Notes under the pieces: generated by a model
Databases searched by the model: none
What the model was told of the DNA's origin: nothing
Seen by the model: only the letters and a program-made list of their open reading frames with translations
Shown here: positions 1 to 64,000 of the stretch, piece by piece
How positions within the stretch are numbered: position 1 is the stretch's first letter
How the letters are laid out: each line of letters begins with the position of its first letter
DNA from: Rhodobacteraceae bacterium LMO-JJ12
GTDB lineage: Bacteria; Pseudomonadota; Alphaproteobacteria; Rhodobacterales; Rhodobacteraceae
Direction: 5' to 3'
Assembly (NCBI GenBank): GCA_021555075.1
Contig: JAKGBX010000001.1
Span: forward strand, 2,046,001-2,110,000
Length of the DNA stretch: 64,000 bases
Program-made: the position numbers and the translations under genes

Positions 1-734
1 GCAAGATCCTCAACACTCAAAAGGGATCGCTTGATCTGCCTGAACTTCGCCATGGGTTGAGTGCAGGCGAGAAGCTGTCCGAGTCGATCCGCAAAGGCTG
101 GAACGAGGCTACGGGCAAGAATATCTATGAAGCGTTCGGCATGTCGGAATGCTCGACCTTTATCTCGGGGGCGCCGGGGCGTCCGGCGCGGCCCGGAAGC
201 CTGGGGCTGCCACAGGAAGGCCGCCGTCTGGCGATTGTCGATGACGATGGCAAACCGGTGCCAATCGGCGAGGATGGCACGATTGCGGTGTCGAATCGAG
301 ATCCGGGGTTGATGCTGGGGTATCTTGGGGCAGAAGACGAGACCCGGGCGAGATTTCGCGGCGAGTGGTTCTTGACCGGCGATCACGGATCGATGGGGGA
401 AGATGGTCAGATCGACTATCACGCTCGCGTCGATGACATGATGAATGCGGGCGGCTATCGCGTTTCGCCGCTGGAAGTGGAAAATGCGTTGCAGGATTTT
501 CCGGGGATTGGCGAGATCGGCGTCACCGATGTCGAGGTGAAGGCCGATGCGCGCATCATTGCAGCGTTTTACACCGCCGATGCGCCGCTTGATCACGACG
601 CCTTGGCCAAATACGCGGCCGAGCGGCTGGCGCGCTACAAGCAGCCGCGGCTTTTCGTTCATCTCAAGAGCCTGCCGCGCAATGCCAATGGCAAATTGCA
701 ACGGCAGGCGCTCAAACCGCTCGCCGGGGTGTAG
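1..734 (+). CDS. Acyl-CoA synthetase (AMP-binding), C-terminal part
   Basis: This is the 3' end of a class I adenylate-forming acyl-CoA ligase. The reading frame is open to the left edge (first full codon at base 3), so the N-terminal half with the P-loop lies outside the window. Visible family motifs are YEAFGMSE (A5 region), TGDHG (A7), the hinge RVDDMMNAGGYRVSPLEVE (A8) and the C-terminal catalytic-lysine motif PRNANGKLQR (A10). The family activates a carboxylic acid to acyl-AMP and then to acyl-CoA in the cytoplasm. The overall look is of the acetyl-/benzoate-/medium-chain-CoA ligase branch, but the substrate cannot be read from this half. It ends in TAG at 732-734, with a 193-base gap to the next gene. 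Confidence 0.9.
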   Translation, partial: KILNTQKGSLDLPELRHGLSAGEKLSESIRKGWNEATGKNIYEAFGMSECSTFISGAPGRPARPGSLGLPQEGRRLAIVDDDGKPVPIGEDGTIAVSNRDPGLMLGYLGAEDETRARFRGEWFLTGDHGSMGEDGQIDYHARVDDMMNAGGYRVSPLEVENALQDFPGIGEIGVTDVEVKADARIIAAFYTADAPLDHDALAKYAAERLARYKQPRLFVHLKSLPRNANGKLQRQALKPLAGV

Positions 735-927
735 TCAGCCCGCCTGGGAGCGATTGTCCTTTCACGCGCCCTGCCCTGCGCCAGTGCCGTTTGCAGGTGG
801 TTTTGAACGGGCGTTTGGATACGTAAGGCGAAAAACATCCAGCGGATGCCAATGTTTCTCGCATATTTTGATTCAGTAACCCTGCAAAAGCCTGTATCAA
901 GTCCGGATCAGACAAAGGGGGCCGTTC

Positions 928-1581
928 ATGGTCAAGCTCGATATCATCTCCGATCCGATTTGCCCGTGGTGCTTTATCGGCAAGACCCTGCTGGATCGCG
1001 CGCTGGAAAAGCGGCCCGAGCATCCGTTTGTGGTGGAGTGGCACCCGTTTCAGCTCAATCCCGACATGCCCGCCGAGGGGATGGACCGGCGCGCCTATCT
1101 TGAGGCGAAATTCGGCGGACCCGAGGGCGCGTTGCGGGCCTATTCACCGATCATGGAACGCGCCAAGGAAATCGGGCTGAACATTGAATTTGACCAGATC
1201 AAACGCACGCCCAACACGATGGACGCGCATCGTCTGATCCATTGGGCCGGGATCGAGGGCCATCAAACGTTCGTGGTGGCCACCCTGTTCAAGGCCTATT
1301 TTCAGGAAGGGCGTGATATCGGATCGCGTGATGTGTTGGCCGATATTGCCGACAGTGCCGGTCTTGATGCGGCGGTTATCCTGAAGCTTCTGGAAACCGA
1401 TGCGGATATTGATACGCTGAGCGAGCGCGAAGCGCATTCGCGCAAGATGGGCGTGAATTCGGTGCCGACCTTCATCGTCGCGGGGCAACATGCCGTGCCC
1501 GGCGCGCAACCTTCCGAGTTGTGGTTGAAGGTGATGGACGAGATCGCGGGGCAATCGGGCACACAAGACGCGCCGCAATGA
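928..1581 (+). CDS. DsbA/FrnE family oxidoreductase
   Basis: This is a 217-residue protein of the DsbA/FrnE (2-hydroxychromene-2-carboxylate isomerase-like) thioredoxin fold. A CPWC dithiol motif lies at residues 12-15, directly after the first beta strand. A cis-proline loop is visible as VNSVPTFIV near residues 173-181. There is no signal peptide, which fits the cytoplasmic FrnE group rather than periplasmic DsbA. Such proteins act as disulfide oxidoreductases or isomerases, but the substrate is unknown. The AGACAAAGGGGG stretch upstream of ATG 928 provides the ribosome binding site. The stop codon overlaps the start of the potassium channel gene (ATGA), so the two are probably translationally coupled. 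Confidence 0.9.
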   Translation: MVKLDIISDPICPWCFIGKTLLDRALEKRPEHPFVVEWHPFQLNPDMPAEGMDRRAYLEAKFGGPEGALRAYSPIMERAKEIGLNIEFDQIKRTPNTMDAHRLIHWAGIEGHQTFVVATLFKAYFQEGRDIGSRDVLADIADSAGLDAAVILKLLETDADIDTLSEREAHSRKMGVNSVPTFIVAGQHAVPGAQPSELWLKVMDEIAGQSGTQDAPQ

Positions 1582-1943
1582 ACAAACCGAGCGTCATCAT
1601 CACCTCGCTGGTTTTGGTGATCGTGATTGGCACGGTGTTTTTTCATCTGGTCGAGGGCTGGTCCTGGGTCGATTCCTATTTCTTCAGTGTCATCACCCTG
1701 TCAACCGTGGGCTATGGCAGCCTTGTCCCGGCGACTGCGGCAGGCAAGATTTTCACAACGATTTTCATTTTCATCGGGCTTGGCATCTTTGCCATCGCGA
1801 TCCAGCAGTTCGGCGTCTACATGGTGCGCAAACGCCAGGAGCAGGATGATTGGATGGTGGCGCATCTGGGACGCCATCCGCATCACAACACCCCCGAGGA
1901 GCCGCCCCGCGCGGCGAATGAGGATGAAGACCCCGAGCCATAA
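1578..1943 (+). CDS. Two-TM potassium channel family protein
   Basis: This is a 121-residue ion-channel protein (Ion_trans_2 type). It has one TM helix at about residues 7-24, a pore loop with the selectivity filter STVGYGS near residues 42-48, and a second TM helix at about 58-78. A short charged cytoplasmic tail rich in His, Glu and Pro follows, with no RCK/TrkA-N regulatory domain. The filter matches the TVGYG potassium signature, so K+ selectivity is likely. The start at 1578 overlaps the FrnE-like stop by four bases (ATGA). An earlier in-frame start would lie inside the upstream gene and is less likely. Confidence 0.9.
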   Translation: MNKPSVIITSLVLVIVIGTVFFHLVEGWSWVDSYFFSVITLSTVGYGSLVPATAAGKIFTTIFIFIGLGIFAIAIQQFGVYMVRKRQEQDDWMVAHLGRHPHHNTPEEPPRAANEDEDPEP

Positions 1944-2083
1944 GGCCCGACCGCGTCCTGCCTCACGCATTTGACATCACGAAGATGTGCCGCGCCGTCG
2001 CGGTGGCATTCGCCAAACCCGGCTGCTAGGAGAGCACGGTCCGGGGTGGCATTTTCCACCCGGCGCATCTCATGAGGCCTGCA

Positions 2084-3292
2084 ATGAAATCTCCGATGTC
2101 GCGTGTGGAATTTGTCGTGCTGATGGCAATGATGATTGCCACCGTTGCTTTTTCAATTGACGCGATGCTCCCCGCTCTGCCCGAGATCGGGCGCGAGTTG
2201 AGCCCGGACAATCTGAACAATGCTCAGCTTATTCTGACCGCCTTCATGATCGGCATGGGGGTCGGCACGTTTTTCACCGGCCCATTGTCAGACACGTTCG
2301 GGCGCAAGCCCGTGTTGGTGGCGGGCGTGGCGCTCTATATGGCGGCGGCGGTTCTGGCCTATATGGCGCCGACGCTGGAGATGATGCTTTTGGCGCGCGC
2401 GCTTCAGGGGTTGGGGGCTGCGGGACCGCGGATCGTGGTTATGGCGATTGTGCGAGATCAGTATGAAGGGCGCGAAATGGCGCGCTTGATGTCTTTCGTG
2501 ATGATGGTTTTTTCGCTGGTTCCTGCGATTGCGCCGGCACTTGGTGCGGTGGTGATTGACGCGGCGGGTTGGCGCAGCATTTTCCTGGCTTTCGTGGTGT
2601 TCACCTTTGCCAACACCGTTTGGTTGATGATCCGCCAGCCCGAGACCCTGCCGCGCAGTGAACGCCGCCCATTTCAGGTGGCGCCGATGGGTATCGCGCT
2701 CAAAGAGATTTTTTCAAATCCGATGGTGTGTCTTGCGATTGCGGTGATGACCTTCAATTTTGCAGCCCTTTTCGCGATGCTGTCGAGTGTTCAACAGGTG
2801 TTTGATATCACCTTTGGGCGCGGTGACAGCTTTCCCTTGTGGTTTGGCGGCGTGGCGATCGTTGCGGCAAGCGCGAGCGTGATCAATGCGGTATTGGTGG
2901 TGCGGATCGGGATGCGGCGGATGATCACCTTTGCGATGGCGGCGCAGTTGGTGATCTGTCTGCTGGTTATTTTGCTGGAGATGTCTGGTTTGCCAAACGC
3001 GGTGCGCTTTGGGCTGTTCGTGTTCTGGCAGACCAGCATATTTTTCATGGTGGGTTTGACGCTGGGCAATCTCAACGCCATGGCGATGGAGCCTCTGGGC
3101 CATATTGCCGGGCTTGCCGCGTCGATGATGGCGGGGATTTCCACGGTGTTGGCGATGGTATTTGCCATTCCTATCGGACTGGCTTTTGATGGCACGCCGA
3201 TGCCGTTGGCCTTTGGCGTTCTGGTGTTGATTTCGTCGGGATTGGCGCTGATGCTCTGGCTCAAGCGGATCGAGGCGCGGCAATTGGTCTGA
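2084..3292 (+). CDS. MFS multidrug effflux transporter, Bcr/CflA type
   Basis: This is a 402-residue major facilitator with about 12 hydrophobic segments. The inter-TM2/3 motif A is clear (GPLSDTFGRKPVL, about residues 66-78). Motif C-like glycine and proline residues sit in the helix around VPAIAPALGA. The family (drug:H+ antiporter-1, Bcr/CflA subgroup) exports drugs such as bicyclomycin or chloramphenicol, and sometimes sulfonamides or cysteine, by proton antiport. I chose ATG 2084 because GAGG (2074-2077) lies six bases upstream. ATG 2072 is in frame and also possible. The true substrate is not predictable. The gene stands alone between the channel gene and icd. Confidence 0.9.
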   Translation: MKSPMSRVEFVVLMAMMIATVAFSIDAMLPALPEIGRELSPDNLNNAQLILTAFMIGMGVGTFFTGPLSDTFGRKPVLVAGVALYMAAAVLAYMAPTLEMMLLARALQGLGAAGPRIVVMAIVRDQYEGREMARLMSFVMMVFSLVPAIAPALGAVVIDAAGWRSIFLAFVVFTFANTVWLMIRQPETLPRSERRPFQVAPMGIALKEIFSNPMVCLAIAVMTFNFAALFAMLSSVQQVFDITFGRGDSFPLWFGGVAIVAASASVINAVLVVRIGMRRMITFAMAAQLVICLLVILLEMSGLPNAVRFGLFVFWQTSIFFMVGLTLGNLNAMAMEPLGHIAGLAASMMAGISTVLAMVFAIPIGLAFDGTPMPLAFGVLVLISSGLALMLWLKRIEARQLV

Positions 3293-3314
3293 GGCGCGCG
3301 TCAATTTAGTATAC

Positions 3315-3336
3315 TTTTGCATACCGTCTTTGCAAT
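3315..3336 (+). promoter_or_regulatory. TTTGC direct repeat upstream of monomeric icd
   Basis: TTTTGCAT (3315-3322) and TTTGCAAT (3329-3336) form an imperfect direct repeat in the gap before the monomeric isocitrate dehydrogenase gene. It resembles the TTTGCAAA repeats bound by RamB/PccR-type short-chain acyl-CoA regulators in actinobacteria and Rhodobacterales. The spacing is one base longer than the usual form, so this is only a candidate operator. Confidence 0.25.
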
Positions 3337-3459
3337 GCGTCTTAAATCAGCTATGACGCGCAGGAAATTCGAATCCTGAACGCAGGGCGAAGTGGCATCT
3401 TCACGCAACTTTTTGCAACCATGCGGCTCAGTTCACAACCTGATCCAGAGGGCTCAAAC

Positions 3460-5667
3460 ATGGCTAAGAATCCCAGCAATCCCGATATCATTTACACCAA
3501 GGTTGACGAAGCACCGGAGCTTGCAAGCGCATCGCTTCTGCCGATCATCCAGAAATTTGCCGCTGCCGCCGATATTTCGGTCGGCACCAAGGATATCTCT
3601 CTAGCCGGGCGCATTCTTGCGACATTCCCCGAAAACTTGAGTGCGGATCAGCGCATCGCCGATGATCTGGCGGAACTGGGTGAGTTGGTGAAAACGCCCG
3701 AGGCAAATGTGATCAAGTTGCCCAACATCTCGGCCTCGGTGCCACAGCTCTTGGCGGCAATCAGCGAATTGCAAGATCAGGGCTATGCCATCCCCGATTA
3801 TCCCGAGTCGCCTGTCACGGACGCCGAGCGTGAGACACGCGCACGCTATGACACGCTTAAAGGGTCGGCGGTGAACCCGGTTCTGCGCGAGGGCAACTCG
3901 GATCGTCGCGCAGCTGCTGCGGTGAAGAAATTCGCCCAAGCCAACCCGCACCGCATGGGCGAGTGGACAGCCGACAGCAAGACCCGCGTGGCCGCGATGG
4001 ATGGGAACGATTTCTTTTCCAACGAGAAGTCTGTCACGCTGGACGCCGACGCGACCGCCAGGATCGTTCTGGAAACCGCCAATGGCGAGACAGTTTTGAA
4101 AGACGCGGTCAGTTATCCGGCGGGCACCGTTGTCGATGCGACGTTCATGTCTGCCAAGGCGCTTGATGCGTTCTTGGCCGATGAGATCGAAAAGACCAAA
4201 GCCGAAGGTGTTTTGTTCTCGCTGCATATGAAGGCGACGATGATGAAGGTTTCGGACCCGATCATCTTTGGTCATGCGGTCAAGGCATGGCTGGCGCCAG
4301 TGTTTGAGCAATTTGGTGATCGGATGGCCGATCTGGGTGTGAACCCCAATTCCGGGCTGGGCGATCTGTTGGAGCGCGTGAAGGGCGAGGCCGACATCAT
4401 AGCGGCAATCGACGCAATCAGTGAAGCGCGCCCGCCGATGTATATGGTGAATTCCGACAAGGGTATCACCAACCTGCATGTGCCTTCAGATGTGATCATC
4501 GACGCTTCCATGCCCGCCCTGATCCGCGCGGGCGGCAAGGGCTGGGGCCCGTCGGGCGAAGAGGCCGATACGGTCTGCGTAATCCCCGATAACTCTTATG
4601 CGCCGGTTTATGACGAGGCGATCAAGTTCTTCAAAGCCAACGGCAAGCTGAACCCGGCGACTGCCGGCACGGTGCAGAACATTGGTCTGATGGCACAAAA
4701 GGCCGAAGAATACGGCTCGCATCCGACGACGTTCGAGGTGCCGGAAGGTGGCACTGTGAAGATGGTGCTTGAGGATGGCACGGTGTTGCACGAGACCAAG
4801 GTCGAAAAGGGCGATATCTGGCGTTCGGCCTCGGCGCGTAAGGCACCGATTGAAGATTGGGTGAACCTTGCCATTGAGCGGCAGAAAGCCACCGGATTTC
4901 GCGCGATCTTCTGGCTTGATGCCAACCGCGCCCATGATGCGCGACTGATCGAATATGTGAAGCCGATTTTGCAAGCCAAGGGCGTGGCCGACAAGTTTGA
5001 GATCATGGCGCCGCGTGAAGCCACGCGCGCCAGCTTTGAGACCATCACCAAGGGCGAGAACACCATCGCAATCACCGGCAACGTGCTGCGCGACTATCTG
5101 ACCGACCTATTCCCCATCCTTGAGTTGGCGACATCGGCCAAGATGCTGTCGATCGTTAAACTGATGAATGGCGGCGGATTGTTTGAAACTGGTGCCGGCG
5201 GGTCGGCCCCCAAACACGTGCAGCAGCTTGTGGAAGAAAACCACCTGCGTTGGGATAGCTTGGGCGAATTCTGTGCTCTGGGTGAGAGCTTCATGTTTTT
5301 GGCCGAAGTGAAGGGCAACGCACGTGCCAAGGTGTTGGGCGAAGCGGTTGAGGCGGCGACACAAGGCATTCTCGACAATGGCCGCTCGCCCTCGCGCAAG
5401 GTGGGTGAGCCCGACAACCGCGACAGTCACTATTGGTTTGCCCGCTATTGGGCCGAAGCACTGGCAGCACAAAGCGACGATAGCGCGCTGGCCGAGGAAT
5501 TCGCACCGGTTGCCAAAGCGCTGGCCGAGAATGAGGCCGAAATCGTTGCTGAATTGGCCGCTGTGCAAGGCAAACCGGCGGATATCGGCGGCTACTATCA
5601 CGCAGATCCGGCCAAACTGACCGATGTGATGCGCCCGAGTGCGACGCTAAACGGTATCATCGGGTAA
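3460..5667 (+). CDS. icd: NADP-dependent isocitrate dehydrogenase, monomeric type
   Basis: This is a 735-residue monomeric (type II) isocitrate dehydrogenase, close to the usual ~740 residues. It oxidatively decarboxylates isocitrate to 2-oxoglutarate with NADP+ in the TCA cycle. Characteristic segments include [21 protein letters not shown] near residues 168-188, [20 protein letters not shown], the [12 protein letters not shown] block and [19 protein letters not shown]. All are typical of the monomeric enzyme and absent from the dimeric family. ATG 3460 is preceded by AGAGGG with seven bases spacing; an upstream in-frame ATG at 3421 lacks this support. It is directly followed by the unrelated dimeric isozyme, after a hairpin. 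Confidence 0.97.
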
Positions 5668-5682
5668 GTCAGACCCAATCAC

Positions 5683-5710
5683 GCGGCGGGCCGGATTGGG
5701 CCGCCGCTTT
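5683..5710 (+). terminator. Hairpin between the two isocitrate dehydrogenase genes
   Basis: GCGGCGG (5683-5689) pairs with CCGCCGC (5701-5707), followed by TTT. It begins 16 bases after the stop of the monomeric icd. The T-run is short, so termination may be partial, leaving room for read-through into the second icd. Confidence 0.5.
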
Positions 5711-5777
5711 CATGTCCGGGTATGGTTGCGCGCTTGTGACCAGCCAGAACCAGCCGCCCCACGAAGGAGACCGCCCG

Positions 5778-6992
5778 ATGAGCAAGATCAAGGTAGAAAA
5801 CCCTATTGTCGAAATGGACGGCGATGAGATGACCCGGATCATCTGGGACTTCATCAAGCAAAAGCTGATTCTGCCCTATCTCGATATTGATCTGCTCTAT
5901 TACGATCTGGGCATTGAAGAGCGCGATCGCACCGACGATCAGATCACCATTGATGCCGCCAACAAGACCAAAGAGGTCGGTGTCGCGGTGAAATGCGCCA
6001 CCATCACGCCGGACGAGGCGCGGGTTGAGGAATTCGGCCTCAAGAAGATGTGGAAGTCGCCCAATGGGACGATCCGCAACATCTTGGGCGGTGTGGTATT
6101 TCGCGCGCCGATCATCTGCTCGAACGTGCCGCGTCTGGTGCCGGGGTGGACCCGGCCGATTGTGATCGGGCGCCACGCCTTTGGCGATCAGTATAAAGCC
6201 ACCGACATGAAGTTTCCCGGCCCCGGCACGCTTTCCATGAAATTTGTTGGCGAAGATGGCACGGTGATCGAAGAGGAAGTCTATCAAGCACCTTCGTCAG
6301 GTGTTTATATGGGGATGTACAACCTCGATCAGTCGATTGAGGACTTTGCCCGTGCGTCGATGAATTATGCGCTCAACATGGGCTGGCCTTTGTATCTTTC
6401 CACCAAGAACACCATCCTGAAGAATTACGACGGGCAGTTCATGATCCTGTTCCAGAAGGTGTTTGACGAAGAATTCGCCGACCGGTTCAAAGAGGCGGGG
6501 ATCACCTATGAACACCGTCTGATCGACGACATGGTGGCCTGTGCCATGAAATGGAACGGCGGGTTCGTCTGGGCTTGCAAGAACTATGATGGCGATGTGC
6601 AGTCCGACACCGTAGCGCAGGGCTTTGGCTCGCTCGGGCTGATGACGAGCCAGTTGATGACACCGGATGGCAAGATTGTCGAAGCCGAAGCGGCGCATGG
6701 CACCGTGACGCGGCATTATCGCCAGCATCAGGCGGGGCAAGCCACTTCGACCAACTCGATCGCGTCGATCTTTGCCTGGACGGGCGGGCTGAAGCACCGC
6801 GCCAAGCTGGATGACAATAGCGCTCTGATGAATTTTGCCGATACGCTGGAAAAGGTGATCGTGGAAACGGTGGAATCCGGTTTCATGACCAAGGATCTCG
6901 CACTGTTGGTGGGGCCGGAACAAAAATGGCTGACCACCATGGGGTTCCTTGAGAAGATCGAAGAGAACCTCAACGCGGCGCTGGTGGGATAA
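5778..6992 (+). CDS. icd: NADP-dependent isocitrate dehydrogenase, dimeric type
   Basis: This is a 404-residue homodimeric isocitrate dehydrogenase of the eukaryote-like (IDH1/2) subfamily. The isocitrate-binding motif [12 protein letters not shown] lies near residues 95-106. Metal-binding aspartates are present in [14 protein letters not shown] and [10 protein letters not shown]. The NADP-binding signature is [12 protein letters not shown] near residues 307-318. It catalyses the same TCA-cycle reaction as the upstream monomeric enzyme but shares no overall sequence similarity with it. ATG 5778 follows AAGGAGA (5764-5770) with seven bases spacing. The longer frame to 5712 would run through the intergenic hairpin side and is unlikely. 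Confidence 0.97.
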
Positions 6993-7094
6993 AGCAAGCT
7001 CAGCGAATTTCAGACGGCGGGTTGAAGGATTCGCCGTTTTTTGTTGGACAGTATCCAACGTTTGGGCGATGGCTGGGCAAAAAGGAGCACGCCC

Positions 7095-7424
7095 ATGCAT
7101 TACATCTATCTGCTTCTGGCCGTGGCGGCGGAAACCATCGGCACTTCGGCCCTGCAATCCAGCCAGCAATTCACCCGGCTTTGGCCATCGGTTCTGGTGG
7201 TGGTGGCCTATGCGATCAGCTTTTATTTGCTGTCCATGACGTTGAAATTCATGCCCGTGGGCGTGGTCTATGCACTCTGGTCGGGGCTTGGAATCGTGTT
7301 CATCGCGTTGATCGGGTTTTGGGTGTTCGGGCAAAGGCTCGACTGGCCCGCCGTGCTGGGCCTTTTGTTGATCATCGCCGGGATCGTGGTGATCCAGATG
7401 TTTTCAAAATCTGTCACGCACTGA
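7095..7424 (+). CDS. SMR family multidrug efflux protein (EmrE-like)
   Basis: This is a 109-residue protein with four TM helices, the normal length for the small multidrug resistance family. The membrane-embedded glutamate used for proton and substrate binding is Glu13 in AAETIGTSAL, matching Glu14 of EmrE. The TM3 segment with VVYALWSGLGIV is also family-typical and resembles EmrE/QacE more than SugE/Gdx. It should export quaternary cations or similar compounds by proton antiport. AAAGGAG (7081-7087) lies seven bases before ATG 7095. Confidence 0.93.
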   Translation: MHYIYLLLAVAAETIGTSALQSSQQFTRLWPSVLVVVAYAISFYLLSMTLKFMPVGVVYALWSGLGIVFIALIGFWVFGQRLDWPAVLGLLLIIAGIVVIQMFSKSVTH

Positions 7425-7432
7425 AGCCCTCA

Positions 7433-7480
7433 TTCATCTTGCCGAAAATATCCTGGGGGTTTGGGGGCAAAGCCCCCAAG
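7433..7480 (-). repeat. Dispersed 3' hairpin repeat, copy 1
   Basis: This is one of three related intergenic elements. Read on the plus strand it has CATCTTGCCG, then AAATATCC, GGGGG and a perfect stem TTGGGGGC (7461-7468), loop AAA, GCCCCCAA (7472-7479). It lies between two convergent genes, directly 3' of the minus-strand dehydrogenase, in the same relative orientation as the copies at 28411 and 52465. It may act as a transcription terminator or 3' stabiliser for the minus-strand gene. Confidence 0.7.
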
Positions 7481-7539
7481 ACTCGCAGACAGCACGGCAC
7501 GCACCTTATACCCGCTAACGACCCCTGATACCCCCCTAA

Positions 7540-8412
7540 CTAGCCCATATCACGCAACCTTTTGATCAGGCTCGACGTATCCCACCGACCGCCGCCCATC
7601 TTCTGAATATCCTTGTAGAACTGATCGACCAGCGCCGTGATCGGCAGCGAGGCACCGTTTTCATTTGCGGTGGAGAGGCAGATGCCGAGATCCTTGCGCA
7701 TCCAGTCGACCGCAAAGCCGTAATCAAACCTGTCTTCCAACATGCCTTCATGGCGGTTTGCCATCTGCCAGCTTCCAGCAGCACCACCCGCAATCACCTC
7801 AACGACGGCCCTGCCATCCAGCCCGGCTTTCTGGGCAAAATGCAGCCCCTCGGCCAAGCCTTGCACCAGACCAGCGATGCAGATCTGATTGACCATTTTG
7901 GTCAACTGCCCCGCGCCGCTTTCGCCCAGCCGTTTGATCGACCTGCCATAGGCGGCCATTACCGGTTCGGCCTTGTCATAGGCGCCTTGATCGCCGCCGC
8001 ACATAATCGAGAGCACACCGTTTTCTGCCCCCGCCTGCCCGCCCGAGACCGGCGCGTCGACAAAGGTGATACCCTTGGCCGAGGCCGCCTCGGCGAGTTC
8101 GCGCGTGACCGCCGCCGAAACCGTCGTGTGATCGACGAAGATCGCGCCGCGCTCCATTCCTGCGAATGCACCCTCTTCGCCAAGGCAAACGCTGCGCAGG
8201 TCGTCATCATTGCCGACGCAAGACATCACGAAATCTGCCCCTTGTGCGGCGTCGCGCGGCGAAGGCCCGGAGCGCCCGCCGTGTTCCTTGACCCACGCCA
8301 CGGCTTTGGCGGCGCTGCGATTGTAAACGCAAACGTCGTGACCCTTGGCGGTTAGATGTCCGGCCATGGGATAGCCCATTACCCCCAGACCCAAAAAAGC
8401 GACCTTGCTCAT
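7540..8412 (-). CDS. 3-hydroxyisobutyrate dehydrogenase family oxidoreductase
   Basis: This is a 290-residue beta-hydroxyacid dehydrogenase (6-phosphogluconate DH-like N domain plus the NAD-binding 11 C domain). The Rossmann motif GLGVMGYPMAGHL is at residues 8-20, the substrate motif DAPVSGGQAGAENG at about 119-132, and the catalytic lysine is Lys172 in GQLTKMVNQ. Family members reduce or oxidise 3-hydroxyisobutyrate, tartronate semialdehyde or similar short hydroxyacids with NAD(P). Which of these applies here is not evident from context. The chosen start (8412) follows an AGGGGAAAG site; longer frames overlap the divergent acylase gene. A dispersed hairpin repeat follows the stop. Confidence 0.92.
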   Translation of the reverse strand: MSKVAFLGLGVMGYPMAGHLTAKGHDVCVYNRSAAKAVAWVKEHGGRSGPSPRDAAQGADFVMSCVGNDDDLRSVCLGEEGAFAGMERGAIFVDHTTVSAAVTRELAEAASAKGITFVDAPVSGGQAGAENGVLSIMCGGDQGAYDKAEPVMAAYGRSIKRLGESGAGQLTKMVNQICIAGLVQGLAEGLHFAQKAGLDGRAVVEVIAGGAAGSWQMANRHEGMLEDRFDYGFAVDWMRKDLGICLSTANENGASLPITALVDQFYKDIQKMGGGRWDTSSLIKRLRDMG

Positions 8413-8508
8413 GTCTTTCCCCTTGCAATTCGTCGCTTTAAGGTTTGTCTGTCGCGGACCCGAATGGCAAGGGCCGAGCGCAGAAACCGACAAGAGGACC
8501 ACCGACAG

Positions 8509-10995
8509 ATGGCATGGCTTTTCCGATGGATGATGCGCTTTGTCGTGCTGTTTCTCGTGCTTGCCGTCGTGACTTTGACGGGTGTCTATTTCTTCGCTTC
8601 GCGCTCGCTACCCGACTATAACAAGGCCTTGCGGGTCGAGGGTGTGGGCGCGCCCGTCGAGATCGTGCGCGATCACGCCAATGTGCCCCATATCTTTGGC
8701 GCCAGCGACAACGATACGATGTTCGGGCTTGGCTATGCCCACGCCCAGGACCGGTTGTGGCAGATGATGATGCTGCGGCGCACGGCGCAGGGGCGGCTTT
8801 CGGAGGTGTTCGGCGCATCCACGCTGGAAATCGACACCTTGATGCGGCGGCTTGATATCTATCGGTTGGCCGGGACTTCGGTTGCGTCGCAAGATCCCGA
8901 GGCGTTGGCAGCGTTGGAGGCTTATGCCGCCGGGGTCAATGCACGGCTGAGCGAGATCAACCGTGACGCGCTGGGGCGTGGTGCGCCGGAGATGTTTGTC
9001 TTCAACGTGCCGGTCGCGCCGTGGCGCCCGGCGGATTCGATTGCCATCGGCAAGCTGATGGCGACCCGGATGATGAGCCAGTTGCAAAAAGAAGTGCTGC
9101 GGGCGCGGCTTTCCCTGGCGATGCGCGATCCGGCGCGGGTGCGCGACCTTCTGCCCGACGCGCCGGGGCCGGGTGTCGGCGCCCTGCCCGAATATGCGAG
9201 CCTGGTGCCCGATGCGAGCGTCGAGCAGGTGTTTGCTGATGCTCAGGCTGGGATGAAACCGCGCCCGGATCATCCGCTTTCGCCCTTCACGGCCCCCGGC
9301 TTTGGCAGCGGGTCGAATGCCTGGGCAGCGGCACCGGAACGGTCGGCCTCGGGCGGCACACTTTTGGCCAGCGATCCGCACATGGGGTTTTCCGCGCCTT
9401 CGATCTGGTATCTGGCGCGGATCGAGCTGACGCGCGGCGGGGTGATTGGCGGCACAATTCCGGGTCTGCCCGCGGTCTTGACCGGGCGCAGCAAATCGCT
9501 TGGTTGGGGGCTGACCGCCTCTTATCTCGACGATCTTGATGTTTATGTCGAAGCGCTGAACCCTGACAATCCGGAAGAATACCGCACGCCCGACGGCTTC
9601 AAGCGCTTTGAAAGCCGCAAGTCCATCATTGAAATCAAGGACCAACCGCCGATCACGCTGACCCTGCGATGGACCGATAACGGCCCTGTCCTGCCAGGCA
9701 GCTATGAGCGGCTGGGCAGTATCACGCCGCCGGGGCATGTTGCCTCGATCGCCTGGACGGCGTTGTCGGATCAGGATCGCTCTTACACCGCTGCCTACAA
9801 TCTGATGCGCGCCGACACGATCGAGAACGCAATTGCCGCTACAGAAAGCTATGTTGCGCCCTCGCAGAACCTGATCGTGGCCGACAGGATCAACGTCGCG
9901 ATGAAGACGATTGGCGCCATGCCGCGCCGTGATGCAGGACACGAAAGCGAAGGGCGCATGCCAACGCGTGGCTGGATTGCCGAGAACCGCTGGCAGGGAA
10001 TCTCGGCCTATGCCGCCCTGCCCGAGTTCATCGCCCCGCCAGGTGGAATCGTCGGCAATACCAACAACAAGACCGTAAGCCGCCCGTTCCCGGCGCATGT
10101 CTCGCATGATTGGGGCGACACACAGCGCGTGCAACGCTGGAACGAACTGATGCAAAGGCGCCGGGTGCATAACCGCGACAGTTTCATCGAGGCGCAGCTT
10201 GATATCGTGAGCCATTCCGCGCGGGTGCTTCTGGCGTTGGTGGGCAAGGATCTGTGGTTTACCGGTGAAGCCGCGCCCGAAGGCACGCCCGAGCGGTTGC
10301 GTCAGCGTGCGCTTGAATTGCTGGTCAACTGGAATGGCGAAATGTACGAGCATCTGCCTGAACCGCTGATTTATGCGGCCTGGATGCGCGCCCTGCAAGC
10401 GCGGCTGATCCGCGACGAGTTGGGACCGCTGGCGGATGAGTTGAACTATCTTGAACCCTTGTTCATCGAACGGGTTTTCCGCAATATCGACGGTGCGGGA
10501 GTGTGGTGTGATGTAGCGCAATCCTCGAACGTGGAAACCTGCAGCGAAATCGCGATGGCTGCGCTGGATGATGCGTTGTTGTGGATCGACGAGACCTATG
10601 GCACCGCGCTGGAAAGCCTGCAATGGGGCGATGCGCATCAGGCCACGCATGACCATGGCGTTTTGGGCGAGGTGCCGATGCTGCGCTATTTCGTCAATAT
10701 CCACCAATCCACCAGTGGCGGTGATTTCACGCTGAACCGGGGGGGTACATTGGGCAGCGGGCCAACCCCGTTTCGCAACGTGCATGGCGCGGGCTATCGC
10801 GGGGTTTACGATTTCGCCGATCCGGACAGTTCGGTTTTTGTTATCTCGACCGGCCAATCAGGGCATTTCCTGTCGCGCCATTATGACGATATGGCAACGC
10901 TGTGGCGGCGTGGCGAATATGTGCCGATGTCGTTGGATGTCGGGCTGGCGCGTGCTGCGGCGGTGGGCATCACCCGGCTGTTGCCAAGAGAGTGA
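8509..10995 (+). CDS. Penicillin acylase family protein (Ntn hydrolase)
   Basis: This is an 828-residue member of the penicillin amidase (S45) family, which also contains acyl-homoserine-lactone acylases and cephalosporin acylases. Residues 7-30 form one strong hydrophobic segment (signal peptide or membrane anchor), so it should act in the periplasm. The alpha-subunit motif GYAHAQDRLWQMM is at about 75-87. The predicted autocatalytic cleavage site and nucleophile is Ser269 in GSGSNAW, at the start of the beta subunit. SDPHMGFSAPSIWY and VGNTNNKT are further family landmarks. Substrate could be N-acyl amino acids, AHLs or beta-lactam-like amides; sequence alone cannot decide. GAGGA lies ten bases before ATG 8509. 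Confidence 0.93.
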   Translation: MAWLFRWMMRFVVLFLVLAVVTLTGVYFFASRSLPDYNKALRVEGVGAPVEIVRDHANVPHIFGASDNDTMFGLGYAHAQDRLWQMMMLRRTAQGRLSEVFGASTLEIDTLMRRLDIYRLAGTSVASQDPEALAALEAYAAGVNARLSEINRDALGRGAPEMFVFNVPVAPWRPADSIAIGKLMATRMMSQLQKEVLRARLSLAMRDPARVRDLLPDAPGPGVGALPEYASLVPDASVEQVFADAQAGMKPRPDHPLSPFTAPGFGSGSNAWAAAPERSASGGTLLASDPHMGFSAPSIWYLARIELTRGGVIGGTIPGLPAVLTGRSKSLGWGLTASYLDDLDVYVEALNPDNPEEYRTPDGFKRFESRKSIIEIKDQPPITLTLRWTDNGPVLPGSYERLGSITPPGHVASIAWTALSDQDRSYTAAYNLMRADTIENAIAATESYVAPSQNLIVADRINVAMKTIGAMPRRDAGHESEGRMPTRGWIAENRWQGISAYAALPEFIAPPGGIVGNTNNKTVSRPFPAHVSHDWGDTQRVQRWNELMQRRRVHNRDSFIEAQLDIVSHSARVLLALVGKDLWFTGEAAPEGTPERLRQRALELLVNWNGEMYEHLPEPLIYAAWMRALQARLIRDELGPLADELNYLEPLFIERVFRNIDGAGVWCDVAQSSNVETCSEIAMAALDDALLWIDETYGTALESLQWGDAHQATHDHGVLGEVPMLRYFVNIHQSTSGGDFTLNRGGTLGSGPTPFRNVHGAGYRGVYDFADPDSSVFVISTGQSGHFLSRHYDDMATLWRRGEYVPMSLDVGLARAAAVGITRLLPRE

Positions 10996-11073
10996 TACGC
11001 GCCGACGTAGCTGCCCACGCAAGCGGCCTGGAGTCGGGTTGATTTTTCGCAGAAGAGCCGTTGATCGCCGTGC

Positions 11074-12375
11074 TTATAACTGGCGAAAGCGCTGTTCCTG
11101 ACGGTCGCTCCAGCGCAATTGCAGGCGGAAGCCTTTTTCTGTCTGTTCTTCGCTTTCCACCACGCCCTGTTCGTGCAGCCAGGCGCGTTTTCGACCTTCG
11201 GAAAACGAAAGATCAAGCGTTGTCTCATGGCGCACGTCGGCCAGCAGGGATGAAACCGCGGCCAGAAACTCAGGCATGCCCTGTCCGGTAGTGGCCGACA
11301 GCGCAACAATGCCGTCATCGCGGGCTGCAGCGTTCAGCCTGGCTTCGCGCGTCGCGTCGTCCAGCAGGTCGATCTTGTTCCAGACATCAAGCTGGGGCGT
11401 TTGCTCATCAACACCGAGAGACGCGAGGATGGCGCGCACGTCGACCGCCTGTTCATCGCTTTCGGGATGGGCGATGTCGCGCACATGCACCACCAGATCG
11501 GCGGCCAGCACTTCTTCCAGAGTGGCGCGGAAGGCAGCGACCAGCTCGGTCGGCAGATCGGAAATGAAACCCACCGTATCCGACAGGATCACCTCGGGGC
11601 CACCATCGGGCAGCGCGATGCGTCGCATGGTGGGATCGAGCGTGGCAAAAAGCATGTCCTCGGCCATCACTTCGGCCCCGGTCAACCGGTTGAATAGAGT
11701 GGATTTTCCGGCATTGGTATAGCCCACCAGGGCAACGATCGGATAAGGCACTTTGGCGCGCGCCTTGCGGTGCAATTCGCGGGTCTTGGCCACCTTGGCA
11801 AGCTGACGGCGCAGGCGGACGAGCTGATCGTCGATGGCGCGCCGGTCGGCCTCGATCTGGGTCTCGCCGGGGCCGCCGACGAAACCAAGCCCGCCGCGTT
11901 GACGCTCAAGGTGGGTCCAGGCGCGCACAAGGCGGGTACGTTGATAGCTGAGCGCGGCCATTTCGACCTGGAGCACACCTTCGCTGGTGCGCGCGCGGTC
12001 CGAGAAGATTTCGAGAATCAGCCCGGTGCGATCGAGCAGTTTCACCCCCCAGGCCTTTTCAAGATTACGCTGCTGCACAGGCGAGACCGGGCCGTCGATC
12101 AGCACCAGATCGACCTCGCCCGACTGCATGCGTAGTTTCAGCTCTTCGATCTTGCCGGTGCCAAAGAGCAGCCCGGGATGCGGGCGGGGCAAGCGTACGA
12201 CCTCGGAACCGACCACCACGAGCCCGGGCAGTGCATCTGCGAGCGCGACCGCCTCGTCAAGCGCGCGGGCGGGATCGCGATCGCGTCTGGTATTGCGGAT
12301 ATCGGGGTGGAGAACCCAGGCGCGCGTATCACGTTGTTGCGTGTCGTGCGGCTCTCCGGTCGGGGTGTCACCCAT
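11074..12375 (-). CDS. hflX: GTPase HflX
   Basis: This is a 433-residue HflX, a ribosome-associated GTPase that splits stalled or idle 70S ribosomes under stress. The N-terminal HflX domain carries LPGLVVVGSEV and PHPGLLFGTGKIEEL. The linker includes the family motif ERQRGGLGFVGGPGETQIE (about 158-176). The G domain shows G1 GYTNAGKST, G3 DTVGFI and G4 NKID. A C-terminal domain after residue ~370 reads through to the stop. It follows hfq on the same strand, as in many proteobacteria, with a 122-base gap. Confidence 0.96.
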   Translation of the reverse strand: MGDTPTGEPHDTQQRDTRAWVLHPDIRNTRRDRDPARALDEAVALADALPGLVVVGSEVVRLPRPHPGLLFGTGKIEELKLRMQSGEVDLVLIDGPVSPVQQRNLEKAWGVKLLDRTGLILEIFSDRARTSEGVLQVEMAALSYQRTRLVRAWTHLERQRGGLGFVGGPGETQIEADRRAIDDQLVRLRRQLAKVAKTRELHRKARAKVPYPIVALVGYTNAGKSTLFNRLTGAEVMAEDMLFATLDPTMRRIALPDGGPEVILSDTVGFISDLPTELVAAFRATLEEVLAADLVVHVRDIAHPESDEQAVDVRAILASLGVDEQTPQLDVWNKIDLLDDATREARLNAAARDDGIVALSATTGQGMPEFLAAVSSLLADVRHETTLDLSFSEGRKRAWLHEQGVVESEEQTEKGFRLQLRWSDRQEQRFRQL

Positions 12376-12497
12376 CAGTGATCCAATTAAATGTTTCGCA
12401 CAGAACCTGTATCACGGGCGGTGTGCAACGTGCCCGCGAAATTCGTCCGTCGCATAGCGCATCGCCCGGCCCTGTCACCGGTCCGAGGCAGAGCGCG

Positions 12498-12737
12498 CTA
12501 GTTCGCGTCTTCACCATCATAGAGGTTGATCGGTTGCGACGGCATGATGGTGGAAATCGCATGTTTGTAAACCAACTGGGATTGCCCATCACGGCGCAGC
12601 AGCACGCAGAAATTGTCAAACCACGTGATCACACCCTGCAATTTGACCCCGTTGATCAGGAAGATTGTCACCGGAACCTTGGTCTTCCGCACATGATTGA
12701 GAAACGCGTCTTGCAGATTTTGTCGGTCGGAAGCCAT
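12498..12737 (-). CDS. hfq: RNA chaperone Hfq
   Basis: This is a 79-residue Hfq, the hexameric Sm-like protein that pairs small RNAs with mRNAs and affects mRNA decay and translation. The Sm1 motif runs through [27 protein letters not shown], and the Sm2 signature is YKHAISTI near residues 57-64. The short acidic tail ([11 protein letters not shown]) matches the compact alphaproteobacterial form rather than the long enterobacterial tail. It lies between trkH and hflX, all on the minus strand. Confidence 0.97.
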
Positions 12738-12890
12738 CAGATTTTCAGCCCTTGTTCTTTATCATTTTTCTTGCGCGGCGCCGCGGACCGGAGCCTGTCC
12801 CGTGAGGCCGAGTATGTCGTGGGGCCGTGCGGGCGTCCAGAGCAAAATTTCAGGCCCGCGTGACGCTGTCTGGTGAGGTTTTGCATAGGG

Positions 12891-13008
12891 TTAAAGCGTT
12901 TCTATTTGAACCTGAGGCTGGGTTACGTGGAAACGCCGCGCAACCGATCAACGTCGTGGCCGTCTCAAAGCATACCCGTGAGTCCGGTTTGTCTCGAAAC
13001 ACTCTAAT
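12891..13008. repeat. Palindromic intergenic element (imperfect terminal inverted repeats)
   Basis: TTAAAGCGTTTC (12891-12902) and GAAACACTCTAA (12996-13007) are inverted to each other with ten of twelve matches, enclosing about 93 bases with no convincing reading frame. Similar AAAGCGTTTC-ended elements are common between genes in alphaproteobacteria, as I recall. The right end carries the trkH stop codon. Only one copy was noticed in this window, so repeat status is inferred. Confidence 0.4.
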
Positions 13009-14521
13009 CGCGCCAGAAAGCGAGATTGGCAATGGCGATGATGGCCAGCATTTCAAGCCGACCAAGCACCATTGCCGCGCTCAGGATCAGCTTGCCTCCC
13101 GTGCTCATCTCAACCAGAGAAACCGGCGCCTCGGCGGCGCTGGTGATCAGCGGGCCGGTGGTTGAAAGTGCTGCGACCGAGAGGATCACCGCGTTTTCGA
13201 AATCGGTGCCGGTCGCGGTAAGCCCGGCGATGATCAGCGCCAGCGTCATCGCGAACAGCATGAAGAAGACCCAAGCCACAAAGGCACCATTGCGCCGGAT
13301 CCGACGCCCCTGCCCGCCCGAGCGCCCGACCGAGTTGGGATGCACCAGGCGTTCCATCTCGCGCAGGCCGTTGAGATAGAGCGCATAGACGCGCAAGAGC
13401 TTGACCCCGCCCGCCGTGGTGGCCACGCCGCCGCCGATCAATGACAGACCCAGAAGGATCATGCCTGAAGCGCCCAACCCCGACCAATTGCGCGCATCAC
13501 TCCATCCAGCGCTTTCGAAACCCGTGGTGGTAAGAAAGCTCAGGACGGTGAAGGTACTTCCCCAGAGAGCGCGGCCTGCAGCGACGATATTTTCGAGTTC
13601 GTCAACCTCGAAGGCCGCCAGCCAATGGCGCAGAAAAAGGATCAGCGGCACGCCGGCGATCAAGAGAAGGCCGATGCGAAACTCGGGATCGTGATGCAGG
13701 CCGGGACGCGCCGAAGTGAGCGTATCGGAGGAGAAGGTGAGCCGCGACAACGCGAAGAACAGAAACAGGAAAATCAGAAATTCCCCGAGCATGCCGGAAT
13801 TGGCACCCGCAACGCCTCCGACCGCGGAAATCCCGCTCGTGGCCAGTGTCGACATCGCGTGGATCAGCGCCACAAGGGGGCGATCACCTGCAATCACCAG
13901 ACAGAACCATAGCACTGCAGTGAGCCCGATATAGATCGGTGCCAGCAGTTGCAGCGAGCGTTGCAGGCGGCGGGTGGCATCGGACATGTCATAGCGGTCA
14001 AGCGGGGTGTCGCCCTGCCCCGGTTCGGCCGAGGCGGTGACCTCGAACCCGCCGAGATTGAGCGGTGCAAGGATCGCCGCCGCCGCGACCCACATCAACA
14101 ACCCGCCAATCCAGCCGACCTGAGCGCGCCACATATGCATGGTGTCTGACAGGCGTTCAGTCGGAAACAGCGTGGCACCTGTGGTCGTGAAGGACGAAAC
14201 CATTTCGACATAGGCATTGAGAAACGAGGTGGTCTGGAGCGCATCATGAAACGGCACAGCGAAAAACAGCGGCAGTACCGTGAAGGAGGCCAGAAGTGCC
14301 GCCAGATCGGTGAGCCCGCCGCGCAGTTTGCGCGGGCGGCTTGAAAGGGTGATCTGTATCATGACCACCGCAACAAGCCCCAGCAGGCCAGAATAAAAGA
14401 ATGCCCGCGCCTCGGCAAAACGCTGATGGACGAGACCATGCAACGCCGGGAACATCATGAACAGCGCCATGAATCCGGCCAACGCGAGAATCAGTGGGAT
14501 ATGCCGTGCGGTCGGGGTCAT
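13004..14521 (-). CDS. trkH: TrkH family potassium uptake protein
   Basis: This is a 505-residue integral membrane subunit of the Trk potassium transporter, with about ten TM helices and four pore-loop repeats. Filter-like segments include SSFTTTGATLFP (near 130), STLATSGISAVGG (near 225), SFLTTTGFESAG (near 335) and AALSTTGPLI (near 440). Each has the conserved glycine of the K+ filter. It works with the cytoplasmic TrkA subunit encoded 58 bases upstream. Its stop codon overlaps the end of a palindromic intergenic element. Confidence 0.95.
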   Translation of the reverse strand: MTPTARHIPLILALAGFMALFMMFPALHGLVHQRFAEARAFFYSGLLGLVAVVMIQITLSSRPRKLRGGLTDLAALLASFTVLPLFFAVPFHDALQTTSFLNAYVEMVSSFTTTGATLFPTERLSDTMHMWRAQVGWIGGLLMWVAAAAILAPLNLGGFEVTASAEPGQGDTPLDRYDMSDATRRLQRSLQLLAPIYIGLTAVLWFCLVIAGDRPLVALIHAMSTLATSGISAVGGVAGANSGMLGEFLIFLFLFFALSRLTFSSDTLTSARPGLHHDPEFRIGLLLIAGVPLILFLRHWLAAFEVDELENIVAAGRALWGSTFTVLSFLTTTGFESAGWSDARNWSGLGASGMILLGLSLIGGGVATTAGGVKLLRVYALYLNGLREMERLVHPNSVGRSGGQGRRIRRNGAFVAWVFFMLFAMTLALIIAGLTATGTDFENAVILSVAALSTTGPLITSAAEAPVSLVEMSTGGKLILSAAMVLGRLEMLAIIAIANLAFWRD

Positions 14522-14579
14522 CTGCGTGACCGGTCCAGGCAGGGATCGGGATGTTGGTAGGGCAGCATCTGCACGGCGC

Positions 14580-15956
14580 CTAGAAGAAGTCGATCGAGAC
14601 CTGCAACAGCCTCTCGACCTCGGGCACGTCGGCGGCCATTGCGAAAAGCACGATCACATCGCCCTCTTCAATCCGCAATGCACCGGTCGGTTTGAGCACC
14701 TTGTCCTTTTTCTGAACAGCACCGACGAGCACCCCTTCAGGGAAGTCGATATCGCGGATCTGCTGACCTGTCACCGGCGAGGTCGATAGCACTTCGGCCT
14801 CGATCATCTCGGCTTCGGCATCGCCGATGGAATAGACGCCGCGCACCCGTCCGTGACGGATGTGGCGCAAAATCGAGCTGACCGTGGTGGCGCGCGGATT
14901 GATATAGGCGTCAATCCCCATCGGGGCCATCAGCGGCACGAAGGTGGGATCGTTGACCAGCGTAATCGCCATCGGACAGCCGATCTGCTTGGCGCGCACG
15001 GCGGCCAGCAAATTGGTCTTGTCATCGTCGGTGACACAGAGCACGGCATCGGCGCGATCAATCGCCGCTTCCGCCAGAATCGACGCATCGAGCCCGTCAC
15101 CATTGAGCACGATGGTGCGCTCCAATGCGTCCGCCGCATGTTCGGCAACGGCGCGGCTGCGCTCGATCACTTTGGCGCGAATGCGGGTCTCGCTATCCTC
15201 AAGCGCCTTGGCCACGGCGAGACCAACATTGCCGCCCCCGATAATCACCACGCGTTCCTGTTTGCGGCTCTTCTTGCCGAACACTTCGAGTGTGCGCGGC
15301 ACGTCTTCGGTCGCAACACAAAGATAACATTCATCACCTGCCAGGATCTGATCCCCCGCGTCAGGCGCGAAAAGCCGCCCCTTGCGGCGCAACCCGACCA
15401 CGATCACCTTCAGCGTCGAGAAAAGATCGGTGAGCTGGCGCAGCGGCGTGTTGAGCACCGGGCAATCCTCGCCGATGGTGATGCCCATCAGCTGAACCTT
15501 GCCTTCGAGGAAGGATTCAGTGTCGAACGCGGCGGGCGATTTCAGGCGGCGCAGTGCGGCCTCGGCCACTTCGCGTTCCGGGCTGATCACCACGTCGATC
15601 GGCATATGATCGCGCCGGTAGAGATCGGAATAGATCGCCGTCAGGTAGCTTTGAGAGCGCAGACGTGCGATTTTGCGCTGGATCGAAAAAGCCGAATGCG
15701 CCACCTGACAGGTGACCATGTTGACCTCGTCGGAATGGGTGGCGGCGATGATCATGTCGGCATCGCGCGCCCCGGCACGTTCAAGAACGTCGGGATAAGA
15801 CGCAAAACCTGCGATTCCCTGCACATCCAGCGTATCAGTGGCCCGGCGCACGAGATCGACGTTATTGTCGACGACAGTGACGTCGTTGCGTTCGCCCGAG
15901 AGATGTCGTGCGATCTGCCAACCGACCTGACCCGCGCCGCAAATGATGACCTTCAT
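14580..15956 (-). CDS. trkA: Trk system potassium transporter TrkA
   Basis: This is a 458-residue peripheral regulatory subunit of Trk K+ uptake, built as a duplicated RCK module (TrkA-N, TrkA-C, TrkA-N, TrkA-C). The first Rossmann motif is ICGAGQVGWQIARHL at residues 4-18. The second is IIGGGNVGLAVAKAL near 233-247. It binds NAD(H) and nucleotides and gates TrkH. It is the first gene of the minus-strand trkA-trkH-hfq-hflX series. Upstream, the divergent lipoprotein gene starts 129 bases away. Confidence 0.96.
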   Translation of the reverse strand: MKVIICGAGQVGWQIARHLSGERNDVTVVDNNVDLVRRATDTLDVQGIAGFASYPDVLERAGARDADMIIAATHSDEVNMVTCQVAHSAFSIQRKIARLRSQSYLTAIYSDLYRRDHMPIDVVISPEREVAEAALRRLKSPAAFDTESFLEGKVQLMGITIGEDCPVLNTPLRQLTDLFSTLKVIVVGLRRKGRLFAPDAGDQILAGDECYLCVATEDVPRTLEVFGKKSRKQERVVIIGGGNVGLAVAKALEDSETRIRAKVIERSRAVAEHAADALERTIVLNGDGLDASILAEAAIDRADAVLCVTDDDKTNLLAAVRAKQIGCPMAITLVNDPTFVPLMAPMGIDAYINPRATTVSSILRHIRHGRVRGVYSIGDAEAEMIEAEVLSTSPVTGQQIRDIDFPEGVLVGAVQKKDKVLKPTGALRIEEGDVIVLFAMAADVPEVERLLQVSIDFF

Positions 15957-16084
15957 GGCCGCAAGACCCCTTCATATCAAGTGATTTGCATGGCAGATGG
16001 GCGCGCGCGGGTCAATTGCTTTGTCAGCAGGCAACCGGCAGCTTAAGATAGCGCATCACACCCCGCCAGAAGGAAAGAAAAACC

Positions 16085-16546
16085 ATGAAGTTTCGCGCGT
16101 TCCTTGCTCTTGCCCTGCTGGGCGCCTGTGGCCCAATGGGGGTGTATTACAAAGCCGGAGTGCCCGTAGCGGCGGCGGATCGTGCGCTTCTGGACTGTCG
16201 GGTAACAGCGGCGAACAAGGTGCCTGTGAACCAGGTGACGCGCGTGATCCCCGGGCCGCGCGTTCCGCCAAAGCGGGTTTGCGACGGCGATGGCAATTGC
16301 ACCATCATCCCCGGACGTCACCTGCCGCCCCGGATCATCACCGAAGATGCCAACGAGGGATTGCGCAAGCAGGTCGTGACGCAATGCATGAATGACAAGG
16401 GCTATCAATACGTGCGCATCCCGAATTGCTCGGCGGGGATTTCGCAAGCCGTGACACCCCAACAAACAACGACCTATCCGCAGCTTTCGGCAAAATCCTG
16501 CGTGGTGCGCAAGAGCGGCGTCTGGCAGATCGTGACGCCGGGCTGA
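16085..16546 (+). CDS. Small putative lipoprotein
   Basis: This is a 153-residue protein of unknown function. Its N-terminus is a lipoprotein signal peptide with lipobox LGAC, predicting lipidation at Cys15. The mature part is rich in Val, Pro and Cys and contains about six further cysteines, for example in LDCRV, VCDGDGNCTII and IPNCSAG, which could form periplasmic disulfides. I do not recognise a named domain. AGAAGGAAAG a few bases before ATG 16085 is a good ribosome binding site. It ends eight bases before the convergent phosphotransferase stop. Confidence 0.85.
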   Translation: MKFRAFLALALLGACGPMGVYYKAGVPVAAADRALLDCRVTAANKVPVNQVTRVIPGPRVPPKRVCDGDGNCTIIPGRHLPPRIITEDANEGLRKQVVTQCMNDKGYQYVRIPNCSAGISQAVTPQQTTTYPQLSAKSCVVRKSGVWQIVTPG

Positions 16547-16554
16547 AAGCCGCT

Positions 16555-17505
16555 CTAGGGCGCGCCAATATAGCTTTCGATGGCGGCGGCCGCGCGGGCG
16601 TGGTGTTTGGGCGTATCAATGCTTTCGCAAAACCGAAACAACAGCTGATCGCCGACAAAGACCGCCAGCAATTGGTGACGCTCTTGCGCAGGCAACAGCC
16701 CGCCGCCGAGAAAGGCATTAAGATCAGCGGTGTTCAATCCGAATTCGCGCGGCCCCTCGGGGGCGTCGGCCTGCAATTGTTGCCAAGTCAGGAAGCGCGC
16801 GACCATGCGGGCCACGGGCAGCCGCGCCGGACCTTGAATATCGACGCCGTAAAGGGTGGAGCCGTCATAAACCAGATTGAGATCGACGAAATCGCCGTGA
16901 CCCGGCGAGCGGGACAGGCGTGTGCCACGAGCGGCCAGTGCGTGTTCGACAATCGATTCGATCAGGGCGGCGGCCAGAGATCGATCGGCGGCAGAAAGAT
17001 GCGAAATGTCTGTGGCCTCGGCGCGCCGCACCCAATGTTTGGCACCAAATCCAGCAGTTTCAAGGCGCGGGGCGGTATATGCCGCAAGCCAATCAGCGGC
17101 CATGCGCAGCAGCCGAATACGCTCGGGCGGCGTCGCCTCTGCCAGGCAATCGCGCAGGCGCCTGCCCGGCACGTCGCTGAGCAGGATGATACCCGCATCG
17201 GGCAAGGCCAAGAGGCAGCGATTGACCGCAAAGCGCGCATCAGTGAGATGGGCGACAGCATAGGCCAGTTCGGCCTGCATGCGCGTGACCGTATCGCCAG
17301 AATCGGCCGCGAGAAACCGTTTGACGACCACGGCGCGCCCCCGCCAAAGGGCGCGAAACACCACCGCGTCGGGCTTGACTGCAAGCGCCTCGGCCAGTTC
17401 GATTCCGGCCAGCGCCGCGACTTGCTGCATATCGGCGCTCAGCGCCTCCGCCGCGCGGCGGGTCCGGTCGAGCTGCGCAAGGCGTTTTTCAAGGGCGGAG
17501 CCCAT
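16555..17505 (-). CDS. Putative phosphotransferase (APH/choline kinase fold)
   Basis: This is a 316-residue protein with an aminoglycoside-phosphotransferase-like kinase fold. The candidate ATP-binding lysine is in VVVKRF near residues 59-64. The catalytic loop reads GHGDFVDLNLVYDG, equivalent to HxDxxxxN, although the family histidine-glycine-aspartate triad is slightly altered. The metal-binding aspartate is in YGVDIQGPA (about 218-226). The substrate is unknown. It begins 11 bases after ntrX on the same strand, so it is probably the last gene of the ntr cluster transcript. A role in nitrogen control is not shown by the sequence. Confidence 0.75.
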   Translation of the reverse strand: MGSALEKRLAQLDRTRRAAEALSADMQQVAALAGIELAEALAVKPDAVVFRALWRGRAVVVKRFLAADSGDTVTRMQAELAYAVAHLTDARFAVNRCLLALPDAGIILLSDVPGRRLRDCLAEATPPERIRLLRMAADWLAAYTAPRLETAGFGAKHWVRRAEATDISHLSAADRSLAAALIESIVEHALAARGTRLSRSPGHGDFVDLNLVYDGSTLYGVDIQGPARLPVARMVARFLTWQQLQADAPEGPREFGLNTADLNAFLGGGLLPAQERHQLLAVFVGDQLLFRFCESIDTPKHHARAAAAIESYIGAP

Positions 17506-17516
17506 CGCAGCGAGGC

Positions 17517-18932
17517 TCAGTCGGCGTCTTCATGGGCGGCGTCATCCACGGTTGCCACGCGTGCACCGGATTTGTTGGTGGTGACCACGCCGAGGGACTT
17601 GAGTTTTCGGTGCAACGCCGAGCGTTCCATACCGACAAACTGTGCCGTTCGCGAGATATTGCCGCCAAAGCGGTTGATCTGGGTCAGCAGATACTCACGC
17701 TCGAACGCTTCACGGGCTTCGCGCAGCGGCAATGTGGCCAATACGCCCGAAAGCACGACGCGGCCCTCCTCGCTGCTGCTCTCTTCTTTTGAGGGTAGTT
17801 CCTTGGCCAGGATCTCGCCCGAGCTATCGCCAAGGATCAGCAATCGCTCGATCACGTTCCTGAGCTGGCGCACGTTTCCGGGCCAGGTCATCGTCTGCAT
17901 CAACGCCACCGCTTCATCCGAGAGCGGACGCAATGGCAGGCCCTGCGTCTGGTTGAAATCAGTGATGAAATGCTCGGCCAGAAGCGGAATATCCTCGCGG
18001 CGTTCCTCAAGCGAGGGCACGGTGATCGGGACGACGTTGAGCCGGTGATAGAGTTCTTCACGAAAGCGTCCGTCGGCGATTTCAGCCTGTAGATCACGCG
18101 AGGTTGATGAAATGACACGCAAATCGACGCGCACCTTGTCGGCACCGCCCACGCGCAGGAACTGTTGATCAACCAGAACCCGCAGGATCTTGCCTTGGGT
18201 GCCCGACGGCATGTCGGCCACCTCGTCAAAATAGATCACCCCGCCATGTGCTTCCTCCAAAAGCCCCGGTTCGACGCCACGTTCGGATGTCTCGCGGCCA
18301 AACAGCACTTCTTCCATGCGGTCCGGCTCGATCGAGGCGCAGCCGACCACGACGAAAGGCCCATCCTTGCGTGAAGAATGGGTGTGGATATAGCGCGCGG
18401 CGATTTCCTTGCCCACGCCCGACGGACCAGCCAGCAATACGCGGCCATTGGATTTCGTCACCTTGTCGAGTTGTCCCACCATCGTGCGGAAAACGGCCGA
18501 GGCGCCGATCATTTCGGCACTGGTGGTGTCTTTACGCTTGAGCTGGGTATTTTCGCGGCGCAGGCGCGATGTCTCCATTGCGCGGCGGATCACCACCAGA
18601 AGCTGATCGATATTGAAGGGCTTTTCGATGAAATCATAGGCGCCCTGCTTGATCGCGGCGACCGCGATCTCGATATTGCCATGGCCCGAAATGATCACCA
18701 CCGGCACATCCGGGTTGTCACGCTTTACCGCCTTGAGAATGTCGATTCCGTCCATCCGGCTATCCTTGAGCCAGATATCGAGAATCAGCAGAGCGGGCGG
18801 GTCGGCCTTGACGGCGCTCATCGCGTCGTCGGAATTGCCGGCCAGCCGCGTTGCATAGCCCTCGTCTTCGAGAATATCGGAAATCAATTCCCGGATGTCG
18901 CGTTCGTCATCCACGATCAGAATGTCACTCAT
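17517..18932 (-). CDS. ntrX: Nitrogen regulation response regulator NtrX
   Basis: This is a 471-residue response regulator with a receiver domain (phospho-acceptor Asp52 in LLILDIWLK), an AAA+ domain (Walker A GPSGVGKE, Walker B VIYFDEVADM) and a C-terminal Fis-type helix-turn-helix (NISRTAQFVGMERSALHRKL). It pairs with NtrY, encoded nine bases upstream. The stretch after VLFGRE, where sigma-54 activators carry GAFTGA, here reads TSERGVEPGLLEEA. The sigma-54 contact loop is therefore missing, and NtrX may act as a repressor or sigma-70 activator. The DSRMDGIDIL insert after Asp52 is typical of NtrX. Confidence 0.95.
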   Translation of the reverse strand: MSDILIVDDERDIRELISDILEDEGYATRLAGNSDDAMSAVKADPPALLILDIWLKDSRMDGIDILKAVKRDNPDVPVVIISGHGNIEIAVAAIKQGAYDFIEKPFNIDQLLVVIRRAMETSRLRRENTQLKRKDTTSAEMIGASAVFRTMVGQLDKVTKSNGRVLLAGPSGVGKEIAARYIHTHSSRKDGPFVVVGCASIEPDRMEEVLFGRETSERGVEPGLLEEAHGGVIYFDEVADMPSGTQGKILRVLVDQQFLRVGGADKVRVDLRVISSTSRDLQAEIADGRFREELYHRLNVVPITVPSLEERREDIPLLAEHFITDFNQTQGLPLRPLSDEAVALMQTMTWPGNVRQLRNVIERLLILGDSSGEILAKELPSKEESSSEEGRVVLSGVLATLPLREAREAFEREYLLTQINRFGGNISRTAQFVGMERSALHRKLKSLGVVTTNKSGARVATVDDAAHEDAD

Positions 18933-18941
18933 CGGTTTGCC

Positions 18942-21293
18942 TCACACTGCCAATTTTTCATTTTCACCACTCAAATCATTGTCTTGCGCCGGGGAAACCG
19001 GCAGCCGGATGACCGCCATGGCCCCGGCATGAGCGCACCCCTCAAATACGGGTGCATCTTCCAGAACAAGGCTCCCGCCATGTTCTTCGATAATCTTCTT
19101 GACGATCGGCAGGCCCAGCCCCGTGCCCTTGTCGCGGGTGGTCACATAAGGCTCAAACAGCTTGGCGCGGTCCTCTGGCAAGCCGATGCCGTTGTCGGCG
19201 ATGGTGATCATCGCATGATCGTTGTCGCGGCGCGTCGCGATCCGGATTTCAGGCATGTAACCTTCGGGATCATGGGTCTCGCGATAGGTCTGCGTGGCTT
19301 CTCCGGCGTTCTTGATCAGATTGGTCAGAGCCTGACTGATCATCGCGGCATCAAATTCGCCTTCCAGCAGATCCTCGGCCATATCGGCGCGAATCTTCAC
19401 GTCCGGTTGCCCGGACTTCTGCAATACCACAGAATCGCTCACCAGGTTGGTAAGGCTTTCATGGTGCCTGTCGGGTTCGGGCATACGTGCAAATTTGGAG
19501 AATTCATCAACGATACGACGCAAACCGTCGGTCTGGCGCACAATCACATCCGTCAATTCGGCCAGCTTGGCTGCTTCCGGTTCGGGCAATTCGCGTGAGA
19601 ACTTGCGCTTGATACGTTCGGCCGAAAGCTGAATCGGCGTGAGCGGATTCTTGATCTCATGCGCAATACGGCGCGCAACATCGCCCCAGGCCGCCATCCT
19701 TTGAGCGCTGACCAGATCGGTGACATCGTCAAAGGCCAGCACATATCCCTCAAGCTCTCCATCTTCTCCCATGCGGGTGGATATCCGCACCAGAAGGTTT
19801 TCCAGCCGCCCACCGCGCGACACCTTGACCTCATCCTGCACCGTATTGCCAGCGCTCTGGCGCAATGTATCAAACAGCGGGCCGAATTCGGGGACTGCCA
19901 CGCTCAGCGCCAGATTGGATTGATCCTCCTGCCAATCCATCAACCGTTCAGCCGAGCGGTTGACGAAGCTGATGCGCCCATCGGGGTCAAGCCCGACCAC
20001 CCCCGACGTCACCGAGCTTAGAACGGAATCAAACAGGCGGCGGCGGCGTTCGATCTGTTCGGTGTTGCTCAGAAGCGTTTCGCGCTGACCTTTGAGCTGA
20101 CGTGTCATCTGGTTGAAATAACGCCCGAGCATGGCGATTTCATCGTCGCCGTCTTCTTCGATCACCTGCACGTCGAGGTCGCCTGCACCGACCTGTTGCG
20201 CCGCGCCTGCCAACCTGCCGACGGGGCGCGCCAACCGCTCGGCAAACCACAGTCCAAGCCAGATCGCAGCGAGGATCAGAATCACCGCAAAGCCGAGATA
20301 AAGCAGGCCAAATTCGAAAAGCACCCTGCCCCGTTCGGATTCAAGCTGATTGTAAAGCCGCACGGTGGCCTGTGTGTCATCCAGCAGATTGAGGATCTTG
20401 CCGTCCACCTCGCGGCTGACATAGACCAGCCGATCAGGAAAATTCTCTAGCGGGACGATCGCGCGAAATTCGTTGTTGTCCCAATCCTGAATCACCGAAA
20501 TGCCGGTTTCACGCGCCTGTGCGATCTGGGCGGCCGTGGGGCGCTCGAACTCGAAAAGGTAAGAGCGTTCGCCGCGCGCGCGCAACTCGCCCGTGCCGTC
20601 AATCACATAGGCTTCGCGCATTGCCGGTTGAAACCGGCGCTGCCCCAATGTGAGCACTTCGCGAATTTCCGGATCTTGCATGATCGGCACCGCCGCGCGC
20701 GCCAAATCAATCATCCGCCCGATGGATTGCGCGCTGTCTTCAAGTGAGCTGCGGTGCTCTGCCTCATAGGCTTGGGCCGCGGAGAAAGACGATCCGACCA
20801 CCGAACGGACCCGTTCGGAAAACCAGCCTTCAAGCCCGATATTCACGGTAAGCACCGCGAATATCGCGACAGTGATCGTCGGGATAAGCGCCATGACCGT
20901 AAACACGCCGGTGAGACGCAGGTGAAGTCGCGAGCCTGCCGAGCGGGCGCGCCGCTCCGACACCATCCGCATCACCCGTTGCAACACCAGCGCCGCCACC
21001 ACCAGCACATAGACCAGATCGGCCAACATGACAAAGCGCAGCCCCTGCGAGGACGCGCCCTGTTGCAGCGGCCCCAGCACCAGATAGGTCGCAAGCACGA
21101 GGACCGGCGCCAGAAGCACCAGCCCCAGGGTGGCAATATTCTGCGCGCGGCGTTGCCTGCGCAGGCGCACCAGCCTGTTCCATGTGGAAGTTGTTGTTCG
21201 GGAGACCACCCGCCACCCTCTTGATCTTGTGCCGCGATCGCGGCTCACCGCTTCATATCGAGGACGTCTTGCGCTCTGAGGCGCATGCGCCAC
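18942..21293 (-). CDS. ntrY: Nitrogen regulation sensor histidine kinase NtrY
   Basis: This is a 783-residue membrane histidine kinase. Three or four TM helices lie between residues ~50 and 160, with another near 335-355 flanking a periplasmic sensor region. A HAMP domain (~355-410), a PAS domain (~425-530), a HisKA box with the phosphorylated His in [13 protein letters not shown] (~555) and an HATPase domain with N box NLIKNAGEA and G boxes DNGIGLPE and GTGLGLPI follow. It phosphorylates NtrX and in related bacteria also responds to nitrogen or redox state. The start at 21293 gives a rather long basic N-terminus; a downstream start is possible. It lies 15 bases after ntrC. Confidence 0.95.
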   Translation of the reverse strand: MAHAPQSARRPRYEAVSRDRGTRSRGWRVVSRTTTSTWNRLVRLRRQRRAQNIATLGLVLLAPVLVLATYLVLGPLQQGASSQGLRFVMLADLVYVLVVAALVLQRVMRMVSERRARSAGSRLHLRLTGVFTVMALIPTITVAIFAVLTVNIGLEGWFSERVRSVVGSSFSAAQAYEAEHRSSLEDSAQSIGRMIDLARAAVPIMQDPEIREVLTLGQRRFQPAMREAYVIDGTGELRARGERSYLFEFERPTAAQIAQARETGISVIQDWDNNEFRAIVPLENFPDRLVYVSREVDGKILNLLDDTQATVRLYNQLESERGRVLFEFGLLYLGFAVILILAAIWLGLWFAERLARPVGRLAGAAQQVGAGDLDVQVIEEDGDDEIAMLGRYFNQMTRQLKGQRETLLSNTEQIERRRRLFDSVLSSVTSGVVGLDPDGRISFVNRSAERLMDWQEDQSNLALSVAVPEFGPLFDTLRQSAGNTVQDEVKVSRGGRLENLLVRISTRMGEDGELEGYVLAFDDVTDLVSAQRMAAWGDVARRIAHEIKNPLTPIQLSAERIKRKFSRELPEPEAAKLAELTDVIVRQTDGLRRIVDEFSKFARMPEPDRHHESLTNLVSDSVVLQKSGQPDVKIRADMAEDLLEGEFDAAMISQALTNLIKNAGEATQTYRETHDPEGYMPEIRIATRRDNDHAMITIADNGIGLPEDRAKLFEPYVTTRDKGTGLGLPIVKKIIEEHGGSLVLEDAPVFEGCAHAGAMAVIRLPVSPAQDNDLSGENEKLAV

Positions 21294-21308
21294 TGTTCTG
21301 TTGCGGTT

Positions 21309-22676
21309 TTACATCAACTTGCGGCGACGTGTCACGCGAATATCCAGATCTGTGATTTTCTTGCGCAGCGTATTGCGGTTGATCCCCAGAAGTTCGGCAC
21401 ATTTGGCCTGATTTCCACCGGTGGCATCGAGCGCAATTTCGATCAGCGGCAGCTCAATTTCGCGCAGGATACGCCCATAGAGCCCCGGCGGCGGCAACAT
21501 GTTGTCGTGCAAATCGAAATACCGTTGCAAATGGCGCGCCACAGAAGCCGAGAGCTTGTCACCGTCCACCAGTTTTGGAGCGGCCTCATTGCCGGGCTGA
21601 TTGCCAAGCACGGCCTCGACCTCGGCGCGGGTGATGGCATCGAGACGCTGGTTCAGACCCAACCGTCGCACGGCATTCTCAAGTTGGCGCACATTGCCGG
21701 GCCAGCTGTATTTGCGCATCACGGCGATGGCTTCATCGGAAAATTGACGTTCCCCCGTCATGCCGCTTTCTTCGTCGCGTGACAGAAAATGCGCCGCTAG
21801 AAGCGGGATATCATCGACCCGCTCACGCAGGGGCGGCACATTGAGCGTTGCACCTTCCAGCCGGTAGTAGAGATCCTTGCGCAATTGCCCCGCCTCAAGC
21901 GCTTGCGCCAGGTTACGCTGGCTGGTGGCGAAGAATCGCGGTCTGATTTCGTTTTGCGCGTCGAACATGCGCACAATGTTGACTTGAAGTTCCTGCTCTA
22001 TTTCGCTGATTTCATCCAATAAAACGGTACCGCCACGCGCCAGAGACAGCAGGCGCGCCGGGCTTTCAAGATCGCGCAGATCGCCGCTGGTGACGGTCAC
22101 AAAGGGCAAGCTGCGCCGATCGGAGAGGTCATGGATTGCGCGCGCGATGAGCGATTTGCCCGTGCCACTTTCGCCCGAAATCAACACCGGGATATCGGTG
22201 TTCACCACCTGCGCCACCAGTCGGTAGAGCGCCTGCATTGCCGGAGTGCGCCCCACCAGCGGCAATTCTTCGGGACGCTCGGGGGTAGCTGGCCGTGGGT
22301 CGGGCCTGCGGCGATGCACCTCAAGCGCCTTTGCCGTGCGCTTCATCAGATCCGGCAGATCGAAAGGTTTTGGCAGATAGTCGAAGGCTTCTGCTTCGGT
22401 CGCCTTGATCGCTGTCATGATGGTATTTTGCGCCGAGATGACGATGACCGGCAGACCGGGGCGGTCTTCTGCTATTTTCGGCAGCATTTCCAAGCCGTTA
22501 CCGTCGGGCATCATCACATCGGTAATGACCGCGTCGCCCTTGCCCTCGGCGACCCACCGCATCAGGGTGGTGAGGCTGGATGTGGCGTGCACTTTGCAGC
22601 CTGCGCGGGTCAACGCCTGTGTCAACACCGTGCGGATCGTGCGGTCATCATCGGCGACGAGAACAGTGCCATCCAT
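21309..22676 (-). CDS. ntrC: Nitrogen regulation response regulator NtrC
   Basis: This is a 455-residue response regulator with receiver domain (Asp53 in [11 protein letters not shown]), AAA+ domain (Walker [14 protein letters not shown], Walker [11 protein letters not shown]) and C-terminal Fis-type HTH ([18 protein letters not shown]). The segment between the alpha helix after [11 protein letters not shown] and Walker B is short and has no GAFTGA loop. This matches Rhodobacter capsulatus NtrC, which is known to activate the sigma-70 holoenzyme rather than sigma-54. It should be phosphorylated by NtrB, encoded three bases upstream. Confidence 0.96.
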
Positions 22677-22679
22677 GGT

Positions 22680-23750
22680 TTATTCCTTTGCTTCTTTTGG
22701 GGCCAACGGCAGGGAAATGCGAAATACGGTGTGCCCGGGAGCCGATTCGACAGCTATCCAGCCGCCATGGTCAGAGATAATCTTGGCAGTCAGCGCGAGG
22801 CCTAATCCGGTGCCGTTTTCGCGCCCTGACACGAACGGATCGAAAACGTCGCCCGCGATCTCGGGCGGCAGCCCCGGACCATCGTCAATGACCTCAATTT
22901 GCAGCGGCAGGTTTTCACCCGCCCCAGATGCGCGGCGCAGCCGGAACGAATGTTCAAAATAGGTGTGCAATCGGATGGTGCCACCTTCGCGACCGGCAGC
23001 TTCAGAGGCATTCTTGAGCAGATTCTGCATAACCTGCAAAAGCTGGTCCGGATCGCCCAGGGCCGGTGGAAGCGAGGGGTCATAATCCTCGATGATCTTC
23101 ATATGCGCCCCGAAACCAAGCAGCGCCGAGCGGCGCGCACGATCAAGCATGTCGTGAATATTGACGGCACGAAGATCGGGGGGGGAAAGATTTCCGAACT
23201 GTTCAACCTGCGAAAGAAGTTTCACGATTCGTCGGGTTTCGCTTACGATTAAATCGGTGAGCTCAATATCTTGCGGGTCAATGCTCATGCTTAGGAGCTG
23301 TGCGGCGCCGGTGATCCCGGCGAGCGGGTTCTTGATTTCATGGGCCAGCATTTCCGCCATCCCGATGGCCGATTTGGCCGCCGATTTGACCGAATAGGAT
23401 TGCGTCATCCGCCCGGCCAGTTCGCGTGGGGAAATCAGAACCAGCATTTGTCCGGGCATGCCCTGCATCGGCGCGATTTGCAGGTTGCATAGCAACGGTT
23501 TACGACCGCCTATGCCAACATCGACATCGTTGACAAAAAGCTCGGAAGTGTTGGTGCGGGCGCGCAGGAAGGCTTCTTCCAAGGGCGCATCTATCTTCAA
23601 TCGGTCAAACACCTTTTGACCACGAATTGCCTTGGCCGAGGTGAGCAGGAAGCTTTCGCCTGCCGGGTTGATATCGAGGATGCAATTATTGCCGTCGACC
23701 AGAACCGCAGGCACGGGGAGTGACGCCCAGATGGCGGGGTGTTCGTTCAT
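22680..23750 (-). CDS. ntrB: Nitrogen regulation sensor histidine kinase NtrB
   Basis: This is a 356-residue soluble histidine kinase/phosphatase that controls NtrC in response to PII. A PAS-like sensor domain spans about residues 5-110. The phosphorylated histidine is in [19 protein letters not shown] (~135). The ATPase domain has N box [11 protein letters not shown]1 [10 protein letters not shown] and G2 [12 protein letters not shown]. The start codon at 23750 overlaps the dusB stop by four bases (ATGA), so translation is coupled to dusB. This is the classic nifR3-ntrB-ntrC order. Confidence 0.96.
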
Positions 23751-24730
23751 GCTGCCGCCTCGCTTTGCCGTTGCATGGCGATGGGGATCAGACGCAGCAC
23801 CTGGGACGGCTCGCGCGTGGTCAGCACCTCGCGACGCAGAGCTGCGGGAACGGCACAGTGGTCCATATACCATCCCAGATGCTTGCGCGCGACACGGGTG
23901 CCCAGAGGATTCCCGTAGAAGGTTAGCATTGCTTCATAATGTTCTGTTATCAAATCGATTAATCCACTTCCTGTGGGGATGGTCGGAATTGGTGCGCCAT
24001 GGTTTTCATGCGCCACCTGCGCCAGCAGCCAAGGGCGGCCCTGGGCGCCGCGCCCGATCATCACGCCATCCGCGCCTGATTGTGCCATGGCGGCGCGCGC
24101 ATCCGCAGCCGAGCAGATATCGCCATTGGCCAGCACCGGAATCGAGACCGCCTGTTTCACGGCCCGGATCGCCGCCCAATCGGCGCGTCCTTTATAGAAC
24201 TGACAGCGCGTGCGCCCGTGAATCACCAGCCGCGAGATGCCCGCCGCTTCGGCACGCGCGGCCAGATCCGGCGCGTTGAGCGTATCCGTGTCCCAACCAA
24301 GCCGGGTTTTCAGCGTGACCGGCACAGTGACCGCGCCGACCACGGCCTCGATCAGGCGCAGCGCATGGTCGGGGTCGCGCATCAGCGCCGAGCCCGACAT
24401 ACCGCCCGTGACCTTCTTGGCCGGGCACCCCATGTTGATGTCAATCACGCGGGCCCCCATGTCGGCCACACGGCGCGCCGCTTCGGCCATCGAATGCGCT
24501 TCGCGGCCCGCAATCTGCACGGCGGTGTTTTCCACCCCTGCCCCGAGTTCGGCTTTTTCGGCGCTGCCGGGGCGCGCGGTGAGGAATTCTCCGGATGCGA
24601 TCATCTCGGATACCACAAGCCCGGCGCCAAAACGGCTGACCAATTGCCGGAAGGGCAGATCAGTGATCCCGGCCATCGGCGCGAGCGCCACGGGAGGGTC
24701 AAGCAATAGGGTTTGCCGGGACTCGATCAA
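23747..24730 (-). CDS. dusB: tRNA-dihydrouridine synthase DusB (NifR3)
   Basis: This is a 327-residue flavoenzyme that reduces uridine to dihydrouridine in tRNA using NADPH and FMN. The TIM-barrel starts with [16 protein letters not shown]. The catalytic cysteine is in [10 protein letters not shown] (~100), and the FMN phosphate-binding loop is [17 protein letters not shown] (~222-238). It is the first gene of the ntr cluster. A weak NtrC-like dyad sits in the divergent intergenic region to ispDF. Confidence 0.96.
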
Positions 24731-24823
24731 AACGCTTAATCCTTGTGCATTTGTTTCCGGCTAGGGCCATGCGCGGTAAATCGCAATGAATTATAGGCAG
24801 ATTTCGATGGTGCCGGAAGGGAG

Positions 24824-24840
24824 TGCCTAATTTTTGTGCA
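24824..24840. promoter_or_regulatory. Weak NtrC-like dyad between dusB and ispDF
   Basis: TGC and GCA half-sites are separated by 11 bases (TGC at 24824, GCA at 24838), the core spacing of enteric NtrC sites (TGCACY-N5-RGTGCA). The right half (TGTGCA) is good and the left (TGCCTA) is poor. It lies about 94 bases upstream of the dusB-ntrBC start. Chance occurrence is quite possible. Confidence 0.2.
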
Positions 24841-24899
24841 GTTCACACCGGGAAATGGCGGATTGCTCCGCTCCGGGCTTGTCCTTATTGATCGTTACC

Positions 24900-26039
24900 A
24901 TGAGCCAAACTGCTGCCATCATTGTTGCCGCCGGCCGCGGCACACGCGCCGGACCGGGTGCGCCTAAACAATGGCGCGCGTTGGCGGGGCGACGAGTGAT
25001 CGACTGGACGGTTGAGGCCTTCCTGCAAGCGCCGGGAATCGACCGGGTGATGCTGGTCTTGCCTGCTGGAGATGATGGTGCCTATGCCCCACCCGAAGGT
25101 GTTGAGACGTGCCAAGGCGGCGCGACGCGGGCGGATTCGGTCAAGGCCGGGCTTTTGGCGTTGGGCACTGCAGACAAGGTGTTGATCCATGATGTGGCGC
25201 GCCCTTGCGTGCCCCAAGCGGTGATCGAGGCGGTATTAACTGCATTGCAGGACGCTCCCGGCGCAGCCCCGGCCCTGCCCGTAACCGATGCATTATGGCG
25301 GGGCGAAAACGGCAAGGTTGCCGGAACCCAATCGCGCGCCGGGCTTTTGCGCGCTCAGACACCGCAGGGATTTCGTTTTGCCGCGATCCGCGCTGCGCAT
25401 GATGCGTTTGCGGGTGAAGCGGCGGATGATGTCGAGGTGGCGCGCGCGGCAGGGCTTGAGGTGCGTATCGTTCCGGGGCATGAGGACAACCTCAAGATCA
25501 CCCATGCGCAGGATTTTGCGCGCGCGGAACAGATACTGCAACAAAACCAGGGGCGTAGAATGGATATCCGGCTTGGTAATGGCTTTGACGTACACCGTTT
25601 TGGGCCGGGCGATCATGTCTGGCTCTGTGGTGTGAAACTGCCGCATGAGCGCGCGCTGCAAGGTCATTCCGATGCCGATGTCGGGCTACATGCGGTCAGC
25701 GATGCGATCTATGGGGCGATGGCCGAAGGGGATATCGGGCGGCATTTCCCGCCCAGCGATCCACAGTGGAAGGGCACCGAGAGCCATGTCTTTCTGGCCC
25801 ATGCCGCTGCGCTAGCGCGCCAGAAGGGGTTCGAGATCGGCAATGTCGATTGCACCCTGATTTGCGAACGCCCCAAGATTGGCCCGCATGCGCAAGCGAT
25901 GCAGACACGCATGGCCGAGATTCTCGGGCTTGCGCCCGAGCGGGTCTCGATCAAGGCGACAACTTCGGAAAGGCTGGGCTTTACCGGGCGCGAGGAAGGC
26001 ATTGCCGCCCTGGCCACAGCTACATTGGTGAAATCATGA
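24900..26039 (+). CDS. ispDF: Bifunctional IspD/IspF of the MEP pathway
   Basis: This is a 379-residue fusion of two isoprenoid-precursor enzymes. Residues 1-~220 are 2-C-methyl-D-erythritol 4-phosphate cytidylyltransferase (CTP loop [27 protein letters not shown]). Residues 221-379 are 2-C-methyl-D-erythritol 2,4-cyclodiphosphate synthase, starting at an internal ATG (25560), with the metal ligands in GNGFDVHRF and [12 protein letters not shown]. IspE, which acts between them, is not in the window. The fusion is common in alphaproteobacteria. The stop overlaps the pgpA start. Confidence 0.97.
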
Positions 26040-26527
26040 GCCGCATAATCGCAACCTTCTTTTTCGTCGGCTATATCAAACCGTTTTCCGGCACCTGGGG
26101 CTCTGCCGCCGCGCTGCCCGTTGCGTGGCTGCTTTACGCATTGGGCGGCTGGGTGCTTGTGGCGCTGATGGTGCCGGTGGTGTTTGGCCTTGGCTGGTGG
26201 GCTACAGCGGACATGACCCGTGGCAAGACCGACCACGACCCTTCCGAAATCGTGATCGACGAGGTGGCAGGCCAGTGGCTGGCACTTGTGCCGGTGATGA
26301 TCGGGGCAAGCCATGCGGGGGCCGATGTGCTGGCGCTCTGGCCTGGCTGGGTCGTGGCGTTTGTGGCGTTTCGCTTTTTTGACATCTTGAAACCCGGACC
26401 GATTGGCTGGGCAGATCGCCAGCACGGGCCGCTGGGCGTGATGCTGGACGATATATTCGCCGGCATCGCCGCCGCCCTTACCGTGGGCTTGGCGGCTTAT
26501 GTCTCGCATGGCATGCTTGGGGCATGA
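26036..26527 (+). CDS. pgpA: Phosphatidylglycerophosphatase A
   Basis: This is a 163-residue membrane enzyme that dephosphorylates phosphatidylglycerol phosphate to phosphatidylglycerol. Family signatures are the N-terminal PFSGTWGS, the acidic metal site [14 protein letters not shown] (~80-93) and [12 protein letters not shown] followed by [11 protein letters not shown]. Four hydrophobic segments are visible. It overlaps both neighbours by four bases (ATGA), so ispDF-pgpA-cinA is a tight operon. Confidence 0.95.
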
Positions 26528-26991
26528 GCGCAGAACATATTCTGGAGAAAGCCCGTGCGGCGGGCGTGAGAGTTGCCACAGCAGAAAGCTGCACCGGCGG
26601 TATGGTGGCGGCTGCCCTCACGGATGTGGCCGGGTCGTCGGATGTATTTGAGCGCGGCTTTGTTACTTACTCCAACCTCGCCAAGGAAGAGATGCTGGGC
26701 GTCAGCCGCGTCACGCTTGATCGCTTTGGCGCAGTCAGCGAAGAGGTGGCACGTGAGATGGTCGATGGCGCATTGGCGCATTCCCATGCGCAACTGGCCG
26801 TTTCGATCACCGGCATCGCGGGCCCCGGCGGCTCAGAATTCAAACCCGAGGGTCTGGTCTGTTTCGGGCTGGCGCGTGATGGGCGCGTGACCGACACGGA
26901 AACCCGCGAGTTCGGGCCGCGCGGACGCGATTGGGTGCGCTGTGCCGCACGCGATCACGCCTTGTTTCTGCTGCTTTCGGCGCTGTCCTGA
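26524..26991 (+). CDS. CinA-family nicotinamide-nucleotide amidase
   Basis: This is a 155-residue stand-alone CinA C-terminal (PncC) domain. It deamidates nicotinamide mononucleotide to nicotinate mononucleotide in pyridine nucleotide salvage. Motifs are [21 protein letters not shown] (catalytic Ser region, ~19-39), [12 protein letters not shown] and [11 protein letters not shown] (~97-107). The N-terminal MoaB-like domain of full-length CinA is absent, as in many proteobacteria. Its stop codon sits inside a GC-rich hairpin. Confidence 0.93.
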
Positions 26992-27061
26992 CAGCGCCAG
27001 ATTTCTCGTCATGACACACGCATGACGAGAAATGCCAAACGGGCCCGGGATAGGCCCGTTT
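26979..27061. terminator. Triple-hairpin bidirectional terminator region
   Basis: Three hairpins separate the convergent cinA (+) and MmgE/PrpD (-) genes. The first is GGCGCTGTC (26979-26987) with GACAGCGCC (26990-26998), spanning the cinA stop. The second is a perfect 13-bp stem, ATTTCTCGTCATG (27001-27013) with CATGACGAGAAAT (27021-27033). The third is AAACGGGCC (27037-27045) with GGCCCGTTT (27053-27061). The second and third have A- and T-flanks suited to termination in both directions. Confidence 0.7.
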
Positions 27062-28350
27062 CACCCCTGAAGCATGGCGGCAAGACCAACTGGTGCACCT
27101 TGCCCATCAACCAGGGTCTTGATGTGCAAATAGCGCTCCGCCCCCAGAAGTGCCGTGGCCTTGGCGGCGATCTTCTGCTCGCGTTCGGCCAATGGCAGCG
27201 GTGCATCAAGATCGTGAAAGACCTGGCGCGTTTCCCCGCTGACCAGATCAACCTCAAGGCGCGCCTGCATTTCGCTTAACGTGTCATCAGCCGCCACCAC
27301 AACCTTGTCGCGCAGCGCCTGCACCGCGGGCTGAGCACAGAGCTTATCGCTGAAACTGTCGAGCCGCGCGGTATCAGCCCCGAGATAATGCATCGCCAAC
27401 ACCGTGGAATAGGAGAATTTGGCGCCGAGCCCTGTCTCTGGCGCGGGTTGATTGCAAACGCTGAGCCAGCGCGGATGGGTGTGAACCCGGATCGCGGTGA
27501 TGTCATCACCTGCCACATCAATCTGCGCCGACGCCTCCAGCGTCGCATGCAACCCGTGACAACAGGCATGAAACTTGTGGCTGACACTCTCGAAAAGCCA
27601 GTCTTCACCCAAGCCGTCAAACGCGGTTCCGTCCGCCGCGCCGTGATGCGTCGGCCCAAATCCCTGCGGCCCTTCCAGCGCGCCGATGCGGGCCTCCATG
27701 CCCAGCCGCGCCAGCGACGCCGCCTCAACACCGTTCGACGCCGCCAACCCGGCATTGAAAGGCTTGCCCATGGTGCCAAACTGCGACTTCAACCCGCTTG
27801 CCCGCGTTGCCAACAGCCCAAGTGCGGTCTGCATCTGATCAGGTGTCAGCCGCATCAACCGACCAGCCGCCACACAGGCGCCCACCGATCCGGCTGTCGC
27901 TGTCTGATGAAAACCGGTCTGATAATGTGCGCGCCCAAGCCACACACCAAACCGGATCGACGCTTCCATGCCGATCAACGCCGCCGCCTGAAACTCGGCG
28001 CCATTCGCCCCCATCGCTTCGGCCACAGCCAGCGCCGCCGGGACAACCCCGACGGACGGATGTCCGATATGAGCGAAATGCGTGTCGTCATAATCAAGCG
28101 CGTGGGAGATCGTGCCATTGACCAGAGCCGCCATACGTATTGGCACGCGCCCGCCGCCGATCAGGGCCGCCTGCCCTGCGCCGCCTTCTTCAGCCGCAAG
28201 GGCATGCATCACGCCCGACACCGGCTCGCGCATGCCCGCAATCCCCACGGCCATCCAGTCGATCAACGATAGCCGCACAACCGCGCGCACTGCTTCAGGG
28301 GCCTGGCATTCGGACAAGGCAAATTCCGCAAGTTTCTCTGACACGCTCAT
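27061..28350 (-). CDS. MmgE/PrpD family protein
   Basis: This is a 429-residue MmgE/PrpD-fold protein. The family includes 2-methylcitrate dehydratase, cis-aconitate decarboxylase and iminodisuccinate epimerase. Typical segments are the N-terminal helical core with ALVNGTISHALDYDDTHF (~83-100), HIGHPSVGVVPAALA, and KFHACCHGLHATLEA near residues 270-285. No prp operon genes are nearby, so methylcitrate-cycle function is not supported. The start at 28350 follows GGGAGCCACC. Longer frames reach into the hairpin repeat upstream. Confidence 0.88.
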   Translation of the reverse strand: MSVSEKLAEFALSECQAPEAVRAVVRLSLIDWMAVGIAGMREPVSGVMHALAAEEGGAGQAALIGGGRVPIRMAALVNGTISHALDYDDTHFAHIGHPSVGVVPAALAVAEAMGANGAEFQAAALIGMEASIRFGVWLGRAHYQTGFHQTATAGSVGACVAAGRLMRLTPDQMQTALGLLATRASGLKSQFGTMGKPFNAGLAASNGVEAASLARLGMEARIGALEGPQGFGPTHHGAADGTAFDGLGEDWLFESVSHKFHACCHGLHATLEASAQIDVAGDDITAIRVHTHPRWLSVCNQPAPETGLGAKFSYSTVLAMHYLGADTARLDSFSDKLCAQPAVQALRDKVVVAADDTLSEMQARLEVDLVSGETRQVFHDLDAPLPLAEREQKIAAKATALLGAERYLHIKTLVDGQGAPVGLAAMLQG

Positions 28351-28410
28351 GGTGGCTCCCTTTCCCTTCAAATTCCTGACGGCCCGATCCAGAATGAAAG
28401 CCTCCCCATG

Positions 28411-28475
28411 CCTTCCTCTGACCTGAAATATCCCGGGGGTGCGGGGAGAGAACTCCCGTTCCTGCCCTTCAAACC
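28411..28475 (-). repeat. Dispersed 3' hairpin repeat, copy 2
   Basis: This is related to the elements at 7433 and 52465. It has CTGAAATATCCC, GGGGGTGCGGGG, then a short stem GGGAG with loop AGAA and CTCCC. It lies 3' of the minus-strand START-domain gene (stop at 28486) and upstream of the MmgE/PrpD gene. The position is consistent with a terminator-like role for the former. Confidence 0.65.
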
Positions 28476-28485
28476 AACGCAACAC

Positions 28486-28935
28486 TCAGTCATAGAGCGC
28501 CTCGGCCCGTGTCTCGAACGCCCGCACAATCCGCTGCATCGCCTCGTTGAAGAATAACCCGATCGCCTTTTGCAGGATCAGGTTCCTGAACTCGAAATCA
28601 ACATCGAACGTCACCTCGCATGCCGACTCACCAAGATCGCGAAAATCCCAGGTCGAACGCAGGTATTTGAAAGGCCCATCAAGATATTCAACCTCGATCC
28701 TCCCGGCCTCGAGATAAAGTCGCACCCGGCTGCCGAAACGCTCGCGAAACACTTTGAAGCTGATCACCAGATCCGCCAACATCTCTTCGCCGCCATCGGA
28801 CATCGGCGTGACCGAGCGGATGCGCGCCGCGGCGCACCACGGCAGAAATTGCGGATAGGATGCCACATCGGCCACCAGATCGTACATCTGGCGCGCGCTG
28901 TAGGGCAGTTGCCTGGTTTCCGAGTGGGTCGGCAT
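28486..28935 (-). CDS. COQ10/RatA-like START-domain protein
   Basis: This is a 149-residue polyketide-cyclase/START-like protein of the COQ10/YfjG group. The N-terminal motif [23 protein letters not shown] is diagnostic, and the C-terminal helix is [18 protein letters not shown]. In mitochondria and alphaproteobacteria, COQ10 homologues bind ubiquinone and support respiration. The E. coli homologue was described as RatA toxin, but there is no ratB partner here. The quinone-binding role is therefore the better guess. The start (28935) is preceded by GGAAACCAG. Confidence 0.88.
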
Positions 28936-29005
28936 ATCGCTCCGTTTGGCAGGTGACAGGGACGCCCCATGTCGTATGCTGCCCACAAATATTCAAGGGG
29001 AAATC

Positions 29006-29551
29006 ATGCCACACCGCCCATACGTGATCGACACAATGATCTCGGCCAAGACAATTGCCGCAAGGATCGAAGAGCTCGCACGCGAGATTCGTCGGGAATA
29101 TGCCGACACCGACAAACTGGTGGTGGTTGGCCTTCTGCGCGGCTCGTTCGTGTTCATTGCCGACCTGGTGCGCGAACTCGATCTGCCCGTCGAGGTCGAT
29201 TTTCTCGAAGCCTCTTCCTATGGCAACGACATGGAATCAAGCCGCGAGGTGCGCATCCTGAAGGACATTCGCGGTCAGATCGAAGGGCGTGATGTGCTGG
29301 TGGTCGAAGATATCGTCGACACCGGCTACACGCTCGATCACGTCATTCATCTGCTGAAAAGCCGTCTTCCGCGCAAGCTGCGCACCATTGCGCTGCTCGA
29401 CAAACCGTCGCGGCGCGAAACCGGGGTCAAGGCCGACTGGATCGGCTTTGAGATTCCCGACGAGTTTGTCGTTGGCTATGGCATCGACTTTGCACAGCGC
29501 AATCGCAACCTGCCCTATATCGGCAAGGTGCGCTTTACCGATCAGGTCTGA
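29006..29551 (+). CDS. hpt: Hypoxanthine phosphoribosyltransferase
   Basis: This is a 181-residue purine salvage enzyme that converts hypoxanthine or guanine plus PRPP to IMP or GMP. The PRPP-binding motif is [14 protein letters not shown] (~100-113). The catalytic aspartate lies in that loop, and the purine-binding lysine lies in [22 protein letters not shown] 29006 follows AAGGGG with six bases spacing. It starts 70 bases from the divergent START-domain gene. Confidence 0.96.
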
Positions 29552-29556
29552 GCGCG

Positions 29557-30471
29557 TTACCAGTCGGCGTAAATTTGGGCGGCTTCGGCCTTATCTTCCT
29601 CCGACAGTTCCGCGTTCACATCGCTACAGACCGTTTCGAACTGTGCTTGCTGATCGTCACGCGCCAGATCCAGGCCCAGCATGCAATAGGCACCTGCCAT
29701 GGCACCCGATTGCCAATAGCCGGGTGTGTTGAGCACGAAATCGGCCAGATTTACCGCCGCGTTGCCATCGCCAAGCGCCACGGCCTCAAGGTAGAGCGCA
29801 TAGGCCGCTGGCGCGTTGATCTCGCCGCCAAATCCGGTTTCATAACTATAGGCCAGATTGCCAATCGCAATGCCATAACCGGTCTCTGCCGTTTCGCTGT
29901 AAAGCGCGCGGGCGCGGGGCTCGTCTTTCTCGACACCCTGCCCAAGGCGATAAAGTTCGGCCAACGCATTGCCGGATTCGCCGTTGCCATGCTCAAGCCC
30001 GCGTTCAAACGCGGCGCGCGCGGCGTCAAGATCGACGGGTTCGCCTTCACCATCGCGGTGCATGCGACCGCGCTCCCAATAGGCCGCCGCTATACCCTGG
30101 GCGATGGCCGTCTCAAGAAGTGTTGCGGCGCGGGCATAGTCCTTGGGCACTCCAGGCGCCCCCTCCCGCAGCAAAGTGCCTAGATTTATGGACGCTTTGC
30201 CAAAATCCTGAGCTACCGATTTTTCATACCATTCCAGTGCCTTGACAGCATCTTGCGGAACACCGTTACCATTTTCATAGGCGATACCGACAATATTTTG
30301 TGCATTGGCATCCCCCGCTTCAGCGGCAGGAATCAAGGTCTTGAGTGCGGTTTCATAGTGGCCGGCCAGATAGGCGTCGCGGGCATCGTCGATCTCACCT
30401 CCCGAAACTGGCGTGACGACAGCAAACGCGAGGGTCAATCCGCAAAGCGCGGTGGAAATGCATTGGGTCAT
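29557..30471 (-). CDS. Secreted Sel1-like repeat protein
   Basis: This is a 304-residue protein with a cleavable signal peptide (to about residue 24, ending PVSGGE) and about six Sel1-type TPR repeats. Examples are AQNIVGIAYENGNGVPQDAVKALEWYEK, GKASINLGTLLREGAPGVPKDYARA and GNALAELYRLGQGVEKDEPRARALY. Sel1 repeats are protein-protein interaction scaffolds and occur in periplasmic or envelope regulators. The role here is unknown. The chosen start is preceded by TGGAG with five bases spacing. It converges tightly (five bases) on hpt. Confidence 0.85.
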   Translation of the reverse strand: MTQCISTALCGLTLAFAVVTPVSGGEIDDARDAYLAGHYETALKTLIPAAEAGDANAQNIVGIAYENGNGVPQDAVKALEWYEKSVAQDFGKASINLGTLLREGAPGVPKDYARAATLLETAIAQGIAAAYWERGRMHRDGEGEPVDLDAARAAFERGLEHGNGESGNALAELYRLGQGVEKDEPRARALYSETAETGYGIAIGNLAYSYETGFGGEINAPAAYALYLEAVALGDGNAAVNLADFVLNTPGYWQSGAMAGAYCMLGLDLARDDQQAQFETVCSDVNAELSEEDKAEAAQIYADW

Positions 30472-30538
30472 TGGAAACTCCAGTCTAGAATGTGATGAGT
30501 GTATCCTGTTTCGAGCAATGGCCAAGAGGAGAGACGCA

Positions 30539-30730
30539 ATGATCGGCATCAGACAATTGTTGCGGATGTCGAAATGGGCACGTCATCCCCCCTCGACGCG
30601 GATGGTGATCATGGTGGCGGGCATTATTGTCGTCGCGCTGGTGATTGCGGGGATCGAACATTTCATCGGATGGCCCGATGCCTTGAGCATGGAACCCCAG
30701 CCGCGCCGCCCTCGCCTGCCGCTGCAATAA
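30539..30730 (+). CDS. Small one-TM protein (63 aa)
   Basis: This is a short unrecognised gene. AAGAGGAGAG lies just upstream of ATG 30539, giving a strong ribosome binding site. The product has a basic amphipathic N-terminus (about residues 1-20), one hydrophobic helix at about 22-42 (MVIMVAGIIVVALVIAGIEHF), and a proline- and arginine-rich tail. An in-frame ATG at 30518 exists but lies upstream of that site. It is divergent from the Sel1 protein gene, with 67 bases between the starts. Confidence 0.6.
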   Translation: MIGIRQLLRMSKWARHPPSTRMVIMVAGIIVVALVIAGIEHFIGWPDALSMEPQPRRPRLPLQ

Positions 30731-30861
30731 CCCCCACATCACGAGAAAGTGAGCAATTGTTTGCTGATGCACAGTAGCCCTGCGCATGGTGACGCTATGC
30801 GACACGCCATCGCGCGCTATAGTGGTGCAAGGATATAACTGGTTCACCAAGGAGTTATTCG

Positions 30862-31347
30862 ATGAACAAGACCACCGCAGCCCTGTCCGCTCTGGTTCTT
30901 GCCGGAGCCCTCGCCGGCACCGCCTTTGCCCAGAGCGACATCGACCCCAACATCGCACGCGCAATCAAGGCCCGCCAATCGCAGATGACGCTCTATGCGT
31001 TCAACCTCGGTGTTCTGGGTGGAATGGCCAAAGGCGAAATGGAGTATGACGCCGATGCAGCCTCAAAAGCCGCCGGCAATCTGGCGGCACTGTCGAGCCT
31101 TGATCAGTCGCGCTTGTGGCCACAAGGGTCGGATAACTTTGAGGTTGGCACCGAGGTGACCGAGGCGCTGCCCAAGATCTGGGACGCAGATAGCGACATT
31201 GGTGCCAAAGGCAAAGCGCTGGCCGATGCGGCAGCAGCAATGAATGGTGTGGCTGGCAACGGTCTTGATGCGTTGCGTGGTGCCATGGGGCCGCTTGGCA
31301 AAGCCTGCGGCGATTGCCACAAGGCCTATCGGCAACCCGATTCCTGA
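30862..31347 (+). CDS. Cytochrome c' / c556 family protein
   Basis: This is a 161-residue periplasmic monohaem cytochrome of the c' (class II) family. A signal peptide ends near residue 22 (TAFAQS), a four-helix bundle follows, and the haem motif CGDCHKAY lies at the very C-terminus, as expected for class II. Members bind NO or act as electron carriers. AAGGAG lies just before ATG 30862. The dihaem cytochrome follows after 23 bases, so the pair is probably co-transcribed. Confidence 0.93.
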   Translation: MNKTTAALSALVLAGALAGTAFAQSDIDPNIARAIKARQSQMTLYAFNLGVLGGMAKGEMEYDADAASKAAGNLAALSSLDQSRLWPQGSDNFEVGTEVTEALPKIWDADSDIGAKGKALADAAAAMNGVAGNGLDALRGAMGPLGKACGDCHKAYRQPDS

Positions 31348-31370
31348 CCTCCCGCCAAACGTGAGGAACA

Positions 31371-32255
31371 ATGCGTAGAGCATTGAAAATACTAGCGATC
31401 CTTGTGATCATTGGGTTGGCGGCCTCCTGGTGGCTGACCCGACCCGGCAGGATTGATCCGGCGGATCTGGCCGGGCTTTCCGGTGATGCGGCGCGTGGCG
31501 AGATGGTCTTTTGGGTAGGCGGCTGCGCTTCGTGCCATGCTGCGCCCAAGGCCGAGGGCGACGCGCGTCTGGTGCTGTCCGGTGGGCTGGCTTTCGAGTC
31601 GCCATTTGGAACGTTCTTCGCCCCCAATATCTCGCCTGATCCGACCCACGGCATCGGCGGCTGGAGCGTGGAAGATCTGGCCAATGCAATGCAACACGGC
31701 ACCGGGCCTGACGGGGCGCATTATTATCCGGCCTTCCCCTATACCTCCTATGCACGCGCAGATTTAAGCGATATTGCCGACCTGCACGCCTTTCTCGCCA
31801 CGCTGCCCGCATCCGACAGCCCGAGCCAAGCACATGACGTGGGCTTTCCGTTCAATATCCGCCGTAGCCTGGGCGGCTGGAAGCTGCTCTTTGCACGCAC
31901 CGATTGGGTGCGCGATGTCAGTGGAGAAGAATTGGAGCGCGGGCGCTATCTTGTTGAATCCCTCGGCCATTGTGGCGAATGCCATACGCCGCGCAACGCA
32001 TTGGGCGGATTGGATTATTCCCGATGGTTACAAGGTGCGCCGACACCTGACGGCAAGGGAAAAGTGCCCGCGTTGACCCCCGACAAGCTCGACTGGTCGG
32101 CACTTGATATCGCCTCTTATCTCGCCACCGGTTTCACCCCGGAATACGACGTGGCTGGTGGCGAAATGGCGGATGTCGTGCAAAACCTTGCTCACCTGCC
32201 AGAGAGCGATTTGCAGGCGATCACCGCCTATCTCATGGCACTGCCAACACCTTAA
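31371..32255 (+). CDS. Dihaem c-type cytochrome
   Basis: This is a 294-residue protein with an N-terminal hydrophobic anchor (about residues 5-22, ending ASWWLTRPG) and two cytochrome c domains. The haem motifs are CASCH (~50) and CGECH (~202), each with a plausible distal methionine further on. It resembles the membrane cytochrome subunits of alcohol/aldehyde dehydrogenases, but no dehydrogenase subunit is adjacent. With the upstream cytochrome c' it looks like a small periplasmic electron-transfer pair. Confidence 0.9.
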   Translation: MRRALKILAILVIIGLAASWWLTRPGRIDPADLAGLSGDAARGEMVFWVGGCASCHAAPKAEGDARLVLSGGLAFESPFGTFFAPNISPDPTHGIGGWSVEDLANAMQHGTGPDGAHYYPAFPYTSYARADLSDIADLHAFLATLPASDSPSQAHDVGFPFNIRRSLGGWKLLFARTDWVRDVSGEELERGRYLVESLGHCGECHTPRNALGGLDYSRWLQGAPTPDGKGKVPALTPDKLDWSALDIASYLATGFTPEYDVAGGEMADVVQNLAHLPESDLQAITAYLMALPTP

Positions 32256-32285
32256 CAAGACGTGGCTGATGGCACCGCCAAGCCC

Positions 32286-33236
32286 CTAGGCTTGCCCCAG
32301 CTTGGCCAGCCGATTGGCCCGCAGACGCGCGAAATCATCACCCGCGTGATAGGATGAGCGCGTCAAGGGCGTGGCCGAAACCATCAAGAACCCTTTGCCA
32401 TAGGCGGCTTTTTCATAGGCTTTGAACTCATCCGGGTGCACAAAACGCTCAACGGCGTGGTGTTTGGCTGTCGGTTGCAGGTATTGCCCGATGGTCAGAA
32501 AATCGACATCCGCCGCGCGCATGTCGTCCATTACCTGCCGCACACCTTGGCCATCTTCACCAAGGCCCACCATGACACCGGATTTGGTGAACATCGAAGG
32601 ATCCAACTCCTTGACCCGTTGCAGCAGACGCAGGGAATGAAAATAGCGCGCGCCGGGGCGCACCGAGGGGTACAGCCCCGGCACGGTCTCAAGATTGTGG
32701 TTGAACACGTCTGGGCGCGCCTCGACCACCACTTCCAGGACTTTGTCGTCACATTTCAGGAAATCGGGCGTCAGAATTTCAATCGTCGTCTTCGGGCTTT
32801 GATGGCGAACGGCGCGGATGGTTTGGGCAAAGTGGTCAGCGCCGCCATCTTCCAGATCGTCACGATCCACCGAAGTGATCACCACATGGGAAAGACCCAG
32901 CGTTTTCACCGCATGCGCCACCCGTCCCGGCTCAAATGCGTCCAACGCATCGGGGCGGCCGGTGGCGATATTGCAGAACGAACACCCGCGGGTGCAAATC
33001 TCGCCCATGATCATCATCGTGGCGTGGCCCTGGCTCCAGCATTCCCCGACATTGGGGCAACCGGCCTCTTCGCAGACCGTTACCAGCTTGTTCTCGCGCA
33101 TGATCTTGTGAGTATCGGCATAGCCCGTGCCACTGGGCGCCTTGACGCGAATCCAGCTCGGCTTCTTCGGCTGGGCCTTGTCGGGCCGATGGGCTTTTTC
33201 GGGGTGGCGTTCGCCGGGGATGTTGAGATCGCGCAT
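32286..33236 (-). CDS. lipA: Lipoyl synthase LipA
   Basis: This is a 316-residue radical SAM enzyme that inserts two sulfurs into octanoyl groups on lipoate-dependent proteins. The auxiliary cluster motif [12 protein letters not shown] is at about residues 54-65 and the radical SAM motif CTRGCSFC at about 80-87. The C-terminal [10 protein letters not shown] supplies the serine ligand to the auxiliary cluster. All expected ligands are present. The lipB partner is not in the window. Confidence 0.97.
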
Positions 33237-33358
33237 AGGGTCGTCCTTAGCCGGGTTTGCACCCTTATATATGCCGCTTTGTCAGGACACCACTTGTGAA
33301 TGCGCAAACACCGTCATGCGCGCGGATCATGGCGCAGGTTTCGCGACGTGCAGCTAGC

Positions 33359-34354
33359 TCAGTAATCCGACGTGATGGTGTGTTGCGTTTCGCTATCACG
33401 CGCGCTGGAAGACATCGCAACACCCGATTCCGACTCCGCTTGGCGCGCGCGATGCAACACGCGCGTGCCAGCGGTGCGCAAAATCGCAGCCAGATCATCG
33501 AACCAGCCGGTTTGACCCTGCAAATCGCGCCGCACAAGGCCGATGGTGCGTCCGGGTTCAGGCGGGCAAAACCGCATCAGAGCAAGTTCCGGTGTGGCTG
33601 CAAGCGTGCTGGTCAGCGACATTTCCGGCAGGAAGGTCAGGCCAAACCCTTCCGCCACCAACCCTGCCAGCGTGCCCAATGACGACGCCCCGAGATCAAC
33701 CCGCGTGACGGCGCGCTCCAACCCGCAAACCTCAAGCGCCTGATCGGCAAGACAGTGGCCCTCATCAAGCAAGAGCAAACGCTCTGGATCAAGCGCGGCG
33801 GGCCGCATTGGCTTTGGTCCGGCCTGAAGTTTGGTCAGTTGCGCTCGTGAACCCGCCAAAAGAAAGCGGTCTTCAAACAGGATCGTCTCACAAAGCCCCG
33901 AGCCGCCCGCAGGCAGCGCCATCACCGCCGCATCAAGCCGCCCGTCAGCCAGATCCTCAAGCAATGCATCCGTCTGCGCTTCGCGCACCCTGAGGTCGAG
34001 CGACAGATCACCCATGCGCAAAATTGGCAGCGCGACAGGCAACAAATAGGGTGCGACGGTGGGGATAACCCCAAGCCGCAACCGCCCAGACAGGCCCTCC
34101 TTCCAACGCACAGATTCGTGCATCACTTCAATCTCGGCCTTGATGGCGCGCGCCGAGCGCAGCACCGCCTGCCCCGCTGGCGTCAGCGCCAACCCCTGCC
34201 GGTCAATCAGTTGAGCACCAAGCCGTGCTTCCATCTCGCGAATCTGGGTGGAAAGTGCGGGCTGGGTAACATGGCACTTCTCAGCCGCGCGTCCGAAATG
34301 GCGGGTTTCGCTCAAGGCGATAAAATACGAAAGCTGGCGCAGAGTGATTTCCAT
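33359..34354 (-). CDS. oxyR: OxyR-like LysR family regulator
   Basis: This is a 331-residue LysR-type regulator. The N-terminal winged HTH is FGRAAEKCHVTQPALSTQIREME (~20-42). The redox pair of OxyR is conserved as Cys201 and Cys210 in DEGHCLADQALEVCG, with the same nine-residue spacing as Cys199/Cys208 of E. coli OxyR. It should sense hydrogen peroxide and activate katG, which is divergently encoded across a 161-base gap. The C-terminal tail after residue ~300 is longer than in E. coli and Ser/Arg rich. Confidence 0.93.
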   Translation of the reverse strand: MEITLRQLSYFIALSETRHFGRAAEKCHVTQPALSTQIREMEARLGAQLIDRQGLALTPAGQAVLRSARAIKAEIEVMHESVRWKEGLSGRLRLGVIPTVAPYLLPVALPILRMGDLSLDLRVREAQTDALLEDLADGRLDAAVMALPAGGSGLCETILFEDRFLLAGSRAQLTKLQAGPKPMRPAALDPERLLLLDEGHCLADQALEVCGLERAVTRVDLGASSLGTLAGLVAEGFGLTFLPEMSLTSTLAATPELALMRFCPPEPGRTIGLVRRDLQGQTGWFDDLAAILRTAGTRVLHRARQAESESGVAMSSSARDSETQHTITSDY

Positions 34355-36702
<2,348 letters not shown>

Positions 36703-36727
36703 CCCCTGGCCGACCAAAAACCCGAGT

Positions 36728-36763
36728 GGGCGCGGCAGGGGAACCTGTCGTGCCCGTTTTTTT
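36728..36763 (+). terminator. Intrinsic terminator after katG
   Basis: A 12-bp stem (two G-U pairs), GGGCGCGGCAGG (36728-36739), GGAA tetraloop and CCTGTCGTGCCC (36744-36755), is followed by G and seven T residues. It begins 26 bases after the katG stop. Confidence 0.85.
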
Positions 36764-36893
36764 GGCACTTTAGCCCATCCAAACTTGCGCTGCCACGGCC
36801 CCCTGCCATGCGACGAGACTACGCATTGAACTCACCTTTAAATCATTCTAGATCGCAGGTTGGATTCAAGTAACATCAAGAGGGGATATACCG

Positions 36894-37430
36894 ATGAAGC
36901 CAGGAACACGCATACCCGACGTGACCTTCAAGACCCGCGTTCGTGACGAAAGCGTTGGCGGGCCGAACCCGTTCCGCTGGCAGGACATGACATCGGATGA
37001 CTTTTTCAAGGGAAAACGGGTCATCCTGTTCTCGCTGCCAGGAGCCTTCACACCCACCTGCTCGACCTATCAGCTGCCCGGCTTTGAAAAGAACGCCGAA
37101 GAATTCGCCAAGCTGGGCATCGACGACATCTATTGCATGTCCGTGAACGACAGCTTCGTGATGAACAAATGGGCCGAGTCCCAGGCGCTGAAGAATGTAA
37201 AAGTAATCCCCGATGGGTCGGGCGCATTCACCGCGCAGATCGGCATGCTGGTCGACAAGGATAACCTTGGTTTTGGCAAACGTTCATGGCGCTATGCGGT
37301 GATCATCAATGACGGTGTTGTCGAAGCCTGGTTTGAAGAGCCCGGTCGTGCCGACAATCATGGTGAAGATCCTTATGGCGAATCCTCGCCCGAGACCCTG
37401 CTCAACTATTTGCAGAAGAAAGCCGCGTAA
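36894..37430 (+). CDS. Peroxiredoxin, Prx5/type II family
   Basis: This is a 178-residue thiol peroxidase of the Prx5 (redoxin) family. The active-site motif is FSLPGAFTPTCSTYQ with peroxidatic Cys56. A further cysteine in DDIYCMSVND (~84) is in the position of a second conserved cysteine in bacterial members. It reduces hydrogen peroxide or alkyl peroxides with glutathione/glutaredoxin or thioredoxin as donor. It follows katG but is separated by a terminator, so it has its own promoter. A perfect terminator lies downstream. Confidence 0.94.
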   Translation: MKPGTRIPDVTFKTRVRDESVGGPNPFRWQDMTSDDFFKGKRVILFSLPGAFTPTCSTYQLPGFEKNAEEFAKLGIDDIYCMSVNDSFVMNKWAESQALKNVKVIPDGSGAFTAQIGMLVDKDNLGFGKRSWRYAVIINDGVVEAWFEEPGRADNHGEDPYGESSPETLLNYLQKKAA

Positions 37431-37450
37431 GCGACTCCTACTATTCAAGG

Positions 37451-37484
37451 AAAGGCCTGCCAATCTGGCAGGCCTTTCTGTTTT
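37451..37484 (+). terminator. Intrinsic terminator after peroxiredoxin
   Basis: This is a perfect 12-bp stem, AAAGGCCTGCCA (37451-37462), loop ATC and TGGCAGGCCTTT (37466-37477), followed by CTGTTTTA. It begins 20 bases after the peroxiredoxin stop. Confidence 0.88.
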
Positions 37485-37601
37485 ATGGGGTCCAGGCCAC
37501 CCGTGTTGCCGCGTCTCGCTCATCGCCCTGCGACTGCGCGACCGCTTGCAATGGCTGCCTGCTTGCGGCAGTCAGGGGACGACAATCGAAGGAGACGCGC
37601 C

Positions 37602-38327
37602 ATGGATTGGCAAGCACACAGGCGCGACGCCCATGCGCTGGGACGGACCCAGGAATTTCTCAAGCAGATCACCTTTGGCGGCAATGACGGCATCGTCACG
37701 ACCTTTGCCATCGTCGCCAGTTTCGCGGGCGCCGGCGCCGATGGCGTGACCCAGATCGGCGCCATGGCGGTATTGGTCTTTGGTCTTGCCAACATGTTTG
37801 CCGATGGCGTCAGCATGGGGCTGGGTGAGTTTCTTTCGACGCGTTCAGAGCATGATCTCTACCGCTCAAGACGCGCACAGGAGTTGGCCGAAATTACCAC
37901 CAACCCGAAACAGGAACGTCTTGAGTTGTCCACCATCCTGCATCAACGCGGGCTGAACGAGGCTGACTCCGCCGCCGTCACCGAAGTTCTGGTACGAAAC
38001 CCCTCGATGATGGCCGATCTGATGATGACTTATGAATTCGGCATGATGGATCCCGACGATGACAACCCGGTGATCAAGGGCCTGTTCACCTTTATAAGCT
38101 TCGTGGTGTTTGGTGCGGTGCCGCTCTTGCCTTACCTACTGTTGCCGCCAGATATGCAAACCTTCTATCTGTCCCTGATTGCCTCGGGCGGCGCGCTGAT
38201 CGCGTTGGGCCTTTTGCGCTGGAATGCCACGGGCGAGCACTTGCTGCGTTGTGTTGGCGAAACCGTCGCAGTCGGCTCGACTTGTGGCGCGGTGGCCTTT
38301 GGTGTTGGTTGGATCGTGGGGGGCTGA
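37602..38327 (+). CDS. VIT1/CCC1 family transporter
   Basis: This is a 241-residue membrane protein of the VIT1/CCC1 family, whose eukaryotic members move Fe2+/Mn2+ into vacuoles. TM1 contains the family motif GGNDGIVTTFAIVASFAGA (~28-46). TM2 is followed by ADGVSMGLGEFLSTRSE, and a cytoplasmic helical domain with acidic and Met residues (~95-145) precedes three more TM helices. Bacterial members probably export iron or manganese. AAGGAGA precedes ATG 37602. Its place after peroxide-defence genes fits metal detoxification, which is an inference. Confidence 0.9.
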   Translation: MDWQAHRRDAHALGRTQEFLKQITFGGNDGIVTTFAIVASFAGAGADGVTQIGAMAVLVFGLANMFADGVSMGLGEFLSTRSEHDLYRSRRAQELAEITTNPKQERLELSTILHQRGLNEADSAAVTEVLVRNPSMMADLMMTYEFGMMDPDDDNPVIKGLFTFISFVVFGAVPLLPYLLLPPDMQTFYLSLIASGGALIALGLLRWNATGEHLLRCVGETVAVGSTCGAVAFGVGWIVGG

Positions 38328-38350
38328 GCCCCCCGTTTCGAGGCGTCGAC

Positions 38351-39475
38351 TCACCCGATCATATTGGCCGCAGACCCCAGCTGAGCATAATGTTGTCTCA
38401 AGCGTTGCAGCGCGATTCTGAGCACGATCTTGCCCGAACGCGCGCTCCAGCCCATGCGCTTTTCCGTCATTTCCAGCCCTTCGAGAAAGCAGCAACACCG
38501 GAGTGCTACATCTCCCAGGCCGGGCCCCAGATCACGCAGCGCATTCGCCACCCGGTCGCGCGCCCCTTGTGATCCGCCCAATGCGTCGCCCGCCCTGCAA
38601 CGCTCATCCACAGGCCCAGTCAGGAAACGCTCCCAGTTCTGGGCGTTGCGCGGCCCCATCTGGGCCAATTCGAAATCTTCGCGCAGCCGCTCGCCCGCCG
38701 CTACCAGATCACTACTCAGAAACGGCTGGCCGTTACGGTCCTTGCGCCGGGCCAGCGCCGTCATCGGAGATTCAGCGAGATTGACCCTGAGCTTGCGCCG
38801 GGTGCATGACCCGGTGCCAAACGCCGTTTCTTTCGCCCCGTCGTTCTGGAGCTGGAAGGGCAATTGCGCCTCGCCAAATCCGCTTGCGGCGTTTTCCGCC
38901 TCGGCCAGCATCCGGCTGACGGCAGCACGCCCCGCCGAGGTAATGCGATAGCGCGCGATACGCCCAGGCTCGGCGCAGGCAATCCAGTCTTTCAACGCCA
39001 ATGCCTGAGCCACGGCGCGATCGACCACCGCGGTGCGCGTGGTTTGCCCCCCCTCGCCGTCGCGCACGACCACAGCCTTGTCCATCTCGGCCGCCACCGC
39101 CAAAACCGCTCCCGGCTCGCTGAGCCGTCGCAGCACGCGGCGCGCCTCGCGATCAAGCGTTTCGTCATCGGGTGCGGTCTTTTCCTGCCGGTCATAAAAG
39201 CTCATATCGTCTCCGTTCTTGTTACGGTCCCGCGCAAATGGCGGGTGCAGCATATGCCCCAGATACTGCAACGCCTCGTCGATCAGGAAATCGTCGCGCA
39301 TGTTTTCAAACCTGCGAACCTGGCGCAGCACAGTGGACGGCGCGCAAGCACTGGTGCGCGCCAGTGCGCGGATCGAATCCCCGCGCACGGTATGGGCGAG
39401 ATAGCGGCGTGCCGCTTCCGGCACCCAAACCGGCAGGGGCGAAACACTCGGCCCGATTGTTCCCGCGCGTGTCAT
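38351..39475 (-). CDS. DUF6456 domain protein with HTH-like N-terminus
   Basis: This is a 374-residue protein of unknown function, conserved in Rhodobacterales as I recall. Residues ~10-55 look like a helix-turn-helix (RYLAHTVRGDSIRALARTSACAPSTVLRQVRRFE). The C-terminal third (from about LAESPMTALARRKDRNGQPFL to EMTEKRMGWSARSGKIVLRIAL) is the DUF6456 region. The layout suggests a DNA-binding regulator. The start at 39475 is the first that excludes the AT-rich intergenic stretch; the frame stays open to 39724. It is divergent from the DUF6477 gene, with a CtrA-like site between. Confidence 0.8.
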   Translation of the reverse strand: MTRAGTIGPSVSPLPVWVPEAARRYLAHTVRGDSIRALARTSACAPSTVLRQVRRFENMRDDFLIDEALQYLGHMLHPPFARDRNKNGDDMSFYDRQEKTAPDDETLDREARRVLRRLSEPGAVLAVAAEMDKAVVVRDGEGGQTTRTAVVDRAVAQALALKDWIACAEPGRIARYRITSAGRAAVSRMLAEAENAASGFGEAQLPFQLQNDGAKETAFGTGSCTRRKLRVNLAESPMTALARRKDRNGQPFLSSDLVAAGERLREDFELAQMGPRNAQNWERFLTGPVDERCRAGDALGGSQGARDRVANALRDLGPGLGDVALRCCCFLEGLEMTEKRMGWSARSGKIVLRIALQRLRQHYAQLGSAANMIG

Positions 39476-39545
39476 GTCGTCGTGCCCTCCCAACGGGTTA
39501 TCCACAGTTTTTCCACAAAACCGCCCACAACCTAAACGTGTAAAA

Positions 39546-39561
39546 GTTACTTCAAGGTTAA
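39546..39561. promoter_or_regulatory. CtrA-like site between DUF6456 and DUF6477 genes
   Basis: Read on the minus strand this is TTAAC-CTTGAA-GTAAC, one mismatch from the alphaproteobacterial CtrA consensus TTAA-N7-TTAA. It sits 71 bases upstream of the DUF6456 start in an AT-rich stretch that stands out from its GC-rich surroundings. It is a candidate only. Confidence 0.3.
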
Positions 39562-39704
39562 TTTTTGCGTTATCAGCAACAATCGTTTCCAAATGATAAA
39601 CAATCTTGAAGCAACCGCGCGCCGCTGCACGCACCAGCGCAACACCCTCGGGCCGCGTGCCATTGATAGGTCGATGACAGTCCAGAGATGCGAGGTGCTT
39701 AGAA

Positions 39705-40001
39705 ATGACCGATCTGTTTAGCATGTTGAGCCAGTTGCGCCGCCCACGCCTTCCTATTCAGGCGGCGCGCGCCGGAAGCGAAGAATATCGCCGCGATCCA
39801 CATCTTTACCGCCTGCTCGGGCACAGCCGACTGCCCAGGAGCGGTGAAGCGCTGATCCGGCTGATGGACATTGAGGGCGAGCTGAACCAGCAGCGCCGCA
39901 CGCGGGCGGGCAACTATTCACTGGTGGCACATGTCGATGTGTTAATCGCGATGATGGGCGAAGCGCGACTGGTGCGCGCCGCTGATCCCGAGGCGGTTTG
40001 A
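39705..40001 (+). CDS. DUF6477 family protein
   Basis: This is a 98-residue protein of the DUF6477 type found next to DUF6456 genes in Rhodobacterales. It is basic and helical, with RRPRLPIQAARAGSEEYRRD near the N-terminus, followed by LIRLMDIEGELNQQRRTRAGNYSLVAHVDVLIAMMGEARL. It has no TM segment or signal peptide. The function is unknown. GAGG lies ten bases before ATG 39705. It converges on the MttB-family gene. Confidence 0.8.
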   Translation: MTDLFSMLSQLRRPRLPIQAARAGSEEYRRDPHLYRLLGHSRLPRSGEALIRLMDIEGELNQQRRTRAGNYSLVAHVDVLIAMMGEARLVRAADPEAV

Positions 40002-40059
40002 TCGGCACAGGTGCAGATACAGGCCGGGAAACGCCCCGCCCTGTATCTATGCAACTCGA

Positions 40060-41604
40060 TTAGAGAAAGCTGTCTGGCTCGGCAGCTTTCTTGCGCGCGA
40101 CATAGCCCGCCAATTCTTCGGCCGTGCCGGGGTCCATCGCCGGTTGCTGATACTGTGACAGCATTTGCGCAACCTTGACGCTGGCCAGCGCCTGCGTGTC
40201 GCGCGCGCCCTCTTCGTCCCATGTCTCGAAGGGTTTGTAATCCAACAGGTTGGTTTTCCAGAACGCCGTCTTGAAATTCGCCTGGGTATGGGCGCAGCCA
40301 AGGTAATGCCCACCTGGGCCAACCTCGGCGATGGCCCCCATCGCCTGGTCATCTTCGGACATCGAGATACCCTCGGACATGCGGTGCAGGGTGCCGAGCT
40401 GATCTGCGTCCATCACGAATTTCTCGTAAGATGACACCAGCCCGCCCTCCAGCCAGCCACACGCATGCAGCATGAAGTTCACGCCCGAAAGCAGCCCCAT
40501 GTTGAGGCTGTTGGCGGTTTCATACGCTGCCTGCGCATCCGGCAGCTTGGAGCCACAGAATGACCCGGCCGAACGATACGGTAGCCCCAGACGCCGCGCC
40601 AATTGCCCCGCGCCATAGGTGATCAGCGAGGCCTCGGGGGTGCCAAAGGTGGGCGCGCCTGACCCCATATCGATCGAGGCAACAAACGCACCGAAGATCA
40701 CCGGCGCACCGGGTTTGACAAGCTGTGAATAAGCAATGCCCGCCAACACTTCGGCCAAGACCTGCGTCAAGGTGCCCGCCACAGAAACAGGCGCCATCGC
40801 GCCGCCGACGATAAAGGGCGAAATGATACAGCCCTGTCCGGCCTCGGCATAAATCTCCAGCGCGCCCATCATCACATCGTCAAAGGTCATCGGCGAGTTG
40901 ATGTTGATCAGCGAAGTCATCACGGCATTCTGTGCCACGAATTCCTTACCAAAGAGAACCTCCGACATCTCGACACTATCACGCGCACGCTGCGGGTCGG
41001 TGACCGAACCCATGTATGGCTTGTCGCTCAGCGTCATGTGGGCATAGAGCATATCAAGATGGCGTTTGTTCACCGCCACATCGGTCGGTTCGCAAACTGT
41101 GCCGCCGGAATGGTGCAGCCATTTGCTCATATAGCCCAGCTTCACGAAATTGCGGAAATCCTCCATCGTGGCATAACGGCGACCACCCGCCGCATCGCGC
41201 ACGAATGGCGGGCCATATACCGGCGCAAGCACCAGATTGTTGCCACCGATCTCAACACTACGCTGTGGGTTGCGCGCATGCTGCGTATAGCTTGACGGGG
41301 CCGTCGCACAAAGCTTGCGTGCCAACCCGCGCGGGATATGCACCCGCTCGCCCTGAATATCGGCGCCCGCCTCTTTCCAGCGTGTCAGTGCCGCAGGATT
41401 GTTGACGAAATTGACGCCAATCTCTTCCAGCACCGTCTCGGCATTGGTCTCGATAATTTCGAGCGCCTCTTCGTTGAGCACCTCGAAATTGGGAATGTTA
41501 CGCGAGATATAGCGTGCAGTCTCGAACGATACGCTGGTGCGCTCTGCCCGCCGGGCTGCCCCTCCGCCCGAGCGTGCACGCCGTTTTGTATCCGTTTCCG
41601 TCAT
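40060..41604 (-). CDS. MttB family (trimethylamine methyltransferase-like) protein
   Basis: This is a 514-residue corrinoid-dependent methyltransferase family protein (MttB superfamily). The barrel region shows typical blocks: YGPPFVRDAAGGRRYATMEDF, GSVTDPQRARDSVEMSEV, NINSPMTFDDVMMGALEIY and GPGGHYLGCAHTQANF. The frame has no internal amber codon, so there is no pyrrolysine and it belongs to the non-Pyl branch. That branch contains glycine betaine (MtgB), carnitine (MtcB) and proline betaine demethylases. The actual substrate is unknown, and no corrinoid protein is adjacent. ATG 41613 is an alternative start. Two Lin0512 genes lie upstream on the same strand. Confidence 0.88.
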   Translation of the reverse strand: MTETDTKRRARSGGGAARRAERTSVSFETARYISRNIPNFEVLNEEALEIIETNAETVLEEIGVNFVNNPAALTRWKEAGADIQGERVHIPRGLARKLCATAPSSYTQHARNPQRSVEIGGNNLVLAPVYGPPFVRDAAGGRRYATMEDFRNFVKLGYMSKWLHHSGGTVCEPTDVAVNKRHLDMLYAHMTLSDKPYMGSVTDPQRARDSVEMSEVLFGKEFVAQNAVMTSLININSPMTFDDVMMGALEIYAEAGQGCIISPFIVGGAMAPVSVAGTLTQVLAEVLAGIAYSQLVKPGAPVIFGAFVASIDMGSGAPTFGTPEASLITYGAGQLARRLGLPYRSAGSFCGSKLPDAQAAYETANSLNMGLLSGVNFMLHACGWLEGGLVSSYEKFVMDADQLGTLHRMSEGISMSEDDQAMGAIAEVGPGGHYLGCAHTQANFKTAFWKTNLLDYKPFETWDEEGARDTQALASVKVAQMLSQYQQPAMDPGTAEELAGYVARKKAAEPDSFL

Positions 41605-41743
41605 CGTTGCCATGCTCCTGTTTTGCACGCAATTTCCCTGATTGCCCCAGTCTTACGGCAACACACTCCAACAGATTGCTCAAATAGCGGCGATTGGGGG
41701 GGAAATACGACATTGCCCCACGCAGGCGCCGCGTCTTTTGTGC

Positions 41744-42124
41744 TCAGCCCTGCCCGCGCAAGACCCAACCCGATTGCAGCGGCAAGAACACCTCAACCGC
41801 AGCGGCCGCAACAACATGCACCTCGCCGCTTGCGTCGTCGTGCATATCCAACCCGCCATGTTCGACGCAAACGTCTGCCGCTCCGCCCAGATGGTCGGCA
41901 AGTGCCTGCACATCAACGGATTCGGGGTTCTGAACCCCGATGGTCGCCTTCACCCTGAGGCCGTCGCGCGCAATGCCGGGCAAACCCAGAATCGTCAGTG
42001 AAGAATGGCGCATCGCGTCCTCAACAGCACGCAGCGCCGCTTTGGTATAATCGCGCCCATGCAGCGAATTGCCCATGCCCATCTCGATGATCACCCGGCC
42101 CTCACCGGGGCGCGCCGCGCTCAT
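41744..42124 (-). CDS. Lin0512 family protein, copy B
   Basis: This is a 126-residue member of the small uncharacterised Lin0512 family. It shares MGMGNSLHGRDYTKAALRAVEDAMRHSSL, LRVKATIGVQNPESVDVQALA and VEHGGLDM with the neighbouring copy. Its start overlaps the stop of that copy by four bases (ATGA), so they are coupled. It has no TM segment or signal peptide. It lies between copy A and the MttB-family gene, all on the minus strand. The biochemical role of the family is unknown to me. Confidence 0.85.
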   Translation of the reverse strand: MSAARPGEGRVIIEMGMGNSLHGRDYTKAALRAVEDAMRHSSLTILGLPGIARDGLRVKATIGVQNPESVDVQALADHLGGAADVCVEHGGLDMHDDASGEVHVVAAAAVEVFLPLQSGWVLRGQG

Positions 42125-42468
42125 TGTGCCGGTTCCATGTCAAAGCTGACTGACAGGGCAACATTGGCGATAACCGTCGGGTTTCCTGTGCCTTCAGGTC
42201 GTGAAATATCAAGCCCGCCTTTGGTGACGTGAATATCAGGCGTGCCATAGGGAAAGACCTGCGCCAGAGCGGCTACATCCACGGCCTCGGGATTCTGCAC
42301 CCCCACATCCACCCGGACGCGCATCGCCTCTTTGGAAAACCCGAACAACTCGGCCAGATTGATCGAATTGTGCCACAAGGCATCTTCAATCGCGCGTTTT
42401 GCCGCTTGGGTGTAATCGCGCCGTCTGAGCGACGTTCCCATGCCAAATTCAGTCAATAAACGCTGCAT
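42121..42468 (-). CDS. Lin0512 family protein, copy A
   Basis: This is a 115-residue paralogue of the next gene, with the conserved pattern [50 protein letters not shown] and [13 protein letters not shown]. The repeated GMG-S-x-x-x-RDYT motif and the GVQNPE motif are the strongest family marks and may form a ligand site. The pair may form a heterodimer, which is an inference from tandem overlap. The start at 42468 follows GGGAGAGCAGG on the minus strand. It diverges from guaA. Confidence 0.85.
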
Positions 42469-42580
42469 CCTGCTCTCCCGTGGCTTCTCAGCCCAAGAGT
42501 TAGGGGGATCGGTGCGAAAACCCAAGGCGAAAGCGCCCACTGCCCATTGCGCTTTTACACCTGCGCGACTAACTGGTCTC

Positions 42581-44152
42581 ATGACCGATATATCCCATGA
42601 CCGCCTTCTCATCATCGACTTCGGTAGCCAGGTTACGCAGCTGATTGCGCGTCGCCTGCGCGAGTTGAATGTCTATTGCGAAATCCACCCCTATCAGAAC
42701 GTGAGCGACGCCTTCCTGGACGAATTCGCACCCAAGGCGGTGATCCTGTCGGGTGGCCCGGATTCGGTGATGCGCGAAGGCTCGCCCCGCCCGCCGCAAT
42801 CGGTCTATCAACTTGGCGTGCCGATCCTGGGGATCTGCTATGGTCAGCAGGTGATGATGCACGATTTGGGCGGCAAGGTTGAGGCCGGCGAACACGCCAC
42901 CGCCGAGTTTGGTCGCGCCTGGGTCAAGCCCGCCGAAAGCCGCTGCGATCTTCTGAATGGCTGGTTCATGGACGGCTCGGGACGCGAGCAAGTCTGGATG
43001 AGCCACGGCGATCATGTCTCTGAAATTGCTCCGGGTTTTGCGGTTTACGGCACCTCTCCCGGCGCCCCTTTCGCGATCACCGCCGATCTTTCCCGGCATT
43101 TCTACGCCGTCCAATTCCACCCCGAAGTGCACCACACGCCCAACGGCAAGACGCTTTACGAGAATTTCGTGCGCGCCGCCGGCTTCAAAGGCGATTGGAC
43201 CATGGGTGCATATCGCGAAGAAGCCATCCGCAAGATCCGCGAACAGGTCGGTGACAAACAGGTGATCTGCGGTCTTTCCGGTGGCGTCGACAGCTCTGTC
43301 GCCGCCGTGCTGATCCACGAGGCGATTGGCGATCAGCTGACCTGTGTCTTCGTCGATCACGGCCTGCTTAGGCTCAACGAAGCCGAAGAAGTCGTTGCGA
43401 TGTTTCGCGACAACTACAACATCCCGCTGATTCACGCCGACGAATCCGAGCTGTTCCTTGGCGAACTCGACGGTCAGTCGGACCCAGAAACCAAACGCAA
43501 GATCATCGGCAAGCTCTTCATCGACGTGTTCCAGAAATACGCCGGCCAGATCGAAGGCGCCGAATTCCTCGCCCAAGGCACGCTTTACCCGGACGTGATC
43601 GAATCGGTCAGCTTTTCGGGCGGGCCATCCGTGACGATCAAATCGCATCACAATGTTGGCGGCTTGCCCGAAAAGATGGGCCTGAAGCTGGTCGAACCCC
43701 TACGCGAACTCTTCAAGGACGAGGTCCGCGCCTTGGGTCATGAACTCGGTTTGCCCGCCTCTTTCATTGGGCGTCATCCCTTCCCCGGCCCCGGTCTTGC
43801 CATTCGTTGTCCCGGCGAAATCACCCGCGAAAAGCTGGAAATCCTGCGCAAAGCTGATGCGGTCTTCATCGACCAGATTCGCAAGCACGGGCTGTATGAT
43901 GATATCTGGCAGGCTTTCGTCGCAATCCTCCCCGTGCGCACCGTCGGCGTGATGGGTGACGGGCGCACCTATGATTTCGCCTGTGCGCTTCGCGCGGTTA
44001 CTTCTGTCGATGGCATGACGGCCGATTATTACCCGTTTAGCCATGATTTCCTCGGCGAAACGGCGACCCGGATTATCAACGAGGTCAAGGGGATCAACCG
44101 CGTGACCTATGACATCACCAGCAAACCTCCGGGCACGATTGAGTGGGAATAA
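42581..44152 (+). CDS. guaA: GMP synthase (glutamine-hydrolysing)
   Basis: This is a 523-residue GuaA that converts XMP to GMP using glutamine and ATP. The N-terminal glutamine amidotransferase domain has nucleophile Cys in [11 protein letters not shown] (~85) and His/Glu in QFHPEVHHT. The ATP-pyrophosphatase domain has the PP-loop [10 protein letters not shown] (~228-237). The C-terminal dimerisation domain ends in the conserved [11 protein letters not shown] 42581 was chosen by family length; a longer open frame upstream is not conserved. Confidence 0.97.
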
Positions 44153-44167
44153 GGCGCCAAACCCGCC

Positions 44168-45769
44168 TTACCCCCGCTTCTTCAACGCCCTGAAATCAAA
44201 CGCCCCGTCACGCGGATCGACACCTGTGGCGAAAATCTTGTGCTTCACCACCTTCTGCGTCCCCGTCACCGGCAGGCTGTCGACAAACAAGACCCATCCC
44301 GGCGGCTTGTAGTACGCCATCCTGGTGAAGCAGGCGTCGAATATTGCGCGCGCTGTGACCTCGCTCGGCGCCTCTCCCTTGGCAAGCACGATCGCGGCCA
44401 AAACCTCCTCCTCGCGGATATCATCGGGCACCGCCACGCAAGCCGCGCTGACCACACGCGAATCCGCAAACAGCGCGTTTTCCACCTCTGCTGCGGCGAT
44501 ATTCTCGCCCGCCCGGCGGATGATGTTCTTCTTGCGGTCAACGAAGATCAAAACCCCGTCCACGTCCATCACCACCGTGTCACCGGTATGAAACCAGCCA
44601 CCTTCCCAGGCCGCCCGCGTCGCTTCTTCCTTGTTCAGATAGCCCGAAAAGAACCCCTTGCGTGGCGTCTCGGCCGAGTGGCGTAGCACCATCTCACCCG
44701 CCACACCGCGCGGGCATTCGTGGTATTGCTCGTCCCAGACCTGCACCTCACAGCCCGGATAGGCCCGCCCAAAGGCGCGCGTGTCGATCTTTCGCGGCTC
44801 ATCTTCCATCGAAAAGACGCGGCACATTTCCGTCATGCCCCAAACCTCGATCAGCGGCAGGCCAAACCGCCGCTCGAACTCCACATGCAACGCCGGTTCC
44901 ACCCCGGCGCCCAGGCCGACGCGCAGGTTACCCAAAACCTCGGGCCCGGCCTTGTCATCGGCCAGCAGCACCGAAATCACCACTCCGAGATAATGAAAGA
45001 TCGTGGCACGCGTCTCTGCGATGTCACGCCACCATGTCGCCGCGCTGAACCGGGGTGGCTGGATCAGCGCCGCACCCGCCAGCATCACGCCAAAGAATGC
45101 CACTACCCCGGCATTGATGTGAAACGCCGGCAGCGGGTTGAACACGCGGTCATCGTGCCCAAGCGCGACCGGCGGCCCGATACGGATATAAGACCCACCC
45201 ACCATCAGCTCGTATTCATGGCTGAGGATGCAGCCCTTTGGTTGCCCCGTGGTGCCCGACGTATAAAGCAGGCTGGCTTCGCTTTCATGGGTGATTTCGC
45301 CACCGGGCGGCGCCGTGGGCGATGGCGGCAACGCCGTCAATAACGCCTCGAAGGTCACAAACCCGGGTGCGCTCACCGCTTCGGCGATCCCGGCACGCAT
45401 CGCCGCCTCATACTGCGCCCCGGCAATCGCCAGAACCGCCGTGCTGTCATCCAGCAGATAAGCCAGCTCGGCCGGGCGGTAATCGGGATTGACCGGCACG
45501 AAAGACATCCCCAACCGCGCCAGCGCCAGTTTCAGCAAATAGTGCTCGGGGCATGTGCCGAGCAGAACCGCCACGCGTTGTCCCGCGCCGTAGCCCGCAT
45601 CGCGCAGCGCAGCGGCGATGGCCTCTGCCCGCGCCGCCGTCTCGCCATAGCTCAGCGTGCGCACCGCCGCGTCTGCTTCGCGCGGCGCAATCAGAAAATC
45701 CTTGTCCGGCCACCGTGCGGCGGCTTCGTCAAAGACATCGCCGATCACACGGCCTTCATAAGCTATCAT
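44168..45769 (-). CDS. AMP-binding acyl-CoA ligase, carnitine/crotonobetaine-CoA ligase-like
   Basis: This is a 533-residue class I adenylate-forming enzyme. It has P-loop YTSGTTGQPKGC (~168-179), A5 VWGMTEMC, A7 GWFHTGDTVVMDVDG, hinge FVDRKKNIIRRAGENIAAAEVEN and C-terminal catalytic Lys in LPVTGTQKVVKHKI. The general form resembles CaiC-type betaine-CoA ligases and long-chain acyl-CoA synthetases; the substrate is not determined. The start (45769) is the ATG of MIAYEGR; the longer frame is an artefact of the divergent promoter. It is convergent with guaA, 15 bases apart. Confidence 0.88.
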   Translation of the reverse strand: MIAYEGRVIGDVFDEAAARWPDKDFLIAPREADAAVRTLSYGETAARAEAIAAALRDAGYGAGQRVAVLLGTCPEHYLLKLALARLGMSFVPVNPDYRPAELAYLLDDSTAVLAIAGAQYEAAMRAGIAEAVSAPGFVTFEALLTALPPSPTAPPGGEITHESEASLLYTSGTTGQPKGCILSHEYELMVGGSYIRIGPPVALGHDDRVFNPLPAFHINAGVVAFFGVMLAGAALIQPPRFSAATWWRDIAETRATIFHYLGVVISVLLADDKAGPEVLGNLRVGLGAGVEPALHVEFERRFGLPLIEVWGMTEMCRVFSMEDEPRKIDTRAFGRAYPGCEVQVWDEQYHECPRGVAGEMVLRHSAETPRKGFFSGYLNKEEATRAAWEGGWFHTGDTVVMDVDGVLIFVDRKKNIIRRAGENIAAAEVENALFADSRVVSAACVAVPDDIREEEVLAAIVLAKGEAPSEVTARAIFDACFTRMAYYKPPGWVLFVDSLPVTGTQKVVKHKIFATGVDPRDGAFDFRALKKRG

Positions 45770-45867
45770 TGCCACCCCCCTAACCCCATGGACAAGACTG
45801 CCAAATATCGTAGAGATGACGGTATGACATTCGCAAGCCGCTCCCTCCCGACCAGACGATACGACCG

Positions 45868-46764
45868 ATGAGCACAGGCACGCAACCTGCGCCGATGGCA
45901 CCGCTGCGCGCGGCGCTCTGGATGACCGGCGCGATTGCGTCGTTTTCGTCAATGGCTGTGGCTGGACGCGAACTTTCAAGCAATCTCGATACCTTCGAAA
46001 TCATGCTCTATCGCAGCTTCATCGGCATCGTGATCGTTCTGCTTGTCGCCTCACTCACGGGCAAACTGGGCCAGATCCGGACAAGCAACCTTCGGCTTCA
46101 CGGGATCCGCAATCTGGCGCATTTCACCGGGCAGAACCTGTGGTTCTTCGCCATCACGGTGATTCCCCTGGCCCAGGTCTTTGCGCTCGAATTCACCTCG
46201 CCGATCTGGGTCGTGTTGCTCTCGCCGTTGATTTTAGGCGAGCGGCTCACCCCGATGCGCGTGTTGGTGGCGTTGATCGGTTTTGTCGGAATCCTGATCG
46301 TCGCCCGGCCCAGCCCCGATAGCCTGAATGTCGGCATCCTGACCGCGGCGCTGGCCGCGATCTGTTTCGCCTTCACCAACGTTTTTACCAAGAAACTCAC
46401 CCGAAGTGAGCCGATCATGAACATTCTGTTCTGGCTGACCGCGATGCAGGTCGTGTTCGGAATGATCACCGCCGGTTATGACGGCGACATTGCATTGCCT
46501 ACGGTTGAGACTCTGCCGTTCATCATCGTGGTCGGCTGCGCCGGACTTCTGGCGCATTTCTGTCTGACCAACGCATTGTCCTTGGCCCCTGCCACGGTTG
46601 TCATGCCGATTGATTTCGTCCGCCTGCCTGCCATCGCGCTGATTGGCATGGCGCTCTATGGCGAGCCGCTCGATTGGTATGTTTTCCTCGGCGCTGCGGT
46701 GATTTTCGCGGGCAACTACCTCAATATCTGGCACGAAACTCGGCCCGCGCGACAACCCGCATGA
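45868..46764 (+). CDS. DMT family (EamA) transporter 1
   Basis: This is a 298-residue drug/metabolite transporter with ten predicted TM helices in two EamA repeats. The first repeat ends in LAQVFALEFTSPIWVVLLSPLILGERLTP (~110-138), and the second in VVMPIDFVRLPAIALIGMALYGEPLDW. Related proteins export amino acids, purine nucleosides or riboflavin-like compounds; the substrate is unknown. It is followed on the same strand after 41 bases by a second EamA gene of low similarity. Confidence 0.9.
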   Translation: MSTGTQPAPMAPLRAALWMTGAIASFSSMAVAGRELSSNLDTFEIMLYRSFIGIVIVLLVASLTGKLGQIRTSNLRLHGIRNLAHFTGQNLWFFAITVIPLAQVFALEFTSPIWVVLLSPLILGERLTPMRVLVALIGFVGILIVARPSPDSLNVGILTAALAAICFAFTNVFTKKLTRSEPIMNILFWLTAMQVVFGMITAGYDGDIALPTVETLPFIIVVGCAGLLAHFCLTNALSLAPATVVMPIDFVRLPAIALIGMALYGEPLDWYVFLGAAVIFAGNYLNIWHETRPARQPA

Positions 46765-46805
46765 TCCGGGTCGCCCGCCCGCGCTCTGCGCGCTAGGCCT
46801 GCGCC

Positions 46806-47711
46806 ATGTCACCACAAAAAGCCATCTCCACCACCGCGTGGTTTCTTATCTTTGCCCTGGCCACCATCTGGGGCGCGATCTTTCTCGCCTCGCGTCTGGC
46901 GCTCAACGAGGTCGGGCCGCTGACCATTGTCGCACACCGCACCTTCTGGGCGGCGCTGCTGCTTTGGGGTGTAGTGGCGGCACGGCGCATATCCCTGCCC
47001 CGAAGCCCGCGTGTGTGGATCGGTTTTCTCGGGATGGGCGTGCTCAACAACGTCATCCCCTTTGGTTTGCTCAACTGGTCGCAGCAATACATCGAGAGCG
47101 GCCTCGCCTCGATCCTGAATGCCACGACGGCGGTGTTCGGCGTGCTGGTTGCGGCGATCTTCCTTGCGGATGAGCGGCTCAATACCCGCAAGGTTGTCGG
47201 CGTTCTGATCGGCTTTGCCGGGGTGAGTGCGGCAATCGGGCTCGACTCCTTGCGCAGTTTCGATATCCGCTCGGCGGCGCAACTGGCAGCGCTCGCCGCC
47301 ACGCTGTCTTATGCTTTTGCCGGTGTCTGGGCGCGCCGTATGCTGGGCGGATTGGCACCCGAACTGGCCGCGGCCGGCATGCTCACCGCCTCGGCGCTGG
47401 TTTCCATCCCCGCCGCCACGTTTCTGGAAGCCCCGCTCACCCTGGCACTTTCGCCTCTCACGCTCGCCGCGCTTGCCTATTCCGCCTTCATCGGCACGGC
47501 GTTGGCCTATCTGTTCTACTACCGGGTGCTGGCGTTGGCCGGATCAGGCAACCTGCTGCTTGTCACCCTGATGATCCCGCCCTTCGCCATTGCCCTTGGC
47601 GCATTGTTTCTGAACGAGGCGCTACCGCCCGGCGCTCTGATCGGTTTTGCGCTGTTGGCGCTGGGTCTCGCCATCATCGACGGTCGACTGCTGCGCCGCT
47701 TTCGGGTTTGA
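46806..47711 (+). CDS. DMT family (EamA) transporter 2
   Basis: This is a 301-residue EamA-type transporter with ten TM helices and two repeats. The conserved parts include ATIWGAIFLASRLAL, SILNATTAVFGVLVAAIFLADERL (~92-115) and the second-repeat counterpart VTLMIPPFAIALGALFLNEALPPGAL. It is probably an exporter of amino acids or related metabolites. It is separate in sequence from the neighbouring EamA gene, so the pair is not a recent duplication. It ends just before the P-loop protein gene. Confidence 0.9.
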   Translation: MSPQKAISTTAWFLIFALATIWGAIFLASRLALNEVGPLTIVAHRTFWAALLLWGVVAARRISLPRSPRVWIGFLGMGVLNNVIPFGLLNWSQQYIESGLASILNATTAVFGVLVAAIFLADERLNTRKVVGVLIGFAGVSAAIGLDSLRSFDIRSAAQLAALAATLSYAFAGVWARRMLGGLAPELAAAGMLTASALVSIPAATFLEAPLTLALSPLTLAALAYSAFIGTALAYLFYYRVLALAGSGNLLLVTLMIPPFAIALGALFLNEALPPGALIGFALLALGLAIIDGRLLRRFRV

Positions 47712-47773
47712 CCGCGCCCGCGCGGGTCATTACCAAGCTGGCACAGAGGTATTCGGGGTTTTCGGGAAGTCAC

Positions 47774-48634
47774 ATGCTCTATTCATCTGCAAAAGACTGG
47801 CGTGACGCGGCCCACAAACGGGTGCTTCTCTTTGGCATGTCAGGGTTGGGCAAAACATATCTCTCGAATATGCTGCGCGATACCGGAAGCTGGTATCACT
47901 ACTCGATCGACTATCGTATCGGCACCCGGTACATGGGCGAACACATCTCAGACAATGCCAAGCGCGAGGCGATGAAAAACCCTTTCCTGCGCGAATTGTT
48001 GATGACGGATTCGATCTATATCGGGTCCAACATCACCTTTGAGAACCTCGCGCCGCTCTCGACCTATCTGGGAAAACCCGGCAACCCCGCGCTCGGCGGC
48101 CTGGCGTTCGAAACCTACATGCAGCGTCAGGATCAACACCGTACGGCCGAAATCTCGGCGCTGCTCGACACCGCCCATTTCATCGACCGCGCGCAGGGTC
48201 TTTATGGCTATGACCATTTCGTCTGCGACAGCGGAGGCTCGATCTGCGAGGTGGTCGATCCTGATGACCCGAACGATCCGGTGTTGAGCGCACTGGCGCA
48301 AAACACCCTGATGGTTTGGATCGAAGGCTCGCAGGCGCATACCTCCGAACTGGTGCGCCGCTTCGACAAATCGCCCAAACCGATGTATTACCAGCCTCAA
48401 TTCCTGCAAGAAAACTGGCAGGCATATCTCCGCGAAAACAACTGCCTGGAAGGTGATGTTGATCCGGATGCCTTCATCCGGTTCACCTATGCCAAGGCCC
48501 TCGCCCACCGGCAGCCACGCTATCGCGCCATGGCGGAGAACTGGGGCGTTGCCATCCGCGCCGAAGAGGTTGCCAAGGTGCGCGATGCCGATGATTTCAC
48601 CGCATTGATCGCCACCGCCCTTGAGCGCAGCTGA
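47774..48634 (+). CDS. P-loop ATPase-like protein of unknown function
   Basis: This is a 286-residue protein with a clear N-terminal Walker A motif, LLFGMSGLGKTYLS (~18-31). A possible Walker B-like region is HFVCDSGGSICEVVD (~144-158). The rest matches no family that I can name, though similar proteins annotated only as ATPase are common in Rhodobacterales. It contains several aromatic-rich segments and no TM helix. The start at ATG 47774 is preceded by GGGAAG. A TTG at 47708 overlaps the previous gene and is less likely. It is followed after 45 bases by metA. Confidence 0.75.
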   Translation: MLYSSAKDWRDAAHKRVLLFGMSGLGKTYLSNMLRDTGSWYHYSIDYRIGTRYMGEHISDNAKREAMKNPFLRELLMTDSIYIGSNITFENLAPLSTYLGKPGNPALGGLAFETYMQRQDQHRTAEISALLDTAHFIDRAQGLYGYDHFVCDSGGSICEVVDPDDPNDPVLSALAQNTLMVWIEGSQAHTSELVRRFDKSPKPMYYQPQFLQENWQAYLRENNCLEGDVDPDAFIRFTYAKALAHRQPRYRAMAENWGVAIRAEEVAKVRDADDFTALIATALERS

Positions 48635-48679
48635 CCACACGACTATCTCGAATCAAACGCCAAAAGGACAAAACACCCC

Positions 48680-49624
48680 ATGCCGATCCGCCTGCCCTCC
48701 TCGCTTCCCGCCTTTCAGATCCTGCGCCGCGAGGGTGTACAGGTCATGGGACGTGGCGCCGCCGACCGGCAGGATATCCGCCCGCTTCGCATCGGCCTGC
48801 TCAATCTGATGCCAAAGAAGATCCAGACCGAGAACCAGTTCGCCCGCCTGATCGGCGCCACCCCTTTGCAGATCGAACTGTCGCTCATCCGCATGAGCGA
48901 ACATCAGACCAAGAACACCGCCGCCGAGCATATGGAGGAATTCTATCGCTCGTTCGAAGAGGTAAAGGCCTCGGGCGAGAAATTCGACGGGCTGATCATC
49001 ACCGGCGCGCCGATTGAGCATCTTCCTTTTGATGAAGTCACCTATTGGGGTGAAATGTGCGAGGTGTTTGAGTGGACCCAGACGCATGTGCATTCCACCT
49101 TTGGCGTCTGCTGGGGCGGCATGGCGATGATCCACTATTTCCACGGCATTCAAAAACACTTGCTGACGCACAAGGCCTTTGGCTGTTTCCGCCATCAAAA
49201 CATCGTCCCAAGCTCGCCTTACCTACGCGGATTCTCGGATGAGTTCGTGATTCCGGTCAGCCGGTGGACCGAGTTGCGCCAAAGCGAGATCGACGCTGTG
49301 CCCGCTCTATCCACCCTGCTGGCCAGCGAAGATGTCGGCCCCTGCCTTCTGGAAGACACCGACCGCCGCGCGCTCTATATCTTCAATCATTTTGAGTATG
49401 ACAGCGACACGCTCAAACAGGAATACGACCGTGATGTCGCGGCCGCGGCCGAGATCATCCTGCCGGTCAATTATTTCCCCGGCGACGACCCGGCCAATCC
49501 GCCCAAGAACCGCTGGCGCAGCCATGCGCATTTGCTCTATGGCAACTGGATCTCCGAGATTTACGGAACCACCCCGTATGATATCTCGAAAATCGGTATC
49601 GAACGAACCGACCTGCGCGGTTAA
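48680..49624 (+). CDS. metA: Homoserine O-acyltransferase MetA
   Basis: This is a 314-residue MetA-family enzyme that acylates L-homoserine in methionine biosynthesis. The catalytic cysteine is Cys144 ([10 protein letters not shown]), and His and Glu of the triad are in [11 protein letters not shown]. The residue that sets acyl-CoA choice is Glu113 ([12 protein letters not shown]), equivalent to Glu111. In characterised MetA proteins this glutamate goes with acetyl-CoA use, while glycine goes with succinyl-CoA. The enzyme is thus predicted to be a homoserine O-acetyltransferase despite the usual succinyltransferase label. No riboswitch fits in the 45-base gap upstream. Confidence 0.94.
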
Positions 49625-49737
49625 CCCGGAAACCTCACCGGCGACTGGTCGAGTAGATGCACGCGGCGGAATACCTTTTTCACCGCCGCTAAATCCGCTA
49701 CTCCTTGTGCGAGACCCGCAAGGAGAGGATTTGCAAG

Positions 49738-50613
49738 GTGAGCCACCCCAAGCCATTTGACGGCGCCATCAGCACGTTTTTCGAGCAAGAGGCACCCGAC
49801 CCTATCCGCAACGCCATCAAGCGTGGCGAAAAGGGTGATATCCTCGATCCCGACTACCCCTATTCCGATAAGATGCCGCGCAAGGCCTATGAAAAAGACA
49901 TGGCCTCGCTGCAAATCGAACTGGTCAAGCTGCAAAGCTGGGCCAAGCAGAGCGGCGCGCGAATCGCCATCGTGTTCGAGGGTCGTGATGCAGCAGGAAA
50001 AGGCGGCACTATCAAACGCTTCCGTGAGAATATTAATCCTCGCGGCGCGCGTGTCGTCGCCTTGTCCAAACCCAATGATCGCGAACTGACCGAATGGTAC
50101 TTCCAACGCTACATCGATCATCTGCCCGCTGGCGGAGAAATCGTGTTCTTTGATCGCTCGTGGTATAATCGCGGCGTGGTCGAAAAGGTTTTTGGCTTTT
50201 GCAGCGATGCACAGCGCGAACATTTCTTTGCCCAGGTGCCCGATTTCGAACGCATGCTGGTCGAAGAAGGCATCCATGTCTTCAAGCTCTGGCTCAACGT
50301 CGGACGTGCCGAACAACTGCGGCGTTTTCTGTCACGCGAGGAAGACCCGCTCAAGCAATGGAAGCTCAGCTGGGTCGATGTCGAAGGCCTGAAGAAATGG
50401 GACGCCTACAGCGCCGCGATCAAGGAAACCTTCGAGCGCAGCCATACCGCCGACGCCCCCTGGACGATCATCCGTTCCGACGACAAGCGCCGTGCGCGGC
50501 TGGCGGCGATCCGCACGGTCCTGCACGCGATCCCCTACACCAACAAGGATGACAAGGCGATCGGCTCCATCGACCGGGAGATCTGCGGCGGGCCCGATGT
50601 CTGGCATGTCTAA
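49738..50613 (+). CDS. ppk2: Polyphosphate kinase 2 (PPK2)
   Basis: This is a 291-residue PPK2 family enzyme that transfers phosphate between polyphosphate and nucleoside diphosphates (or AMP). Walker A is [17 protein letters not shown] (~79-95), the Walker B and lid block is [18 protein letters not shown] (~137-154), and [14 protein letters not shown] is the conserved C-terminal region. AGGAGAGG (49721-49728) precedes the GTG start with nine bases spacing; an upstream TTG is less likely. The ADP/GDP/AMP preference is not determinable here. It overlaps the TetR gene by eight bases. Confidence 0.93.
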
Positions 50614-51223
50614 ACGCGGCTATCATCACGGCAATCTGCGACAGGCGCTGGTCGAAGCGGCGTTGATGCTGATCGAGGCCAAGGGTCCGACCGGCTTTAC
50701 CCTCTCCGAGGCTGCCAAGCAGGCCGGCGTGACTCCGGCGGCGGTCTATCGCCACTTTGAAGGGCGCGAAGACCTCATCGCCGAGGCGGCCCGCCAAGGC
50801 TATGAGATTTTCGCCGACGTGATGCAATTTGCCTATGACAAGGGCCAACCCTCGGCACTGGCCGCATTCGAGGCAACGGGGCGCGCCTATCTCGCCTTCG
50901 CACGCAAGTATCCCGGCCACTATATTGCGATGTTTGAATCCGGCATTTCGGTCAACCGCACGCCCGAACTGGCCGCTGTCTCGGCGCGCGCGCGTGGTGT
51001 GATGGAAAAGGCGGCAACCGATCTTTCACGCCACATCCCGCCGGACAAGCGCCCGCCCGCGTCGATGTTTTCGGCTCATATCTGGGCGATGTCACATGGG
51101 GTCGTCGAACTTTTCGCGCGCAATTCCCCCGGCACGCAAAGCCCCTTCCCGCCCGAGGATTTGCTTGAATCCGGCATCGGCGTCTATCTGCGCGGCCTTG
51201 GGTTGATCAAGCCGGACGAGTGA
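50606..51223 (+). CDS. TetR family transcriptional regulator
   Basis: This is a 205-residue regulator. The N-terminal HTH reads [17 protein letters not shown] then [32 protein letters not shown] (~27-58). The C-terminal ligand domain has the WHG-like block [17 protein letters not shown] (~150-166), as in the TetR C33 group. The effector is unknown. It overlaps the end of ppk2, so it could control that gene or a metabolic neighbour. ATG 50597 is an alternative start. Confidence 0.9.
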
Positions 51224-51255
51224 CCTCTGCCAACAGCCAAATACCCACAAACGAA

Positions 51256-51285
51256 AAAGGGCCACCCAAAGGCAGCCCTTTCCAA
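51256..51285. terminator. Bidirectional terminator between TetR gene and rpsI
   Basis: AAAGGGC (51256-51262) pairs with GCCCTTT (51275-51281), with A residues 5' and T residues in the stem end. It lies between convergent genes and can serve both directions. Confidence 0.7.
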
Positions 51286-51302
51286 ATCCATCTTCCCAGA
51301 GC

Positions 51303-51797
51303 TTAACGCTTGGAGAACTGGAAGCTCTTGCGGGCTTTCGCCTTACCGTATTTCTTACGTTCCACAACTCGGCTGTCGCGGGTCAGGAAGCCGGCAGCTT
51401 TCAGCGCCGCGCGCAGGTTCGGATCATAAAGCTGCAACGCTTTGGAAATGCCGTGCTTCACAGCCCCGGCCTGTCCCGAAAGGCCGCCGCCCTTGACGGT
51501 GGCGTTCACGTCAAACTGATCTTCCACACCGGCCACTGTAAAGGGCTGGCGCAGGATCATCTGCAAAACGGGACGCGCGAAATACTTGTTCATCTCGCGG
51601 CCATTCACCACAACCTTACCGGATCCGGGTTTGATCCAGACGCGTGCAACCGCGTCCTTACGCTTGCCGGTGGCATAGGAGCGGCCCAGTTCGTCGCGGA
51701 CGGCGACGTATTTCGGCGCTTCATCCACGGCTGCGGTTGCCGCAACACCTTCGGCCACTTGGCCCAGCTCTTCGAGTGAGTTCACTTGATCGGTCAT
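51303..51797 (-). CDS. rpsI: 30S ribosomal protein S9
   Basis: This is a 164-residue S9 with the usual C-terminal tail [11 protein letters not shown] that reaches the P-site. The core is [27 protein letters not shown] (~40-66) and [19 protein letters not shown]. It is about 33 residues longer than E. coli S9 because of an acidic N-terminal extension. Extensions of this kind are seen in alphaproteobacterial S9 proteins. It starts five bases after rplM. Confidence 0.98.
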
Positions 51798-51802
51798 CTC
51801 TC

Positions 51803-52264
51803 TCAGCCCCGCGTGTTTTTCTTGTTCATGGATTTTACGTCCAGCACTTCAGGCGCTTGCGCCTCATGCGGATGCTCGGCTCCGGCATAAACCCGAAGGT
51901 TGGTCATCACCTGACGGCTCAGGCGATTGCCCGGCAGCATGCGTTTGACCGCCTGCGTCACCAGACGCTCGGGGAATTTCCCTTCCAGGATCTGACCAGC
52001 GCTGCGCTGCTTGATCCCGCCGGGGTGCCCGGTGTGCCAATAGTGCAGCTTCTCGGTGCGCTTCTTGCCCGTCAGCTGAACCTTGTCGGCGTTGATAATG
52101 ATCACGTTGTCGCCCATATCCATGTGCGGCGTGAAGCTGGCTTTGTGTTTACCGCGCAGGCGCGTGGCAACGATCGACGCAAGACGGCCCAGAACAACGC
52201 CTTCGGCGTCGATCAGGATCCATTTCTTGTCGATATCTGCTGGTGTCGCAGAGAAGGTTTTCAT
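51803..52264 (-). CDS. rplM: 50S ribosomal protein L13
   Basis: This is a 153-residue L13, an early-assembly large-subunit protein. Family motifs are [18 protein letters not shown] (~13-30), [22 protein letters not shown] and [27 protein letters not shown] 52264 was taken over longer frames because the upstream region contains a good promoter. It heads the rplM-rpsI operon. Confidence 0.98.
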
Positions 52265-52339
52265 GTCGAAACCCCTGGAATTCCTAAAGTTACGGTTGAT
52301 CGCGATCTGCGGGGTTCCCCACGGCGCGGTGATGGACGG

Positions 52340-52367
52340 GTTATAAAGCCCCCGCAAACCCAGTCAA
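52340..52367 (-). promoter_or_regulatory. Sigma-70-type promoter of rplM-rpsI
   Basis: On the minus strand TTGACT (-35, plus coordinates 52362-52367), a 16-base spacer and TATAAC (-10, 52340-52345) form a near-consensus promoter. It lies about 75 bases upstream of the rplM start. Confidence 0.65.
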
Positions 52368-52464
52368 GCGGAATAGACCGCAAAACTTACCAATAAATCA
52401 ATAGGTTATGAATATGGTATTATAATACCCCACATTCATGCGCGATTTTGCCACCGCCGACCCT

Positions 52465-52527
52465 GCTTCATCTTGCCAGAAATATCCCGGGGGTGCGGGG
52501 GCTGGCCCCCGCTCCTGCCCTCAAAAC
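52465..52527 (-). repeat. Dispersed 3' hairpin repeat, copy 3
   Basis: The plus-strand sequence is CTTCATCTTGCC then AGAAATATCCC, GGGGGT and the perfect stem GCGGGGGC (52495-52502), loop TG, GCCCCCGC (52505-52512), CTCCTGCCC. It ends at the stop of the minus-strand thioesterase gene, so it sits directly 3' of that gene, like the copies at 7433 and 28411. Confidence 0.7.
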
Positions 52528-52947
52528 CTAATTTGGCGGGATCGAATAGGTCATGCTGGCCCGCGCCACCGGCGCGTCCTGCCCTTCCGAATAGATCAGA
52601 ACGTCCCCCACCGCCAGCACCCGCCCCAGCTTCAAGAGCCGACAGCGCGCGATCAGATCCTTCCCGGCCGCAGGCTTGCGCATGAAATCGAGCGAACACG
52701 AGGTGGTCACGGCCAGCGCCTTGCGGCCCACCATGGCCAGCACGATGGCGTAAACCGCACAATCGGCCAGCGCGAACATGCTTGGCCCCGAAACCGTGCC
52801 GCCGGGGCGCAAGTGCCGCTCACCCACCAGAAGACGCAGGTCGATCTCCATCTCAGACAAGCGGTCAACCGCAAAATCACTACGCACCTGTGGAAAAACC
52901 TCTTCAAGATAGGCCATCAGCTCTTCGGCATTCATTTCCAGCGGCAT
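52528..52947 (-). CDS. PaaI family hotdog thioesterase
   Basis: This is a 139-residue hotdog-fold acyl-CoA thioesterase of the PaaI group. The catalytic region with the long hotdog helix is RPGGTVSGPSMFALADCAVYAIVLAMVG (~47-74), and the family strand is VTTSCSLDFMRKPAAGKDLIARC. It hydrolyses acyl-CoA, often aromatic or phenylacetyl-CoA, in the cytoplasm. GGGAGG just upstream supports the start at 52947. It is divergent from an enoyl-CoA hydratase, with which it may share substrates. Confidence 0.9.
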   Translation of the reverse strand: MPLEMNAEELMAYLEEVFPQVRSDFAVDRLSEMEIDLRLLVGERHLRPGGTVSGPSMFALADCAVYAIVLAMVGRKALAVTTSCSLDFMRKPAAGKDLIARCRLLKLGRVLAVGDVLIYSEGQDAPVARASMTYSIPPN

Positions 52948-53004
52948 CTCTTCCCTCCCACTTCATGCGCCGCTAAGTTGCTGACAAAATAGCAGGAGAA
53001 CAAG

Positions 53005-53790
53005 ATGGCTTTGCTGGAACGTTACGACACGGGCGCGATTGCCCGGCTACACCTCAATGATCCGGGCAAGCTAAACGCCCTCAGCGACGAGATGATTGCC
53101 GCCCTGCAAACCGAGTTCGACACGCTCAAGAGCGATAGCGCGATCCGCGCCATCATCATCTCGGGCGAGGGCAAGGCGTTCTGCGCGGGCCACGATCTCA
53201 AACAAATGCAGGCCGGGCGCCAATCCGAAGACAAGGGCCGCGCCTATTTCCAAGATCTCTTTACCCGCTGCGCCGCCATGATGATGGCGATCCGCGCCCT
53301 GCCCCAACCGGTCATCGCCATGCCCCACGGCATCGCAACCGCAGCGGGCTGTCAACTGGTGGCGTCCTGTGACATGGCCGTGGCCGCACAAGGCACGCGC
53401 TTTGGTGTCAACGGCGTCAATATCGGCCTCTTTTGTTCGACCCCCATGGTCGCTCTCAGCCGCAATGTTTCCGCCAAACAGGCCTTTGAGATGCTCACCA
53501 CCGGCGAATTCATCGACGCGACCCGTGCGCGCGAAATCGGGTTGATCAACCGCATCGCCGCGCCCGAGGCCCTGCTGGACGAGACGATGCAATTGGCCGA
53601 AACCGTCGCTGCAAAACTCTCGGGCGCCGTCAAGATCGGCAAGCAGGCCTTCTATGATCAGATCACCATGCCACTGGACCAGGCCTATGCCCATACCGGC
53701 GCGGTGATGGTCGAAAACATGCTGTGGCGTGACACTGACGAAGGCATCTCCGCCTTCCTGGAAAAACGCCCCCCGGACTGGCAGCAATGA
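53005..53790 (+). CDS. Enoyl-CoA hydratase/isomerase family protein
   Basis: This is a 261-residue crotonase-fold enzyme. The first oxyanion-hole motif is GEGKAFCAGHDLKQM (~54-68), the second is PHGIATAAGCQLVASCD (~109-125), and the C-terminal helix block includes LEKRPPDWQ. Typical members hydrate trans-2-enoyl-CoA in beta-oxidation. One glutamate of the usual catalytic pair is not obvious, so isomerase or other crotonase activity is also possible. AGGAGA precedes ATG 53005. The divergent thioesterase gene starts 57 bases away. Confidence 0.92.
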   Translation: MALLERYDTGAIARLHLNDPGKLNALSDEMIAALQTEFDTLKSDSAIRAIIISGEGKAFCAGHDLKQMQAGRQSEDKGRAYFQDLFTRCAAMMMAIRALPQPVIAMPHGIATAAGCQLVASCDMAVAAQGTRFGVNGVNIGLFCSTPMVALSRNVSAKQAFEMLTTGEFIDATRAREIGLINRIAAPEALLDETMQLAETVAAKLSGAVKIGKQAFYDQITMPLDQAYAHTGAVMVENMLWRDTDEGISAFLEKRPPDWQQ

Positions 53791-53812
53791 TACCGCATCT
53801 GCGAATTGCTGA

Positions 53813-54670
53813 ATGACGCTGTTCGGCTTCTCCCTCGTTCTTTTCGCAGCCATTTGCCATGCCAGCTGGAATTTCCTGGTCAAACGGATCAATGCCGGTC
53901 CCGAGTTGGTGTTCCTGTTCTCGGCGTTATCGGTCGTGATCTACCTGCCGCTGGCCATCTGGTATGGTGCGGCGATTTTCACGTTCACAGCCATCCACTA
54001 TCTCTTCCTCTTCGGGACGGTCTTGTTGCACACCGGCTATTTCGTGATGCTCAATTGGGGCTATCGCCACGGCGCGCTCTCCATCGTCTACCCCACGGCG
54101 CGCTCCACCGGGCCGCTGCTATCCGTCACATTCGCGGTGCTGGTGTTGGGCGAGATTGCCTCCTGGCAGGCGGTCGCAGGCGGCGCACTGATCGTGTTTG
54201 GCGTCCTGATGCTGGGCGGCGGCCTGAGCGCCAAACGCGGCGATGGCACGCTCAAGTCGCTGGGTTTCGGGCTCATCGTCGGTGCGCTGATCGGCTCCTA
54301 CACGGTCTGGGATGCTTACGCCGTCGCGACCCTGCTGATCCCGCCCCTCCTGATGGACTGGTTTTCCAACCTGGGGCGCGCCCTCCTCATGGCGCCAGTG
54401 GCCTATCGTCGACGCGCGGCACTCGCCCTGCTCTGGCACAATCATTGGCACGAGGCCCTGCTGGTCGCGGTTATCTCGCCGCTGGCCTATATCCTGGTGC
54501 TTTATGCCATGACCTTCACACCGGTGCTCTACGTCGCACCTTTGCGCGAAACCTCGGTCTTGCTGGCGGTGCTGCTGGGCTCATGGCTCCTGCACGAGGG
54601 GGATCTGGCGCGCCGCCTCAAATGGGCCTGCGTGATCCTCGTCGGCGTCGCCCTTCTGGCCACGGGCTAA
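53813..54670 (+). CDS. DMT family (EamA) transporter 3
   Basis: This is a 285-residue drug/metabolite transporter with ten TM helices. Segments include CHASWNFLVKRINAGPE (~17-33), GALSIVYPTARSTGPLLSVTFAVLVLGEIASW (~84-115), and a second repeat ending YVAPLRETSVLLAVLLGSWLLHEGDLARR. The first half resembles the EamA group that often has SxxxxP and ArgSer pairs. The substrate is unknown. It starts 22 bases after the enoyl-CoA hydratase stop. Confidence 0.9.
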   Translation: MTLFGFSLVLFAAICHASWNFLVKRINAGPELVFLFSALSVVIYLPLAIWYGAAIFTFTAIHYLFLFGTVLLHTGYFVMLNWGYRHGALSIVYPTARSTGPLLSVTFAVLVLGEIASWQAVAGGALIVFGVLMLGGGLSAKRGDGTLKSLGFGLIVGALIGSYTVWDAYAVATLLIPPLLMDWFSNLGRALLMAPVAYRRRAALALLWHNHWHEALLVAVISPLAYILVLYAMTFTPVLYVAPLRETSVLLAVLLGSWLLHEGDLARRLKWACVILVGVALLATG

Positions 54671-54912
54671 CCCCGCTGTCTAACTCCACCGTCGACGGCC
54701 TTGGCAAACCTGCGATTCTCTGGCCTGCACAGGCCTCGCGACTGGATTGCGCCGCATTCGGAAACAAACTTGATTGCGACGCTCTTACTGTCGCCATCAT
54801 GGAAAATAACGGCACATAGCACACCGTTTTTCGCCCTAATTTTTCCACATTCGCCACTGTTCAGCCTCATTCTCTTAGGCTATGACTGTGGTTAACAAAA
54901 CCCAGGAACCCC

Positions 54913-56250
54913 ATGGTTCATATCATGCGCAAGTGGGTCACCGTCGGCATTCTGTCTCTCCAAGCCAGCCTCTCACTGGCAGCCGAACTTCCAAACCCGG
55001 TGACCCACTCGGATATCCCCGACATCCCGTTTTCCACCATCCTTCTCGGCCGCGATCTGTTTTTCGATCCGATCCTTTCGGGCAATCGCAACATTGCCTG
55101 TGCCACCTGCCATCATGTCGCGCTGGGGTCGGCCGATGGCGTGGCCCTTGCGGTGGGCGAAGGCGGCACTGGCCTTGGCACGTCGCGCCATGGGCAACCC
55201 GACTATGGCGCGCGCGCTCATATCCCGCGCAACGCACCGGCGCTGTTCAATCTTGGCGCGCCCGAATTTACCGTCCTGTTTCATGATGGCCGCGTCGCTG
55301 CCGACCCGAACGCGCGCATGGGCGTTGCCATGCCCGAAGGTGCCACGCTGGAACGCCCGGTGCCCAACACGCTCGCCGCGCAGGCGCTTATGCCGCTCAC
55401 CAGCCCCGAAGAAATGGCTGGCAGCCCTGGGGAAAACCCGATTGCCGATCTCGTCGCTGCGGGCCGCATCCGTGGCCCCAATGGCGCCTGGCAGAAGCTG
55501 ACCGAACGAGTCGAGGCCGTGCCGAGCTATCGCAGCCGCTTTGACGCGATCATAGGGGCGCACGAACCGCTGCACATTACCGATATCACAACCGCCATCG
55601 CCCGCTTCATCGCCTTTGAGTTCGCCAGCACCGACAGCCCATTTGACGCCTACCTCTCGGGTCGACGCCACGCGCTCACCCCGCCACAAAAACGCGGACT
55701 CGACCTCTTTTATGGCAATGCGGGCTGTTCGGGCTGTCACTCCGGCCCCTACCTCACCGATCACGCCTTCCACGCCATCGGCATGCCCCAGATTGGACCG
55801 GGCAAAGGGGATGGTGCCCGGTTTTCGGATCAGGGCCGCGCCGCCGTGACCGGGGATTCGAACGACCTCTATCGTTTCCGCACGCCCAGTCTGCGCAATG
55901 TCGCCTTCACCGCGCCCTATGGTCATTCCGGCGCCTATGCGAGCCTCGAAGAGGTGGTGCGTCACCATCTTTCGCCCCGCGACAGCCTGCTTGCCTATGA
56001 CGCGCGCCAAACCGTTCTGCCCGGCCTCGACCAGCCCGATGGCGCGCGCCCCCCAACCCCGGACGCCCAAGAAATCGCCCGCATCGCTGACGCCATTGAA
56101 CTGCCCCCCGTGCAACTGAGCGACCCCGAGATTGCCGATATTCTGAGCTTTCTTGACGCGCTCACGGATCTTCATGCCGCCACCGGGCGGCTTGGCGCGC
56201 CTGCAATGGTGCCCTCGGGGCTGGCCATCGACAAACTCACCCTGCACTGA
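54913..56250 (+). CDS. Dihaem cytochrome c peroxidase / MauG-like protein
   Basis: This is a 445-residue periplasmic protein of the bacterial cytochrome c peroxidase/MauG family. The signal peptide ends near residue 23 (LSLAAELP). Haem motifs are CATCHH (~60-65) and CSGCHSG (~274-280), and TPSLRNVAFTAPYGHSGAY is the conserved block after the second haem. It should reduce peroxides or carry out MauG-type oxidations using c-type haems. It is somewhat longer than classical CcpA (~330), matching larger MauG-like members. AGGA five bases before ATG 54913 supports the start. Confidence 0.92.
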   Translation: MVHIMRKWVTVGILSLQASLSLAAELPNPVTHSDIPDIPFSTILLGRDLFFDPILSGNRNIACATCHHVALGSADGVALAVGEGGTGLGTSRHGQPDYGARAHIPRNAPALFNLGAPEFTVLFHDGRVAADPNARMGVAMPEGATLERPVPNTLAAQALMPLTSPEEMAGSPGENPIADLVAAGRIRGPNGAWQKLTERVEAVPSYRSRFDAIIGAHEPLHITDITTAIARFIAFEFASTDSPFDAYLSGRRHALTPPQKRGLDLFYGNAGCSGCHSGPYLTDHAFHAIGMPQIGPGKGDGARFSDQGRAAVTGDSNDLYRFRTPSLRNVAFTAPYGHSGAYASLEEVVRHHLSPRDSLLAYDARQTVLPGLDQPDGARPPTPDAQEIARIADAIELPPVQLSDPEIADILSFLDALTDLHAATGRLGAPAMVPSGLAIDKLTLH

Positions 56251-56300
56251 GCAACGCAGCAAGGCTTCCCATTCGCCGCCGAAACGCCTAAGTCCGCGTC

Positions 56301-57647
56301 ATGGACACACTACATATCATCGGAGGCGGGCTGGCCGGATCAGAAGCCGCCTGGCAAGCCGCACATCAGGGCATCCGCGTGGTCATTCACGAAATGCGCC
56401 CGCATGTCGAAACTTTCGCCCATAAATCCGGTAATCTGGCCGAAATGGTCTGTTCCAACTCCTTCCGCTCGGATGACAGTGAACAAAACGCCGTCGGCCT
56501 ACTGCATTGGGAAATGCGCGCAGCCGGTGGGTTGATCATGGAAATGGCCGATCTGCATCGCCTGCCCGCCGGCGGTGCTCTGGCAGTTGATCGCGAGGCG
56601 TTTTCCGAGGCCGTGACCGCACGCCTCACCGCCCATCCGCTGATCTCCGTCGAGCATGGCGAAATCACCTCCCTGCCCGCAACGGGCCATTGGATCATCG
56701 CCACCGGCCCGCTTACCTCCTCTGCCCTCGGAGAAGCCATACAGGCCGAGACCGGCACCGACCGTCTGGCGTTTTTCGACGCAATCGCCCCCATCGTCTA
56801 TGCCGACAGCATCAACATGGACATCGCCTGGCGCCAGAGTCGCTATGACAAGGGCGAGACGGAAGACGAGCAAAAGGCCTATCTCAACTGCCCGATGAAC
56901 CGGGATCAATACGAAGCCTTCATCGACGCGCTTCTCGCTGCCGACAAAACCGAATTTCACGACGGCGAGACCGCCAAGTATTTCGACGGTTGCCTGCCGA
57001 TCGAAGTCATGGCCGAACGTGGGCGCGAAACCCTGCGCCACGGCCCGATGAAACCCGTAGGCCTGACCAACGCCCATAACCCGACCGAGAAAGCCTATGC
57101 CGTGGTGCAACTGCGCCGCGACAATGCGCTTGGCACGCTCTACAATATCGTCGGCTTTCAAACCAAGATGAAATACGGCGCGCAAACCGATGTTTTCAAA
57201 ATGATTCCCGGACTTGAGGATGCCAGTTTCGCACGCCTCGGCGGGATTCACCGCAATACGTTCATCAACTCGCCCACGCTTCTGGATGATCAGATGCGCC
57301 TGCGCTCCAAACCCAACATCCGTTTTGCTGGGCAAATCACCGGCGTCGAGGGCTATGTCGAATCCGCCGCCATGGGCCTTCTGGCCGGGCGAATGGCAGC
57401 GCAGGAAATCAAGGGGCGCACCCTGCCCGCACCGGCCCCCGAAACCGCGACAGGCGCGCTCATCACCCATATTTCGGGCGGTGCCGACGCCAAGACATTT
57501 CAACCGATGAACGTCAATTTCGGCCTCTTCCCGCCGGTCGATGGCCTCAAGGGCGGGCGGCGTGGCCGCAAGGACCGCTACAAGGCCTATACCGACCGTG
57601 CCAAGGCGCATTGGCAATCCTGGCTAGACGCACAGTCGGCGGAGTGA
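56301..57647 (+). CDS. trmFO: tRNA (uracil-5-)-methyltransferase TrmFO
   Basis: This is a 448-residue folate- and FAD-dependent enzyme that makes m5U54 in the T-loop of tRNA. The N-terminal FAD loop is [16 protein letters not shown] (~4-19). Other conserved parts are [11 protein letters not shown] with its catalytic Cys (~50-60), [15 protein letters not shown] with another catalytic Cys, and the C-terminal [23 protein letters not shown]. TrmFO is the Gram-positive and alphaproteobacterial alternative to TrmA. Confidence 0.96.
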
Positions 57648-57716
57648 AATACTCAAGGGCATGACTCACCCGGCGATACATTACATTATATACTCCGCTC
57701 AAGCGGTTGTAATATC

Positions 57717-58592
57717 GTGACTTTCAGCACCCGCTTCGCCCCATCCCCGACCGGCCCCTTGCATCTGGGCCACGCCTACTCGGCGCTTCTGGCGTATGAC
57801 ATGGCACAGGCGGCAGGCGGTATATTCCATCTGCGGATCGACGATATCGACCAGAGCCGCGCGCGCCCCGAATGGCAGGCGCAGATTTATGATGATCTTG
57901 CCTGGCTCGGCCTCACCTGGCCAACCCCGGTGCGCCGCCAATCCGATCACCTGCCCGCCTATCGCGCCGCGCTGCACCATCTTTGGGTGCGCGGATTGCT
58001 CTATCCCTGCACCTGCACCCGGCGCGACATCGAAGAAGCCGCCAACGCCCCACAGGAAGGCGCAACACCCATCGGCCCCGATGGACGCGTCTATCCCGGC
58101 ACCTGCCGCCCCGCGCATCCGCCGCGCGGCCCTTTGCCCGACAGCGCCCTGCGCCTCGATATGCGCCGCGCCCTCGGCACGCTGGCCGCGCAAGCCCTGC
58201 TCCCGCCGCTCGGATTTTATGAGGGGGGCAGCGGGCCCGAGGGTGAGGCTGGCCAGATTACGCTATCGTCAGATGAGTTGATCAAAAACATCGGTGATGT
58301 CGTGCTCGCCCGGGCCACCATGGGCAGTTCGTATCACCTGTCAGTCGTGATCGACGACGCGGTTCAGGGCATCACCAATGTCGTGCGCGGACAGGATCTC
58401 TTCTCTGCCACAGCTATCCATGTGGTGCTGCAACGGCTCTTGCAACTGCCGACACCGCGCTATCACCACCACGGCCTGATCCGCGACGAGAATGGCAAAC
58501 GGCTGGCCAAACGCGATGATGCTCGCGCCATTGCCACTTATCGCGACGCGGGGCTCTCCCCCGCAGATATCCGCGTCAAAATCGGTCTTTAG
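57717..58592 (+). CDS. gluQ: Glutamyl-Q tRNA(Asp) synthetase
   Basis: This is a 291-residue GluRS paralogue lacking the anticodon-binding domain, which attaches glutamate to queuosine at position 34 of tRNA-Asp. The HIGH-like motif is TGPLHLGHAYSAL (~12-24). The zinc-type cysteine cluster is CTCTRRDIE followed by GTCRPAHPP. The KMSKS-like motif is NGKRLAKRDDA (~261-271). GTG 57717 is the best start; a short palindrome lies immediately upstream. It is followed by a convergent gene sharing four bases at the stops. Confidence 0.94.
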   Translation: MTFSTRFAPSPTGPLHLGHAYSALLAYDMAQAAGGIFHLRIDDIDQSRARPEWQAQIYDDLAWLGLTWPTPVRRQSDHLPAYRAALHHLWVRGLLYPCTCTRRDIEEAANAPQEGATPIGPDGRVYPGTCRPAHPPRGPLPDSALRLDMRRALGTLAAQALLPPLGFYEGGSGPEGEAGQITLSSDELIKNIGDVVLARATMGSSYHLSVVIDDAVQGITNVVRGQDLFSATAIHVVLQRLLQLPTPRYHHHGLIRDENGKRLAKRDDARAIATYRDAGLSPADIRVKIGL

Positions 58593-59356
58593 TTCAACGA
58601 TCTCCATGGCTTGGGCATCCAAACCCAACGTCCACCGACATAGATAAGACCGTCATATGCCATCCCCAGCGTTTCGCCCTGTTCAACGAATTTGAATCTT
58701 ACAATCGGGTGGCTTGCGTTAAAAAACCCTACGACATCGCGATACCCACCGGGAAACTCTTCAAGCATGGGAGAGCCAGTCTTAAGCGCGTCCGTGGTGG
58801 CATACCACGTCAACAAATTTGATTGCCCCGGCTTGGGGCCGATGGCGACACTGCGGGTCAGATGCTCGTCATAGGTGGCGATCATCTTCGAGGCCAGCGG
58901 CTCGGCATAGACCGCACGCACATCCTCGGGGCTGGGCACCAACGCCCATGTCAGCGCATGTCGATCGGCATTTGGCTCAAAAAACTTCATCAGCAAGGCA
59001 CGCGCCTCGGCTTCACTCCCCGCCGCAGGACCGGCATCAACGTCGGGTGATTTGCTGGGCTTGTTCGCCATCACAAGCTCCAGCAGGCTCTTGCCGCCGC
59101 TGTCAGTGCAAGCCTGGATCAAATTCCCCAGTACAATCTGGCTTTTTTGAGTATCGACCTGGCGCACCAGATCGTTCTGCGCGGCGAGATACCCAAAAAC
59201 CCACGACGCGATCATCATCTGATCGGTTGTACCGCCGGTATTGGAAAGTACCTCTGTGCACGAACGTGTCGGATCAAACCCATTTATATCTTCTGAAACG
59301 GCTTGCCCCGGCGCCAGAAATAGGGTGAGAATACAAGCGTAACCTAATGATTTCAT
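58589..59356 (-). CDS. Secreted protein with HdeA-like N-terminal part
   Basis: This is a 255-residue protein of unknown function with a signal peptide ending near residue 20. The first ~75 mature residues have the HdeA/HdeB-like pattern: two cysteines 50 apart (Cys33 and Cys83) that could form one disulfide, with a WVFGYL segment between and IQACTDSGG at the second cysteine. The C-terminal half (~110-255) has no recognised domain and ends in a Trp-rich motif (GGRWVWMPKPWRSL). The fold assignment is mine, by pattern. GAGG precedes the start. Confidence 0.75.
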   Translation of the reverse strand: MKSLGYACILTLFLAPGQAVSEDINGFDPTRSCTEVLSNTGGTTDQMMIASWVFGYLAAQNDLVRQVDTQKSQIVLGNLIQACTDSGGKSLLELVMANKPSKSPDVDAGPAAGSEAEARALLMKFFEPNADRHALTWALVPSPEDVRAVYAEPLASKMIATYDEHLTRSVAIGPKPGQSNLLTWYATTDALKTGSPMLEEFPGGYRDVVGFFNASHPIVRFKFVEQGETLGMAYDGLIYVGGRWVWMPKPWRSLN

Positions 59357-59422
59357 GATATTATCCTCAAGTGCTAAACTAAATATGCAGCAAGCTTAGC
59401 ACAAGGATTGTCTTTCACGAAG

Positions 59423-59782
59423 TCATGTTTCGGGCGTCATGATCTCCACTTCTTCGCCCTCGCGGATAGCCGTATAGAAACAGCTGCGCCGGTTGGTATG
59501 ACAGGCCGGCCCCGTCTGACGCACTACCGCAAGAAGACAATCGCGGTCGCAATCCACCCTCAACTCGACCAACTCCTGAGTATGCCCGCTGCTTTCGCCC
59601 TTGACCCAGAACGCCGCACGCGAGCGCGACCAATAGGTCACACGCCCACTCTCCAACGTCCGCGCCACCGCCTCAGCATTCATCCAGGCCAACATCAATA
59701 CCTCGCCACTTTCGGCGTCCTGCGCAATGACAGGCAAAAGCCCCTGCGCGTCATAAGTCAGATTCTCAGCATCAAACTTCAT
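59423..59782 (-). CDS. hisI: Phosphoribosyl-AMP cyclohydrolase
   Basis: This is a 119-residue HisI, the third enzyme of histidine biosynthesis, opening the purine ring of PR-AMP. Typical motifs are LMLAWMNAEAVARTLESGRVTYWSRSR (~29-55) and the zinc and metal residues in LRVDCDRDCLLAVVRQTGPACHT (~74-96). HisE (PR-ATP pyrophosphatase) is not fused. Other his genes are outside the window. Confidence 0.97.
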   Translation of the reverse strand: MKFDAENLTYDAQGLLPVIAQDAESGEVLMLAWMNAEAVARTLESGRVTYWSRSRAAFWVKGESSGHTQELVELRVDCDRDCLLAVVRQTGPACHTNRRSCFYTAIREGEEVEIMTPET

Positions 59783-59873
59783 CCTGCCCCCCTTTGCATC
59801 TTTGATTTCCCGGACTATCTATGCCAGATCGAACAAAGAGGGAATGGCCCGGATCGCGGCCAAAGAGATTGCC

Positions 59874-60323
59874 ATGAGCGAAACAGACCTGATCAAGCTC
59901 TACTCGGCACGCATCCTTGCGCTGGCGGCTGACATTCCGCATCTCGACCGGCTTGAAGCCCCCGACGCCACCGTAAAACGCCGCGCACCGCTCTGCGGCT
60001 CTACCGTGACTGTCGATATCAAGGTGAAGGACGGGGTGATCTCTGATTTTGGCCAGGATGTGAAAGCCTGCGCGCTCGGTCAGGCCTCGGCCAGCGTTGT
60101 CGGCGCGAACATCATTGGCCGAAGCCGAGACGAAGTCGAAGCCGCGCGCGACGCGCTCCTTGCCATGCTCAAGGAAGACGGCCCAACGCCTGCCGCGCCT
60201 TTCGATGGGCTCGAAGTGCTGCGCCCGGCGCGCGAATACAAAAATCGCCACGCCTCGATCATGCTGACGCTTGAAGCAACACTCGAAGCAATGGATGCCG
60301 CCCTCCAGAGCGATTGCGCCTGA
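59874..60323 (+). CDS. NifU/IscU-like iron-sulfur cluster scaffold protein
   Basis: This is a 149-residue protein of the SufU/NifU N-terminal fold. The three candidate cluster cysteines are in APLCGSTVTV (~41), KACALGQASA (~66) and the C-terminal QSDCA (148). The last lies in an unusual place compared with IscU, so one ligand may differ. It probably assembles or carries Fe-S clusters. The start at 59874 was chosen over 59802 because the earlier one overlaps the divergent hisI promoter region. Confidence 0.85.
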   Translation: MSETDLIKLYSARILALAADIPHLDRLEAPDATVKRRAPLCGSTVTVDIKVKDGVISDFGQDVKACALGQASASVVGANIIGRSRDEVEAARDALLAMLKEDGPTPAAPFDGLEVLRPAREYKNRHASIMLTLEATLEAMDAALQSDCA

Positions 60324-60344
60324 ACCACCCACACAGCCTCTAGC

Positions 60345-60382
60345 AAAAAAAACCGCCGCTCTTGGGGTTTCCAAGGCGGCGG
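60345..60382 (-). terminator. Intrinsic terminator of the SOS-box small gene
   Basis: On the minus strand a 12-bp stem with one bulge (plus coordinates 60371-60382 pairing with 60353-60365) is followed by eight T residues (eight A at 60345-60352 on the plus strand). It is oriented for minus-strand transcription, ending the unit that begins near 60724. A plus-strand role for the scaffold gene is less likely because there is no T-run. Confidence 0.8.
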
Positions 60383-60546
60383 CAAGGTGCGTGATCGCAT
60401 TTAACCCTGTCAATTCCGGGGGCGGTTGAGGCAGTCCCCATGGGATGGTCAGACAGGCAGTCTACTCAGGGCGGCGCTTTAGTTTGGGACAGAGTGCGCC
60501 GCCGATCAGGGCCACGCGATCACGTGGCAGAAAAGTCAAAAGAATC

Positions 60547-60669
60547 TCAGGCAAGCCCCGGCAGGTGCAATCCGGCCACCAGCATGACCATCAGCGCAAC
60601 AGCCCCTATCGCATCCTGCCAGAGGGTGTCTTGGCTGCGTTCAACGATGGCTTTGATCTGGGTCAGCAT
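60547..60669 (-). CDS. 40-aa one-TM protein under a LexA-box promoter
   Basis: This is a very short gene. The product is 40 residues: an amphipathic, mostly polar N-terminal part with charged and Gln residues (about 1-19), and a hydrophobic helix of about 20 residues (20-39: AIGAVALMVMLVAGLHLPGL). CAGGAG lies eight bases before ATG 60669. A weaker in-frame ATG at 60717 would add 16 residues. Upstream lie a LexA box and promoter elements, and downstream an intrinsic terminator. No named family is known to me. The size, topology and SOS control resemble the TisB toxin of E. coli. It is downstream of recG on the same strand. Confidence 0.7.
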   Translation of the reverse strand: MLTQIKAIVERSQDTLWQDAIGAVALMVMLVAGLHLPGLA

Positions 60670-60730
60670 AATGTCGGCTCCTGCTCTCGGGCATGTTTGT
60701 TGCCTCTTTGTTCTCATTTTGGAAACCTTT

Positions 60731-60760
60731 TGTAAAGAACTTTTTGAGAACATTAGTGAA
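60731..60760 (-). promoter_or_regulatory. Promoter with LexA (SOS) box
   Basis: The plus strand has GAAC (60737-60740), seven bases, GAAC (60748-60751), a perfect alphaproteobacterial LexA direct repeat (GAAC/GTTC-N7). A third GAAC follows at 60758. On the minus strand candidate -35 TTCACT (60755-60760) and -10 TTTACA (60731-60736) are 18 bases apart, with the box between them, where LexA would block RNA polymerase. Transcription would start near 60724, some 55 bases before the small gene. Confidence 0.7.
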
Positions 60761-60779
60761 CATTGTAAGACTTCTGCTT

Positions 60780-64000
<3,221 letters not shown>

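Follow-up and report, generated by a model that had tools for sequence, protein, structure and literature searches.

Close behind recG in Rhodobacteraceae bacterium LMO-JJ12, a 40-codon open reading frame preceded by a LexA-type box raises the question of whether a short SOS-controlled gene stands here in its own right and, if so, what it does for the cell. It was originally predicted, from the DNA letters alone, to be a self-contained, SOS-induced small membrane protein gene, possibly of the TisB type. Coordinates refer to the window (the whole 64,000-nt stretch of DNA that was analyzed), and all of the elements described for the locus lie on its minus strand. The predicted elements (box, ribosome binding site, 40-codon frame, and a hairpin with eight T) are all present at their predicted positions: the ribosome binding site CAGGAG (60678..60683), which has a purine-rich counterpart in relatives, stands eight bases before the ATG (60669) of the frame (MLTQIKAIVERSQDTLWQDAIGAVALMVMLVAGLHLPGLA; 60547..60669), and an intrinsic terminator (60345..60383), composed of the GC-rich hairpin GCCGCCGC and the eight T, ends at 60345. 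A terminator was recognized by script in 103 of 107 relatives, and recG (60780..62870), itself outside the unit, lies upstream of it in 104 of 107 genera. With the 40-residue gene so close behind recG on the same strand, the transcript might be recG read-through only, with no separate unit, an outcome that the original prediction had itself set against its proposal; we consider this scarcely credible, as the unit has its own conserved promoter, operators, and terminator, and at one locus (L025) both unit and promoter are present where recG is not adjacent. As had been predicted, the unit is self-contained, having a promoter and a terminator of its own.

The box by itself says little about LexA control: GAAC-N7-GAAC is not rare (chance alone predicts 1.8 copies for the window, and the genome has 114), and because the bare box is not unusual by count, conservation and an independent operator model were needed. 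The same repeat occurs in the lexA and recA promoters of most Rhodobacteraceae genomes examined (in LMO-JJ12 as GAACATGCGTAGAAC before lexA and GAACAAGAGGTGAAC before recA), and we built a matrix from 34 lexA and recA operators of family relatives, none of them taken from the unit's locus. Over about 128,000 positions in the window, this matrix ranks the box (GTTCTCAAAAAGTTC, GAAC-N7-GAAC on the plus strand; 60737..60751) first at 16.7 bits, and a second, degenerate operator in the -10/start region (GAACAAAGAGGCAAC; 60699..60713) third at 13.3 bits; in 2 Mb of the same genome the first operator ranks tenth, with those of lexA (30.1) and recA (23.3) ahead. The GTTC-N7-GTTC box is kept in 106 of 107 genera, the second box has the family consensus TGAGAACAAAg.ggCAACA, and the spacing from the first box to GAGAAC is a rigid 21 nt in 93 of 95 cases. 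LexA control of the unit, also part of the original prediction, is thus well supported by matrix and conservation, and both sites would presumably bind the repressor. Chance occurrence of the box is ruled out on the same two grounds, although its bare count is at chance level.

The consensus of the promoter in 106 genera reads tttGTTC.CaaATGTTCTcAaAAAGTTCTTTACa....gt....aAtaTGAGAACAAAg.ggCAACAaa, in which the TTTAC of a -35-like TTTACA (60731..60736) is conserved. A promoter scan scored no consensus sigma-70 promoter at the unit and TTTACA is not part of a consensus pair; the hexamer marks a putative promoter type. The box had been correctly described as a perfect GAAC-N7-GAAC but had been placed between -35 and -10 elements; it lies upstream of TTTACA. 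An extra GTTC half-site (60758..60761), 6 nt before the first box, is conserved with it (consensus tttGTTC.CaaATGTTC, 106 promoters), and its N6 spacing differs from that of LexA.

The encoded protein belongs to a family that we found in 349 of 397 Rhodobacteraceae genomes, a set with effectively a single genome for each genus. A search of 285 other alphaproteobacteria found no member. This prevalence is probably a lower bound, because a search with the promoter recovered three further genomes (L423/G024, L421/G081, and L418/G083) with the same layout, whose divergent open reading frames of 38–43 residues were missed by the protein profile. The length is exactly 40 residues in 99 of 107 loci and the start codon is ATG in all 107; M1, D19, G22, and L34 are invariant among the 99 sequences of 40 residues. 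Third codon positions are the most variable and the median dN/dS is 0.20 (pairs at least 65% alike), with no conserved stretch of 7–10 columns within the protein. AlphaFold2 predicts helices at residues 2–11 and 13–39 (pLDDT 87), corresponding to an amphipathic N-terminal helix and one uncharged transmembrane helix: not one of the 1,881 residues at positions 20–38 of the 99 sequences is charged, the net charge averages -0.02, and the hydrophobic moment of the transmembrane segment is 0.05–0.07. These data support a single-pass small membrane protein gene under purifying selection, and the prediction of a real gene, with frame and box conserved across the family, is borne out.

The remaining element of the original prediction, a depolarizing peptide of the TisB type linked to persistence, fares differently. 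TisB is a cationic amphipathic, pore-forming helix, and type I toxins are narrowly spread. A LexA box and a short membrane peptide are indeed what the unit has in common with the TisB/IstR system of Escherichia coli, whereas a cationic amphipathic helix is absent family-wide, the transmembrane helix being uncharged in all 99 sequences with a net charge near 0, and the gene is near-universal and syntenic, following recG at one place in 104 of 107 genera. Neither an antisense RNA nor an inhibitory leader was found; a simple scan returned no antisense promoter at the unit, and the start region is about half unpaired (probability about 0.5). On charge and distribution, we regard a TisB-type function as very improbable and discard that part of the prediction. 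SidA and DicB/DicF are the closer models.

What the original prediction overlooked is a structured RNA between the stop codon and the terminator (60546–60384). We compared this region, of about 185 nt, across 103 loci (median 181 nt). The motif CUG(C/U)C occurs 452 times in these regions, against 82 times in dinucleotide shuffles and 7 times on the reverse strand, and it is exposed: its unpaired probability is 0.70 versus 0.39 for other bases, and is the higher of the two in 98 of 101 loci. Taken alone, the folding energies depart only moderately from expectation on the low side (median z -2.1). The fast-evolving stems are misaligned by MAFFT alone; we wrote the structure on an alignment of ten relatives, from which a covariance model was derived. 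In that ten-relative alignment, which was not fitted to the model, 10 of the 29 pairs show two-sided changes (0/500 shuffles). The model matches 76 of 97 loci, always at the 3′ region, and in LMO-JJ12 it matches only this locus (25.8 bits). Across the model-based alignment of 76 genera, all 29 pairs show two-sided changes (404 cells, against 102 when shuffled and 63–88 when slid), numbers that are upper bounds, as such an alignment is biased toward the structure.

The fold (60384..60531) consists of a long closing stem enclosing three hairpins with the loops CUGUCCC, CUGCCUGUCC, and UGCCUC, and is followed by the terminator. The motif can be placed at four sites on the sequence: CUGCC within CUGCCAC at the RNA's 5′ end (60526..60530), the loop CUGUCCC (60486..60492), the loop CUGCCUGUC with two overlapping CUGYC (60452..60460), and a further loop CUGCC (60430..60434). 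No match at or above the gathering threshold exists in Rfam 15 for the RNA, and the protein has no family match in Pfam or NCBIfam at curated cut-offs, in PADLOC (any match), or in the PDB; the prediction that the unit belongs to no named family therefore holds in these libraries, with the structured RNA as the part it had missed. The main text of the sRNA papers on Ruegeria pomeroyi and Paracoccus denitrificans makes no mention of recG, SOS, or LexA. At one locus (L008, genome G027), protein and promoter are kept and neither a terminator nor a CUGYC-rich 3′ RNA is recognized past the stop codon.

The 3′ half of the transcript is a conserved regulatory-type RNA, whose importance probably equals or exceeds that of the peptide. 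Two features of dual-function RNAs are found here, namely a conserved open reading frame (dN/dS 0.20, fixed start and length, and a ribosome binding site) and a conserved structure with exposed seeds outside it. The locus is a real, conserved, and unnamed SOS-type unit of new composition, and our leading hypothesis is that it acts as a brake on division and cell-wall synthesis. On balance, we favor a LexA-repressed dual-function RNA gene, present throughout Rhodobacteraceae, that specifies a small membrane protein together with an antisense RNA that would slow division and the building of the wall. Upon DNA damage, LexA would be cleaved and a single transcript of about 350 nt, possibly subject to processing, would be induced. 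Its 5′ half would be translated into the inner-membrane protein of 40 residues, which crosses the membrane once; the 3′ half would form the multi-hairpin RNA exposing several near-identical C-rich loops (CUGUCCC, CUGCCU), which could pair with GGGACAG or GGCAG at the translation starts of wall and division genes, mraZ first among them, and would presumably reduce their translation, with murC, dapD, murI, and ftsW as probable further targets. The membrane protein may restrain the division machinery, much as SidA does in Caulobacter, and the net outcome would be a pause in septation and wall synthesis until the DNA is repaired.

We examined mraZ because the leader of the dcw operon in Rhodobacteraceae is already under sRNA control: in Rhodobacter sphaeroides, StsR and UpsM exert RNA control of this operon through the mraZ leader (PMC8307010, PMC5089854). 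At the start of mraZ, the head of the division and cell-wall (dcw) operon, stands GGGACAG, the complement of the loop CUGUCCC. Of 40 unit-bearing genera, 21 have this heptamer within -45..+6 of mraZ, where its position varies from -27 to -6; no other 51-nt window between -600 and +700 contains it in more than 5% of them. In the same comparison of genera it is absent from the starts of lexA, recA, and the unit itself. In 2 Mb of the LMO-JJ12 genome, 7 of 1,854 starts carry it: mraZ, murC, dapD (twice as GGACAG), rpiA, a lipoprotein gene, the gene of an ABC ATPase, and a seventh gene, all identified by eye from the N-terminal sequences. The dcw cluster is split in this genome, and murC belongs to the second segment (ftsW-murG-murC-...-murB-ddl-ftsQ-ftsA); the heptamer marks 2 of 13 dcw genes versus 5 of 1,841 others (p = 0.0009; 10 of 9,058 equally rare 7-mers do as well). 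The starts of murC (C1:1275212, GGGACAG), dapD (C1:399714, GGACAGGGACAG), murI (C1:1877875, GGACAGGGCAG), and ftsW (C1:1272847, GAGGCAG) carry complements of the RNA loops in this one genome.

Of 19 genomes that had initially been scored as unit-less, a single one, G024, had GGGACAG at mraZ, and the independent promoter search then showed that it has the unit; after reassignment, the motif is present in 22 of 43 unit-bearing genomes and in 0 of 16 unit-less ones (p = 1.5e-4, uncorrected for ancestry). On the MraZ tree, the motif changes 16 times yet recurs, and the unit changes 4 times. After ancestry correction, however, the association is weak, because the unit-less genomes cluster on this tree and leave too few independent contrasts (2–4). 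Cognate RNA–mraZ pairing has no significant advantage over permuted pairing (p = 0.12), and exact GGGACAG is missing from mraZ in 21 of 43 unit-bearing genera, some of which have GGGACGG, GAGGCA, or GGCAG instead, matched by their own RNA as judged after the fact. GGGACAG at mraZ could instead serve ribosome binding or autoregulation by MraZ; MraZ boxes are TGGG repeats. From the few contrasts and the result for cognate pairing, we grade the case for mraZ as a target as good but not proved.

Two other readings accept the unit and assign its parts differently. Were the protein alone to matter, an SOS-induced membrane protein would bind FtsW, FtsI, or FtsN and thereby block division, as SidA does, and the 3′ RNA would be a stabilizing tail with a terminator. 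Purifying selection across the whole family is consistent with this, as are the single uncharged transmembrane helix and the invariant D19, G22, and L34, which suggest a specific partner; SidA, a 29-residue LexA-controlled inner-membrane division inhibitor, comes from the same bacterial class (PMC4211646). Such a reading leaves unexplained why CUGYC loops are repeated (and absent from the other strand) within a covarying fold and why a matching motif stands at mraZ, and we think it unlikely. The RNA could also be a sponge or a protein-binding platform whose CUGYC loops titrate another RNA, such as UpsM, or an RNA-binding protein, with no direct silencing of mRNAs. Many loop copies of one short motif are the layout of a sponge RNA, and in 92.5% of genera (for example at the mraZ locus L320) GGCAG is found in the terminator loop of UpsM, at -90..-39 relative to mraZ; yet this GGCAG may be kept for the terminator itself, and the GGGACAG peak falls exactly at the start site, as direct translational control would predict, which makes titration, in our judgment, quite improbable. 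In LMO-JJ12, the UpsM-loop sequence GUGGCAG is fully complementary to the CUGCCAC that lies at the 5′ end of the structured RNA. The dual-function reading is the one we carry forward, and its most ambitious form, in which a family-wide DNA-damage checkpoint would act mainly via the RNA, the SOS transcript silencing both dcw halves (mraZ and murC) together with dapD and murI while the protein acts on the division machinery, is offered tentatively.

Of the closer models, SidA of Caulobacter crescentus is a LexA-controlled inner-membrane protein of 29 residues that acts on FtsW (PMC4211646). The unit likewise encodes a very short inner-membrane protein under LexA-type control in an alphaproteobacterium; it differs from SidA in the length of the protein (40 vs. 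29 residues), in a family not found among the 285 alphaproteobacteria outside Rhodobacteraceae, and in having an RNA part, of which we found none reported for SidA (PMC4211646). DicB and DicF, from the Qin prophage of E. coli, are a small protein and an sRNA of one operon, both inhibitors of division, and DicF base-pairs close to the ftsZ Shine-Dalgarno sequence (PMC6832061). Here, too, a small protein and an RNA come from one source and are predicted to act jointly against division, but the unit is a chromosomal core gene of the family with LexA-type operators and one short transcript, its predicted targets are mraZ and murC, and no sequence relation was seen. With StsR/UpsM it shares candidate RNA control of dcw via mraZ in the same family; unlike StsR, which responds to RpoHI/RpoHII and pairs with UpsM (PMC8307010, PMC5089854), the RNA described here is preceded by LexA-type operators and is complementary to the start site of mraZ. 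Among dual-function RNAs that base-pair and encode a small protein, VcdRP (29 residues) acts in carbon metabolism (PMC8672173). It differs, as does SgrS/SgrT, from the SOS-type unit described here, in which repeated seeds stand in a multi-loop RNA behind the coding part. The functions of SgrS/SgrT, base-pairing and a small protein, belong to sugar metabolism.

Rhodobacterales are dominant marine bacteria and models of photosynthesis, and none of the papers we found names an SOS division inhibitor of this order; the unit is a strong candidate for one, in nearly every genus of Rhodobacteraceae. If the proposed mechanism is true, base pairing would link DNA damage to wall and division genes, a route for which the prophage RNA DicF has so far been the main example, and a whole family would be seen to keep an SOS gene that is missing from curated protein and RNA libraries. 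Outside the unit, the second-best match to the LexA matrix in the window (TAAAGAACAAGGGCTGAAAATCT, 14.2 bits) lies at 12739–12761 on the minus strand, and elsewhere in the genome a site of 19.2 bits (C1:1342254) stands 47 nt before a gene whose product starts with MQPGQLLGRGVCRFLASHDFVTLEEFVPQRGKRVDVMALG, which we take to resemble MmcB-type DNA repair proteins.
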